From: Cytobacillus oceanisediminis 2691
GTDB lineage: Bacteria; Bacillota; Bacilli; Bacillales; Cytobacillaceae
Length of the DNA stretch: 62,045 nucleotides
Reading direction: 5' to 3'
Assembly (NCBI RefSeq): GCF_007678455.1
Contig: NZ_VEEP01000014.1
Coordinates: 1-62,045 of the forward strand
This document shows positions 1 to 62,045 of the stretch, in pieces. The translations under genes were made by a program, and so were the position numbers. The notes under the pieces were generated by a model. The model saw only the letters and a program-made list of their open reading frames with translations. It was not told where the DNA came from and searched no databases. Numbering within the stretch: position 1 is the stretch's first letter; every line of letters begins with the position of its first letter.

Positions 1-113
1 GGCGCAGCTGGTCAGGTGAGACCCCGCAAGAGCGAAGCGATGAGGAGGCTCAGCGCCAGCCCCGCGGAAAGCGAAGCGCCTGGAACGGAAATCAACGGAC
101 TATTTTTACAAGC
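1..113. repeat. Dispersed intergenic repeat, cut by the window edge
   Basis: GC-rich non-coding stretch with repeated GCGAAGCG and CCCCGC blocks. Read on the minus strand it begins GTCCGTTGATTTCCGTTCC and continues through the CGCTTTCCGCGG and GGGTCTCACCTG blocks, which I recognise as an abundant interspersed repeat of Bacillus-type genomes. It lies just beyond the salA terminator and carries no open reading frame. The left end lies outside the window, so full length is unknown. The family assignment is from memory. Confidence 0.6.
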
Positions 114-125
114 AGTCTAAAAAAT

Positions 126-169
126 AAAGAGGGTGCCCAAAAGTTTATACTTTTGGGACACCCTCTTTT
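126..169 (-). terminator. Intrinsic terminator after salA
   Basis: A near-perfect 19-bp stem (AAAGAGGGTG... paired with ...CACCCTCTTT) closes a short loop, with A/T runs on both sides. It starts five bases past the salA stop codon. The flanking runs are symmetric enough for it to work in both directions. Confidence 0.9.
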
Positions 170-173
170 CCTA

Positions 174-1232
174 TTACTTGTTCTCAAGCATTTGTACGAC
201 TTCCTGGGCAATATTTGTATAGATTGCGCCAATTTTATCATCTTCTTGATAAATGGATGGAGCGAAGTCGTTTTCATTCCAGGTTGGCTGGCCTAATGGC
301 AGCTTGCCCAACAGCTTTGTATTAAGCTCATCGGCTAATTTTTCACCGCCGCCTTGTCCAAAGACATACTCTTTTTCCTCAGTCAGCTTGCTTTCAAAGT
401 ATGACATATTCTCAATAACTCCAAGGATTTCATGGTCCGTCCTAAGCGCCATCGCACCTGCACGCGCGGCAACAAATGCAGCTGTCGGATGCGGAGTCGT
501 CACGATGATTTCTTTACATGAGGGCAGCATAGTGTGGACATCCAATGCCACATCCCCTGTTCCTGGAGGGAGATCCAATAGCAGGTAATCCAGCTCGCCC
601 CATTCTACTTCATTGAAGAAGCTGTTCAGCATTTTGCCAAGCATTGGCCCTCGCCAGATGATTGGTGCATTATCCTCAACGAAGAAGCCCATCGAAATGA
701 CCTTCACGCCATGTCTCTCAACTGGAATGATTCTTTCCCCTCTTACTACAGGACGCTTCGTGATTCCCATCATATCAGGTACACTGAACCCATAGATATC
801 CGCGTCAACCAGTCCAACCTTTTTGCCTAATTTCGCGAGTGAGACAGCAAGGTTAACTGATACGGTAGATTTCCCTACTCCCCCTTTGCCGCTCGCGATG
901 GCAATGAAGGTTGTTTTGCTGCTTGGAGAAAGAAGGCTGTCCTCTTCTTCTGGTGCTGCTGTCTGGAATTTCGATAGAACTTCTGCAGGCAGGTCAAAGA
1001 ATCGCAAGCCTACGGAAGCCGCTCCAGCGCCTTTTAGGATATTGACGATTTCCGTTTGCAGCTGCAGCTGTTCTGCCGTGCCCGTTTTCGCAATGCCAAT
1101 TTTAACGCTTACATGATTCTTTTCTTCTTTGATCTTTATTTCTTCGATGGCATTCAGCTCTTCGAGTGTTTTATGTAAAAATGGATCTTTAAGGTCTTTT
1201 AGGCTTTCACGTACTTTAGCTTCAGTAATCAT
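174..1232 (-). CDS. salA: Mrp/SalA family P-loop ATPase
   Basis: A 352-residue ParA/MinD-like ATPase of the Mrp/NBP35 family. An N-terminal MIP18-like domain (about residues 1-95) is followed by the P-loop GKGGVGKST at 115-123 and the DADIYG switch motif. In B. subtilis the orthologue SalA is also a regulator acting on scoC. The CxxC metal-binding motif of many Mrp carriers is absent: the corresponding place reads NMSYFESK, as I recall for B. subtilis SalA, which argues against a simple Fe-S scaffold role. I chose the ATG at 1232 because AAAGGACGG sits seven bases upstream; an in-frame ATG 33 bases earlier has no good ribosome site. Confidence 0.92.
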   Translation of the reverse strand: MITEAKVRESLKDLKDPFLHKTLEELNAIEEIKIKEEKNHVSVKIGIAKTGTAEQLQLQTEIVNILKGAGAASVGLRFFDLPAEVLSKFQTAAPEEEDSLLSPSSKTTFIAIASGKGGVGKSTVSVNLAVSLAKLGKKVGLVDADIYGFSVPDMMGITKRPVVRGERIIPVERHGVKVISMGFFVEDNAPIIWRGPMLGKMLNSFFNEVEWGELDYLLLDLPPGTGDVALDVHTMLPSCKEIIVTTPHPTAAFVAARAGAMALRTDHEILGVIENMSYFESKLTEEKEYVFGQGGGEKLADELNTKLLGKLPLGQPTWNENDFAPSIYQEDDKIGAIYTNIAQEVVQMLENK

Positions 1233-1269
1233 ATTGACACCGTCCTTTGTAAAATTTATCTCCATTGCC

Positions 1270-1275
1270 AGTATA
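1270..1275 (-). promoter_or_regulatory. Probable extended -10 promoter of salA
   Basis: TGGTATACT matches an extended -10 element (TGn plus TATACT) about 38 bases before the chosen salA start. No convincing -35 is seen at 16-18 bp, as is common for extended -10 promoters. Confidence 0.4.
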
Positions 1276-1358
1276 CCATATTGATAAAATTCCTAAGTGT
1301 TAAACCTATCACACATTTCTGAAAGATATTTTTTCCAATAGGATTTATTTTCCCCAAT

Positions 1359-1386
1359 AAAAAAAGAAGGATGCATCACCCTTCTC
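1359..1386 (-). terminator. Short intrinsic terminator after cwlD
   Basis: AGAAGG and CCTTCT pair around a 9-base loop and are followed by seven T on the minus strand. The stem overlaps the cwlD stop codon. The stem is only 6 bp, so efficiency may be modest. Confidence 0.6.
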
Positions 1387-2101
1387 ACTTTTCCCAGAAT
1401 TTTTGTTCGTCAGTAAAATACCTGAGCATTCCTTCATAAATGGAGGCTGCAACTTTTTCCTGGTATGGCTCCTGTTTGAGGTTTGCCGCTTCTCCTGGAT
1501 TTGACAGGAAGCCGATTTCTATCAGGACTCCAGGCTTATTCGTATGCTTCAGCAGGTATATGCTGTTTGCTGACTTTGCATCCCGGTCCGTGTTTTCAAG
1601 GTTCCGGCGCAATTCATCCTGGATGAGCTTGGCGGCTCGTTTGTTTTCTTTGTAATTGGTTGAATAAAAAGTCTGTGCACCTCTCCATTTTGAGGACGGG
1701 ATCGCATTTAAATGGATTGTCGCAAAAAAATCAGCTTCAGATTCATTGATCAGATTGAGACGTCTCTTTAAATCCTGGACCTTTCGTTTGCTGTATCCCT
1801 TGAGGCCCTTATCCGCAAGGTCGACATCCGTCTCGCGCGTCATGATGACAAGCGCGCCTTGCTGCTGAAGGTAATCCCGGAGCTTGAGGGAAACATTCAG
1901 CGCGATTTCTTTTTCAAAAGGATCGTCATCCCCCGCCCCCGGGTCGACTCCTCCATGCCCCGGGTCCAGATAAATGATTTTCCCCGAAAGCGGCAGATTC
2001 CAGGATTCCCATGAATCATTTTCGGTAAAATCATACTGCAATATAAGGAACAGCACAGCGAGGCCGGCTGCAAATAATCCGATTTTAAGTTTTTTCAGCA
2101 T
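1385..2101 (-). CDS. cwlD: Germination-type N-acetylmuramoyl-L-alanine amidase CwlD
   Basis: A 238-residue zinc amidase (Amidase_3). A single hydrophobic anchor (about residues 7-24) places it on the outer face of a membrane. The catalytic domain begins at LDPGHGG (zinc His), followed by the EKEIALN glutamate, the ATIHLNA histidine and VLIEIGFLSN near the C terminus. CwlD, with PdaA, makes muramic-delta-lactam in spore cortex peptidoglycan. Its position between ybaK and salA matches B. subtilis. The start region is enclosed by an inverted repeat described separately. Confidence 0.93.
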   Translation of the reverse strand: MLKKLKIGLFAAGLAVLFLILQYDFTENDSWESWNLPLSGKIIYLDPGHGGVDPGAGDDDPFEKEIALNVSLKLRDYLQQQGALVIMTRETDVDLADKGLKGYSKRKVQDLKRRLNLINESEADFFATIHLNAIPSSKWRGAQTFYSTNYKENKRAAKLIQDELRRNLENTDRDAKSANSIYLLKHTNKPGVLIEIGFLSNPGEAANLKQEPYQEKVAASIYEGMLRYFTDEQKFWEK

Positions 2102-2168
2102 GTTCTAAACCATCCTTCCAGCTAGTCCCTGATAATAAACTATATGGGACAGGTAGACGGTTTAGAAC
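2102..2168 (-). promoter_or_regulatory. Inverted repeat spanning the cwlD ribosome binding site
   Basis: GTTCTAAACC at 2102-2111 is perfectly complementary to GGTTTAGAAC at 2159-2168, and inside it GTCCC (2125-2129) pairs with GGGAC (2146-2150). In the cwlD mRNA the downstream arm lies between the ribosome site (GGAAGGAT) and the ATG, so folding would hide the start. No T-run follows, so it is not a terminator. It could instead be a DNA operator. Confidence 0.5.
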
Positions 2169-2175
2169 TATGCTG

Positions 2176-2619
2176 TTAATGCAGTCTCAGCTTATATTTC
2201 TTTTCACCCTTCATGAAGCCATCTCTCCACCAGCTGTCGACATACTGTTCACAAAGGTAGTAAAGCTCTTCTGATCCAACTCCCTCTTCTCCCTTCCCCC
2301 AAAACAGGAAAAAGTTGTACAGGGTATCAATCAAATGCCGCTCTTCTTTTTCACAGCGAGGCTTTACCGCTTCCATCGGCTCGCCGAAGTAACCTAAGCG
2401 GCTGAACTTGGCGCCAAGTAAATATGCTTCAATTGCTACATCATAACAGGCTTCCTCGATTCCTGAATTCATGATGAGGTTTGAGGTCAGCCTTGAAGAG
2501 CCAAAATATTGTTTCACCCTGGCCTGCAGGATGTTAATGGTTAGTTCACGGAGCATCGAACGCTCATATTTAACTTGTTTCTGTTTTCTTTTATCTATAA
2601 ATGTCGTTACGACGTTCAA
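2176..2619 (-). CDS. ybaK: YbaK family protein (DUF2521), function unknown
   Basis: A 147-residue soluble protein matching the Bacillus YbaK/DUF2521 family (motifs KQVKYERSMLREL and DSWWRDGF), found next to cwlD in Bacillus. No catalytic motif or membrane segment is visible. I chose the TTG at 2619 because AAGGGGTGAG lies five bases upstream; the longer frame to 2673 would add 18 residues with no ribosome site. Its stop is 75 bases before the cwlD start, so the two are probably co-transcribed with salA. Confidence 0.8.
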   Translation of the reverse strand: MNVVTTFIDKRKQKQVKYERSMLRELTINILQARVKQYFGSSRLTSNLIMNSGIEEACYDVAIEAYLLGAKFSRLGYFGEPMEAVKPRCEKEERHLIDTLYNFFLFWGKGEEGVGSEELYYLCEQYVDSWWRDGFMKGEKKYKLRLH

Positions 2620-2880
2620 AGTATTCTCACCCCTTAGGAAGTAGTGTTCAACCTGCGGGAGTCTGTAATACAACCCAGAACGACGTTTCCTTTTCCAGTT
2701 TTCTCAGTCGTTTACTGAATAATATGGTTCCGGACTCTTTAGGATAAAATGCCCATTTATGGTTATTTTCTTACTATTAAAAATCACTACTATTGAAACT
2801 GTTCTTTAATTTTCAGAATTGTTAGACTTGTTATTACAACTAGAACTCGCTTCAATTTTAATCTCTGAGGAGGGAAAGAT

Positions 2881-3846
2881 ATGGAGCAAGATGTTCGCGT
2901 AATTCCTTACAAAGTAATCGCAGAAGCTGAAGAAACTAATGAGGTACCTCAAGGTGTAGAGTTAATCCAGGCACCGAAGCTTTGGGACAGAACCAAAGGG
3001 AAAGGCATTAAAGTTGCTGTGCTCGACACAGGCTGTGAAACAACCCACCCTGATTTAAAGGACCAAATTATCGGCGGCAGGAATTTTACCGACGACGACC
3101 GCAGCAATCCGGATATTTATACTGATTATAACGGACATGGGACCCACGTTGCAGGGACGATCGCTGCCCATGAAAATGATGATGGTGTAATAGGCGTCGC
3201 CCCAGAGGCAGGACTGTTGATCGTAAAAGTATTGAACAAGGCCGGCTCTGGGAAATATGAGTGGATAATCAAAGGGATTCAATATGCGATTGACCAGGAA
3301 GTGGATATAATCTCCATGTCGCTGGGCGGTCCCGCTGATGTCCCTGAATTGCATGAAGTGATCAAAGCCGCTGTTGAAAAAAATATTCTCGTCGTATGTG
3401 CAGCAGGCAATGAAGGTGATGGTGATGACTCGACCAACGAGTTTGCCTATCCTGGCGCCTATAATGAAGTCATCAGTGTTGGAGCCGTAAACCTGGAAAG
3501 AGGTTCATCGGAATTCACCAACTCGAATAATGAGGTGGATGTCGTGGCGCCGGGAGAGCGGATCACGTCCACTTATCTGAATGGTAAATATGCCACATTG
3601 AGCGGAACCTCAATGGCTGCACCACACGTATCCGGCGCCCTTGCTTTAATCAAAACACTCGCAAATGCCCAGTTTGAGCGTGATCTGACTGAGCCTGAAT
3701 TATATGGACAATTAATTAAGCGTACGGTCCCGCTCGGAAATTCACCTAAGCTTGAAGGCAATGGCCTTGTCTATCTCACAGTTCCGGAGCATCTTGCTGA
3801 AATCTTTAGCCAGAGCTTCAAAACGATGGTTATGGATGCGATATGA
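2881..3846 (+). CDS. Intracellular subtilisin-like serine protease (ISP type)
   Basis: A 321-residue S8 protease without signal peptide. The catalytic triad is Asp49 (AVLDTG), His86 (NGHGTHVAGT) and Ser244 (SGTSMAAPH), with oxyanion Asn177 (AAGNEG). The short N-terminal extension carries VIPY at 7-10, corresponding to the LIPY inhibitory motif of intracellular subtilisins, which are cytoplasmic zymogens activated by propeptide removal in stationary phase. It starts an island on the strand opposite to all neighbours; GGAGGG lies eight bases before the ATG. The stop overlaps the start of the downstream nuclease gene by four bases, implying translational coupling. It resembles ispA but genomic context differs, so I give no symbol. 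Confidence 0.93.
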   Translation: MEQDVRVIPYKVIAEAEETNEVPQGVELIQAPKLWDRTKGKGIKVAVLDTGCETTHPDLKDQIIGGRNFTDDDRSNPDIYTDYNGHGTHVAGTIAAHENDDGVIGVAPEAGLLIVKVLNKAGSGKYEWIIKGIQYAIDQEVDIISMSLGGPADVPELHEVIKAAVEKNILVVCAAGNEGDGDDSTNEFAYPGAYNEVISVGAVNLERGSSEFTNSNNEVDVVAPGERITSTYLNGKYATLSGTSMAAPHVSGALALIKTLANAQFERDLTEPELYGQLIKRTVPLGNSPKLEGNGLVYLTVPEHLAEIFSQSFKTMVMDAI

Positions 3847-4616
3847 TTCTCTCGGCCAGTGAGGCGTACATTCATAACATCGAGAATAAGCCGTATTATG
3901 ATGCAGAAATGGACGCGAAAATGCGCGATAGATATTATTGTGACGCTGTTTTCGTTCCAGAGGAGCTCCATTTGCTGCTGACAAGAACCCACACCAACCA
4001 TCTAAAATACTCGCCGCATGAGTATGTTTATCCTTGGGTGGACCTGCAGGAGAACCTTCAACTGAAGAGCCTCTACTCCGGCCAGGAACTCGACCCCGTT
4101 GAGGTGATCGAGGAGGACTTGCGGCTCTTCAAAACTTTGAAGGAGGGAGGTTTTTCAGCTAGTTCTGATATTCTTTTCAATACAGAACATGTTGTACCCC
4201 AATCGTGGTTTGATGGAAAGGAGCCAATGCGAGGCGACCTGCATCACCTGTTTGCCTGCGAGCCAGCATGCAACAGCATGAGAAGCAATCATCCGTTTTA
4301 CGATTTCCTGACCTATGAACCTGAGCTTGCTGCATCTGGAATAAGGTCTGGCTGCGGAATGGTAGAAGAAGGTAAATTTGAACCCGAATACGGTAAAGGA
4401 ATTGTTGCAAGAGCCGTGTTTTATTTCACTTTGAGATACAAGGATGTCATCCAACTTGATGCTCAGATGAACTTCGAGGTTCTGCTTGGCTGGCACCAAA
4501 ATCACCCGGTTACCTTGTATGAAAAGCATCGGAATGCCGCCATCCAGGAATTGCAGGGAAACCGCAACCCTTTCATTGATTTTCCGGAGATGACAGAAGT
4601 AATGTTAGGCTTATAA
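3843..4616 (+). CDS. Endonuclease I family nuclease without signal peptide
   Basis: A 257-residue protein with the endonuclease I (EndA/BsnB-type, His-Me finger) signature: NTEHVVPQSWF at about 113-123, GDLHHLFACEPACNSMRSNHPF at about 131-152, and a conserved C-terminal WHQNHPV...NRNPFID segment. Such enzymes cleave DNA and/or RNA with a bound divalent metal. Family members are usually exported, but the N terminus here (MILSASEAYIHNIENKPYYD) has no signal peptide or lipobox, so it should be cytoplasmic. The ATG overlaps the protease stop in an ATGA arrangement. A strong terminator follows, so protease and nuclease form a two-gene unit. Confidence 0.88.
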   Translation: MILSASEAYIHNIENKPYYDAEMDAKMRDRYYCDAVFVPEELHLLLTRTHTNHLKYSPHEYVYPWVDLQENLQLKSLYSGQELDPVEVIEEDLRLFKTLKEGGFSASSDILFNTEHVVPQSWFDGKEPMRGDLHHLFACEPACNSMRSNHPFYDFLTYEPELAASGIRSGCGMVEEGKFEPEYGKGIVARAVFYFTLRYKDVIQLDAQMNFEVLLGWHQNHPVTLYEKHRNAAIQELQGNRNPFIDFPEMTEVMLGL

Positions 4617-4624
4617 AAAGGAAT

Positions 4625-4657
4625 CCGCCTGAGTGAGATTAAGTTCAGGCGGTTTTT
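4625..4657 (+). terminator. Terminator of the protease-nuclease operon
   Basis: CCGCCTGA and TCAGGCGG form a perfect 8-bp stem around a 12-base loop, followed by TTTTT, nine bases after the nuclease stop codon. Confidence 0.9.
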
Positions 4658-4939
4658 CATGTTGCACAGTATTAATAAAGATCTTAATCCCAGTTGACAC
4701 CGATTCTACCCCGATGGGTCACTTATAAACCCCATTACTTCTTATTTGTTCTCCCCTTGAGCTAAAATAGCCAGCTTTGATTTTAAGTGCACCCGCTAAA
4801 AAACCGTAATTGGTTTTTTCCTACATTCGTTTCCGCCATCCCGGATTTTTCATTCTCATATTTCCTCTAATTGCTAACGCCATTACGATGACTGTCAGGG
4901 CAAGCTAATTCAGAATACAGAACGAAGGGATGGATTTCT
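4658..4939. other. Intergenic region with no recognised element
   Basis: This stretch should carry the promoter of the acidic-protein gene, but I see no hexamer pair with correct spacing. AAAACC and GGTTTTTT near 4799-4818 could form a small hairpin. No credible coding frame is present. Confidence 0.4.
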
Positions 4940-5623
4940 ATGTCGATGGAATGGTTTGATCGGGTAGTCGGTGAGTTGCAGGATCATCTTGAGTCTATTT
5001 GTGAAAAATATGACCAGGAAGGCCAGATGGCGGTTGAAAGAGGATCCAAGCATCCACGAATTCAGTTCTTTGTGGACTATGATGATGGTGAAAGAGATTA
5101 TTTTTATATATTATACTTTGACCCGCATAATGAGGAATTTTATACAGAGACCTTTGACGAAGAGCTCGAGCAGCCTGCCAGAGTGATTCTTTCGGATATT
5201 GATGACATTGTTGATGCGGTCCATGAGGGCTTCCATGACTACATAAACGATGACGAGGAGATTGAAGTCGTTTATGCTGCGGATAATGATGACAGCTTAT
5301 ACTCGGACACAGACGAAGAGGACGATGAAGATCTTTATATGACTGAAATCATCGATGACGACATCCTTGAAGAAATCGATGTTGAGTGGGAAACTCCTGA
5401 GGTCACCGCCTTTTTTAAGGAGGATGACGTGGAAGTGACGTACCAATTCGGACTGGTCGAGGCAACTGGAGACGGTGTCCTTCGCCGTATCAACCGGATT
5501 TGGACTGAAGATGATGAAATGTTCAAAGACGAAACGAACTTTATTTTCACCAAAGAAGAAGCACCGACAATCATCGCCATGATCGCGAGCCATATGGATT
5601 CAATGCAGGGTTACGAAGATTAA
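4940..5623 (+). CDS. Extremely acidic protein of unknown family
   Basis: A 227-residue protein that I do not recognise. It has 71 Asp/Glu against 13 Lys/Arg, a net charge near -58, concentrated at about residues 103-155 (including TDEEDDEDLY). No signal peptide, membrane segment or cysteine cluster is seen. The flanks are mixed alpha/beta-like (FVDYDDGERDYFYILYF and VTYQFGLVEATGDGVLRRI), so it is not simply disordered. AAGGGATGG lies before the ATG; the Met at codon 3 is an alternative start. It lies on the same strand as the protease-nuclease pair but after their terminator. A polyanionic DNA-mimic or inhibitor role is conceivable but unproven. Confidence 0.75.
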   Translation: MSMEWFDRVVGELQDHLESICEKYDQEGQMAVERGSKHPRIQFFVDYDDGERDYFYILYFDPHNEEFYTETFDEELEQPARVILSDIDDIVDAVHEGFHDYINDDEEIEVVYAADNDDSLYSDTDEEDDEDLYMTEIIDDDILEEIDVEWETPEVTAFFKEDDVEVTYQFGLVEATGDGVLRRINRIWTEDDEMFKDETNFIFTKEEAPTIIAMIASHMDSMQGYED

Positions 5624-5629
5624 TTCATG

Positions 5630-5664
5630 AAAGCGGAGGCGAAAAATGCTGCCTCTGCTTTTTA
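5630..5664 (+). terminator. Terminator after the acidic-protein gene
   Basis: AAAGCGGAGGC and GCCTCTGCTTT pair with one mismatch around a 10-base loop, followed by a T-run. Confidence 0.8.
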
Positions 5665-5795
5665 TTAGGCTGGTTTTCGCGTCAATCGGCTGCTTTTCGA
5701 ATATGTAATTCATAAATTTTAGACCTAAAAGTATAAATTTAGCCGGTTAGAATGTAACAAATATAGCCTCCAACCTATGCTTCTTACACAATAAA

Positions 5796-5912
5796 ATTTT
5801 ATTTGGCGATAATCAGATTTTATTGGCGGTTTTCACAATTTTATTGGCGATTGTCTCTTTTTATTGGCGATAATTTATTTTTATTGGCGATTTTCAGATT
5901 TTATTGGCGGAC
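5796..5912. repeat. Six-copy array with 20-21 bp period
   Basis: The core TTTATTGGCGAT occurs six times; the GGCG starts fall at 5805, 5825, 5846, 5866, 5886 and 5906, so spacing is 20, 21, 20, 20, 20. The 7-9 bases between cores are AT-rich and vary. It lies between the convergent terminators of the acidic-protein gene and rpsI and encodes nothing. A related array is at 61770-61886. Confidence 0.85.
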
Positions 5913-5990
5913 TGGAAATTCTGCGCGTTTTTTTCCAGTTAACAGATTCCAATTGGCCCCTTCCGCCAGACAGTCATCAGCGCATGTAAT

Positions 5991-6023
5991 AAAAAAAGAC
6001 CCCCAACCAGGTTGGAAGTCTTT
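5991..6023 (-). terminator. Terminator of rplM-rpsI
   Basis: On the minus strand AAAGACTTCCAACC pairs with GGTTGGGGGTCTTT around a two-base gap and runs into T residues, beginning 14 bases past the rpsI stop. Confidence 0.85.
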
Positions 6024-6036
6024 CCGAAGCGTAAAA

Positions 6037-6429
6037 TTAACGCTTTGAGAACTGAGGTGCACGACGAGCGCCTTTAAGACCGTATTTCTTACGTTCTTTC
6101 ATACGAGCGTCACGAGTAAGAAGTCCTGCACGCTTAAGTGTTGGACGGAATTCTGGGTCAGCTTGAAGTAACGCACGAGCGATACCGTGGCGGATTGCGC
6201 CAGCCTGGCCAGTGTATCCACCGCCATTTACGTTAACGTGGATATCGTAGCTTCCTACAGTTTCAGTAGCAACAAGCGGCTGCTTAACTACTTCACGTAG
6301 TGCTGCGAATGGGATATAATCTTCAATTTCACGATCGTTGATTGTAATTTTTCCAGTGCCTGGTACTAAACGAACTCGCGCAACGGAGCTCTTACGACGA
6401 CCGGTACCGATATATTGAACCTGTGCCAA
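6037..6429 (-). CDS. rpsI: Ribosomal protein S9
   Basis: A 130-residue small-subunit protein of normal length. It begins [21 protein letters not shown] and ends with the basic tail [11 protein letters not shown], which reaches the P-site tRNA. It is second in the rplM-rpsI operon, 20 bases after rplM, with GGAGG before the ATG. Confidence 0.98.
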
Positions 6430-6449
6430 GTTAATTACCTCCTTAATAA

Positions 6450-6887
6450 TTATCCGCGAAGTTCGTAAACTTCAGGTTGTTGTGCTTGATGTGGATGCTC
6501 GTTACCAGCATAAACATGAAGCTTTTTAAACATTTGGCGTCCAAGAGAGTTCTTTGGAAGCATGCCTTTGATTGCAAGTTCAAGCATCTTTTCAGCGTAG
6601 TTTGTACGCATTTCAAGAGCTGTTCTTTGCTTCAATCCACCTGGGTGCATTGTGTGGCGGTAGTAGATTTTGTCAGTCAATTTCTTGCCTGTAAGTTCGA
6701 TCTTAGATGCGTTGATGATGATTACGTGATCACCAGTGTCAACATGTGGTGTGAAAGTTGGTTTATGTTTACCACGTAGAATAGCTGCTACTTCAGTAGA
6801 AAGGCGACCTAGAGTCTTGCCTGCAGCATCAACTACGTACCATTTACGTTCGATATTGTTGGCATTTGCCATAAACGTTGTACGCAT
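6450..6887 (-). CDS. rplM: Ribosomal protein L13
   Basis: A 145-residue large-subunit protein, nearly identical to Bacillus L13, with [16 protein letters not shown] and the [13 protein letters not shown] segment. The ATG at 6887 gives the [12 protein letters not shown] terminus typical of Bacillus and has TAGGAGGGAAACTC upstream. It is preceded by a recognisable L13 leader hairpin and a strong promoter, so expression is likely autoregulated. Confidence 0.98.
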
Positions 6888-6940
6888 GAGTTTCCCTCCT
6901 AAATAATCAAAAAAAAATCAAGTTCATTTTAGTATATTTT

Positions 6941-6979
6941 CAAACACGATAAAGCTCTTCCGGGGCTGATCGTGGGTTT
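6941..6979 (-). promoter_or_regulatory. L13 autoregulatory leader hairpin
   Basis: In the rplM 5' leader CACGAT and ATCGTG (6945-6974) close a hairpin containing a nested AGC...GCT pair around CCCCGGAAG. This resembles the Firmicute L13 leader, where excess L13 binds its own mRNA. It lies between the promoter and the rplM ribosome site. Confidence 0.75.
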
Positions 6980-6997
6980 AAAATACATACATATGAT

Positions 6998-7026
6998 ATC
7001 TTAACCTGTGGTTGAGAGATTGTCAA
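6998..7026 (-). promoter_or_regulatory. Sigma-A promoter of rplM-rpsI
   Basis: TTGACA (7021-7026) and TAAGAT (6998-7003) are separated by exactly 17 bp. The -35 lies 34 bases past the truA stop. Confidence 0.85.
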
Positions 7027-7060
7027 CACCAGGATTAGTTGTCATATCATTTTTTTGAAA

Positions 7061-7825
7061 TTAATTTTCGAATTGATGGTCTTCTTCATCATAAAAAACC
7101 TTCCACAGATACAGTCCGTGTCCAGGTGCGGTCTTGCCGGCCTGGGTACGGTCTCGGGCCACGAGCACCTGATGCATGCTGCCGGCAGCTCTCCTGCCTG
7201 TTCCTACCTCCAGCAATGTTCCGACAAGGATCCTTACCATATTGTAAAGGAAGCCATTACCGACAAACCTGAATTCCAGCAGACCATTCTCTTCAGAAAA
7301 TTCTATTTCCTGCAAGGTTCGCACCCGGTCTTCCACTTCTGTTTTCGCCGAGCAAAAACTAGTGAAATCATGTGTGCCAAGCAGCTGTGTTGCTGCTTCC
7401 TTCATGGCTTCAAAATTCAATTCGTACGGAAATTGATAGGCATAATTCCGCTGGAAGGGATCGCGATGCTTTGCCAGCAACAGAAAGTAGCGATACTCCT
7501 TGCCAACCGCATCAAAGCGGGCATGGAAATCAGGCCTTGCCAATTCCACTGAATGCACAGCAATATCACTAGGCAGCAGGGAATTGAGCGCGATTTGCCA
7601 TCTGGCCGGCTCAATTTCCAGCATCGTGTCAAAATGGATCACCTGGCCGCGGGCATGTACTCCTGCGTCTGTACGGCCTGATGCGCTCACCCTGATGCTT
7701 GTCCCTTTATTCAGCTTCTCCAGAGCCTTTTCCAGCTCACTCTGGACCGTCCTTTTGCCTGGCTGCACCTGATAGCCGGAAAAACCGGTCCCATCGTATG
7801 AAATTAGACATTTGATTCGCGGCAT
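7061..7825 (-). CDS. truA: tRNA pseudouridine(38-40) synthase TruA
   Basis: A 254-residue enzyme that isomerises U38-U40 in the anticodon arm of tRNAs. Starting at [19 protein letters not shown], it carries the catalytic-Asp motif [16 protein letters not shown] and [13 protein letters not shown]. The ATG at 7825 follows the ecfT stop by five bases and has AGAGGG upstream; the longer in-frame extension overlaps ecfT and is unlikely. It is last in the ecfA1-ecfA2-ecfT-truA cluster, as in B. subtilis. Confidence 0.96.
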
Positions 7826-7830
7826 AATGA

Positions 7831-8628
7831 TTACCCTCTTAAAACGAATAGTAGAACCGTGACAGCTGCCAGGAAGAGAAGCATCGCGGTATCGACCATG
7901 CCCCATGTCAATTGTCGGTACTTCGTTCGTCCTTCGCCGCCCTTATAGCCTCTTGCCTCCATTGCGACAGCAAGCTCCTCTGCCCGCTTGAACGAGCTGA
8001 TGAACAGCGGAATCAATAATGGCACGATCGCCTTGATCCGCTCTTTGACAGGGCCGCTGTTATACTCTACTCCGCGTGCTGTCTGAGCCTTCATGATTTT
8101 ATCGGTTTCCTGCATGAGCGTCGGGATGAATCTCAACGAAATCGACATCATTAAAGCGAGCTCGTGGACAGGGAACTTGAATTTTTTCAAAGGATTCAGC
8201 AATGTCTCGAGTCCATCGGTAATCTCGATCGGCGTCGTCGTCAAAGTCAAAAGAGACGTCATGAGAATCAGCAGCAGGAATCTGAGGGAGATGAATATCC
8301 CCTGCCTGAGGCCTTCCTCATAGATTTTCAGCCAGCCAAGCTCGAAGACGATATCGCCTTCTTTGGTCATGAAGATATGGAGCAGGAATGTAAACAGCAC
8401 GAGCAAAAACACTGGCTTAAGCCCGCCATACAGGAATCTTAACGGAATCCTCGACAAACCTACCATTAGAAATGTGTAGGCTGCAATTACAGCATAGGTC
8501 GGTACATTGTTGGCAATAAATACTATGATAACAAACAGGAAGACCATGATCAGCTTTGAACGCGGGTCCATCCGGTGAAGAAGTGAATCTCCAGGCACAT
8601 AACGGCCAAAAATCATTTTCTCCATCAT
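7831..8628 (-). CDS. ecfT: ECF transporter transmembrane component EcfT
   Basis: A 265-residue integral membrane protein with several hydrophobic segments and the cytoplasmic coupling motif near ARGVEYNSG, followed by [10 protein letters not shown], the two Ala-Arg-Gly signatures of EcfT. It joins the two EcfA ATPases to exchangeable S-components for vitamin uptake. Its start overlaps the ecfA2 stop by four bases (ATGA), so the genes are translationally coupled. Confidence 0.95.
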
Positions 8629-9494
8629 TTTTGACCGCCCCCTTTCACGAACTCTGCGACCATTTCCGCGAGCTCCTCTTCTGAAAGGCTGACCTTACTG
8701 AATTTCGTATCAAATGCTTTTTCTATCTTCAACTGCAGGCCGACAACTTCGGGTACATCGAGCCCAAGTTCCAGCAAAGCGACTGGATCGGCAAAAATCT
8801 GTTCGGGTGTTCCCTTTGTAAAAACCTTGCCCTGATGCATGACAACTATTTCATCCGCATACCTGGCGGCGTCCTCCATGCTATGGGTGACAAGAACGGT
8901 AGATAAATTCCTTTTTTTATGAAGAGTATAAAATAAGTCCATAATTTCTTTCCGTCCGCGAGGGTCCAACCCTGCAGTCGGCTCGTCCAGTACGATGACT
9001 TCAGGCTCCATCGCCAGTACACCCGCGATGGCCACACGCCGCATCTGACCTCCTGAAAGGTCAAAAGGCGATTTTTCAAGGATGTCTTCAGGCAATCCTA
9101 CCAACTTGAGCGCTGCGATGGCTCGAGTCTTCGCGTCCGCTTCAGTAACACCGAAATTCATCGGGCCAAACATGATATCCTTTTCCACTGTCTCTTCGAA
9201 TAACTGGTGCTCCGGGAATTGGAAGACAATGCCCACCTTTTCGCGGACACCCTTCAGGTTCTTCTCTTTGCGTCCTGCCTTGATTTCCCTGCTGCCGATC
9301 AGGACGGAGCCTTTTGTGGGTTTCAAGAGCGCATTCAAGTGCTGGAGAACGGTAGACTTTCCTGAACCTGTATGACCGATTACAGCAAGATATGTTCCTG
9401 AAGGGATATCGATTGATACATCGGATATCGCAAGACGTTCGAACGGGGAATCAGCCTGGTAACGATATTCTACATTTTTGAGTGAGATGTCCAT
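8625..9494 (-). CDS. ecfA2: ECF transporter ATPase EcfA2
   Basis: A 289-residue ABC ATPase. Walker A is GHTGSGKST (about 36-44), the Q-loop [13 protein letters not shown], the signature DLSGGQMRR, Walker [14 protein letters not shown], and the switch His is in VTHSMEDA. It pairs with EcfA1 to power the energy-coupling-factor transporter. Its start lies 25 bases inside the end of ecfA1. Confidence 0.95.
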
Positions 9495-10309
9495 AATTCC
9501 GTCACCAGCTCTTCTTCTGTCAAATATGTTTTCGTAAGTCCTATTCCTTTTTGACGCATGATTTTACTCATTTTTACCGGGAAAGGGATATCCAGACCCA
9601 GCTTAACCAATTCTTCATCCATCTCGAAGATCTGTTCGGGAGTTCCTTCACGATAGAGCTCCCCTTTGTTCATGACGATGATCCTGTCTGCTTTGGCAGC
9701 TTCCTCAAGGTCATGCGTGATCGAAATGACCGTGATGTTTTCGCGGTCTTTCAATTCGCGTACGGTTTCGATTACTTCTGCACGGCCGCGTGGATCAAGC
9801 ATCGATGTAGCCTCGTCCAAAATGATGATGGCCGGCTGCAAGGCAATCACACCCGCGATGGCGACACGCTGTTTCTGGCCGCCTGACAGATGGTGCGGCT
9901 CTTGATTCAGAAAGGTTCCCATTTTGACTTTATCAAGTGAAGTCTGTACACGCTCTACCATTGTCTCCTGCGGCACGCCGTGATTTTCCAGACCAAAAGC
10001 CACATCATCCCTTACCGTAGTTCCAACGAACTGGTTATCAGGATTTTGAAAGACCATTCCTACATTTTTTCTAACTTCCCACACTGTATCTTCAGACAGT
10101 ACCGTTCCGCATACTGCGATTGTTCCCTCCTGGGGGAATTGAAGCCCATTCAATAATTTTGCCAGCGTCGATTTGCCTGAACCATTATGACCGACAATCG
10201 CCAGCCATTCGCCTTCTAAAATATCAAAGGTGATATTTTTCAGCGCAGGCGTCTGCTGTCCCTCATAGCTGAAGGATACACCCTCTATACTCACTAGTGG
10301 TTTGCTCAT
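9470..10309 (-). CDS. ecfA1: ECF transporter ATPase EcfA1
   Basis: A 279-residue ABC ATPase with Walker [11 protein letters not shown]-loop [13 protein letters not shown], signature LSGGQKQR and Walker [14 protein letters not shown]. The Walker B tail is DEA rather than the more common DEP seen in EcfA2. GAGGAGGGCGG precedes the ATG. First gene of the ecf-truA unit, separated from rplQ by 617 bases that carry a terminator and a possible RNA gene. Confidence 0.95.
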
Positions 10310-10371
10310 CTCCGCCCTCCTCTCGACTCTTCTTCACTGTCTCTTCTCTTTTTAATATTCTGCTAGTCATC

Positions 10372-10377
10372 ATTATA
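10372..10377 (-). promoter_or_regulatory. Possible -10 element for ecfA1
   Basis: A perfect TATAAT lies about 63 bases before the ecfA1 start. No good -35 is seen at 16-18 bp, so this is tentative. Confidence 0.35.
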
Positions 10378-10577
10378 CAAGACTGTTTTCGTAAAGATTG
10401 TTTTTAAAATCTTAAAGCCGATTTTAACAAGCAATTTTGCAGTTCGTTTTTAAGTGTGCAAGCTCTTTTCTCATTATAAGCTTTAATTTTATATAGAAAA
10501 CTAGGTCATTCAATCCCATTTTGTAGTCAATAGCAACAAAGTTTGAGAAAAGAGCCTTATACAAAAATCTCTGGATA

Positions 10578-10830
10578 TAAAAAAAGCCTGCACCTCTCCC
10601 CGAGCGGAAGCGATCCGCGAATTGCAAGTCCTTAAAAGGACTGGGGAGAAGTGCATGAGCTAGACGAGACAGGCAGAACAGCTCCGGTACGTAATCGATC
10701 CATGATCAACCCGCGCCGATCCAAAGTTCTTAAAGTTCCCTGGAATAACCGGCCGATGGGGCCAGTGAACTCTTCTTTCCCAGTGGCCTGCGCATCATAA
10801 CGCTCGTTTTTGGCTTGTGCTGCTTTTTTT
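10578..10830 (-). ncRNA. Candidate structured RNA with intrinsic terminator
   Basis: Non-coding region between rplQ and ecfA1. On the minus strand GCACTTCTCCCC (10643-10654) pairs with GGGGAGAGGTGC (10590-10601); inside are two hairpins, AGTCC/GGACT (10627-10642) and GCGGA/TCCGC (10604-10618), making a three-way junction. The closing stem ends in AGGC plus seven T, as an intrinsic terminator would. One pair is U-G on the minus strand but C-A on the plus strand, which favours minus-strand transcription. Upstream, a GGCCA/TGGCC hairpin lies near 10760-10790. I match no known RNA family and do not know the 5' end. Confidence 0.4.
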
Positions 10831-10861
10831 AAGTTTTTGCAAGGGACTTAGCCCTTATAGT

Positions 10862-10907
10862 AAAAAAAGGGGATGAAACAAGTTTGTATAAACTGTCCAT
10901 CGCCCTT
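10862..10907 (-). terminator. Terminator of the S10-spc-alpha superoperon
   Basis: On the minus strand an imperfect stem (GGGCGATGGACAGTTT against AAACTTGTTTCATCCCC) runs into seven T, 20 bases past the rplQ stop. Confidence 0.75.
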
Positions 10908-10926
10908 GTTTGAGTGTTTAATGGTA

Positions 10927-11358
<432 letters not shown>

Positions 11359-11365
11359 TCAATAA

Positions 11366-12310
11366 CTAGTCATCTTTGCGTAAGCCTAAGCCTAGCTCTT
11401 CTAGTTTTGCTTTCACTTCTTCTAGTGATTTTCTGCCAAGGTTACGCACTTTCATCATATCTTCTTCTGTCTTGTGAGCAAGCTCCTGGACAGTGTTGAT
11501 ACCAGCACGCTTTAAGCAGTTATATGAACGAACAGAAAGATCAAGTTCCTCAATCGTCATCTCAAGGACTTTTTCTTTTTGGTCTTCTTCTTTCTCTACC
11601 ATGATCTCAGCATTTTGAGCTTCGTCAGTCAGACCGACAAAAATGTTCAAGTGCTCAGTCAGGATCTTTGAACCTAGTGCAATAGCTTCCTTAGGACCAG
11701 TGCTGCCATCTGTCCATACGTCAAATACCAGCTTGTCATAATTCGTCATTTGCCCTACGCGTGTATTTTCTACTTGATAAGATACTCGTGAAACCGGTGT
11801 GTAGATAGAGTCGATTGGAATGACACCGATCGGCTGGTCTTCACGCTTGTTCTGGTCAGCAGGATTGTATCCGCGTCCTCTTCTTGCATTCAGGCGCATA
11901 CGCAATGAGCCTTTGCTTGATAGAGTAGCAATGTGAAGATCCGGATTAAGGACTTCGACATCACTGTCATGCGTGATGGATGCTGCAGTGACTGGACCCT
12001 CGCCCTGTACATCGATTTCAAGTGTCTTCTCTTCATCAGAGTAGATCTTCAACGCTAATTTCTTAACGTTTAAAATGATTGATGTTACATCTTCTACGAC
12101 GCCTTCAATTGTTGAGAACTCATGAAGTACTCCATCGATTTGAATCGATGTGACAGCTGCACCTGGGAGTGAGGATAATAGGATACGACGTAAGGAGTTA
12201 CCCAAAGTTGTACCATATCCACGCTCAAGCGGTTCTACGACAAACTTGCCGTACTTGGCATCATCGCTGATCTCAACCGTTTCGATTTTTGGTTTTTCTA
12301 TTTCGATCAT
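11366..12310 (-). CDS. rpoA: RNA polymerase alpha subunit
   Basis: A 314-residue alpha subunit. The N-terminal dimerisation domain ([23 protein letters not shown] at about 32-54) is joined by an acidic linker (about 230-245) to the C-terminal domain with [16 protein letters not shown] and [11 protein letters not shown], which contacts UP elements and activators. I chose the ATG at 12310, eight bases after GGAGGG; the TTG three bases earlier is less well placed. Confidence 0.98.
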
Positions 12311-12486
12311 CAAATATACCCTCCTTCAAAACGTCGAAACCCCGGCAGGTTTTTTCCCTTACCGAAATTCCCCCATGTATACGTTCCCGTTTGTGCACAA
12401 CAACTGGATTAATGATTTCTGTATACCTAGAAAATATTTGTATCATATCCCATTATAGACAGGAGTACAAATTCTATACAGAAAAA

Positions 12487-12876
<390 letters not shown>

Positions 12877-12900
12877 TTAAATGTTACCCTCCTTTACGGA

Positions 12901-13266
12901 TTATTTTTTCTTGTTAGCTACAGTCTTACGAGGACCTTTACGAGTACGTGCGTTGTTCTTCGTGTTTTGTCCGCGAACAGGCAATCCACGACGATGACGC
13001 AAGCCACGGTATGAACCGATCTCCATTAGACGCTTGATGTTTAGTGAAACTTCACGGCGAAGGTCACCTTCAACCTTTAACTTGTCGATGATATCACGGA
13101 TTTTGTTAAGTTCTTCTTCAGTAAGGTCGCGAACGCGAGTTTCTTCAGAAACACCAGCCTCAGCAAGAACTTTCTCAGCAGTTGATCTGCCGATTCCGAA
13201 AATATATGTTAAAGCAATAACTACACGCTTTTCACGTGGAATATCTACACCAGCAATACGTGCCAT
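12901..13266 (-). CDS. rpsM: Ribosomal protein S13
   Basis: A 121-residue small-subunit head protein with [21 protein letters not shown] and the basic tail [17 protein letters not shown], which contacts tRNA and the subunit bridge. It lies 23 bases after rpmJ. Confidence 0.98.
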
Positions 13267-13289
13267 CTAGATGCGCACCTCCTTTAATA

Positions 13290-13430
<141 letters not shown>

Positions 13431-13437
13431 TCACGGT

Positions 13438-13656
13438 TTATTTAAAGCGGTAAGTAATTCTTCCGCGAGTCAAATCATATGGAGAAAGCTCAACTGTTAC
13501 TTTATCTCCAGGCAGGATCCGAATGAAGTGCATTCTGATTTTGCCGGAAACATGAGCCAACACTGTATGACCATTCTCTAATTCTACCTTAAACATTGCA
13601 TTCGGCAAAGTTTCTATTACTGTGCCTTCAATTTCAATTACATCATCTTTCGCCAT
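13438..13656 (-). CDS. infA: Translation initiation factor IF-1
   Basis: A 72-residue S1/OB-fold protein ([20 protein letters not shown] to [10 protein letters not shown]) that occupies the A site during initiation. The map-infA gap holds a terminator and a promoter, so infA can start a new transcription unit. B. subtilis has a small KOW-domain gene in this gap; I find none here. Confidence 0.98.
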
Positions 13657-13778
13657 AAACTGGTCTCCCTTCTTTATTCAAATTCGTATTAAATCATAGC
13701 CCGCTTACGCGGAATGGAACTTTCTATTGTGATACGGCATCCAATCGAGAATATTGATGAAAAATATTCAACCTTATG

Positions 13779-13787
13779 ATTATAACA
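13779..13787 (-). promoter_or_regulatory. Extended -10 promoter before infA
   Basis: TGTTATAAT is a full extended -10 element, 123 bases before infA and just after the map terminator. No strong -35 is needed or seen. Confidence 0.6.
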
Positions 13788-13840
13788 TAAAGCTGGCTTC
13801 CCGTCCGCATAGAAAAATCATTTTTGCCTATTTAAAGACT

Positions 13841-13875
13841 AAAAAACAGAATCAGACGGCTGAACACCGTGATCA
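13841..13875 (-). terminator. Terminator at the end of map
   Basis: On the minus strand ATCACGG pairs with CCGTCTGAT (two-base bulge), followed by six T after a short TCTG. The stem begins at the map stop codon. It probably only attenuates read-through into infA. Confidence 0.55.
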
Positions 13876-14618
13876 GGCTTTTGTTAAGATCTCAAAACCA
13901 GTTTCAGTGATCGCAATGGTATGCTCAAAATGAGCACACATTTTACCGTCAACCGTTACAACAGTCCAATTATCGGCTAACGTATTTACATAGCGGCTTC
14001 CTGCATTCACCATCGGTTCTATGCATAGAACCATTCCAGGCTTCAGCCTCGGTCCTCTGTTAGGAGGGCCGTAATGAGGAATTTGCGGGTCTTCATGCAA
14101 TTCTTGCCCAATTCCATGGCCGACATACTCACGAACAATAGAAAAGCCTTCTGATTCCACATACGTTTGAATTGCATGGGAGATGTTCGAAAGACGTTCC
14201 CCTGGCTTAGCTTCTTTCAGGCCCGTGAACAATGACTCTTCTGTCACGTCCAACAGACGCTGGGTTTCTTCATCAACCTTTCCAACCGGGTAAGTCCAGG
14301 CGGAGTCCCCGTGGTATCCGTTGTACTTTGCACCGATGTCAATGCTGATGATGTCGCCTTCTTTAAGAACCCGATTTCCAGGTATCCCGTGAACTAGTTC
14401 TTCATTAACGGATGCACAGATGCTGCCGCGAAAACCATTATAACCTTTAAAAGAAGGAGTTGCACCTTGTTTGCGGATAAAATCCTCAGCAATGGCATCC
14501 AGCTCTTTGGTTGTAATGCCAGGAGCAACGTGTTTTTTCAACTCCTGGTGTGTCAGCGCTACAATGCAACCTGCTTCCCGCATAATTTCTATTTCACGAG
14601 GGGTTTTGCATATGATCA

Positions 14619-14619
<1 letters not shown>
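13873..14619 (-). CDS. map: Type I methionine aminopeptidase
   Basis: A 248-residue M24 peptidase removing the N-terminal Met from new proteins. The metal ligands are visible in order: [16 protein letters not shown] (two Asp), [12 protein letters not shown] (His), CIEPMV (Glu) and [11 protein letters not shown] (Glu). Its ATG overlaps the adk stop by one base. It lacks the N-terminal zinc extension. Confidence 0.97.
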
Positions 14620-16620
<2,001 letters not shown>

Positions 16621-16621
<1 letters not shown>

Positions 16622-17061
16622 TAAATCACCTCAGTTTGACCGCCGGCAGCTTTGATCGCTTCCTCGGCTGCAGAGGAGAACTTATGAGCTTTAACAGTCA
16701 ATTTCTTCTCAAGGCTTCCCTTAGCAAGGATCTTAACTCCTGCTAGTTCCTTCTTGACAAGACCTGTTTCGATTAGAAGTTCTGGAGTTACTTCTGTTCC
16801 ATCTTCGAATACGTTCAGGCTATCTAGGTTAACGACTGCGTATTCTTTGCGGTTGATGTTCGTGAAACCGCGTTTAGGCAAGCGTCGGAATAAAGGAGTT
16901 TGACCACCTTCAAAACCAGGGCGTACACCGCCGCCAGAACGAGCGTTTTGACCTTTATGACCTTTACCAGCAGTTTTACCTTGACCAGAACCGATACCAC
17001 GTCCAAGACGCTTACGTTCTTTACGAGAACCTTCTGCAGGCTTTAATTCATGAAGTTTCAT
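16621..17061 (-). CDS. rplO: Ribosomal protein L15
   Basis: A 146-residue protein with the Gly/Arg-rich N terminus [19 protein letters not shown] and [18 protein letters not shown]. Usual length. It sits between rpmD and secY in the spc segment. Confidence 0.98.
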
Positions 17062-17093
17062 GTTGGCACCTCCTTATTTTAAAAAGGTTAAAA

Positions 17094-17276
17094 TTATTTT
17101 TCAGTTACTGTAACCAGGTGAGAAACTTTGTTGATCATGCCGCGGATTGCTGCATTATCAACCTTCTCAACTGTTTGGTTAACTTTACGTAAGCCAAGGG
17201 CTTTAACTGTTTCGCGCTGATCTTGCGGACGGCCGATCAGGCTGCGAGTGAGGGTAATTTCTAATTTGTTAGCCAT
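17094..17276 (-). CDS. rpmD: Ribosomal protein L30
   Basis: A 60-residue protein, [20 protein letters not shown] to [14 protein letters not shown], of standard bacterial length. GGAGGG lies before the ATG and rpsE ends 13 bases upstream. Confidence 0.97.
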
Positions 17277-17289
17277 TTGATTTCCCTCC

Positions 17290-17811
<522 letters not shown>

Positions 17812-17814
17812 CTA

Positions 17815-18174
17815 TTAAAATTCTAAGCCGTTTTCGCGGGCAGCATCAGCAAGTGCCTGGATGCGGCCATGATAGAGGTATCCGCCACGGTCAAATACTA
17901 CTGACTTATAACCTTTTTCCACAGCACGCTTAGCGATTAATTCACCGATTTGCTTTGCTGATTCCAGGTTATTGCCTTCAACGTTCACTTCTTTATCTAA
18001 AGTAGAAGCACTCGCTAGAGTTACTCCATTTACATCGTCGATTAATTGAGCATAAATGTGCTTGTTTGAACGGAACACATTTAGACGAGGACGAGCTTCA
18101 GTTCCGCTAAGTTTCGCACGGACACGAGCGTGTCTCTTACGGCGAGTAGCGTTTTTATCAGCCTTCGTAATCAT
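17815..18174 (-). CDS. rplR: Ribosomal protein L18
   Basis: A 119-residue 5S rRNA-binding protein, [19 protein letters not shown] to [13 protein letters not shown]. It forms the central protuberance with L5 and 5S rRNA. Confidence 0.98.
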
Positions 18175-18206
18175 TTACGTCACTCCTTTCGTTAACCTAT
18201 GCGGCA

Positions 18207-18743
18207 TTACTTACCTGTTTTACCTTCTTTGCGGCGTACATATTCGCCTTCATAACGAATACCTTTGCCTTTGTAAGGCTCTGGTGGACGTACGTCACGG
18301 ATGTTAGCAGCCAATGCGCCAACACGCTCTTTATCAGTACCTTTAATAACGATCTTCGTATTAGAAGGAACTTCGATTTCAAGGCCTTTTTCTGCCTCGA
18401 TTTCAACCGGATGAGAGTATCCTACGTTAAGTACAAGCTTGTTACCTTGCTTAGAAGCACGGTAACCGACACCTACTAGCTCAAGGCCTCTTTCGAATCC
18501 TTTAGATACACCCTCAACCATGTTAGCAAGAACCGCACGAGTCGTTCCGTGCAATGCACGATGTTCTTTGTTATCAGTTGGACGAGAAATGTTGACTACG
18601 TTCTCTTCGACCTTGATTTCGATGTCAGAGTGAAAAGTACGAGACAATTCACCTTTTGGTCCTTTTACTGTTACGTGATTGTTATCAAGAGTAACAGTAA
18701 CACCAGCTGGAATTTCAATTGGTTTTTTACCTACGCGTGACAT
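18207..18743 (-). CDS. rplF: Ribosomal protein L6
   Basis: A 178-residue protein starting [17 protein letters not shown] and ending [14 protein letters not shown], with two repeated alpha/beta domains. I chose the ATG at 18743 because GGAGGTG lies seven bases upstream; the frame to 18758 starts inside that ribosome site. Confidence 0.98.
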
Positions 18744-18775
18744 TTGTTGCACCTCCATTCATTCAGAAAAATCTA

Positions 18776-19174
18776 TTACCAAACGTATGCTAAAACTTCT
18801 CCGCCCACTTGCTTAGCGCGAGCTTCTTTGTCAGTTAAAACGCCGTTTGAAGTTGATACTAGTGCGATACCTAAACCGTTAAGTACACGAGGTACTTCAG
18901 TTGATTTTGCATAAACGCGAAGTCCTGGCTTACTGATTCTCTTAAGACCAGTGATAACACGCTCGTTGTTTGCACCGTACTTCAAGAAGATACGGATGAT
19001 ACCTTGCTTATTGTCTTCGATATATTCAACGTCACGCACGAAACCTTCACGCTTAAGGATCTCAGCGATTTCTTTTTTAATGTTAGAAGCAGGTACTTCT
19101 AATTTTTCGTGACGAACCATATTCGCGTTACGAATACGAGTTAGCAAATCTGCAATCGGATCTGTCATGACCAT
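18776..19174 (-). CDS. rpsH: Ribosomal protein S8
   Basis: A 132-residue 16S rRNA-binding protein, [19 protein letters not shown] to [21 protein letters not shown], matching Bacillus S8 in length and start. In E. coli S8 represses spc translation at a site near rplE; I did not identify such a site here. Confidence 0.98.
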
Positions 19175-19204
19175 TTAATTTACCTCCTTCCAGAGCTTTC
19201 AGTT

Positions 19205-19405
<201 letters not shown>

Positions 19406-19415
19406 TTATTAGAGA

Positions 19416-19955
19416 TTACTTTTGAAATGGCATTCCGAATTGTGTTAATAGTTCACGAGCTTCTTCATCAGTGTTAGCAGTCGTTACAATAACAATGTCC
19501 ATGCCACGTACTTTGTTTACTTTATCGTAATCAATTTCAGGGAAGATTAACTGTTCTTTAACACCAAGTGTGTAGTTACCGCGTCCGTCGAAAGACTTCT
19601 TGGAGATACCGCGGAAGTCACGTACACGTGGTAAAGATACTGAAATTAACTTGTCGATGAATTCGTACATGCGCTCACCGCGAAGAGTTACTTTCGCACC
19701 GATTGGCATACCTTCACGAAGGCGGAAGCCAGCGATTGATTTCTTAGCACGAGTCACAACTGGCTTTTGACCAGTGATCGTTGCTAATTCCTCAACTGCA
19801 ACATCAAGAGCTTTAGCGTTGGCAACAGCGTCACCTACACCCATGTTGATTACGATCTTTTCAAGTTTAGGAACTTCCATAATTGACTTATAGTTAAACT
19901 TGCTCATAAGAGCAGGAGTAATTTCATTGTTGAACTTTTCTTTTAGGCGGTTCAT
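19416..19955 (-). CDS. rplE: Ribosomal protein L5
   Basis: A 179-residue 5S rRNA-binding protein, [20 protein letters not shown] to [16 protein letters not shown], with the [23 protein letters not shown] core. It follows rplX with a 26-base gap. Confidence 0.98.
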
Positions 19956-19981
19956 CGATTGTACCTCCCTTCTTCAATAGA

Positions 19982-20293
19982 CTATTTATCTAGAACTTCA
20001 CCGGATTTTTTAGCAACGCGTACCTTTTTGCCGTTCTCGACAGTGTATCCAACTCGGGTTGGCTTGCCGGATTTCGGATCTACAGGCATTACGTTTGATA
20101 CATGGATAGGTGCTTCCTGGTTCAAGATTCCACCTTGTGGATTTACTTGAGAAGGCTTAGCGTGTTTTTTCACGATGTTGATTCCTTCTACAAGAACACG
20201 GCTTTGCTTTGGATAAGCTTCAAGGATGATCCCTGATTTGCCTTTGTCCTTACCAGAGATGACCATTACTTTGTCACCTTTTTTTACATGCAT
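19982..20293 (-). CDS. rplX: Ribosomal protein L24
   Basis: A 103-residue KOW-domain assembly protein starting [22 protein letters not shown] chose the ATG at 20293, with AAGGAGGTG seven to eight bases upstream, over the longer frame whose extra residues overlap that site. Confidence 0.97.
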
Positions 20294-20327
20294 CTGTGTG
20301 CACCTCCTTAAAGGCATTTGAAATAGA

Positions 20328-20723
<396 letters not shown>

Positions 20724-20736
20724 TTAATCCGAACAA

Positions 20737-21000
20737 TTAGATAATAACAGCTTTTTCCACCACTTCTACAAGGCGGAAACGTTTTGTGGCAGATAGCGGA
20801 CGAGTTTCCATGATACGAACTACATCGCCGATTTTTGCCTCGTTTTGCTCATCATGAGCCTTGAACTTCTTAGAGTATTTTACACGCTTGCCGTATAAAG
20901 GATGCTTTTTGTAAGTCTCAACAAGAACAGTAACAGTTTTGTCCATCTTGTCAGATACTACGCGTCCAGTATAAACTTTGCGTTGGTTGCGTTCACTCAT
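20737..21000 (-). CDS. rpsQ: Ribosomal protein S17
   Basis: An 87-residue OB-fold 16S rRNA-binding protein, [20 protein letters not shown] to [14 protein letters not shown], with GAGGAGG before the ATG. Confidence 0.98.
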
Positions 21001-21019
21001 TGTGAGAACCTCCTCTCAA

Positions 21020-22302
<1,283 letters not shown>

Positions 22303-22305
22303 TGA

Positions 22306-22647
22306 TTATCCCTCCTTCTTTTCTGATAAAACGATTGTAATGTGGCTAGTACGTTTGTTAATTGCACTTGCACGGCCCATAGCACGTGGACGGAAACGTT
22401 TCAACGTTGGTCCTTCGTTAGCGTAAGCTTCGGATACGACAAGGTTATTAACATCCATCTCATAGTTGTGCTCTGCGTTTGCTAATGCAGATTTCAACAC
22501 TTTTTCTACGATTGGAGAAGCTGCCTTTGGGGTAAGGTTTAAGATAGCAACTGCTTCACCAACTTGCTTTCCTCGAATTAAATCTAGAACTAAGCGAGCT
22601 TTACGAGGAGCAATACGAACTGTTCTTGCAACAGCTTTAGCTTGCAT
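22306..22647 (-). CDS. rplV: Ribosomal protein L22
   Basis: A 113-residue protein, [20 protein letters not shown] to [13 protein letters not shown]. Its beta-hairpin ([17 protein letters not shown]) lines the exit tunnel; no macrolide-type deletion or duplication is apparent there. Confidence 0.98.
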
Positions 22648-22665
22648 TTGGATGCCCTCCTCTCA

Positions 22666-22944
22666 TTAACGTCTTGTTTTCTTATCGTCATTACCATGAC
22701 CTTTGTAAGTACGAGTTGGAGCGAATTCTCCAAGCTTGTGGCCTACCATGTCTTCAGTGACATAAACAGGTACATGTTTGCGACCATCGTAGACAGCAAT
22801 CGTGTGTCCGATGAATTGTGGGAAGATCGTAGAACGGCGAGACCAAGTTTTAACAACTTTCTTGCCTTCAGTTTCATTTAACTTTTCGATCTTTGTGATT
22901 AAGTGCTCATCAACAAAAGGTCCTTTTTTTAAGCTGCGACCCAT
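22666..22944 (-). CDS. rpsS: Ribosomal protein S19
   Basis: A 92-residue small-subunit head protein, [20 protein letters not shown] to [16 protein letters not shown]. Normal length. Confidence 0.98.
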
Positions 22945-23001
22945 GATTGAACCTCCCTTCGTGATTGCCCTACGGTTCCCGCGAACCGTAGCTCAATCCC
23001 G

Positions 23002-23850
<849 letters not shown>

Positions 23851-23861
23851 TTATTGAATTA

Positions 23862-24146
23862 TTATACTTCGAAGAATTCGATTTCTTTGCTGTCTTGAGT
23901 AAGCTTTACGATAGCTTTACGACGCTTGTTAGTGTAACCGCCGAATTTGCCCATACGCTTGAACTTACCTTTGTAGTTCATGATGTTAACTTTTTCAACT
24001 TTTACGCCGAAAATAGTTTGAATAGCATCTTTAACTTGAGTTTTGTTCGCTCTTGTGTCGACTTCGAAAGTGTATTTCTTCTCAGCCATTAGATCTGAAG
24101 AACGTTCTGTAATAACGGGGCGCTTAATGATATCACGTGCATCCAT
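23862..24146 (-). CDS. rplW: Ribosomal protein L23
   Basis: A 94-residue exit-tunnel protein, [20 protein letters not shown] to [14 protein letters not shown], the main docking site for trigger factor and SRP. Its ATG overlaps the rplD stop by one base. Confidence 0.98.
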
Positions 24147-24769
24147 TATGCAAGCACCTCCTCTACTTTTTCAACAGCTGCTTTTGTCATGATCAGCTTA
24201 TCATGATTTAAAACATCTAGTACGTTGATTCCATCAGCAGTAACAACAGTTACTCCAGGAATGTTACGTGCAGATAGTGCGACGTTTTCTTCAAGACCTG
24301 CTGTTACGATCAATGCTTTCGTGTTAACTGAAAGACCAGTTAGTACACTCTTGAATTCCTTTGTCTTTGGAGCTTCGAAAGCTAGGCTCTCAAGAACAAG
24401 GATGTTCTCAGCTTGCACTTTTGATGATAAAGCAGATTTGATTGCCAAACGACGAACTTTCTTAGGCAGTTTATAGCTGTAGCTGCGTGGAACTGGTCCG
24501 AATACAGTACCGCCTCCGCGCCATTGTGGAGATCTGATAGATCCCTGACGAGCACGGCCAGTACCTTTTTGACGCCATGGTTTGCGTCCACCGCCCGCTA
24601 CTTCAGAACGAATTTTAGTTTTATGAGTTCCCTGACGTAATGAAGCTCTCTGCATAACGACTGCTTCGAACATTACGTGGTTGTTAGGCTCAATACCAAA
24701 TACTGAATCGTTAAGTTCGATTTCTCCAACTTGTGAACCAGCTTGATTGAATAATGCTACTTTAGGCAT
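24146..24769 (-). CDS. rplD: Ribosomal protein L4
   Basis: A 207-residue protein. The extended tunnel loop ([20 protein letters not shown] at about 65-85) is intact. In E. coli L4 represses the S10 operon; a hairpin in the rpsJ leader here is a possible target. Confidence 0.98.
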
Positions 24770-24795
24770 TCTTGTTTCCTCCTTTCCTGTAAAAA

Positions 24796-25425
24796 TTACT
24801 TAGCTTTTACAGCAGTTTTGATTTTTAGAAGGGCTTTTCTAGCACCTGGAACGTTTCCTTTGATTAGAAGAAGGTTGCGTTCAGCGTCAACTTTGACGAT
24901 TTGCAGGTTTTGAACAGTGATCTGCTCTCCACCCATGCGACCAGGTAGCAATTTACCCTTGAATACGCGGTTTGGAGCAACAGGACCCATTGAACCAGGG
25001 CGGCGGTGGTAACGAGAACCGTGAGCCATTGGTCCGCGAGATTGTCCGTGACGCTTGATAGCACCTTGGAAACCTTTACCCTTTGAGATTCCTGTAACAT
25101 CTACGATATCGCCTTCTGCGAAAATATCAACTTTGACTTCCTGACCAACTTCATATCCTGCTACTTCGACACCATTGAATTCCTTAACGAAGCGCTTAGG
25201 AGCAGTGTTTGCTTTTGCAACGTGTCCTTTTTCAGGCTTGTTGGAAAGCTTTTCGCGCTTGTCTTCAAAACCTAACTGGATCGCTTCGTAGCCATCTGTT
25301 TCAGCAGATTTCACTTGAAGAACAACGTTTGGAGCAGCTTCTACAACAGTTACCGGGATAAGGTCGCCGTTTTCAGCAAATACTTGAGTCATACCGATCT
25401 TTCTTCCTAAGATTCCTTTGGTCAT
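24796..25425 (-). CDS. rplC: Ribosomal protein L3
   Basis: A 209-residue protein starting [19 protein letters not shown], with the peptidyl-transferase-proximal loop [13 protein letters not shown]. The ATG at 25425 has AGGAGGTG eight bases upstream; a GTG nine bases earlier lies within that site and is rejected. Confidence 0.98.
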
Positions 25426-25463
25426 TTCAGTCACACCTCCTGTGATTTATAATGTTTTATTGA

Positions 25464-25796
<333 letters not shown>

Positions 25797-25803
25797 TTAA
25801 AAT

Positions 25804-25874
25804 AGACATTCTCCGCGAAAATTTCCCACACACTCGCCATGGCAAAGCGGCCGGGTGTGTCAGCAACCTTCCGC
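25804..25874 (-). promoter_or_regulatory. Leader hairpin upstream of rpsJ
   Basis: ACACACTCGCC and GGCCGGGTGTGT pair (one wobble, one bulge) around an AT/GC loop at about 25828-25860, in the S10 operon 5' leader between promoter and rpsJ ribosome site. No T-run follows. It may be an autoregulatory target or a processing signal. Confidence 0.45.
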
Positions 25875-25903
25875 ATCATCGCAGTCAAAGACCAACATTG
25901 TCT

Positions 25904-25932
25904 ATTATACATAAAACATAACGCCAGCGCAA
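25904..25932 (-). promoter_or_regulatory. Sigma-A promoter of the S10 superoperon
   Basis: TTGCGC (25927-25932) and a perfect TATAAT (25904-25909) are 17 bp apart, about 130 bases before rpsJ. Confidence 0.8.
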
Positions 25933-26115
25933 CCTATATTCCGCAAAATCATTATGTTTAACACACTTTTACTATTATAGCGGGCGTTTATGTATTTTAC
26001 AAGTGTAGATGAAGATTTCTAACTATTTAGATGTCGTGAAAAATATTCCTTTTGCATGAGTTGATATATATATAGAAGAAAAAGAATTGAAATTGCTTTT
26101 GAAGGGGTTGTTTAA

Positions 26116-26211
26116 ATGGTGTACGGGTCACTTTTATTGACCAGTTGCGGTCTATTTCATGCCGGTTATTTACTTAGGGAATTTACTCGCTGGGTTATCT
26201 TACTCTTTTAG
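26116..26211 (+). CDS. Possible 31-residue hydrophobic small protein
   Basis: Reading MVYGSLLLTSCGLFHAGYLL and ending REFTRWVILLF, this small plus-strand frame has GAAGGGG eight bases before the ATG. Two hydrophobic stretches flank an Arg/Glu pair, as in small membrane peptides. It lies alone in the 985-base gap between tuf and rpsJ, opposite to its neighbours. Chance is a real alternative: an AT-rich gap easily yields such a frame, and no clear promoter is seen. Confidence 0.25.
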   Translation: MVYGSLLLTSCGLFHAGYLLREFTRWVILLF

Positions 26212-26284
26212 CTCTCTTATGCTAATTAATGTTTTCGGTCTTCATTTGATGGACTTTTAATTTCACCTTGAATCGTTTGCTTCA

Positions 26285-26660
26285 TTATATCGTTACAGTA
26301 TTGCCTTTAACGATTAAACCTGTTTATCTGCTTTAATGTTACGATAATCTCGCTCACTTCTTTTTTATCCGCTCATTATCTCCATTAATGTATCGATAAT
26401 CTCCCCCAATTCTTTTTTATCCGCTCATTATCGCTTTTATGGTACGATAATCCCGCTCACTTCTTTTTTATCGGTACATTATTGCTTTTAATGTATCGAT
26501 AATCTCGCTCACTTCTTTTTTATCCGTAAATGATTTGCCTTGAAAGTTATAATATTGTTCATTTCTATATTTCCGTTCATTATCTGCCTTAAGGTAACAA
26601 TATCCCCGTTCGGTGCATTATCAGCATTTATAGATACGTAAGTTCATCAATCTCTAAATT
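26285..26660. repeat. Degenerate 51-52 bp tandem array with internal hairpins
   Basis: Units starting TTTTTTATC begin at 26361, 26413, 26464 and 26516 (spacing 52, 51, 52), with decayed units on both sides. Each central unit contains ATTATC or ATTATCG and, about 14 bases later, CGATAAT or GATAAT, which can pair. The unit also carries a CTCGCTCACTTC tail. The array fills much of the tuf-rpsJ gap and encodes nothing. The stretch 25933-26284 holds no other recognised element except the small frame at 26116. Confidence 0.8.
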
Positions 26661-26703
26661 ACTTTTTTAATAGAGGATAATCTCACTTCTCATCTAACAG
26701 AAA

Positions 26704-26739
26704 AATAAAAAAGCAGCTGGATCGTCACCCAGCTGCTTT
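26704..26739 (-). terminator. Terminator of the str operon after tuf
   Basis: AAGCAGCTGG and CCAGCTGCTT form a perfect 10-bp stem around an 8-base loop, followed by T residues on the minus strand, 19 bases past the tuf stop. Confidence 0.92.
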
Positions 26740-26757
26740 CATTGTTTCTATTTAAAA

Positions 26758-27945
26758 TTACTCTTGGATAGTCGCAACTACGCCAGCGCCTACAGTACGG
26801 CCGCCTTCACGAATTGAGAACTTAGTTCCTTCTTCGATAGCGATTGGAGCGATTAGTTCAACAGTCATTTCGATGTTGTCGCCAGGCATAACCATTTCTA
26901 CGCCTTCAGGAAGGTTACAGATACCAGTTACATCAGTTGTACGGAAGTAGAACTGAGGACGGTAGTTAGTGAAGAATGGAGTGTGACGTCCACCTTCTTC
27001 TTTTGAAAGAACGTATACTTCAGCTTTGAACTTTGTGTGTGGCTTAACAGAACCTGGCTTAGCAAGTACTTGACCACGTTGGATATCTTCACGAGCTACC
27101 CCACGAAGAAGTGCACCGATGTTGTCTCCAGCTTCCGCATAGTCAAGAAGCTTACGGAACATTTCTACACCTGTTACAGTAGTAGATTTTGGCTCTTCAG
27201 TCATACCGATGATTTCTACAACGTCACCGACTTTAACTTGTCCACGCTCAACACGTCCAGTAGCAACTGTTCCACGGCCAGTGATTGAGAATACGTCCTC
27301 AACAGGCATCATGAAAGGCTTGTCAGTGTCACGTTCTGGAGTTGGGATGTACTCATCAACTGCAGCCATAAGCTCGTTGATTTTTTCTTCCCATTCTGGA
27401 GCTCCTTCAAGAGCTTTAAGAGCAGAACCTTTGATAACTGGGATGTCATCGCCAGGGAAGTCGTATTCAGAAAGAAGGTCACGTACTTCCATTTCTACTA
27501 GTTCAAGAAGTTCTTCGTCGTCAACCATGTCACACTTGTTCATGAATACAACAAGGTAAGGTACGCCTACCTGACGAGAAAGAAGGATGTGCTCACGAGT
27601 TTGTGGCATTGGGCCGTCAGCAGCAGATACTACAAGGATACCGCCGTCCATTTGTGCAGCACCAGTGATCATGTTCTTAACATAGTCAGCGTGTCCTGGG
27701 CAGTCAACGTGTGCATAGTGACGAGTTGCAGTTTCGTACTCAACGTGTGCAGTTGAGATTGTGATTCCACGCTCGCGCTCTTCTGGAGCAGCGTCGATTT
27801 GGTCGTAACCGCGTGCTTCACCGCCGCCTACTTTAGAAAGAACAGTAGTGATAGCAGCTGTTAGAGTTGTTTTACCATGGTCAACGTGACCAATTGTACC
27901 AATGTTAACGTGTGGCTTAGAACGATCGAATTTAGCTTTTCCCAT
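26758..27945 (-). CDS. tuf: Elongation factor Tu
   Basis: A 395-residue GTPase delivering aminoacyl-tRNA. G motifs: GHVDHGKTT (about 19-27), DCPGH (about 81-85), NKCD (about 136-139) and SALKALEG. All three domains are complete. It has its own promoter and leader hairpin after fusA, which allows higher expression than the rest of the str operon. GGAGG lies upstream of the ATG. Confidence 0.99.
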
Positions 27946-27993
27946 TAGAAAAATCCTCCTTTGATATATGAAAATTAAGTATATTTTAATGTG

Positions 27994-28021
27994 CTGTGAA
28001 ATAGGCGAGCCTATCCCACAG
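27994..28021 (-). promoter_or_regulatory. Leader hairpin between tuf promoter and tuf
   Basis: CTGTGGGATAGGC pairs with GCCTATTTCACAG over 13 positions (two G-U) around a two-base gap that would open to a small loop. It follows the tuf promoter and has no T-run, so it is a stabilising or regulatory 5' hairpin rather than a terminator. Confidence 0.55.
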
Positions 28022-28039
28022 CGTATGCTTACATTAGTA

Positions 28040-28068
28040 GTTATACTTGATTAAAAGATGAAAATCAA
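28040..28068 (-). promoter_or_regulatory. Internal promoter of tuf
   Basis: TTGATT (28063-28068) and TATAAC (28040-28045) are 17 bp apart. The -35 directly abuts the fusA stop codon. Confidence 0.75.
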
Positions 28069-30147
28069 TTATTCACCTTTATTTTTTTTGATGATTTCTT
28101 CAGAAACAGATTTAGGAACTTCTTCGTAGTGGTCGAAGTGCATTGAGAATACACCGCGTCCTTGTGTGCTTGAACGAAGAGCAGTTGCATAACCGAACAT
28201 TTCTGATAGTGGAACCATCGCACGAACAACTTGTGCATTACCACGAGCATCCATACCTTCGACGCGTCCGCGACGAGCAGTGATCATACCCATGATATCT
28301 CCAAGGTATTCTTCAGGAATTACAACTTCTACCCTCATGACTGGCTCAAGGATAACCGGCTTACACTTGGAAGCCGCATTCTTAAGTGCCATTGAAGCAG
28401 CGATTTTAAACGCCATTTCAGAGGAGTCAACATCGTGGTAAGAACCATCGAATAGTCTTGCTTTGATGTCAACAAGTGGATATCCTGCAAGTACTCCGCG
28501 ATCGAGAGCGTCTTCAAGACCAGCTTGAACCGCTGGGATGTATTCACGTGGAACAACACCACCGACGATACCGTTCTCGAATTCGAAGCCTTTTCCTTCT
28601 TCGTTTGGAGAGAACTCAATCCAAACGTGTCCGAATTGACCACGTCCACCGGATTGGCGAGCGAATTTACCTTCAACCGAAGCTGATTCGCGGAAAGTTT
28701 CACGGTATGCAACCTGAGGTGCACCAACGTTAGCTTCCACTTTAAATTCACGACGCATACGGTCAACGATGATATCAAGGTGAAGTTCACCCATTCCAGC
28801 GATGATTACCTGTCCAGTTTCCTGGTCAGTATGCGCGCGGAATGTAGGATCTTCTTCTTGAAGTTTTTGCAATGCAGTTGTCATTTTGTCCTGGTCAGCT
28901 TTTGACTTAGGCTCAACTGATAACTGGATTACTGGTTCTGGGAACTGCATGGACTCAAGAATAACTAGAGACTTTTCATCACATAGAGTGTCACCAGTAG
29001 TAGTATCTTTCAAACCAACAGCTGCAGCGATGTCACCGGCGAAAACCTTTGAGATTTCCTGGCGGCTGTTTGCGTGCATCTGAAGGATACGTCCGATACG
29101 CTCACGCTTTCCTTTTGTTGAGTTCTGTACATATGAGCCAGACTCAAGAGTACCAGAGTAAACGCGGAAGAACGTTAACTTACCAACATAAGGGTCAGTC
29201 ATAACTTTGAACGCAAGAGCAGAGAATGGCTCGTTGTCGTCAGAGTGACGCTCAACTTCTTCATCAGAATCCGGCAGAGTACCTTTGATTGCTGGTACAT
29301 CCAGTGGAGATGGAAGGTAGTCGATAACAGCGTCAAGCATTAGCTGAACACCTTTGTTTTTGAATGCTGAACCACAGATAACTGGGTAGAATTCAACGTT
29401 TGTTGTACCTTTACGGATTGCAGCTTTGATCTCTTCGATAGTAAGCTCTTCTCCGCCAAGGTATTTTTCCATTAACTCTTCATCAAGCTCAGCTACCGCT
29501 TCGATTAGCTTTTCACGGTATTCTTCAGCTTGTGCTTTATATTCTTCAGGAATCTCACCTTCAGTAATTTCAGTACCTAGGTCATTTCCGTAGAAGATAG
29601 CTTTCATTTCAACAAGGTCGATGATTGCTTCAAACTCATCTTCAGCTCCGATTGGAAGCTGGATTGGATGAGCATTCGCTTGAAGACGGTCATGGATAGT
29701 TGAAACAGAGTATAGGAAGTCCGCGCCTAGCTTATCCATTTTGTTAACGAATACTACACGTGGAACTCCGTAAGTAGTAGCCTGGCGCCAAACTGTTTCA
29801 GTTTGAGGCTCAACACCTGACTGTGCGTCAAGTACTGCTACTGCACCATCAAGTACACGAAGTGAACGTTCAACTTCAACAGTGAAGTCTACGTGTCCTG
29901 GTGTGTCGATGATGTTAACGCGGTGTTCTTTCCAAGAAGCTGTAGTTGCAGCAGAAGTGATCGTGATTCCACGCTCTTGTTCCTGCTCCATCCAGTCCAT
30001 TTGAGAAGCACCTTCATGAGTTTCGCCGATTTTATGAATACGGCCTGTATAATATAGAACACGCTCAGTAGTTGTTGTTTTACCAGCATCAATGTGAGCC
30101 ATGATCCCAATATTACGAGTTTTTTCTAAGGAGAACTCTCTTGCCAT
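28069..30147 (-). CDS. fusA: Elongation factor G
   Basis: A 692-residue translocase GTPase starting [21 protein letters not shown] motifs [17 protein letters not shown] and NKMDKLGAD are intact, followed by domains II-V with [12 protein letters not shown] in domain IV. It lies 48 bases after rpsG in the classic str operon. Confidence 0.99.
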
Positions 30148-30195
30148 TTGGTCTTTCTCCTTCCTAGTATGAGTGTTTTTAGATTGAAGGTAAGA

Positions 30196-30666
30196 TTACC
30201 AACGATAGTGAGCGAATGCTTTGTTTGCTTCCGCCATTTTGTGTGTATCTTCGCGCTTCTTAACAGAAGCACCAGTGTTGTTAGCAGCGTCAAGAATTTC
30301 GTTAGCAAGACGCTCTTCCATTGTCTTTTCCCCACGAAGACGTGAGTAGTTGACCAACCAGCGAAGACCAAGAGTTGTACGGCGGTCTGCACGCACCTCA
30401 ACTGGTACTTGGTAGTTAGCTCCACCTACACGGCGTGCTTTTACTTCTAGAACAGGCATGATGTTCTTAAGAGCTGCATCGAATACTTCGATTGGCTCCT
30501 TGCCTGAACGCTCACGAATGATATCAAAAGCTGAATAAAGGATCTTTTGTGATTTACCTCTCTTGCCATCGATCATCATTTTGTTGATCAAACGAGTGAT
30601 AAGCTTTGAGTTATAAATCGGATCCGGCAATACGTCTCTCTTTGCAACTGGACCTTTACGTGGCAT
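30196..30666 (-). CDS. rpsG: Ribosomal protein S7
   Basis: A 156-residue 16S rRNA-binding head-assembly protein starting [21 protein letters not shown] chose the ATG at 30666, preceded by AAAGGAGGAAATT; the frame to 30684 begins upstream of that site. Confidence 0.98.
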
Positions 30667-30706
30667 GTAATTTCCTCCTTTCAAAAAGGGTTAATAGTTT
30701 TGGTTA

Positions 30707-31479
<773 letters not shown>

Positions 31480-31521
31480 CGATATCCTCCAAAGTAACCG
31501 GTAAATAGGAGCACCTTTGAA

Positions 31522-31550
31522 ATAGTAACATTTAGTGCAAGGTATGTCAA
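31522..31550 (-). promoter_or_regulatory. Promoter of the rplGB-rpsL-rpsG-fusA operon
   Basis: TTGACA (31545-31550) and TACTAT (31522-31527) are 17 bp apart, between the rpoC terminator and rplGB. Confidence 0.85.
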
Positions 31551-31612
31551 CAGCATTAAAAAACTTTTTTCGCTAATGTGTTTCTTTATTCATAGATTCG
31601 CTCATATTTTTT

Positions 31613-31651
31613 AAAAAGGCGGCACTTTCTGCCGAAGCAGAGAGTACCGCG
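31613..31651 (-). terminator. Terminator of rpoB-rpoC
   Basis: GCGGTACTCTCTGC and GCAGAAAGTGCCGC pair over 14 positions (one wobble, one mismatch) around a TTCG tetraloop, followed by CTTTTT on the minus strand. Confidence 0.9.
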
Positions 31652-31659
31652 CTTTTACT

Positions 31660-34600
31660 TTATTCTACAGTGATGGCATCTTCAGCATTTTCTTCTTCCG
31701 TTGAGATTGGCTCAGCTCTTCTGTAGCGCTGCATACCAGTTCCTGCTGGAACAAGTTTACCGATGATAACATTTTCTTTCAGGCCGAGAAGTTCATCTCG
31801 CTTGCCTTTGATCGCTGCATCTGTAAGCACTCTTGTTGTTTCCTGGAAGGATGCTGCGGACAGGAATGAATCTGTCTCAAGTGATGCTTTTGTGATACCA
31901 AGCAATACTGGACGTCCTGTTGCAGGCATTTTACCTTCAAGAAGCGCTTTGCGGTTCGCGTCAGTGAACTGATGGATTTCAAGCAATGTGCCTGGCAGTA
32001 CATCTGTTTCACCAGCGTCGATTACCCTGATTTTGCGCATCATCTGGCGAACCATTACTTCTACGTGCTTATCCCCGATCTCAACACCCTGCATACGGTA
32101 TACCTTTTGAACTTCTTTCAATAGGTATTCCTGCACGGATTGAACATCTTTGACTCTTAAAAGTTCCTTAGGGTCAATTGAACCTTCAGTGAGTTCCTGA
32201 CCGCGTTCAACATGGTCATTTATAGCAACCTTTAGGCGTGCTGTATATGGCGCATTGTATGTGCGGCTTTCGATTTCACCCTGGATCACGATTTCCTGCT
32301 GACGGTCTTTTCCTTCGTTGATGCCTACTACGACACCTTCCAATTCAGAGATGACAGCCTGACCTTTAGGATTACGCGCTTCAAACAATTCCTGGATACG
32401 CGGAAGACCTTGTGTGATATCGTCTCCTGCAACACCGCCGGTATGGAATGTACGCATTGTAAGCTGTGTGCCCGGCTCACCGATTGACTGCGCAGCAATG
32501 ATGCCGACTGCTTCGCCAACTTCGACTTCCTGGCCAGTTGCCAGGTTGCGTCCGTAACATTTCTTACATACGCCGTGGCGTGTATTACATGTGAATGCAG
32601 AACGAATCCAAACTTCTTCGATACCTGCTTCTGTTACTTCAACAGCAAGGTCTTCTGTAATCAAGCCATTTTCAGGTACAATTACAGCCTTTGTTTCAGG
32701 ATGCTTGATTGCCTTTCTTGCATAACGGCCAATCAATCGCTCATCAAGAGGTTCGATTACTTCAGTACCATCTTTAAGAGATTTGATAAACAAGCCTCTG
32801 TCTGTTCCGCAATCGTCTTCGCGAACGATGACATCCTGGGCTACGTCTACAAGACGGCGTGTCAGGTAACCTGAGTCCGCAGTCTTAAGTGCTGTATCGG
32901 CAAGACCTTTACGAGCACCGTGAGTAGAGATAAAGTACTCCAATACTGTAAGACCTTCACGGAAACTTGACTTGATCGGCAATTCGATGATCCGTCCCGC
33001 CGGGTTGGCCATCAGACCACGCATACCAGCAAGCTGCGTGAAGTTGGACGCGTTACCACGGGCACCGGAGTCACTCATCATGAAGATTGGGTTGGAATTA
33101 TCCAGTGATTTCATCAGCTTCGCCTGGATATTATCCTTCGCCTGGCTCCAGATAGAAATAACACGGTCATAACGCTCATCCTCGGTAATCAAACCGCGTC
33201 TGAACTGCTTAAGAACATTATCGACCTTCGTTTGTGCTTCTGAAATGATTTCCTGCTTCTCTTTAAGAACCACGATATCAGCCACACCGACCGTAATACC
33301 CGCTTTAGTGGAGTATGTGAAGCCAAGTCCCTTCATACGGTCAAGCATTTTTGAAGTTTCGGTGATCTTGAACTTCTTGAAAACTTCAGCAATGATGTTT
33401 CCAAGAATTTTCTTCTTGAATGGATCAACCAATGGCATACTCTTGATAACTTCCTTGATATCAGCGCCTTTTTCCACAAAATACTTCTCAGGAGTTTTCT
33501 CCTCAAGGTTTTGCTTGGAAGGTTCGTTGATATATGGGAAGGACGCTGGAAGGATTTCATTGAAAATCAACTTACCAACAGTCGTGATCAAGAGCTGGCC
33601 ATTTTGCTCTTCAGTGAATGTCTGGTTGCCAAGTGATGATGCGGCAACAGCAACACGTGTATGAAGATGCACATAGCCATTTTGATAGGCAACTAATGCT
33701 TCGTTTGTATCCTTGAAGACCATACCTTCACCGACAGCGCCTTCTCTTTCAAGTGTCAGGTAGTAGTTACCCAATACCATATCCTGTGAAGGAGTTACAA
33801 CTGGCTTGCCGTCCTTAGGGTTCAGGATGTTCTGTGCTGCAAGCATCAACAAGCGTGCTTCTGCTTGTGCTTCAGCAGAAAGCGGAACGTGGACAGCCAT
33901 CTGGTCACCGTCGAAGTCAGCGTTATATGCTGTACATACGAGCGGGTGAAGACGGATTGCTCGTCCTTCTACCAATGTCGGCTCGAATGCCTGGATTCCA
34001 AGTCTGTGAAGAGTCGGTGCACGGTTCAGCAATACTGGGTGCTCCTTGATGACATCTTCAAGTACATCCCAGACTTCCGGCTGGACGCGCTCGATTTTAC
34101 GCTTGGCAGACTTTATATTATGGGCTAAGCCCTTTTGGACAAGTTCTTTCATGACAAACGGCTTGAACAGCTCAAGAGCCATTTCTTTTGGCAGTCCGCA
34201 CTGGTACATGTGCAGGTTAGGCCCTACGACGATAACAGAACGGCCAGAGTAGTCAACACGCTTACCAAGAAGGTTTTGACGGAAACGACCTTGTTTACCC
34301 TTCAGCATATGAGAAAGGGACTTCAATGGACGGTTACCTGGTCCGGTTACCGGACGTCCGCGGCGGCCGTTATCAATCAGCGCATCAACAGCTTCCTGAA
34401 GCATACGCTTTTCGTTCTGGACGATGATGCTTGGAGCACCAAGGTCAAGAAGTCGCTTAAGACGGTTATTACGGTTGATTACACGGCGATACAGGTCATT
34501 CAGGTCAGACGTTGCGAAACGGCCGCCATCAAGCTGTACCATCGGGCGAAGTTCCGGCGGGATAACAGGGAGAACATCAAGGATCATCCATGATGGCTCA

Positions 34601-35262
34601 TTGCCTGATCCACGGAATGCTTCTACTACCTCAAGGCGCTTGATCGCACGAGTACGACGCTGGCCCTGTGCAGTTCTCAATTCTTCCTTCAGCATATCTG
34701 CTTCTTTATCAAGGTCGATATCAGAAAGCAGCTTTTTGATTGCTTCAGCTCCCATGGCAGCCTGGAACTTATTGCCGTATTTTTCACGGTAAGCACGGTA
34801 TTCTTTCTCTGATAACAATTGCTTCTTTTCAAGAGCAGTGTCACCAGTTTCCGTTACCACATACGAAGCAAAGTAAATAACTTCTTCAAGTGCACGCGGA
34901 GACATGTCAAGGACTAGTCCCATGCGGCTAGGAATACCTTTGAAATACCAAATGTGAGAAACAGGAGCCGCAAGCTCAATGTGTCCCATTCTTTCACGAC
35001 GGACTTTTGCACGAGTTACTTCAACACCGCATCGGTCACAGACAACGCCCTTGTAGCGGACTCTCTTGTACTTTCCGCAGTGACATTCCCAGTCTTTTGT
35101 CGGTCCGAAGATCCGCTCACAGAATAAGCCGTCTTTTTCTGGCTTTAAAGTACGATAGTTGATTGTTTCTGGCTTTTTAACCTCACCGAAAGACCATGAA
35201 CGGATCTTGTCTGGTGAAGCGAGGCCAATTTTCATGTACTCAAAATTATTAACATCTAGCAA
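31660..35262 (-). CDS. rpoC: RNA polymerase beta' subunit
   Basis: A 1200-residue subunit. The N-terminal zinc site is [20 protein letters not shown], the active-site metal motif is [12 protein letters not shown], and the second zinc cluster is CGTDRG...[14 protein letters not shown]. The start is TTG at 35262 with GGGAGG eight bases upstream, giving (M)[16 protein letters not shown] as in B. subtilis. A 113-base gap with an inverted repeat separates it from rpoB. The acidic tail ([12 protein letters not shown]) is normal for Bacillus. Confidence 0.99.
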
Positions 35263-35318
35263 GGGGCCTACCTCCCTTTTAATCTAGGGTTTTACCCTTA
35301 TGGCCATCCAAAAAGGAA

Positions 35319-35361
35319 CACACGTGGACAATACTGTTATTCAACTGTTTGTACACGTGTG
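35319..35361 (-). promoter_or_regulatory. Inverted repeat in the rpoB-rpoC gap
   Basis: CACACGTGGACAA and TTTGTACACGTGTG pair with one mismatch around a loop of about 17 bases, with no T-run after it. Between two co-transcribed genes this is more likely an mRNA stability or processing hairpin than a terminator. Confidence 0.5.
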
Positions 35362-35375
35362 CCAATTAGATGGAC

Positions 35376-38300
35376 CTATTCTTTCATTCCCACTTTTTCT
35401 GAATCCATTTCTTCTGCTTCAGGAGCAATTGTCAATGTTTCAGCATGCTGCATCTCTTCATCCTCATCGAAGTCGCGCATTTCGATTTCTTTTTCATCGC
35501 CTGAAAGGATCTTTACGTCCATACCAAGACTCTGAAGCTCTTTCATCAATACTTTGAATGACTCAGGAACACCTGGTTCTGGTACGTTTTCACCTTTAAC
35601 AATCGCTTCATATGTTTTAACACGTCCAACAACATCATCGGACTTGACAGTTAAGATTTCCTGCAATGTGTATGCAGCGCCGTATGCTTCAAGCGCCCAA
35701 ACTTCCATCTCCCCGAAACGCTGTCCGCCGAACTGGGCTTTACCGCCAAGCGGCTGCTGCGTAACAAGTGAGTATGGTCCAGTAGAACGAGCGTGAAGCT
35801 TATCGTCTACCATGTGGGCAAGCTTGATCATGTACATGACACCGACAGATACACGGTTATCGAAAGGTTCGCCTGTACGGCCATCATAAAGGATGGTCTT
35901 AGCGTCCCTTGCCATGCCTGCTTCCTCGATTGTCGCCCAGACATCCTCTTCAGTGGCACCATCGAAAACAGGAGATGCAACATGGATTCCAAGGTAACGC
36001 GCAGCCATGCCCAGGTGAAGCTCAAGCACCTGTCCGATGTTCATACGTGATGGTACCCCTAGTGGGTTAAGCATGATATCGACTGGTGTTCCATCCGGCA
36101 AGAAAGGCATATCCTCTTCCGGAAGGATTTTTGAGATAACCCCTTTGTTACCGTGGCGTCCTGCCATTTTGTCACCTTCAGAAATCTTACGCTTCTGAAC
36201 GATGTATGCACGGACAAGCTGGTTTACGCCAGGAGGAAGCTCGTCGCCATCTTCACGGTTGAACACTTTGACGTCAAGGACAATCCCGCCGCCGCCGTGT
36301 GGAACACGCAATGAAGTATCACGCACTTCCCTTGCTTTTTCACCAAAGATTGCATGAAGGAGACGTTCTTCCGCAGTCAATTCAGTAACCCCTTTTGGTG
36401 TTACCTTACCTACTAGAAGATCTCCATCTTTTACTTCAGCACCGACACGGATGATTCCGCGCTCATCAAGGTTTCTTAATGCATCTTCCCCGACGTTCGG
36501 GATATCACGTGTGATTTCTTCAGGTCCAAGCTTTGTATCGCGGGACTCTGACTCATATTCTTCTATATGGATCGATGTATATACATCGTCTTTAACGAGG
36601 CGCTCACTCATGATGATCGCATCCTCGTAGTTATAACCATTCCATGTCATGAAGCCAACAAGGACGTTACGGCCAAGTGCCAGTTCACCTTTTTCCATTG
36701 ACGGGCCATCTGCAAGGATTTCCCCTTTGGTTACACGGTCGCCAATACTTACGATTGGGCGCTGGTTGTAGCATGTTCCCTGGTTGGAACGGATGAACTT
36801 CAGCATACGGTACTTATCAAGGTCACCCTTGACTTCCTGTCCGTCTACTTCCTTGACGCGGCGTACCCAGACTTCACGGGCTTCCACATGCTCGACAATC
36901 CCCTCATGCTTACAGATGACTGCAGCTCCGGAGTCTTTGGCAGAAACGTGTTCCATTCCAGTTCCGACTCTTGGTGCTTCAGGCTGCATCAATGGAACAG
37001 CCTGACGCTGCATGTTCGCACCCATTAGGGCACGGTTGGAGTCATCGTTTTCAAGGAACGGGATACACGCAGTGGCTGCGGATACAACCTGCTTCGGTGA
37101 TACGTCCATGTAATCGACGCGGTCACGCATGACAACAGTATTTTCACCGCGGAAACGGGCAATTACTTCTTCATCAACGAAGGAACCATCATCAGCAAGA
37201 CGAGCATTCGCCTGTGCCACTACATAGTTATCTTCTTCATCAGCTGTTAAGTAATCGAAATGGCTTGTCACTTTACCTGTTTCAGGATCAACACGGCGGT
37301 ACGGAGTCTCGATGAATCCGAAGCGGTTAACCTTCGCGAAACTTGAAAGTGAGTTGATCAAACCGATGTTTGGACCTTCAGGCGTTTCGATCGGGCACAT
37401 ACGTCCATAGTGGGAGTAGTGAACGTCACGCACTTCAAAGCCTGCGCGTTCACGTGTAAGACCACCAGGTCCCAATGCAGAAAGACGCCTCTTATGTGTC
37501 AATTCAGCCAGCGGATTTGTCTGGTCCATGAACTGTGAAAGCTGTGAGCTTCCAAAAAACTCTTTAATTGACGCAATGACCGGGCGGATATTGATTAATT
37601 GCTGTGGTGTAATCGTGTTTGTGTCCTGGATGGACATTCTTTCACGGACTACACGCTCCATTCGGGACAAACCAATACGGAATTGGTTCTGCAATAGTTC
37701 GCCAACAGAACGAAGACGTCTGTTACCTAAATGGTCGATATCATCCGTGTCGCCAACACCATGCAGCAAGTTAAAGAAGTAGCTGATGGATGCAATGATA
37801 TCAGCAGGCGTGATGTTTTTGATCGGTTCAGGGACATAGGCGTTTCCTAGAACATTAATCTCTTTCTCACCCTCAACATCGTTCGGTGAGTAGATTTTAA
37901 TGCTTTGAAGCGTTACATCCTCTTCAACCACGCCGCCGTAAGGGCTGATTGTCTTGAAGCCAACATTGTTCTCAAGCGCAGGGATGATCTTATCCAAAGT
38001 ACGGCGGTCAAGAGTGACGCCTTTTTCTGCGATGATTTCTCCTGTTTCAGGATCCACCAATGTTTCTGCAAGCTTTTGCCCGAATAAACGGTTTTTAATA
38101 TGAAGCTTTTTGTTGATTTTATAACGCCCTACATTTGCAAGGTCATAGCGCTTTGGATCAAAGAATCTTGATACCAAAAGGCTTTTTGCATTGTCAACTG
38201 TAGGCGGTTCGCCAGGACGGAGACGCTCATAAATTTCAAGAAGCGCTTTTTCCGTACTTTCCGTATTGTCTTTTTCAAGAGTATTACGGATATATTCGTT

Positions 38301-38939
38301 ATCACCGATCAGATCAATGATTTCTTGATCAGAACCGAACCCTAATGCACGCAAAAGAACCGTAACAGGGAGCTTCCTCGTACGATCGATCCTTACATAT
38401 ACAACATCCTTGGCATCTGTTTCATACTCTAACCAGGCGCCGCGGTTAGGAATAACGGTTGCAGTGAACCCTTTCTTCCCGTTCTTATCAAGTTTCCCAC
38501 TATAGTACACACTTGGTGAACGCACTAGCTGGGAAACGATAACCCTTTCAGCACCGTTTATGACAAACGTGCCAGTTTCTGTCATAAGCGGAAAATCGCC
38601 CATGAAGACATCCTGGTCCTTTACTTCACCTGTTTCCTTGTTTACAAGGCGGACCTTTACCCGCAATGGTGCAGAGTAAGTAACGTCTCTTTCTTTTGAT
38701 TCTTCCACTGGATATTTCGGTTCGCCAAGACTGTAATCGATAAACTCTAACGATAAGTTACCAGTAAAGTCTTCAATCGGTGAAATGTCCTGGAACATTT
38801 CACGGAGGCCCTCATCAAGAAACCACTGATAGGAAGAGGTTTGAATTTCAATCAAATTCGGCAATTCCAAAACTTCACTGATGCGAGCATAACTTCTACG
38901 TTGGCGGTGTCGTCCATACTGAACTAGTTGACCTGTCAA
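35376..38939 (-). CDS. rpoB: RNA polymerase beta subunit
   Basis: A 1187-residue subunit, (M)[20 protein letters not shown] onward, collinear with B. subtilis RpoB. The rifampicin pocket ([20 protein letters not shown] and [12 protein letters not shown]) has wild-type residues, so sensitivity is predicted. I chose the TTG at 38939, with GAGGGGTG about six bases upstream; the GTG nine bases earlier is part of that site. The C-terminal tail after [11 protein letters not shown] is acidic and variable. A short upstream frame with its own ribosome site precedes it. Confidence 0.99.
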
Positions 38940-38966
38940 CTGATTCACCCCTCAAATCAAGCGTTA

Positions 38967-38993
38967 TTATTCATCTATCCCTGTCTTGTCCAT
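38967..38993 (-). CDS. Possible 8-codon leader peptide upstream of rpoB
   Basis: ATG at 38993 opens MDKTGIDE and a stop, preceded by TGGAGGAAACTTC, a strong ribosome site with seven-base spacing. The stop lies 27 bases before the rpoB TTG start. Translation here could feed ribosomes to the weak rpoB start or regulate it. The frame is too short to judge by coding statistics. Confidence 0.35.
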   Translation of the reverse strand: MDKTGIDE

Positions 38994-39098
38994 GAAGTTT
39001 CCTCCATTTCAAAAGACAAAAAGAAAAAGGGTTTTCACCTAAAAACCACATTTCCTGCAACGAACAATTATTTTGTTAGTTTTCCCTTTATGCCCAAA

Positions 39099-39126
39099 AT
39101 TATACAACTTTCGATGAAAATAGCAA
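39099..39126 (-). promoter_or_regulatory. Promoter P2 of rpoB
   Basis: TTGCTA (39121-39126) and a perfect TATAAT (39099-39104) are 16 bp apart. Confidence 0.65.
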
Positions 39127-39159
39127 TTGAAAAGGAAACTAATATATTGGCATTTTATA

Positions 39160-39188
39160 ATATTAACATAGCGGTTTTCTCACGTCAA
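39160..39188 (-). promoter_or_regulatory. Promoter P1 of rpoB
   Basis: TTGACG (39183-39188) and TAATAT (39160-39165) are 17 bp apart; the -35 overlaps the ybxB stop codon. Confidence 0.6.
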
Positions 39189-39787
39189 CATTTAACAGAT
39201 TTGAGAATAAAGTATCCTTTACTTTTCGCCTCAACCTCTACATCGCCAAAAAGTTCTTTCATTTTTTCCATCGCTGATGGAGCACCCTGTTTTTTTTGGA
39301 TGACCACCCAGAGCTCTCCACCTTCAGCTAAACGCTGAAAACTTTGTTCGAATATATCGTGAACGATTTTTTTGCCGGCTCGGATCGGCGGGTTGGTGAG
39401 GATTGCATCGAATCCGTCTTCTTCCACTCCATTCAGCCGGTCACTTTCATAGATTTTCACATTGTCCACTTTATTTTCGGACGCGTTTTCTTTCGCAAGC
39501 ATAATCGCTCTTTCATTGACATCCACCATGTGGACCATCGCTTCTGGATAGGCCCTGGCAATTGAAAGTCCGATCGGTCCATAGCCGCAGCCTACATCGA
39601 GAACCATCCCATCAGCTTTCTTTAGTTCGAAGGTATCGATCAATAATCTCGAACCAAAATCGACTTCCTTTTTCGAAAAAACGCCGCTGTCCGTCTTGAA
39701 ACGGAAGGTGTTTCCCTTCAATTCGCTTTGCCATTTCACAGGATTGCTTTCAGTGCTGGGTTTGCGGGAGTAATAATGTTCAGTCAA
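39185..39787 (-). CDS. ybxB: Class I SAM-dependent methyltransferase, RsmC-like (YbxB)
   Basis: A 200-residue methyltransferase with SAM motif VLDVGCGYGPIGLSIA (about 78-93) and catalytic NPP in DAILTNPPIRAGK, the signature of RsmC/N2-guanine RNA methyltransferases. It is about half the length of E. coli RsmC because only the catalytic domain is present. Start TTG at 39787, with GGAGGTGAG nine bases upstream. It lies between rplL and rpoB as in B. subtilis; rRNA is the probable substrate. Confidence 0.88.
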   Translation of the reverse strand: MTEHYYSRKPSTESNPVKWQSELKGNTFRFKTDSGVFSKKEVDFGSRLLIDTFELKKADGMVLDVGCGYGPIGLSIARAYPEAMVHMVDVNERAIMLAKENASENKVDNVKIYESDRLNGVEEDGFDAILTNPPIRAGKKIVHDIFEQSFQRLAEGGELWVVIQKKQGAPSAMEKMKELFGDVEVEAKSKGYFILKSVKC

Positions 39788-39886
39788 AATCTCTCACCTC
39801 CACGGGGACTCATTTGAAGAATGCGATCGTGGATTGCATTGCTACTGCGGTATTATAAACTCTTTGTGATTAAAAAGCAAAAAATC

Positions 39887-40006
39887 GAAAAGCGGAAGCG
39901 CCTTGGTCAGACCCGACAAGCGCTGGAGGGCAGATCAGTGAAGTCGTTTTTTGACTTCATTGATCGGACCGAAGCGTCTCGAGGGGCTAGGCGCTGAAGC
40001 TAGACA
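39887..40006. repeat. Dispersed structured repeat, copy A
   Basis: A 120-bp non-coding element running from GAAAAGCGGAAGCGCC to GGCTAGGCGCTGAAGCTAGACA. Its centre is a 13-bp hairpin, GATCAGTGAAGTC (39933-39945) with GACTTCATTGATC (39953-39965), loop GTTTTTT. It lies between the rplL terminator and ybxB. Copies B (43346) and C (52315) share both ends and the hairpin. Confidence 0.85.
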
Positions 40007-40055
40007 CTTCTCGGAGTTAAGGTCATTTAACTTGATTCACCCACAAAGATATAAA

Positions 40056-40089
40056 GCGAAAAAAAAGCCCGCTTTAGCAGCGAGCTTTT
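40056..40089 (-). terminator. Terminator of rplJ-rplL
   Basis: AAAGCTCGCT and AGCGGGCTTT pair (one wobble) around five bases, followed by a long T-run, 15 bases past the rplL stop. Read-through to ybxB-rpoB is possible, as in other bacteria. Confidence 0.85.
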
Positions 40090-40103
40090 TATTGTAAGGT
40101 TGA

Positions 40104-40469
40104 TTACTTAACTTCTACGTTAGCTCCAACTTCTTCAAGCTTAGCTTTGATTTCTTCAGCTTCTTCTTTAGAAACGCCTTCTTTAAGAGCTTTAGGAGCG
40201 TTGTCAACAACTTCCTTCGCTTCTTTAAGACCAAGACCTGTGATTTCACGAACAACTTTGATAACCTTGATCTTCTGGTCGCCAGCAGATGCAAGAACTA
40301 CGTCAAACTCAGTTTTTTCTTCAGCAGCGCCGCCAGCAGCAGCTCCACCCATCATTGCTACTGGTGCAGCAGCAGTTACGCCGAATTCTTCTTCGATTGC
40401 TTTTACTAGATCGTTAAGTTCTAAAACAGTCATATTTTTAACTGCTTCAATGATTTGTTCTTGAGTCAT
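40104..40469 (-). CDS. rplL: Ribosomal protein L7/L12
   Basis: A 121-residue stalk protein: helical dimerisation domain, Ala/Gly-rich hinge ([19 protein letters not shown]) and C-terminal factor-binding domain ending EVGANVEVK. It recruits translational GTPases. Confidence 0.98.
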
Positions 40470-40526
40470 GATTTGTTTCCTCCTAATAGGTTAGTTTTTT
40501 ATTGTTAAACGGTAATTATTTTTAGC

Positions 40527-41027
40527 TTACGCGCCTTGCTCTTCTTTCTGTTCTGCAACAGCTTTTGCAGCAAGAGCAAGATTGCGGATTGGAGCTTGAA
40601 GTACGCTGAGTAGCATAGAAAGTAGACCTTCGCGAGATGGCAGATCTGCAAGTGCCTTGATTTCTTCTACTGTAACGATGTTGCCTTCAACTACGCCCGC
40701 CTTGATTTCAAGGGCTTCATGCTTCTTAGCGAATTCGTTAAGAATCTTAGCTGGTGCAACGACATCTTCAGTACTGAACGCGATTGCGTTAGGGCCTGTT
40801 AAAGATGCGTTTAAGTCAGCAAGTTCAGCAGCTTCTGCAGCACGGCGTGTCATAGAGTTTTTGTAAACCTTGAATTCAACACCAGCTTCACGAAGCTCTT
40901 TACGAAGTTCAGTTACTTCAGCAACTGAAAGTCCACGGTAATCAACGACGATAGTTGATTTACTTTCTTTAAGTTTGCCAGCAATCTCGTCAACGATTTG
41001 CTTTTTCACTTCGATAATTGCGCTCAT
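40527..41027 (-). CDS. rplJ: Ribosomal protein L10
   Basis: A 166-residue stalk-base protein starting [19 protein letters not shown]; its C-terminal helix binds L7/L12 dimers. The ATG at 41027 is preceded by AGGAGGTGTAAGG. Expression is likely controlled through the L10 leader and attenuator upstream. Confidence 0.97.
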
Positions 41028-41065
41028 CCTTACACCTCCTGTAGATTTCTGCATTTATACCGATC

Positions 41066-41100
41066 AAATAAAAACCTCCGCATCAAGGCAGACGCGGAGG
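41066..41100 (-). terminator. Attenuator in the rplJ leader
   Basis: CCTCCGC and GCGGAGG form a perfect 7-bp stem around 12 bases, followed by TTTTTATT on the minus strand, about 40 bases before rplJ. It is placed to stop leader transcripts. Confidence 0.8.
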
Positions 41101-41205
41101 AAGTATACAATAGCAAGTATGTTGCTCTATCGTATGACCTCGGCAGGATATTAAGCATTAAGCCCCTGCTGTCTGCGGTACAAATGTAATTCTATTTTCA
41201 CAACA
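41101..41205 (-). promoter_or_regulatory. L10 autoregulatory leader
   Basis: The leader between the rplJ promoter and attenuator contains ACCGCAGACAGCAGGGG and, about 20 bases later, TCCTGCCGAGG, which pair in part as in the Firmicute L10 leader that binds the L10(L12)4 complex. A further inverted pair (GAGCAACATA...TTGCTATTG) follows. Confidence 0.7.
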
Positions 41206-41211
41206 AGAAGA

Positions 41212-41240
41212 ATTATATACAATCCTTCGTTGATTGTCAA
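41212..41240 (-). promoter_or_regulatory. Promoter of rplJ-rplL
   Basis: A consensus TTGACA (41235-41240) and TATAAT (41212-41217) at exactly 17 bp, right after the rplA stop. Confidence 0.92.
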
Positions 41241-41246
41241 ATACTA

Positions 41247-41939
41247 TTATTTTACAGTTGAAGGATCAACTTTAACGCCAGGTCCCATTGTAGTAGAGAT
41301 CGTAACGTTCTTCATGTATGTTCCTTTAGCTGCAGCTGGCTTGACCTTCATCATTGTTTCGAAGATTGTGTTGAAGTTTTCAACAAGCTTGTTGTCTTCG
41401 AAAGAAACTTTTCCGATAGGTACGTGGATGTTACCAGACTTGTCAACGCGGTATTCTACTTTACCAGCCTTGATTTCGTTAACTGCTTTTGTTACATCAA
41501 AAGTAACTGTGCCAGTCTTAGGGTTTGGCATTAAGCCTTTAGGTCCCAATACGCGACCAAGCTTACCAACTTCACCCATCATGTCAGGCGTAGCAACGAT
41601 TACGTCAAAGTCGAACCAGCCTTGCTGGATCTTGTTGATGTATTCTGCATCGCCAACATAGTCTGCACCAGCAGCTTCTGCTTCTTTTAATTTTTCGCCT
41701 TTAGCGAATACAAGAACGCGTTGAGTTTTACCAGTTCCGTTTGGAAGCACAACCGCTCCACGGATTTGCTGGTCAGCTTTCTTAGGGTCTACACCCAGAC
41801 GGAAAGCAGCTTCAACAGTAGCGTCAAATTTAACTGTGCTTGTCTTTTTAGCAAGCTCAATTGCTTCAGCAGCTGTATATGCTTGAGAGCGATCTACAAG
41901 CTTAGCAGCTTCAAGATACTTTTTACCTTTTTTAGCCAT
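41247..41939 (-). CDS. rplA: Ribosomal protein L1
   Basis: A 230-residue L1-stalk protein starting [20 protein letters not shown]. It helps release deacylated tRNA. The ATG at 41939 is preceded by GGAGGAACTAAAA; the 41-residue upstream extension in frame overlaps the repeat element and is rejected. Confidence 0.97.
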
Positions 41940-41988
41940 TTTTAGTTCCTCCTGTATTGTGGTTTTAACGGAATAACCTCCCACTTTG

Positions 41989-42110
41989 AAAAGCGGAGAC
42001 GCAATGGCACATAGGCCATACGTCGGAGCTAGACAACGAAAGCGGTGGCACCTTGACGGCACCAGAGCTTGAAAAGCGAAGGCGCCATAAAGGCGCCGTT
42101 TCAGACAAAA
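41989..42110. repeat. Divergent dispersed repeat between rplK and rplA
   Basis: GAAAAGCGGAGACGC, GGAGCTAGACAAC and a second GAAAAGCGAAGGCGCC recall the ends of repeat copies A-C, but the central GAAGTC hairpin is missing. Local hairpins include ATGGC/GCCAT and GGCGCC/GGCGCC. It lies within a normally continuous rplK-rplA transcript. Confidence 0.6.
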
Positions 42111-42166
42111 GGTTGCGGGTGAAATCTAATTCAGCTCCGCAACCCATTCATCCTCTGCAGCAGAAA

Positions 42167-42592
42167 TTAGTCTTCGATATTGATTCCCATGCTGCGTGCA
42201 GTACCTTCAACCATGCGCATTGCTGCTTCAACGCTAGCTGCGTTCAGGTCAGGCATTTTCTGTTCAGCAATCTCACGTACTTTATCACGCTTGACTGTTG
42301 CTACTTTATTACGGTTTGGTTCACCAGAACCAGACTGGATTCCAGCTGCTACCTTCAAAAGAACTGCAGCAGGAGGAGTTTTCGTAATAAATGTAAATGA
42401 ACGGTCTTCAAAAACCGTGATTTCAACCGGAATGATCAATCCAGCTTGATCAGCTGTACGAGCGTTAAATTCCTTACAGAATCCCATGATGTTAACACCG
42501 GCTTGACCTAGTGCAGGTCCAACTGGTGGTGCCGGATTGGCTTTGCCAGCAGGGATTTGCAATTTAACCATTTTAATTACTTTTTTAGCCAC
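42167..42592 (-). CDS. rplK: Ribosomal protein L11
   Basis: A 141-residue GTPase-centre protein, (M)[18 protein letters not shown] onward, which binds the thiostrepton region of 23S rRNA and activates RelA. I chose the GTG at 42592 with GGAGGTG six bases upstream; this gives the family length. The ATG-initiated longer frame is not supported. Confidence 0.97.
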
Positions 42593-42725
42593 GAGACACA
42601 CCTCCTTAAAGTCCGTGATGTGGTAATAGGGGATTTTCCCCTCCCACTCATAATAAAAAGTCTTTATATAAAATAAAGAACTTGACATATATCTGTCAAT
42701 CGTCCAAGACATACTGACCTATGAA

Positions 42726-42754
42726 ATATTAACACTTTTTAAAGTTGATTTCAA
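42726..42754 (-). promoter_or_regulatory. Promoter of rplK-rplA
   Basis: TTGAAA (42749-42754) and TAATAT (42726-42731) are 17 bp apart. The leader that follows contains a TTGACA/TGTCAA palindrome and a GGGGAAAATCCCC hairpin. Confidence 0.7.
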
Positions 42755-42765
42755 GTTATTTCAGA

Positions 42766-43299
42766 TTATAATTTTTCAATCTGGGAAAATTCAAGCTCAA
42801 CCGGAGTATCGCGCCCGAACATATTGACAAGAACTTTAAGCTTCGCTTTATCCTTATCGATCTCTTCGATTGTACCCGTGAAGTTCGCAAACGGCCCTTC
42901 GCTGACTTGTACTGTCTCGCCAAGTTCGAAGTTGACATCTACCTTCTTCTCTTCAACGCCCATGCGCTTAAGGATGAAAGTTACTTCTTCAGGCAGCAGC
43001 GGTGTAGGTTTTGATCCAGCACCTGCAGAGCCGACGAAGCCCGTTACGCCTGGCGTATTGCGGACAACATACCAGGAATCATCTGTCATGACCAACTCTA
43101 CTAAAACATAGCCAGGGAAAGTCTTTCTCTTCACAACTTTCTTTTTCCCATTTTTGAAATCTGTTTCTTCTTCTTCAGGAACGATCACACGGAAGATCTT
43201 ATCTTGCATGCCCATTGTTTCAACACGCTTTTCAAGATTCGTCTTGACCTTGTTCTCGTAGCCCGAGTAAGTATGCACTACATACCAATTCTTTTCCAT
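42766..43299 (-). CDS. nusG: Transcription factor NusG
   Basis: A 177-residue elongation factor: NGN domain (MEKNWYVVHTYSGYENKVKT, with FPGYVLVEL) and C-terminal KOW domain (VQVSEGPFANFTGTIEEIDK). It binds RNA polymerase and ribosomal S10. Here it has its own apparent promoter and a repeat-bearing leader, separated from secE by a terminator. Confidence 0.98.
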   Translation of the reverse strand: MEKNWYVVHTYSGYENKVKTNLEKRVETMGMQDKIFRVIVPEEEETDFKNGKKKVVKRKTFPGYVLVELVMTDDSWYVVRNTPGVTGFVGSAGAGSKPTPLLPEEVTFILKRMGVEEKKVDVNFELGETVQVSEGPFANFTGTIEEIDKDKAKLKVLVNMFGRDTPVELEFSQIEKL

Positions 43300-43345
43300 T
43301 ATCGAGGACTAAATCGTCCGTCCCTCCCCATTTCCAAATGCACTA

Positions 43346-43466
43346 GAAAAGCGTAAGTGCCTTGGTCAGCCCCGACAAGCGCTGGAGGGCCAGGCAGTGA
43401 AGTCGTTCTTTGACTTCATTGACTGGACCGAAGCGACCTCGAGGGGCTAGGCACTGGAGCTATACA
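43346..43466. repeat. Dispersed structured repeat, copy B
   Basis: A 121-bp element from GAAAAGCGTAAGTGCC to CACTGGAGCTATACA. Its central hairpin pairs CCAGGCAGTGAAGTC (43390-43404) with GACTTCATTGACTGG (43412-43426), loop GTTCTTT. It lies in the nusG 5' leader, between the probable promoter and the ribosome site. Confidence 0.85.
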
Positions 43467-43467
43467 A

Positions 43468-43496
43468 CATCTAATGTAATGGTGAATTTTTTTCAA
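43468..43496 (-). promoter_or_regulatory. Probable promoter of nusG
   Basis: TTGAAA (43491-43496) and TAGATG (43468-43473) are 17 bp apart, directly after the secE terminator. The -10 is imperfect. Confidence 0.45.
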
Positions 43497-43501
43497 GCAA
43501 A

Positions 43502-43523
43502 TAAAAAACCCGTTATCCGGGCT
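43502..43523 (-). terminator. Terminator between secE and nusG
   Basis: CCCG and CGGG (extended by flanking A/T pairs) close a GATAA loop, followed by six T on the minus strand. The GC stem is short, so termination may be partial. Confidence 0.65.
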
Positions 43524-43575
43524 TTTAAACTTGTCCTGCGTTTATATTTTCCATTATACCATGAGTGTGCAGTGG

Positions 43576-43758
43576 TTATTCAAGAATTAAGCGAATCAAT
43601 TCAGAAATACCAAGGTCTAACACTGCGAAGAACAGAGCAGCAAAAGCAACTGTAGACAGAACTGTAATCGTGTAGCGAGTCAGTTCCTTGCGTCTAGGCC
43701 AGCTGACCTTTCTCATTTCACGTCCAACTTCACTGAAAAACTTAGTGATGCGCTGCAT
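43576..43758 (-). CDS. secE: Preprotein translocase subunit SecE
   Basis: A 60-residue single-span protein. The conserved amphipathic segment FFSEVGREMRKVSWPRRKEL precedes one membrane helix (about 33-55). Short SecE is normal in Gram-positive bacteria. Confidence 0.96.
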   Translation of the reverse strand: MQRITKFFSEVGREMRKVSWPRRKELTRYTITVLSTVAFAALFFAVLDLGISELIRLILE

Positions 43759-43809
43759 TTTGTAACCTCCAACTTATCGGAATTCCATATGATGATCTAT
43801 CTGAAAACC

Positions 43810-43959
43810 TTATTTCGTTTCCTTATGAACTGTATGGGCACCACAGTTGCTGCAGTACTTTTTCAGCTCCAGCCGTTCCGTTTGCGTTTGCTTGTTGCTC
43901 GTAGTGGAATAATTGCGGGACCCGCATTCCTGACAAGCAAGAGTCACTTTGTTGTTCAT
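43810..43959 (-). CDS. rpmGB: Ribosomal protein L33, zinc-binding type
   Basis: A 49-codon gene, [20 protein letters not shown] to [14 protein letters not shown], with two CxxC pairs (CQEC, CSNC). I prefer the ATG at 43959, nine bases after GCGGGTG and giving family length, over the ATG six bases earlier. Cotranscribed with secE. Confidence 0.94.
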
Positions 43960-44022
43960 TGACATCTACACCCGCTTCAATAGGCGGAATTCTATGAAAC
44001 CGCCATCTATTATATCTTTAAA

Positions 44023-44051
44023 AAGATAACACGGCTGATAGATTGTGTCAA
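44023..44051 (-). promoter_or_regulatory. Promoter of rpmGB-secE
   Basis: TTGACA (44046-44051) and TATCTT (44023-44028) are 17 bp apart. A GGCGG/CCGCC hairpin follows in the leader. Confidence 0.75.
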
Positions 44052-44105
44052 CAAGAGCTTTTGGGAGTAAAAGTCAGTTTTATGGCTATTTTTCGTCAAT
44101 TTCGC

Positions 44106-44756
44106 CTATACTGACAGCTCTCTCAGTTCAAGATACCTTTCAAGCTTCCGCTTCACACGCTGAAGCGCGTTGTCGATGGATTTGACATGGCGATTCAGCT
44201 CTTCGGAAATTTCCTGATAGGATTGTCCGTCCAAATACAATGCGAGCACTTTTCGTTCAAGGTCACTCAGCAGCTCTGACATTTTCACTTCAATCTGGTC
44301 AAACTCTTCCTGATTGATAAATAACTCTTCGGGGTCCATCACTTTGGCTCCGGATAAAACATCCATCAGTGTCCTGTCCGATTCTTCATCATAAATCGGC
44401 TTGTCCAGGGAAACATAGGAGTTAAGCGGGATGTGTTTTTGCCTTGTGGCCGTCTTGATGGCCGTAATGATCTGACGGGTAATGCATAGTTCTGCAAATG
44501 CTTTGAATGATGTTAGCTTGTCCTCCCGGAAATCACGGATTGCTTTATATAGCCCGATCATTCCTTCCTGCACGATGTCCTCTTTATCTGCTCCAATCAG
44601 GAAATATGAACGTGCTTTCGCCCGAACAAAGTTCCTGTATTTGTGAATCAGAAAATCAAGTGCATCACTTTCTCCTCTGTGAACTGCTTCAACAATTTCT
44701 TCATCTTCCAGCAATAAATAAGCGTCATTTAAACGATTCCCGATGTCAGCACTCAT
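44106..44756 (-). CDS. sigH: RNA polymerase sigma-H factor
   Basis: A 216-residue sigma factor of the transition to stationary phase and sporulation. Region 2 contains FVRAKARSYFLIGADKEDIVQEGMIGLYKAI, and region 4 contains LDGQSYQEISEELNRHVKSIDNALQRVKRKL as the -35-binding helix-turn-helix. It lies between rae1 and rpmGB as in B. subtilis. Confidence 0.97.
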   Translation of the reverse strand: MSADIGNRLNDAYLLLEDEEIVEAVHRGESDALDFLIHKYRNFVRAKARSYFLIGADKEDIVQEGMIGLYKAIRDFREDKLTSFKAFAELCITRQIITAIKTATRQKHIPLNSYVSLDKPIYDEESDRTLMDVLSGAKVMDPEELFINQEEFDQIEVKMSELLSDLERKVLALYLDGQSYQEISEELNRHVKSIDNALQRVKRKLERYLELRELSV

Positions 44757-44790
44757 TTCGATCCCCCCGCCCGCACATACAGTTAGAAAT

Positions 44791-44820
44791 ATTATACAGC
44801 AGGCTTTTTTAAGGCGTCAA
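44791..44820 (-). promoter_or_regulatory. Promoter of sigH
   Basis: TTGACG (44815-44820) and TATAAT (44791-44796) are 18 bp apart, just past the upstream gene's stop. I see no clear AbrB site. Confidence 0.75.
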
Positions 44821-44824
44821 CAGG

Positions 44825-45334
44825 TCATTGCTCTCCTCTGCGCCATTTTTCAAAAATTTCTGCCACTTCTTTTGTAAGCGGAATCTTTGCACTTGGCTTC
44901 TTTTCCTGGATCACTTTCACGCTTTTTTCTATTTTTTTACTGATTAAATTTGTTTCATTAAGCAGCTCCCTTGCTGATTTCCGTAAGGCTCCCTGTCCAA
45001 AAATCGCCCATTGCTCGGTATAGTCTGAGGTGGCTACATGAATTTGCGTTTGGCGGTTGCTTAGTTCGATTGCCAGCCTTTCAATCCTTTCATCTGCCGT
45101 TTCATTTTCTTTTGTAAAAATTACATCCACTTTATAATTTTTATATTTCTTTTGTGTGCCTGATACAAAATAAGCGTCGAAAACAATGATGACGCGATAG
45201 CCGGTATAAGCCTGGTACTCAGCCATGATTTCCACCAGCCTGTCCCTGGCCGCTGAGAGTTCTTTCTTCTTGAGGCTGACCAGTTCCGGCCATGCGCCGA
45301 TAATATTGTAGCCGTCAACAAGCAGGATATCCAT
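44825..45334 (-). CDS. rae1: NYN-domain ribosome-associated endonuclease Rae1 (YacP)
   Basis: A 169-residue PIN-like NYN nuclease with acidic residues in DILLVDGYNIIGAWPEL and VIIVFDAY, and the ATSDYTEQ segment. The B. subtilis orthologue cleaves mRNA in the ribosomal A site. It starts two bases after the rlmB stop. Confidence 0.92.
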   Translation of the reverse strand: MDILLVDGYNIIGAWPELVSLKKKELSAARDRLVEIMAEYQAYTGYRVIIVFDAYFVSGTQKKYKNYKVDVIFTKENETADERIERLAIELSNRQTQIHVATSDYTEQWAIFGQGALRKSARELLNETNLISKKIEKSVKVIQEKKPSAKIPLTKEVAEIFEKWRRGEQ

Positions 45335-45336
45335 TC

Positions 45337-46302
45337 CTATTCCCCTAGAGGTTGACGTTTGCGGTAAACTTCATACATCAAAAGCGCTGCGGCCACTGAT
45401 GCATTCAAGGAAGTCACATGTCCAGCCATCGGCAGGCTCAATAGGAAATCACATTTATCCCGGATCAGCCTTCCCATGCCTTTTCCTTCGCTGCCAATTA
45501 CCAGGCCCAAAGGTAATGTGCCATCCATTTGGCGATAATCCTGTTTCGCCGATGCATCGGTTCCGGCAATCCAGACACCGCGTTCCTTCAGTTCATCGAT
45601 TGTCTGTGCCATATTCGTGACCCTCGCAACCGGGATATATTCGATTGCACCCGTAGATAGTTTTGCTACTGTAGACGTCAGTCCCACAGCTCTCCGCTTA
45701 GGAATGATAATTCCATGCGCTCCTGAAGCATCAGCTGTCCTCATGATTGATCCAAGATTGTGAGGGTCCTCAATTTCATCAAGGAGCAAAAAGAAAGGAG
45801 CCTCATTTTTCTTTTCCGCTGCCGCGAACAGATCATCTATCTCCGCATATTCGTAGGCTGCTACCTGGGCGATGACACCCTGGTGATTGCCATCAGCAAG
45901 CTGGTCGATCTTCTTTTTCGGGACGAATTGAACCATAACATTGGCTTCCCTTGCCATTCCGATGACCTGTTGCATTTGTCCGCTCTGGGAGCCTTCCGCA
46001 ATCAGGATCTTGTTGATGTCACGATCTGATTTCAGTGCTTCGATGACTGGATTTTTGCCAATGATATAATCCTGGTTTTCGTTTTGCTCCCGCTCATGTT
46101 CAGGTTTTTGCCTTTGCTTCATGTCACGGCCAGCTGCGGGTTTCTGGACACGCTTTGTATCATGGTCCTGGTTCCTGGCTTGTTTTCTCTTTGGTTTGTC
46201 TTCCGGTTTCTGCGCCAGGTTCCGCGCAGGTTTCCGGTTTTTATCGTCATCCTGCTTCTGCCTGGTGTTCCGGTTCTGTTTTTGCTTTTGTCTCTGGCTC
46301 AT
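45337..46302 (-). CDS. rlmB: 23S rRNA (guanosine-2'-O-) methyltransferase, RlmB/YacO type, with long basic tail
   Basis: A 321-residue SPOUT methyltransferase. The catalytic part starts near residue 79 (DYIIGKNPVIEAL) and has the knot motifs LLLDEIEDPHNLGSIMRTAD, VIGSEGKGMGRL and LPMAGHVTSLNASVA. The first 77 residues are almost only Q, K, R, N, D, E, P and A, and look disordered; this makes the protein about 70 residues longer than B. subtilis YacO. A Met at residue 61 is an alternative start. It follows mrnC by 19 bases. Confidence 0.9.
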   Translation of the reverse strand: MSQRQKQKQNRNTRQKQDDDKNRKPARNLAQKPEDKPKRKQARNQDHDTKRVQKPAAGRDMKQRQKPEHEREQNENQDYIIGKNPVIEALKSDRDINKILIAEGSQSGQMQQVIGMAREANVMVQFVPKKKIDQLADGNHQGVIAQVAAYEYAEIDDLFAAAEKKNEAPFFLLLDEIEDPHNLGSIMRTADASGAHGIIIPKRRAVGLTSTVAKLSTGAIEYIPVARVTNMAQTIDELKERGVWIAGTDASAKQDYRQMDGTLPLGLVIGSEGKGMGRLIRDKCDFLLSLPMAGHVTSLNASVAAALLMYEVYRKRQPLGE

Positions 46303-46321
46303 CTGGAACCCTTCCTCCTAT

Positions 46322-46729
46322 CTATTCTTCAGCGAGTGCAAATACTTTGGCAATCAGTTCTTCTATCCGTCTTTCATTCCCTGCCAGATGCAAAGAGCCG
46401 ATCAAGGCCTCAAAGGCTGTACTGTAACGATATGTTTGGACATCGGTGTTTTTCGGGACTGAGCCTGATTTCGCATTGCGGCCCCGTCTGACAATGGCCA
46501 TCTCATGTTCTGACAGCTCTTCCATTTCCATCAATTTATGGAGGTACTTCGCCTGTGATTTTGCTGAAACATAAGCGGTCGCTTCCTTGTGCAGCTGGTT
46601 CGGCCGCACCTTCCCGCTGTGCAGCAGGTGATGCCGGACATACAGTTCGTACACCGCATCACCCATATAAGCAAGCGCAAGGCTGTTCAATTGTTTTTCA
46701 TCCACTCGTTTTTCGTAATGCAGCATCAT
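46322..46729 (-). CDS. mrnC: Mini-ribonuclease III
   Basis: A 135-residue RNase III-type catalytic domain without the RNA-binding domain, involved in 23S rRNA 3' maturation. The signature is [20 protein letters not shown]; a second acidic site is [14 protein letters not shown]. Its ATG directly follows the cysS stop; the second ATG (46726) is slightly better spaced from the GAGG site. Confidence 0.95.
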
Positions 46730-48127
46730 TTAGCCTCTTTTCCATCTGATGCCCTGAGGAGTGTCCTCAATGATGATGTTCATTTCCTTCAGCTGGTCAC
46801 GGATTTCATCTGCCAGCTGGAAGTTCCTTTCCTTCCGTGCCTGGGTCCTTTTTTCGATCAGTGCCTCGATTTCTTCATCCAACAGCTCTTCATCCTTCAG
46901 TGACAGACCGAGAACGCCGAATAAAGCTTCAAATTCATTGATGAATGACTGGATCACTACTGCAGAAGTATTCTTCTCCATCAGGTACAGATTGGACAGC
47001 TTCGATAGGTCGAACAATACGGACACACCATTTGCTGTATTGAAGTCATCGTCCATTTCCTTGATGAACTGACTGCGGAGCGCAGCGATTTTATCGAGCC
47101 ATTCCTGATTGTTATCGGTCAATTCAGCACTTGCATCCATGCGGTGTTTCAGGTTCTGGTAGGAAGTCTTCAGGCGCTCGAAGGCAGCCTTCGTATTTTC
47201 AAGCAGCTCCTCGCTGTAGTTGATTGGATTGCGATAATGCACGGACAGCATGAAGAACCTTAACACCTGCGGATCATGCTGCTTGATGATTTCATGCACG
47301 GTGACAAAATTGCCAAGTGATTTGGACATCTTCTCATTATCGATATTGATATAACCATTATGCATCCAGTATCGGGCAAACGTCTTTCCTGTCAATGCCT
47401 CTGACTGGGCAATTTCATTTTCATGGTGTGGGAATGCAAGGTCCTGGCCTCCTGCATGGATATCGATCGTATCTCCCAGATATTCACGGGCCATTGCCGA
47501 GCACTCGATATGCCATCCCGGGCGGCCTTTGCCCCAAGGACTGTCCCAGGAAATCTCGCCTTCCTTTGCTGTTTTCCAAAGAACGAAATCAAGAGAGTCT
47601 TTCTTCTTCTCACCGACCTGGATCCTTGCTCCAACCTTCAGCTCTTCGATGGATTGATGGGAAAGCTTCCCGTATCCTTCGAATTCCCTCGTGCGGTAAT
47701 AGACATCCCCGCCAGATTCATAGGCAAAGCCTTTCTCAATCAGGGCGCCGATGAATTCGATGATCAAATCCATTGTCTCGGTCACCCTTGGATGAGCATC
47801 GGCCTTTTTGCAGCCAAGTGCGTGGACATCCTCGAAATAAGCATTGATGAAACGCTGAGCAATGGTCGGTACATCTTCGCCGAGTTCGTTCGCGGCTTTG
47901 ATAAGTTTATCATCGACATCTGTGAAATTAGAAATATATCTGACCTCGTAGCCGCGGAATTCAAGGTAGCGGCGCACCGTGTCGAAAACAATAGCCGGAC
48001 GGGCATTTCCGATGTGGATATAGTTATAGACGGTAGGTCCGCAGACATACATCTTCACTTTTCCCTCTTCCAGTGGGATAAACTCTTCTTTATTGCGGGT
48101 AAGTGTATTATAAATTTTGATTCCCAT
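46730..48127 (-). CDS. cysS: Cysteinyl-tRNA synthetase
   Basis: A 465-residue class I synthetase. The zinc/active-site Cys and HIGH-type motif are in [16 protein letters not shown] (about 29-44), further zinc ligands in WHIECSAM and [11 protein letters not shown], and KMSKSLGN is present. The start overlaps the end of cysE by 20 bases. Control by the upstream Cys T-box is expected. Confidence 0.98.
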
Positions 48128-48803
48128 TTCCCATGCCCCTTCCTTGTTTCACAACTTCAATCTCTTCTTGTAATTTCACTAGTTCAAGTTCTTTTCTTAG
48201 TTTAACCAGTTCCTTTTCGATCTCCTGGCAGCGGTCAGAAACAGGGTCCGGCAAATCGCGATGATTGAAGTCCTTTTTGACCCTGACGCCATCCTGGATG
48301 ACGATTTTTCCCGGAATGCCGACCACAGTAGAGTTCGGCGGCACATCCTTCAGGACAACCGACCCTGCCCCGACTTTAGAATTCTCCCCAATCGTGATCG
48401 AACCTAAAACCTTCGCGCCAGTCGCAATCAACGCATTGTCCATCACCGTTGGATGGCGCTTGCCTTTTTCCTTGCCGGTCCCTCCGAGGGTAACCCCCTG
48501 GAACACCGTCACATTATCACCGATTTCACAAGTTTCGCCGATGACGACGCCCATCCCGTGATCGATGAAAAACCTTCTGCCAATCTTTGCTCCCGGATGG
48601 ATTTCAACCCCCGTAAAAAAGCGGCTGATCTGCGAGATGGCCCTTGCGATAAAATAAAACTTGCGCTTATAGAAAGCATGTGCCAAACGATGAGACCAGA
48701 TCGCATGCAATCCAGCATATGTCAAAATCACTTCCAGCGCGCTTCTCGCAGAAGGATCTTGTTCAAACACAACTTCTATATCTTCCTTCATCATTTTAAA
48801 CAT
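48108..48803 (-). CDS. cysE: Serine O-acetyltransferase
   Basis: A 231-residue left-handed beta-helix enzyme making O-acetylserine for cysteine synthesis. Catalytic and substrate motifs are [19 protein letters not shown] and [14 protein letters not shown], followed by hexapeptide repeats. The C-terminal tail (about 195-225) is a charged, Glu-rich predicted coiled coil. GGAGGG lies upstream of the ATG. Confidence 0.97.
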
Positions 48804-48932
48804 GTTGAAACCCTCCTTCTTTTAAAAACTGATAGGGAATTTGCTCATTTGTGAGCACCTTTAGAGCGGAGATTTGGTTATAGCCCAATTGTTTTGGATG
48901 TATGTGACCGAAATCTTGATCCTCTGGCTTTT

Positions 48933-49160
48933 CCGGGCACATATCAATGTTTTATATGCCCCGTTTCCACCCTTTGCCCTGAGACCGGGCATATATCCAT
49001 GTTTTATGTGCCCCGTTTTCATCCCTTTGCCTGAAACCGGGAACATATCCGTGTTTTATGTGCCCCGTTTTCATCCCTTTGCCTGAGATCGGGTACATAT
49101 CGGTGCTTTATGTGCCCCGTTTCCACCCCTTGCCCTGAGACCGGGCACATATCCGTGATT
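48933..49160. repeat. Tandem array of 52-bp hairpin units in the cysE leader
   Basis: Four full units of exactly 52 bp start at 48933, 48985, 49037 and 49089, with a partial fifth at 49141. Each contains GGGCACATA (or close variants) and, about nine bases later, TATGTGCCC, which pair into a 9-10 bp hairpin; the rest reads CGTTTCCACCCTTTGCCCTG with small changes. It lies between the T-box terminator and cysE, so it is transcribed whenever the T-box reads through. Confidence 0.92.
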
Positions 49161-49208
49161 ATCTGACCGGTAAGTGGCCACTCAGACTATTCCCGGAGTA
49201 CACCATAT

Positions 49209-49482
49209 AAAAAAGCGCCCCTGTCGTAAACGACAGAGACGCTTTGTATGCGCGGTTCCACTCTGTTTAGGCCGCCTTCAAATCCTGGCATGGCCTCAAC
49301 TTCCGCCTGTTAACGGGAGGTCCCGCCCAATACTACTATGGCTATGTTTGCCTTTTCGCACAGGGACTCTGAGGCGCATTTCAAAAAATGAGGGGCCTGA
49401 ACCACTTTCAGCCGGTGATGGTTCTCTCTAATAAGCGTCATTCTTCTACTTTTCCTCTTCAACACTTTGGTTTTATAGAATT
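49209..49482 (-). promoter_or_regulatory. Cysteine T-box riboswitch of cysE-cysS
   Basis: On the minus strand the T-box AGAGTGGAACCGCG (49251-49264) precedes a terminator stem AAGCGTCTCTGTCG/CGACAGGGGCGCTT with six T (49209-49244). Upstream, the AGAGAG bulge and Stem I arms are visible, and the specifier position after TTTGAAA reads TGC (49376-49378), a Cys codon. Uncharged tRNA-Cys should promote read-through into cysE and cysS. Confidence 0.93.
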
Positions 49483-49488
49483 ACTCTT

Positions 49489-49517
49489 ACTATATTACAT
49501 TTTTGAAATTCTGTTAA
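49489..49517 (-). promoter_or_regulatory. Promoter of the T-box-cysE-cysS unit
   Basis: TTAACA (49512-49517) and TATAGT (49489-49494) are 17 bp apart, just past the gltX stop. I see no strong terminator after gltX, so read-through from gltX may add to expression. Confidence 0.65.
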
Positions 49518-49539
49518 CTAAAAGAGCTTAAAAAAGTTA

Positions 49540-50997
49540 TTAGCCCAAAAGTTTCTGGATTCTTTCCTTGACCTTGTCTTTCCCGATCAATTCCATCGCA
49601 AGCATCAGGTCCGGTCCATGTGTCTGGCCTGTCGCAGCCGCACGAATCGGCATGAAAAGCTTCTGGCCTTTATGGCCGGTACCTTTTTGGACCGCCTTCA
49701 CCGCTGCCTTGATTCCATCCGCCTTGAATTCTTCAAGCTGCTCGATTTCTCCAAGGAATGCTTTCAGCACTTCAGGAACCTGTTCGCCTGCAAGAACTTC
49801 TTTTGCTTCTTCATCATAGTTTACCTCATCGCGGAAAAATAAATCCGACATCTCGACGATTTCCGCTCCGAAGCTCATTTTATCATGATACAGGGAGATG
49901 AGGTTGCGTACCCATGCTTCCTCTTCTGCACTACGATTCTCGCTGACCTTTCCAGCTTTGACGAGGTGCGGCAGTGCAAGCTCGAAAACCCTGTCAAGAT
50001 CTGCTTTTTTCATATATTGATTGTTCATCCAGGCAAGCTTCTGCTGGTCAAAGAGAGCCGGAGATTTTGAAAGTCTGGCAGGGTCGAAAATCTCGATGAA
50101 CTCATCCTTTGAATAAATCTCTTCTTCACCTGATGGAGACCATCCAAGCAGGGTAATGAAGTTGAACAGTGCCTCAGGCAAATAGCCAAGCTCCTCGTAC
50201 TGCTCGATGAACTGGATAATGGACTCGTCACGCTTGCTCAGCTTTTTGCGGCTTTCGTTGACAATCAGCGTCATATGGCCAAACACAGGCGGCTCCCAGC
50301 CAAGCGCTTCATAAATCACAAGCTGCTTCGGTGTATTGGAGATATGGTCATCCCCGCGAAGAACGTGGGAAATCTTCATTAAATGATCATCCATGACAAC
50401 CGCATAGTTGTAAGTAGGCGTGCCATCCTTCTTGACGATGACAAAGTCACCCATTCCGTCTGATTCAAAGCTCACGTCGCCTTTTACCATATCATCGAAC
50501 TTCAGGATCTGGCCTGCAGGCACTTTGAAGCGAAGACTTGGCTGGAGTCCTTCCTGTTCAAACTGCTCGCGCTGTTCTGGCGTCAGGTTGCGGCAGCGCC
50601 CTGAATAATGTGGAGTCTCATTGCGTGCAGCCTGCTCCTCGCGCTCAGCCTCTAGCTCTTCCTCGGTGCAATAGCACTTGTAGGCATGACCTTTATCAAG
50701 AAGCTCCTGATTATATTGCTCATATATGTGGTTACGCTCTGACTGGCGGTATGGTCCATATTCGCCGCCAACATCGACGCTCTCGTCCCAGTCGATTCCA
50801 AGCCACTGAAGATACTTCAATTGGCTCTGCTCTCCGCCTTCGATATTGCGTTTTTTATCTGTATCTTCAATACGGATAATGAACTTTCCGCCTCTGTTGC
50901 GTGCGAATAGATAATTGAATAATGCTGTACGGGCATTCCCGATATGTAAATGTCCAGTCGGACTCGGTGCGTAACGCACCCGGATATCTGCTGACAT
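49540..50997 (-). CDS. gltX: Glutamyl-tRNA synthetase
   Basis: A 485-residue class I synthetase with [18 protein letters not shown] and [10 protein letters not shown], and a CYC/CRN zinc-like segment (YKCYCTEEE...YSGRCRN). In Bacillus it charges tRNA-Glu and tRNA-Gln. I chose the ATG at 50997 ([15 protein letters not shown]), preceded by GAGGAGGATTCACT. Confidence 0.97.
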
Positions 50998-51028
50998 AGT
51001 GAATCCTCCTCTAATATAGCTGTCCATT

Positions 51029-51037
51029 ATTGTATCA
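51029..51037 (-). promoter_or_regulatory. Possible extended -10 before gltX
   Basis: TGATACAAT (TGn plus TACAAT) lies about 32 bases before the gltX start, between ispF and gltX. No good -35 is seen. Confidence 0.35.
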
Positions 51038-51070
51038 CTATCAATATATAAAGCGGAAGTAGCACCGAAT

Positions 51071-51553
51071 TTATTTCTCTGTCTGCTTCAGCAATACGGT
51101 TGCCTGGGAAGCAATCCCTTCACCTCGGCCCGGGAATCCAAGCTTTTCTGTTGTCGTCGCCTTGACGTTCACCTGATCCGGTTCCCCCTCAAGCAATCCC
51201 GCGATCCTCTCGCGCATCGCTTCAATATGCGGGGCCATCTTTGGCTGCTGGGCGATGATCGTGCAGTCGATGTTGACGAGTTCATAGCCTTTTCCCTTCA
51301 CAATCTTCCATACATGCTCAAGCAATTTTGCCGAATCGGCGTCCTTGAATTCTGGGTCCGTATCCGGGAAATGCCGGCCGATATCTCCTTCGCCAATTGC
51401 CCCCAGGCATGCATCTGCTACCGTATGTAAAAGTACGTCAGCATCCGAGTGGCCAAGCAGCCCTTTTTCATATGGAATCGTGATTCCGCCGATGATCAGC
51501 GGGCGTCCTTCCGTCAGTTGATGCACATCAAAACCTTGTCCAATTCGAAACAT
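51071..51553 (-). CDS. ispF: 2-C-methyl-D-erythritol 2,4-cyclodiphosphate synthase
   Basis: A 160-residue trimeric zinc enzyme of the MEP isoprenoid pathway. Metal ligands are in GFDVHQL and the active-site loops are in [16 protein letters not shown] and [10 protein letters not shown]. It directly follows ispD, which supplies the previous steps' substrate. Confidence 0.97.
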
Positions 51554-51596
51554 AGTGAATTACTCCTTTAAAAGTGCTGTTTTTTCCATTCTATTT

Positions 51597-52292
51597 TCAA
51601 ACACCGGATTCATTCCGTTTGCGCAGAATGGCCTCGGCAAAATATAAATCTTCTGGTGTTGTCAGCTTTATATTATCATAGTCTCCTTCTATGATGCTCA
51701 CTGGATGGGGGATACGTTCAACCAGGCTTGATTCATCTGTCCCGATGAACTGTTCCCTCGCTGCCTTGTTATGCGCTTCGAGCAAAACAGAGACGCGAAA
51801 AGCCTGGGGAGTCTGGACGGACCACAGACTGGAGCGTTCGACTGTTTCAGAAACCTGATTGTTGGCCGCTTTCTTGATTGTATCTTTTACAGGAACAGCT
51901 ACGATTGCCCCGCCATCCTTGCTTGCCGCATCCACGAGCTTGTGGATGGTCTCAATTTTGATGAATGGGCGTGCGGCATCATGCACAAGCACGATCCCAT
52001 CCAGGGAACTTACGGCCATCAGCCCGTTGTATACACTGTCCTGCCTTTCCTTTCCGCCGGTGACAAGTGAAGATACCTTATGTATACCATACTCATTCAA
52101 TAAAGATTTAAACTCTTGCTCATCATCGGGATGAATTGCAAGAATGATGCCCGTGCATTCGGGATCAGCTTCGAACACCTTTAGCGTGTGGATGAGGATT
52201 GGGGTTGCTTTGAGCGTCAGCAGCAGCTTATTTTTCCCTGCTCCCATCCTCTTGCCCTGACCTGCAGCAGGAATAATGACCTGATAAGGCAT
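51597..52292 (-). CDS. ispD: 2-C-methyl-D-erythritol 4-phosphate cytidylyltransferase
   Basis: A 231-residue enzyme forming CDP-methylerythritol. CTP site: PAAGQGKRMGAGKNKLLL (about 8-25); VHDAARPFI and the GTDESSLVE segment complete the active site. AGGAG lies upstream of the ATG. Confidence 0.97.
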   Translation of the reverse strand: MPYQVIIPAAGQGKRMGAGKNKLLLTLKATPILIHTLKVFEADPECTGIILAIHPDDEQEFKSLLNEYGIHKVSSLVTGGKERQDSVYNGLMAVSSLDGIVLVHDAARPFIKIETIHKLVDAASKDGGAIVAVPVKDTIKKAANNQVSETVERSSLWSVQTPQAFRVSVLLEAHNKAAREQFIGTDESSLVERIPHPVSIIEGDYDNIKLTTPEDLYFAEAILRKRNESGV

Positions 52293-52314
52293 AAAGAAAA
52301 CTCCTATCTATTTT

Positions 52315-52610
52315 GAAAAGCGCAAGCGCCATGGTCAGCCCCGACAAGCGCTGCCCTCCTAAAAACGCCACGTCCTGTGGCTGGCGGGTCTAGCACATCG
52401 TGTGCCACGGAGGGCCGCCCGATGAAGTCGTTCTTTGACTTCATCGGGCGGACTGAAACCGAAATGTGCAGCCGACTGCCCAGAAACACAGAAACTGGAG
52501 ACTCCGTCAAAGAAGCGCTTTTTGCTTCTGTTGGCGGAGTTGAAGTTTCGGAGTTTCTAGGAGGCGCAACTAGACATGCGACTCGAGGGGCTAGGCGCTG
52601 GAGCTAGACA
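52315..52610. repeat. Dispersed structured repeat, copy C (enlarged)
   Basis: A 296-bp element with the same ends as copies A and B but a much larger interior. The central hairpin is a perfect 15-bp stem, CCGCCCGATGAAGTC (52415-52429) with GACTTCATCGGGCGG (52437-52451), loop GTTCTTT. Further stems include CTCCTA/TAGGAG, GCCAC/GTGGC, GCACA/TGTGC and an ACTCCG/CGGAGT arm, giving a multibranched fold. It fills most of the 443-base yacL-ispD gap; no promoter for ispD is evident to me. Confidence 0.85.
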
Positions 52611-52735
52611 TTTTTCAATTTTTCGAAGTGAAATACATATAAAGGGGCAGCCGAAGCCCTGCTTCATGCCTTCAAGGAACCGGTGAAGGAAGCGGGGATC
52701 AACTGCCCATAAAGGCTTTTTTCGTCATGTAAAAA

Positions 52736-53827
52736 TCAACTGATTACGCTTTTTTCCACGAGTTTGGGTTTCGCGAAAATCATTCTTCCTGCAGATGTCT
52801 GCAGCACACTTGTCACGAGCACATCAATGCGTTTTCCAATATAATCGCGGCCTTCTTCGACAACGATCATGGTGCCATCATCAAGATAGGCGATGCCCTG
52901 GTTATGCTCTTTTCCATCCTTGATGACCTGAATGTTCAGCTCTTCTCCAGGAAGGACGACTGGTTTGACCGCATTGGCAAGATCGTTGATATTCAATACG
53001 GCCACCTTTTGCAATTCACAGACTTTGTTCAGGTTGAAATCATTCGTGACGACAACGCCATTTGTCAGCTTGGCCAGTTTCACCAGCTTGCTGTCGACTT
53101 CCTGGATATCATCAAAATCACCTTCATAAATTTCAACATTGATCTTAAGTTCCTTTTGAATGCGATTAAGGATGTCCAATCCGCGTCGGCCGCGATTGCG
53201 CTTCAACACATCGGATGAATCTGCGATATGCTGCAATTCTTCGAGGACAAATTGCGGGATTACAATTGTTCCTTCAAGGAATCCAGTCTGGCAGATGTCA
53301 GCAACCCTTCCGTCAATAATCACGCTGGTATCGAGAATTTTCCATTCTCTTGGACGTTCTTCTTTTTCCGTCTCTTCTTCAGCACCCTTTTTCTTCGACC
53401 TTGAAAATAAACCAAGCAGCTCATCACGTTTTTTGAAGCCGACCTGGAATCCCAGGTAACCAAATAAAAGTGTCAAAAGTGTCGGGGCAACAGTATTCAC
53501 GACTGGCACCTGGATGGCATTCAATGCAAAACCAACCAAAAACGCCACGAGCAAACCAAAGAAAAGCCCGACACTGCCGAATAGGACATCCGTGATTGGT
53601 GCCTTGATCAGCGATTCTTCAGCCCACTTCACAAAATTGGTCACAGGATCGACGGCCCAAAAAGTAAGAAGATAAAAAATAAGTGCGCCCAAAACAGCAG
53701 TAACATAAGGATTATTGATGAGAGTCATATCTCCCGCGTTCATCAATGATAATAAATCAGGAATTAAGAATATACCAAGCGTTCCCCCAATGATCAGGAA
53801 GCAGGCTTGAATGATACGTCTTAACAT
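52736..53827 (-). CDS. yacL: Membrane-anchored PIN/TRAM domain protein YacL
   Basis: A 363-residue protein with four predicted membrane helices (about 5-24, 41-59, 80-103, 108-130), a charged linker, a PIN nuclease-like domain from [11 protein letters not shown] (Asp166) to [12 protein letters not shown], and a C-terminal TRAM domain ([20 protein letters not shown]). The PIN acidic residues are retained, but substrate and activity are not known to me. It lies between disA and ispD. Confidence 0.9.
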
Positions 53828-53881
53828 CCTTTCACCTCCTTTTACTCATTATAAACAACTTCTAAAATTTGAAACCCTGCA

Positions 53882-53907
53882 TATTGAAAACATTTTCGTT
53901 TTCAATC
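53882..53907. promoter_or_regulatory. Perfect inverted repeat upstream of yacL
   Basis: ATTGAAAAC and GTTTTCAAT form a perfect 9-bp inverted repeat around ATTTTC, about 55 bases before yacL and inside its long leader. It could be an operator or an mRNA hairpin. Confidence 0.5.
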
Positions 53908-54051
53908 CATTTAATATACCCAAAGATTTATACGTTTCAACCTATGAAAAAGTTACGTTATTTGGCCAACATTTTTAATAGAAGCCGTTGTTAAAATATT
54001 CCTCTGAACAAAATAGTTAGCCAATATCCCTATAGGAGTAATCTCTTCTTT

Positions 54052-54080
54052 AAATTAGCACCGGCAAATGCGAGTGTCAA
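54052..54080 (-). promoter_or_regulatory. Probable promoter of yacL
   Basis: TTGACA (54075-54080) and TAATTT (54052-54057) are 17 bp apart, just after the disA terminator, giving a leader of about 220 bases. Confidence 0.5.
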
Positions 54081-54090
54081 TTAATAGGAA

Positions 54091-54121
54091 ACCGCCAATG
54101 TGGTGCATTACATTTGGCGGT
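54091..54121 (-). terminator. Terminator of the ctsR-disA operon
   Basis: ACCGCCAAATGT and ACATTGGCGGT pair (one bulge), followed by TTTCCT. The stem overlaps the disA stop codon. The weak T-run suggests partial termination. Confidence 0.65.
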
Positions 54122-55181
54122 CTGCCATCAGCTGGTCCCTGATCAGTTTGAACCCTTCTTTGATTTTCCGCGCCCTTACTTCACCGATTCCCTCGACATC
54201 GTCCAGTTCTTCGACTGATGCGGAGATCATATTGGTAAATTTCCCAAATCGATTGACCAGATTTTCGGTGATGATCATCGGCAGCCGCGGAATTTTATTG
54301 AGCATCCGATATCCCCTTGGACAGATGAATTCGTCCATGTGCACATATCCCTGGTATCCGAGCAGTTTCAGGATGGTAGAATCCTCTATGACTCCCGACT
54401 TCGACAAGTCCTGGAACCTGGCCATCACATCCTCGGCCTTCATATCGTTTTCTGCAGAGTAATCCTTGATCACAAGCAGTGCCTCTCGTTCCATCTCAGA
54501 TAACAGCTCCTGCATTTGCAGGCGAATCAGCCGCCCCTCCATGCCAAGCTCACTTAAGTATGTAAACAGCTCTGTCTTGATCCTCAGCACCATTTCGAAA
54601 CGGTGGATGACCTGCAGCAAATCATTATAGGTGACAAGATTCTCGAATTCTAGGATTCCCAGATTGGTAATGCTCTGCTCGAGAACCACTTTGTATTTTT
54701 CGAGTGTCTGGATCGCCTGGTTGGCCTTTGTTAAAATGACGCCAATATCCTTCAGGGCATAACGAAGGTTTCCCTGGTAAAGGGTGATGACATTCCTCCG
54801 CTGGGAAATCGCAATGACCAGAGCCTTTGTCTGTCTAGCCACGCGTTCCGCTGTCCTGTGGCGCATCCCGGTTTCAGTTGACGGGACACCTGTATCGGGG
54901 GCAAGCTGGGCGTTGGCGAACAATATTTTACTGCCTGTATCATTAAGAATGATGGCGCCATCCATTTTCGCCAGTTCATAGAGAAAGCTCGGACTGAACC
55001 TGCAGTTAATCTCAAACCCGCCGTCCACGAGGTTTTTCACCTTCTCATTGTAGCCAAAAACAATCAGCCCGCCAGTATTGGCACGGAGAACATTATCGAT
55101 TCCGTCCCTCAGCGGCGTACCGGGAGCGATAAACCGGAGGATTTCACCCAGCGCTTTTTCTTCAAGCTCCTTTTGTTCCAA
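54108..55181 (-). CDS. disA: DNA integrity scanning protein, diadenylate cyclase DisA
   Basis: A 357-residue c-di-AMP synthase. The DAC domain has DGA at 74-76 and RHR at 107-109 (GMRHRTAER), both catalytic. A helical linker and C-terminal helix-hairpin-helix DNA-binding domain ([20 protein letters not shown]) follow. It scans DNA and signals damage before sporulation. It starts four bases after radA. Confidence 0.97.
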
Positions 55182-55185
55182 TCCA

Positions 55186-56565
55186 TCAACCTCCTAAGGT
55201 GACTTTAAGTGCATGGCTGACAGATGATACACCAATCAACTCGACTCCCTGTGGAGGAGTCCATCCGCCAAGATTATTTTCTGGTAAAATAATTCTTTCG
55301 AAGCCCAGCTTGGCTGCTTCCTGAACACGCTGCTCGATCCTTGATACCCTTCGGACTTCCCCCGTGAGGCCAACCTCACCGATGATGCAATCAGAAGCAC
55401 GAGTTGGCTTATCCCTGAAACTCGATGCGATGCTCACCGCTACAGCAAGGTCGATTGCCGGTTCATCCAGCTTCACCCCGCCGGCCACCTTCAAATACGC
55501 ATCCTGATTGGCCAGAAGCAAACCGACGCGCTTTTCCAGCACCGCCATCAAAAGCGACACCCGATTATGGTCAATCCCGGTAGCCATCCTCCGAGGATTT
55601 CCAAAACTCGTCGGTGAAATCAGCGCCTGGATTTCAACCAGGACCGGCCGAGTTCCTTCCATCGAAGCGACAACCGTCGAACCGGAAGCACCCTGTGACC
55701 TTTCTTCCAAAAAGATCTCCGAAGGGTTCGCCACTTCCTCAAGGCCTGCTTCTTTCATCTCGAAAATGCCCATCTCATTCGTCGAGCCAAAACGGTTTTT
55801 CACCGCCCTGAGAATCCTGTATGTATGGTGCCTTTCTCCCTCAAAATAAAGAACGGTATCCACCATATGCTCAAGCAGCCTTGGACCGGCAATCGAACCT
55901 TCCTTCGTCACATGTCCGACGATGAAGATGGCGATGCCTTTTGTCTTCGCGATGCGCATCAGTTCCGCCGTACATTCCCTTACCTGCGACACGCTTCCCG
56001 GCGCAGAGGTAACTTCCGGATGGAAAATCGTCTGGATGGAATCGACGATGACAAAATCCGGATTGCTGTTTTCGATTGTCAGGCTGATTTCCTGCAGATT
56101 CGTTTCTGAATAGACAAAGAGATTGTCAGATGTGACTCCAAGCCTGTCAGCGCGCAGCTTCGTCTGCCTCATGGATTCCTCACCTGAAATATAAAGGACA
56201 GAATGAGCCTTTTTCGCCAGTTGATAGGATACCTGGAGCAAGAGTGTCGATTTTCCGATACCCGGATCTCCGCCGATCAAGACAAGTGATCCCCTGACAA
56301 CGCCTCCGCCAAGCACGCGGTTCAATTCGTTGAGGTCCGTCTTAACCCTCGGTTCACTGACTGTTTCAATTGTAGTGATTGGTGTCGCCTTTGCCGCAAT
56401 AGTGGTATTTCCTGTGTTTGCAAAAGCCCCCCTTCTTGTCGATCCAGTGCTTTCCACTTCCTCGACCATCTTATTCCATTGTCCGCAGCCCGGACATTTC
56501 CCCATCCATTTCGGAGATTCATAGCCGCATTCCTGGCACATGAATTTCGTTTTTCTTTTAGCCAT
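55186..56565 (-). CDS. radA: DNA repair protein RadA (Sms)
   Basis: A 459-residue RecA-like helicase for recombination and DisA control. An N-terminal four-Cys zinc finger (C10, C13, C24, C27) is followed by Walker [11 protein letters not shown] (98-107), the RadA motif KNRFGSTNE, and a C-terminal Lon-protease-like domain without catalytic residues. Confidence 0.97.
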
Positions 56566-56735
56566 TTTCTTAGCCTCTCAGTATAAATGTAGTTATCTAT
56601 ATAATAATGCTTAACAAGCAATAAAAGAAATGATAGCGGTTGGAGGATATATGTAATTTTCCAATGTTCTTTTCAGCAAGGCCAAAGCACATATCCTGTT
56701 GTTTATTTTTTTGCTGCTAATCAAACAGCCATATT

Positions 56736-56775
56736 GAAAAAAGGGGTACACGCATTTAAGTACGTATACCCCTTG
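56736..56775 (-). terminator. Terminator after clpC
   Basis: AAGGGGTATACG and CGTGTACCCCTT form a 12-bp stem (one wobble) around 10 bases, followed by TTTTC. It separates clpC from radA, which probably needs read-through or an unseen promoter in 56566-56735. Confidence 0.85.
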
Positions 56776-56796
56776 AGTTTCACATGTTAAGCAATA

Positions 56797-59235
56797 TTAG
56801 GACTTTGCGGATCCTTCCGGAGTCTTGACGACGAACTTCCCTTCTTCGACATCAATGACGACATTTTGCCCGGTAAGGACTGTTCCTTTCAGCAATTCTT
56901 CCGACAGCTGGTCTTCGATATGCTTCTGGATTGCCCTGCGCAATGGACGGGCTCCGTATTCCGGATCATAACCTTCTTCAGAAATCTTGTCTTTCGCCGC
57001 ATCTGTGAGTTCAAGAGTGATTTCCTGTTCCCTCAAACGCTTCACAAGCTGATCGGACATCAGTGTCACGATTTCTTTCAGATGCGGTTTTTCAAGAGCA
57101 TGGAACACGATAATTTCATCGATACGGTTCAGGAATTCCGGACGGAAGGCTTTTTTCAGCTCCTCCATGACTTTGCCCTTCATATCCTTGTAATCCTGTT
57201 CCCCATCCTGGATATTGAAACCGACATATTTATTGCGCTTCAATGCTTCAGCACCGACATTGGATGTCAGGATCATGATCGTATTGCGGAAATCGACTGT
57301 GCGTCCTTTAGAATCTGTCAAGCGTCCATCCTCAAGGACCTGCAGCAGAATATTGAACACATCTGGATGTGCTTTTTCAATTTCATCAAGCAGGATGACG
57401 GAATATGGCTTCCTGCGGACCTTTTCAGTCAGCTGGCCGCCTTCATCATATCCTACATAGCCTGGAGGCGAACCGACCAGACGAGATGTTGAATGCTTCT
57501 CCATATACTCGGACATATCGACGCGGATCATCGCATCCTCATCGCCAAACATGGACTCGGCAAGCGCCCTCGCCAATTCCGTTTTACCAACACCTGTCGG
57601 CCCAAGGAAGATGAATGAACCAATCGGGCGCTTAGGATCCTTCAAGCCTGCACGTGCACGTCTAACAGCCTTTGATACAGCCTTGACTGCCTCATCCTGT
57701 CCAATCACGCGTGAGTGTAGGATTTCCTCAAGATTCAACAGCTTATCTGTTTCAGTTTGTGCCAGCTTCGAAACAGGGATATTCGTCCAGCTGGAGACAA
57801 CATTCGCGATGTCTTCCACTGTAACCTCACTGTTTTCCTTGCCTTGCTTTTCTTTCCAAGTCTTCTTCGTATTCTCAAGCTGCTCGCGCAGGCGTTGTTC
57901 TGTATCCCGTAAGGATGCCGCTTTTTCAAACTCCTGGCTTTGGACTGAAGCATCCTTTTCCTTGCGCACTTCCTCAAGCTTCACTTCAAGCTCCTTGAGG
58001 TTTGGAGGAGTTGTATAAGAGCGAAGACGGACCTTTGAACCTGCTTCATCAATCAGGTCAATCGCTTTATCCGGAAGGAAACGGTCTGAAATATAACGGT
58101 CAGACAGTTTTACCGCCGCTTCGATTGCCTCGTCTGTGATCGATACTCTATGGTGAGCTTCATAGCGGTCACGAAGCCCTTTTAAAATCTGGACAGATTC
58201 CTCTGCAGTTGGCTCATCCACTGTGATTGGCTGGAAGCGCCGTTCCAGCGCAGCATCTTTTTCGATATATTTACGGTATTCATCCAATGTCGTCGCCCCG
58301 ATACATTGCAGCTCACCGCGGGCAAGTGATGGCTTCAGGATATTGGATGCATCGATCGCACCCTCTGCTCCGCCGGCACCGATCAACGTGTGAAGCTCAT
58401 CGATGAAAAGGATGATATTCCCGGCCTGGCGGATTTCATCCATGACCTTTTTCAGACGGTCCTCAAATTCACCGCGGTATTTAGTGCCCGCAACAACTGT
58501 ACCCATATCAAGAGTCATAACACGCTTGTCACGAAGGATTTCAGGCACTTCATTATTGACGATTTGCTGTGCCAGGCCTTCAGCGATCGCCGTTTTTCCG
58601 ACACCCGGCTCCCCGATCAGGACAGGGTTGTTCTTTGTCCGGCGGCTCAGCACTTCAATGACACGCTGGATTTCCTTGCTTCGGCCGATGACCGGATCAA
58701 GGCTGCCTTCCCTTGCGATGGCTGTCAAATCCCTTGCCAGACTATCAAGAGTCGGAGTATTGGCATTTGCCGTACCGCCTCCCTGATGGCCGGACGTTTC
58801 ATTGCTGCCAAGCAGCTGAAGGACCTGCTGGCGCGCTTTATTCAGACTGACACCAAGATTGTTCAACACCCTGGCTGCAACGCCCTCTCCCTCACGAATC
58901 AAGCCAAGAAGGATATGCTCTGTGCCTACATAGGAATGACCAAGCTTTCTCGCTTCATCCATGGAAAGTTCAATCACCTTCTTGGCTCTAGGAGTATAGT
59001 GGATTGTCTGGGATGTTTCCTGGCCGCGGCCAATCAGATTTTCCACTTCCTTCTGGATCTTCTCTGCGCCAAGGCCGAGACCATAAAGCGCCTTAGCTGC
59101 TATGCCCTCACCTTCACGCACAAGGCCAAGTAAGATGTGTTCTGTACCGATATTGTTATGTCCAAGGCGGATTGCCTCTTCCTGTGCGAGTGCCAATACT
59201 TTTTGTGCTCTCTCTGTAAATCGTCCAAACATCAT
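56797..59235 (-). CDS. clpC: AAA+ unfoldase ClpC
   Basis: An 812-residue Hsp100 partner of ClpP. Two N-terminal Clp repeats ([28 protein letters not shown]) precede AAA1 (Walker A GEPGVGKT), the coiled middle domain with UVR-like [15 protein letters not shown]2 (GPTGVGKT) and the ClpP-docking loop VGF in RNKYVGFN. It needs the McsB or MecA adaptors. GGAGG lies before ATGATG; either Met may start it. Confidence 0.98.
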
Positions 59236-59239
59236 AAGA

Positions 59240-60322
59240 TCATCCTCCTGACTCGTCTTTTGTTTCCATTTTCAGTCGTTCTCTTATTAAAGCAGCTCTG
59301 CGGATATCCCGCTCATTCGGTCTTAACGGCCCTCCCGCATATTGCTGCAAAAAACCCGGCTGAGTCAAAATCATTAATTCATTCAAAATTGATTTCGATA
59401 TATTCTTTATATAACCCATATCTATTCCAAGCCTTAAATCAGACAGGCATCGTGCAGCTTCCTTTGTCTCGATGATCCTGCTGTTGGCAAGCGTCCCGTA
59501 AGAGCGAAACACTCTGTCTTCTAATTGTATGTTCGAAGTCTTCGCTAATGCTTCCCGCGCCGACCTTTCCTGAGATATTATCTGGCCGACGACACTTTTC
59601 AAATCATCCACGATATCATCTTCCGATTTTCCAAGCGTGATCTGGTTCGATATTTGAAAGATATTGCCCAGTGCTTCACTGCCCTCACCGTAAATACCTC
59701 TTACCACCAAACCCAGCTGGTTAATCGCCGGGACAATCCGGTTCATTTGCTGAGTCAGAACGAGGCCCGGCAGGTGCATCATCACCGATGCCCTCAGGCC
59801 AGTTCCTGCATTCGTCGGGCAGCTGGTCAGATAGCCAAATTTTTCATCAAAAGCATAGTTCACATACTCTTCAAGCCAGTCATCGATTTCATTGGCAGCC
59901 TTTAAAGCTTCAGTTAACTGGAAGCCCGGGAATAAACATTGAATCCTTATATGATCCTCTTCATTGATCATGATGCTAATTTCTTCATTACCCGACAAGA
60001 GCACTGCACCATGAACAGCGTTTTCCGCTAAATGCGGGCTGATTAAATGCTTCTCGACCAAAACCCGTTTCTTCATAGGTGGTATCTCATCCATTTTGAT
60101 CATTTCCAGCTGTCCAAAGCCAGCTGCAGAAGTTTGGCTGGCACGCTCCATGATCGTGCCGATGACCGCCTCTGCCTCTCCATCGGTGAACAAGGTGGGA
60201 AAGTTATATTCATCAAGATTTCTTGCAAAACGGATGCGAGAGCTTAGGACAATATCTGAATCAGGACCATCATCACTCATCCAGGAGCTGACAGCCTGAT
60301 TGATGAACTTCTCCAATGACAA
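59240..60322 (-). CDS. mcsB: Protein arginine kinase McsB
   Basis: A 360-residue phosphagen-kinase-like enzyme that phosphorylates arginines on CtsR and on ClpCP substrates. The guanidine-kinase motif is SCPTNAGTG with Cys168, and nucleotide-binding arginines lie in [10 protein letters not shown]. Phosphoarginine-binding pocket residues near the C terminus ([10 protein letters not shown]) are present. It starts two bases after mcsA. Confidence 0.97.
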
Positions 60323-60324
60323 GG

Positions 60325-60870
60325 CTACTCCCCTCCCTCTTGACCTGCTGACAATTTCCTTTCGAGTTCCCTTATCTGGTCCCTCGTCCCGGCAGCTTGC
60401 TCAAATTCTTCCTCAGAAATTTGGTGCTTTAGGGTCTGCTTAAGATGATCGATTGTCTTCCTTAAATGAAGGTCACCGCCGATCCTTTTCGGTATTTTTC
60501 CATTGTGCATGGAATTTCCGCTATGGAGTCTCCTGACAATTGGCGTCAATTGCTCCCGAAAAGCATCATAGCAGGTCGCACAGCCAAACCGGCCTACTTT
60601 TACAAACTGCGGAAATGTCATCGAGCACTGAGGGCACTGAGCAACTTGCTCAGTCTCAAAAGCTTCCTTTTTTTGTTCAAAAGCAGGCTCCATATTCAAT
60701 AAACCGGCCAGCAAGCTATTGATCGAAAAAGCAGGGCCATTGCTCATCATGAACAAGTCACCTTTTTCCTGTGCACACTTTTCGCACAAGTGCAGTTCCG
60801 ACTTTTCCCCATTTGAGTAATTCGTGAAGTGCAGCGTTGCCGGCCTTTGATTGCACTGTTGGCAAATCAA
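60325..60870 (-). CDS. mcsA: McsA, activator of McsB
   Basis: A 181-residue zinc-binding protein. CxxC pairs are at 3/6 and 29/32, with CPQC and CATC further on. A C-terminal UVR domain ([19 protein letters not shown]) binds ClpC/McsB. I chose the TTG at 60870, giving (M)[14 protein letters not shown] as in B. subtilis, with GAGGTG about six bases upstream; the GTG nine bases before is inside that site. Confidence 0.93.
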
Positions 60871-60898
60871 TGCCCTCACCTCTTTGTCTGCTTTGGTA

Positions 60899-61360
60899 TT
60901 ATTTATACTTCAATGCCATCAGCATCGCCTTCAACATTCTCGCTCTCAGCTCATCCCGCTGCGGCAGCTCGATATACAGGACAGACCTGTCGAGTACACT
61001 CAGCATGATTTTTGCTTCACGGTCTGTGACTACATCTTCCTCAACAAGCCGGTAGATGACATCTTCAGCACTGCTTTGCGAAATTCTCGTCCGAATCAAA
61101 GACAGTAAATCATCAATCAAGTGTGCATGATCATAAGCCTGGACTTTGATGATCCGGATGTAGCCGCCGCCACCCCGTTTGCTCTCAACAAGATAGCCTC
61201 TTTCAATCGTGAATCTTGTATTGATAACATAATTGATCTGGGACGGCACGCATTGAAATTTATCGGCGATTTCACTTCGTTTGATTTCCAAAATGTCTTT
61301 ATCGCTCATTTCCAAAACCTGCTTAAGGTAATTCTCAATGATGTCCGATATATTCCTCAC
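60899..61360 (-). CDS. ctsR: Class III heat-shock repressor CtsR
   Basis: A 153-residue repressor. Its winged helix-turn-helix covers RSEIADKFQCVPSQINYVINTRF, and the glycine-rich wing GGGGYIRI senses heat and inserts into the minor groove. I chose the GTG at 61360, (M)RNISDIIENYLKQVL, which follows GGGGGAGG; the longer frame would run through the operator. First gene of the ctsR-mcsA-mcsB-clpC operon. Confidence 0.95.
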   Translation of the reverse strand: MRNISDIIENYLKQVLEMSDKDILEIKRSEIADKFQCVPSQINYVINTRFTIERGYLVESKRGGGGYIRIIKVQAYDHAHLIDDLLSLIRTRISQSSAEDVIYRLVEEDVVTDREAKIMLSVLDRSVLYIELPQRDELRARMLKAMLMALKYK

Positions 61361-61380
61361 TAAACCTCCCCCAATCTGAC

Positions 61381-61397
61381 TTTGACTATATTTGACA
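61381..61397 (-). promoter_or_regulatory. CtsR operator
   Basis: TGTCAAATATAGTCAAA matches the CtsR heptad direct repeat (RGTCAAA NAN RGTCAAA) with one difference, directly downstream of the -10. A partial third heptad (GTCAGA) follows. Autorepression of the operon is implied. Confidence 0.9.
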
Positions 61398-61400
61398 TTA

Positions 61401-61429
61401 ATTATACAAAAAAATATTTTTTGTTGCAA
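61401..61429 (-). promoter_or_regulatory. Promoter of the ctsR operon
   Basis: TTGCAA (61424-61429) and TATAAT (61401-61406) are 17 bp apart, with the operator covering the start site. Confidence 0.85.
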
Positions 61430-61769
61430 TCAATGCATCTTGTATTATTTTCGCCAAAATTATGTATGCCAAAACATGCCAATGAGGGGTGTGTTGGTTA
61501 TTATACCCATTTCAGAGGGGGCGGAAACTTGTAATGAGAAAAGGAAATGAGATTTTTCGTAACATTATATGGGCAGGCGGAATCAATAGTGACTCTATCC
61601 GTGAGATAACTGGAGGGTGGTATTTGCTTGTGGGAAAAAGAGGATTTGGTGCTGATTCTAGGGTTATTTCATATCAAGCTAGGCGTTTTTGTTTGAAGAT
61701 GTTTGCCAAATGAGTAGTTTTTACGGTAAAAGTGTACCTAAGAGTTCTTTTACGAGGATCCATTCAGAA

Positions 61770-61886
61770 TTTTATTGGCGATTTTTTGATTTTATCGACC
61801 ACATTTTCGAATTTATCGGCGGATTTACAAATATATCGACCAAATCCAGAGATATATCGACCACTTTGACAAAGATATCAACCAAC
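61770..61886. repeat. Second array with 20-21 bp period
   Basis: Six cores of the form TTTATYGRC (ATTGGCGA, ATCGACCA, ATCGGCGG, ATCGACCA, ATCGACCA, ATCAACCA) start at 61774, 61794, 61815, 61835, 61856 and 61877, spacing 20, 21, 20, 21, 21. It lies between the rRNA operon terminator and ctsR and is clearly related to the array at 5796-5912. Confidence 0.8.
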
Positions 61887-61936
61887 CTGGCTAAACGGAA
61901 AAATTCTGCTGCTCATGAAAATTTGATCAAAACACA

Positions 61937-61966
61937 AAAAAAGAACAGCCATTCAGCTGTTCTTTC
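61937..61966 (-). terminator. Terminator of the rRNA operon
   Basis: AAAGAACAGC and GCTGTTCTTT form a perfect 10-bp stem around a short loop, followed by TTTTTGTGTTTT on the minus strand, just after the 5S gene. Confidence 0.92.
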
Positions 61967-61970
61967 GTGT

Positions 61971-62045
<75 letters not shown>

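Follow-up and report, generated by a model that had tools for sequence, protein, structure and literature searches.

Why should the gene of an intracellular subtilisin (ISP) overlap the gene of an endonuclease I-family nuclease that carries no export signal? The question is raised by a 62,045-nucleotide stretch of DNA from Cytobacillus oceanisediminis 2691, the whole of which was analyzed and is called the window below. The available part of one report (PMC3901451) calls the physiological role of IspA, the major intracellular subtilisin of Bacillus subtilis, unclear, and a conserved operon partner is a direct, testable lead on this role: ISP may belong, as one of two components, to a program in which protein and nucleic acid are recycled together. 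The pair also makes one ask how an endonuclease I-type enzyme that lacks an export signal can be tolerated inside the cell. An earlier sequence-only reading of the window had described the pair with its 4-base overlap, and we found both open reading frames and the shared ATGA as described.

Features of the ISP-nuclease locus in the window (positions counted from the first base of the window)
Feature	Position	Strand	Basis
Promoter-like element of the extended -10 type, TGTTAGACT, some 61 nt upstream of the start of ISP	2820..2828	+	Cross-locus comparison
Shine-Dalgarno sequence AGGAGGG of the ISP gene	2868..2874	+	Sequence; kept in upstream alignments
Intracellular subtilisin (ISP1) gene, 321 aa, VIPY propeptide motif, triad Asp49/His86/Ser244	2881..3846	+	Pfam, PDB match, alignment
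ATGA stop/start overlap, TGA of ISP on ATG of nuclease	3843..3846	+	Sequence
Endonuclease I-family (PF04231) nuclease gene, no signal peptide, 257 aa, E115-H116, N144, C139/C143/C171	3843..4616	+	Pfam, alignments, hydropathy
Terminator-like hairpin, 10-bp stem 4625-4652, then T-run	4625..4660	+	Hairpin scan

Both proteins are members of known enzyme families. ISP matched Pfam Peptidase_S8 (8.3e-68), and its best PDB match by sequence was 7xr8, "Major intracellular serine protease" (6.8e-135). The proposed catalytic triad was borne out, since Asp, His, and Ser occupy these positions in all 47 paired ISPs, the window included. ISPs are zymogens, and the available text of PMC9995970 reports calcium-dependent maturation for three other ISPs. 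Using the propeptide motif [LVI]-[IFLV]-P-[YFH], taken from the accessible part of PMC6220982, we located VIPY at residues 7 to 10 of the window ISP and found the motif in every one of the 47 paired ISPs; it was seen in 6 of 10 ISP1 genes without a nuclease and in 7 of 8 genes of a second ISP clade (ISP2) with one, and automatic start choice may be the cause of these lower counts. The highest N-terminal hydropathy among 36 paired ISPs was 1.31, against 2.88 for the membrane anchor of CwlD; thus, by this simple test with one control, ISP has no signal peptide.

The nuclease matched Pfam Endonuclease_1 at 2.5e-32 and 112.9 bits, against a curated cut-off of 25, and all six fold matches listed were endonuclease I entries, although confidence in the model was low near the active site. 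This family (PF04231) includes EndA of Escherichia coli and the secreted nuclease Bsn/YurI of B. subtilis. Residues E115, H116, and N144 were unchanged in 52 of 52 relatives, and the E-H and N positions align to those of Vvn, whose active site we take to be E79, H80, and N127; the E-H stretch aligned only in a sub-threshold piece. C139, C143, and C171 were likewise unchanged in all 52 relatives, and C139 and C143 stand opposite no cysteine in the Vvn alignment; perhaps the three cysteines form a metal site suited to the cytoplasm. The nuclease does lack an export signal, as far as a simple hydropathy test with the CwlD anchor as its single control can tell: no strongly hydrophobic stretch was found at the N terminus (best 11-mer mean, 0.79, versus 2.88 for the anchor), and we therefore do not file the enzyme as a secreted endonuclease I. 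All 46 type-A and 6 type-B relatives also stayed below the anchor (highest, 1.81 versus 2.88), so that the absence of an export signal looks like a property of the subfamily. The same genome encodes another PF04231 nuclease that stands alone and lacks a signal peptide (G000:C332:278284-279102; loci L002 and L218), and a type-B copy or fragment occurs in 20 of 21 genomes of the window's genus.

The joint between the two genes is highly conserved. Among 35 named paired loci, 31 have an overlap of 4 nt, three of 1 nt, and one of 0 nt, so that with the window the 4-nt overlap is kept in 32 of 36. No site comparable to the strong AGGAGGG of the ISP gene was seen by eye before the nuclease gene. The ATGA arrangement suggests translational coupling of ISP and nuclease. 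Upstream, the pattern TGnTA[ATG]A[ACT]T lies 58 to 65 nt before the ISP start at 35 of 36 paired loci (all but L027) and in none of 108 control windows from the same upstream regions, a descriptive count given that the pattern was framed on these sequences. Even so, the fixed place of the element in otherwise diverged upstream DNA makes it informative. It looks like an extended -10 element of the housekeeping type, and its counterpart in L061, TGTTATAAT, has the extended -10 form; a scan with the sigma-70 hexamer consensus found no promoter-like site before ISP. Terminator-like sites in the window numbered 2, against 2.1 expected in shuffled sequences, so that the terminator call rests on the place of the hairpin and its T-run and not on rarity. 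Judged by sequence, the proposal of a coupled operon is supported, with the overlap kept in 32 of 36 loci, one promoter-like element, one terminator, and 14 flank contexts (see below). Control by CodY was considered and rejected: AATTTTCAGAATTGT at 2808-2822 has 3 mismatches to what we take to be the CodY box consensus, the window holds 4 matches versus 5.64 expected, and the box is absent in most relatives.

The pair does lie, as had been read, between ybaK (DUF2521 by family search) and rpsI (named from its sequence). It was also said to run opposite to all of its neighbors; this is correct for ybaK, cwlD, a ParA-type gene, and rpsI, which are on the minus strand, but not for a 227-aa open reading frame (4940-5623), which shares the plus strand with the pair and occurs in L019 too. 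Similarly, insertion in a ribosomal-protein region describes the window's genus only, and in other genera the pair has other neighbors. Cytobacillus and two other genera have a mug-like gene near or upstream of the pair and an MGMT-like gene downstream; the neighbors in L026 and L061 were identified by family searches. Elsewhere in the window, tandem repeats were observed at 5794-5909 (20 bases), 26324-26526 (52 bases), and 48933-49154 (52 bases).

In 18 of the 21 genomes from the window's genus, the ISP gene lies next to the nuclease gene, the exceptions being G011 (ISP only), G017 (neither), and G009, a 66% complete genome with a nuclease fragment only. In a survey of 186 genomes of the family with completeness of at least 90%, 125 ISP genes (E<=1e-100) were found in 121 genomes, and 73 genomes had the nuclease (E<=1e-62), with at least 55 adjacent pairs; pair counts here are lower bounds because weaker nucleases beside ISPs (L122 and L123) emerged on reading the loci. 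Of the 61 closest nuclease matches (E<=1.6e-89), 54 lie directly behind an ISP. Seen from the other gene, 70 of the 125 ISP genes, including that of G011, have no adjoining nuclease at E<=1e-62, and the link is thus not obligatory. Restriction of the pair to this strain, which would have spoken against a joint program, is ruled out by its recurrence across the genus, the family, and the order. The 47 paired loci fell into 14 flank-context groups by single linkage on flanking genes shared within about 3 kb, as predicted by a crude ORF caller; flanks were short in L041 and L044, and L100, L101, and L174 were joined with the window's genus. This number of contexts implies that the linkage is more than a shared neighborhood. 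Three records labeled Chryseobacterium, Pseudomonas, and Paenibacillus (L018, L031, and L034) contain Mesobacillus/Cytobacillus-like loci and are probably mislabeled or mixed assemblies.

A profile built from 40 nucleases and run on 397 order-level genomes matched 100 genes in 89 genomes. The upstream side was covered for 89 of these genes (70 in fetched loci and 19 by coordinates), among which 32 lie behind a same-strand subtilase (25 ISP1, 5 of the second ISP clade, and 2 another subtilase, one of these broken) and 57 have no subtilase upstream. Within 1.6 kb downstream of the nuclease, no subtilase was found in any of 70 loci, and in every linked case seen, the subtilase gene is the upstream one. 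The second ISP clade shares about 54% identity with the window ISP and directly precedes type-B PF04231 nucleases in L094, L095, L096, L122, L123, L152, L180, and L181, where spacers ranging from tens of bases to a few hundred take the place of the ATGA overlap. A 436-aa subtilase, presumably AprX-like, precedes a type-B nuclease in L140 (3227-5608), and a similar one is fragmented in L149 (3020-5179). The majority of the type-B nucleases examined have no subtilase beside them. Within a phylum sample of 378 genomes, only three had a match at E<=1e-20 (the window's own genome, one genome of the same order, and one weak match elsewhere in the class); in this sample, the nuclease subfamily is almost confined to the order Bacillales. 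As to other genes beside subtilases, an ISP-like subtilase lies in L124 (1335-4385) in a stretch that by eye is prophage-like, together with genes for an amidase and a sigma factor. In L123, an Amidase_3 gene with SPOR and a glucosaminidase match (1950-3284) runs divergently from the ISP2-nuclease pair, as does, in L122, an amidase gene recognized by eye (1992-3359); these amidases are possible wall-lysis neighbors.

Phylogenetic analysis placed the type-A nucleases in one clade (46 rows, 100/100), the ISP2-linked nucleases in another, and one of the two linked to other subtilases elsewhere again, indicating that the association with subtilases either arose more than once or is ancient and has frequently disappeared. 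The 10 ISP1 genes sampled that lack a nuclease were scattered over the ISP tree (9 changes), as would be expected if an ancestral pair had lost its nuclease repeatedly; beside ISP1 genes of this kind, no nuclease remnants were detected at E<=0.1 in 10 loci, nor did we find convincing ISP remnants beside Peribacillus nucleases. Distances of ISP and nuclease were correlated (r = 0.91 for 36 pairs and 0.83 for 14 representatives, with none of 2,000 permutations as high), a result that demonstrates joint inheritance only, since relatedness alone would yield it. In 8 of 8 comparisons, dN was lower than dS for both ISP and nuclease, several dS values being saturated, and the same inequality was obtained in six comparisons between partnerless Peribacillus nucleases.

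The two genes are separable in cis. In five loci (L047, L062, L063, L110, and L167), the body of ISP is deleted and its start is kept before an open type-A nuclease frame: in L110, L167, and L047 (the last a weak match), the opening codons of ISP run on in frame into the nuclease, and in L063 and L062, remainders of 34 and 41 ISP codons, respectively, each end in an ATGA overlap with the nuclease. Retention of the ISP start suggests that the nuclease is translated via the ISP leader and is worth keeping, and these loci are ready-made natural comparison strains. L109 has a frameshifted ISP ahead of an open nuclease frame. Partnerless nucleases had suggested to us that the nuclease works without any ISP; we withdrew this idea, because an intact ISP is encoded elsewhere in 9 of the 11 genomes that were checked for a partner of their partnerless type-A nuclease, so that ISP may act in trans. 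The nuclease frame is also open in the other two of the 11, G160 and G178, but their ISP frames at E<=1e-60 are all broken, where sequencing error is possible. Two further genomes beyond these 11 (G147 and G167) also combine a partnerless nuclease with an ISP elsewhere.

Taking calcium-dependent maturation together with the literature on IspA and isp, we infer a joint operon for turnover of protein and nucleic acid. Our working answer, in which confidence and doubt weigh about the same, is that the pair is a bicistronic operon through which starving or dying cells turn over their contents in a co-ordinated way. One mRNA for both proteins would be made from a housekeeping-type (sigma-A) promoter, and ribosomes ending the ISP gene would start the nuclease gene, giving a fixed protein ratio. 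The VIPY propeptide would hold ISP as a zymogen until calcium rises in starved, leaking, or lysing cells. Matured ISP would then cut proteins, and the cytoplasmic nuclease, presumably metal dependent like Vvn and EndA, would cut RNA and/or DNA alongside it; survivors, kin, or the forespore might then receive the recovered amino acids and nucleotides.

The main rival to the turnover operon is a proteolytic switch, in which ISP would act on the nuclease itself, either activating it by N-terminal trimming or removing it during growth, and co-translation would set the ratio of protease to substrate. The constant order of subtilase first and nuclease second, with genes overlapping or close in every linked case, is consistent with such a switch, as is repeated pairing with different subtilase clades; the ISPs found elsewhere in partnerless genomes, G147 and G167 among them, are expected if action in trans is needed. 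We nevertheless consider it unlikely, given that the nuclease N terminus varies between lineages both in sequence and in length, an odd trait if cleavage there is required, that most of the type-B nucleases examined are located away from any subtilase, and that G160 and G178 may do with broken ISP frames. A wider scheme of calcium-gated self-digestion, in which envelope failure would let calcium enter, ISP would mature, the nuclease would be switched on or released, and the dying cell would be liquefied for kin or spore, by a logic that Bacillales would have put together repeatedly, using different subtilases, is in our opinion quite unlikely. It is decidedly unlikely that the two genes have no functional link and form an old chance operon with a nuclease dependent on the ISP leader through coupling: expression dependence alone can hold a pair together, as the leader kept after deletion of the ISP body would imply, and each gene has been lost separately, but it would be left unexplained why the nuclease is also paired with a second ISP clade and with another subtilase, order and strand being the same throughout.

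The turnover operon has also to be set against readings of narrower purpose. A mother-cell-specific sporulation operon, digesting the mother cell after engulfment, would agree with the listing of Clostridioides difficile isp in the sigma-E regulon (in the accessible part of PMC3789822), with cwlD near the pair in the window, and with the amidase genes of L122 and L123, the L123 protein being the one searched against families. It is very unlikely, however, since the upstream element has the extended -10 form seen in L061, unlike the sigma-E listing of C. difficile, and cwlD adjoins the pair in the window's genus only among the loci read. Protease and nuclease effectors occur in bacterial defense systems, and the sequence-only reading had offered, besides turnover, a suicide or anti-phage module, in which a protease activated after infection unleashes the nuclease. 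We regard this as highly improbable. ISP did match the PADLOC models "subtilase" (4.8e-37), a generic one, and IetS (1.7e-08), and one ISP-like gene is in the prophage-like stretch of L124; the nuclease, however, matched nothing in PADLOC or PHROGs, so that the two components do not both match one known anti-phage system in PADLOC. The module thus finds little support, and the presence of the pair in most genomes of the window's genus is unlike a patchy defense gene. By eye, no defense genes were recognized beside the pair in the loci read, and the PADLOC search of its neighbors covered two window genes.

Among the matches listed from the open-licence PMC literature, we found no published description of an ISP-nuclease pair, and the word "nuclease" is absent from the available portions of four papers on ISPs or subtilases (PMC9549277, PMC3901451, PMC9995970, and PMC6220982). 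The same open-licence literature yielded nothing on CodY or ScoC control of ispA. Compared with known systems, the window nuclease is like Vibrio Vvn/endonuclease I in its Pfam match above the cut-off and its aligned E-H and N positions, but it differs from Vvn, EndA, and Bsn in lacking an export signal and in having three invariant cysteines. With protease-nuclease defense modules in general, the locus shares adjacent protease and nuclease genes, whereas its nuclease has no defense profile and the pair is near-core in the genus. ISP resembles IspA/Isp1 of Bacillus (MEROPS S08.030), with which it shares an S8 domain, the D/H/S triad, the lack of a signal peptide, a LIPY/F-type propeptide motif (here VIPY), and best PDB matches to intracellular serine proteases; unlike IspA/Isp1 as described, the window ISP gene has an ATGA-coupled nuclease gene behind it.
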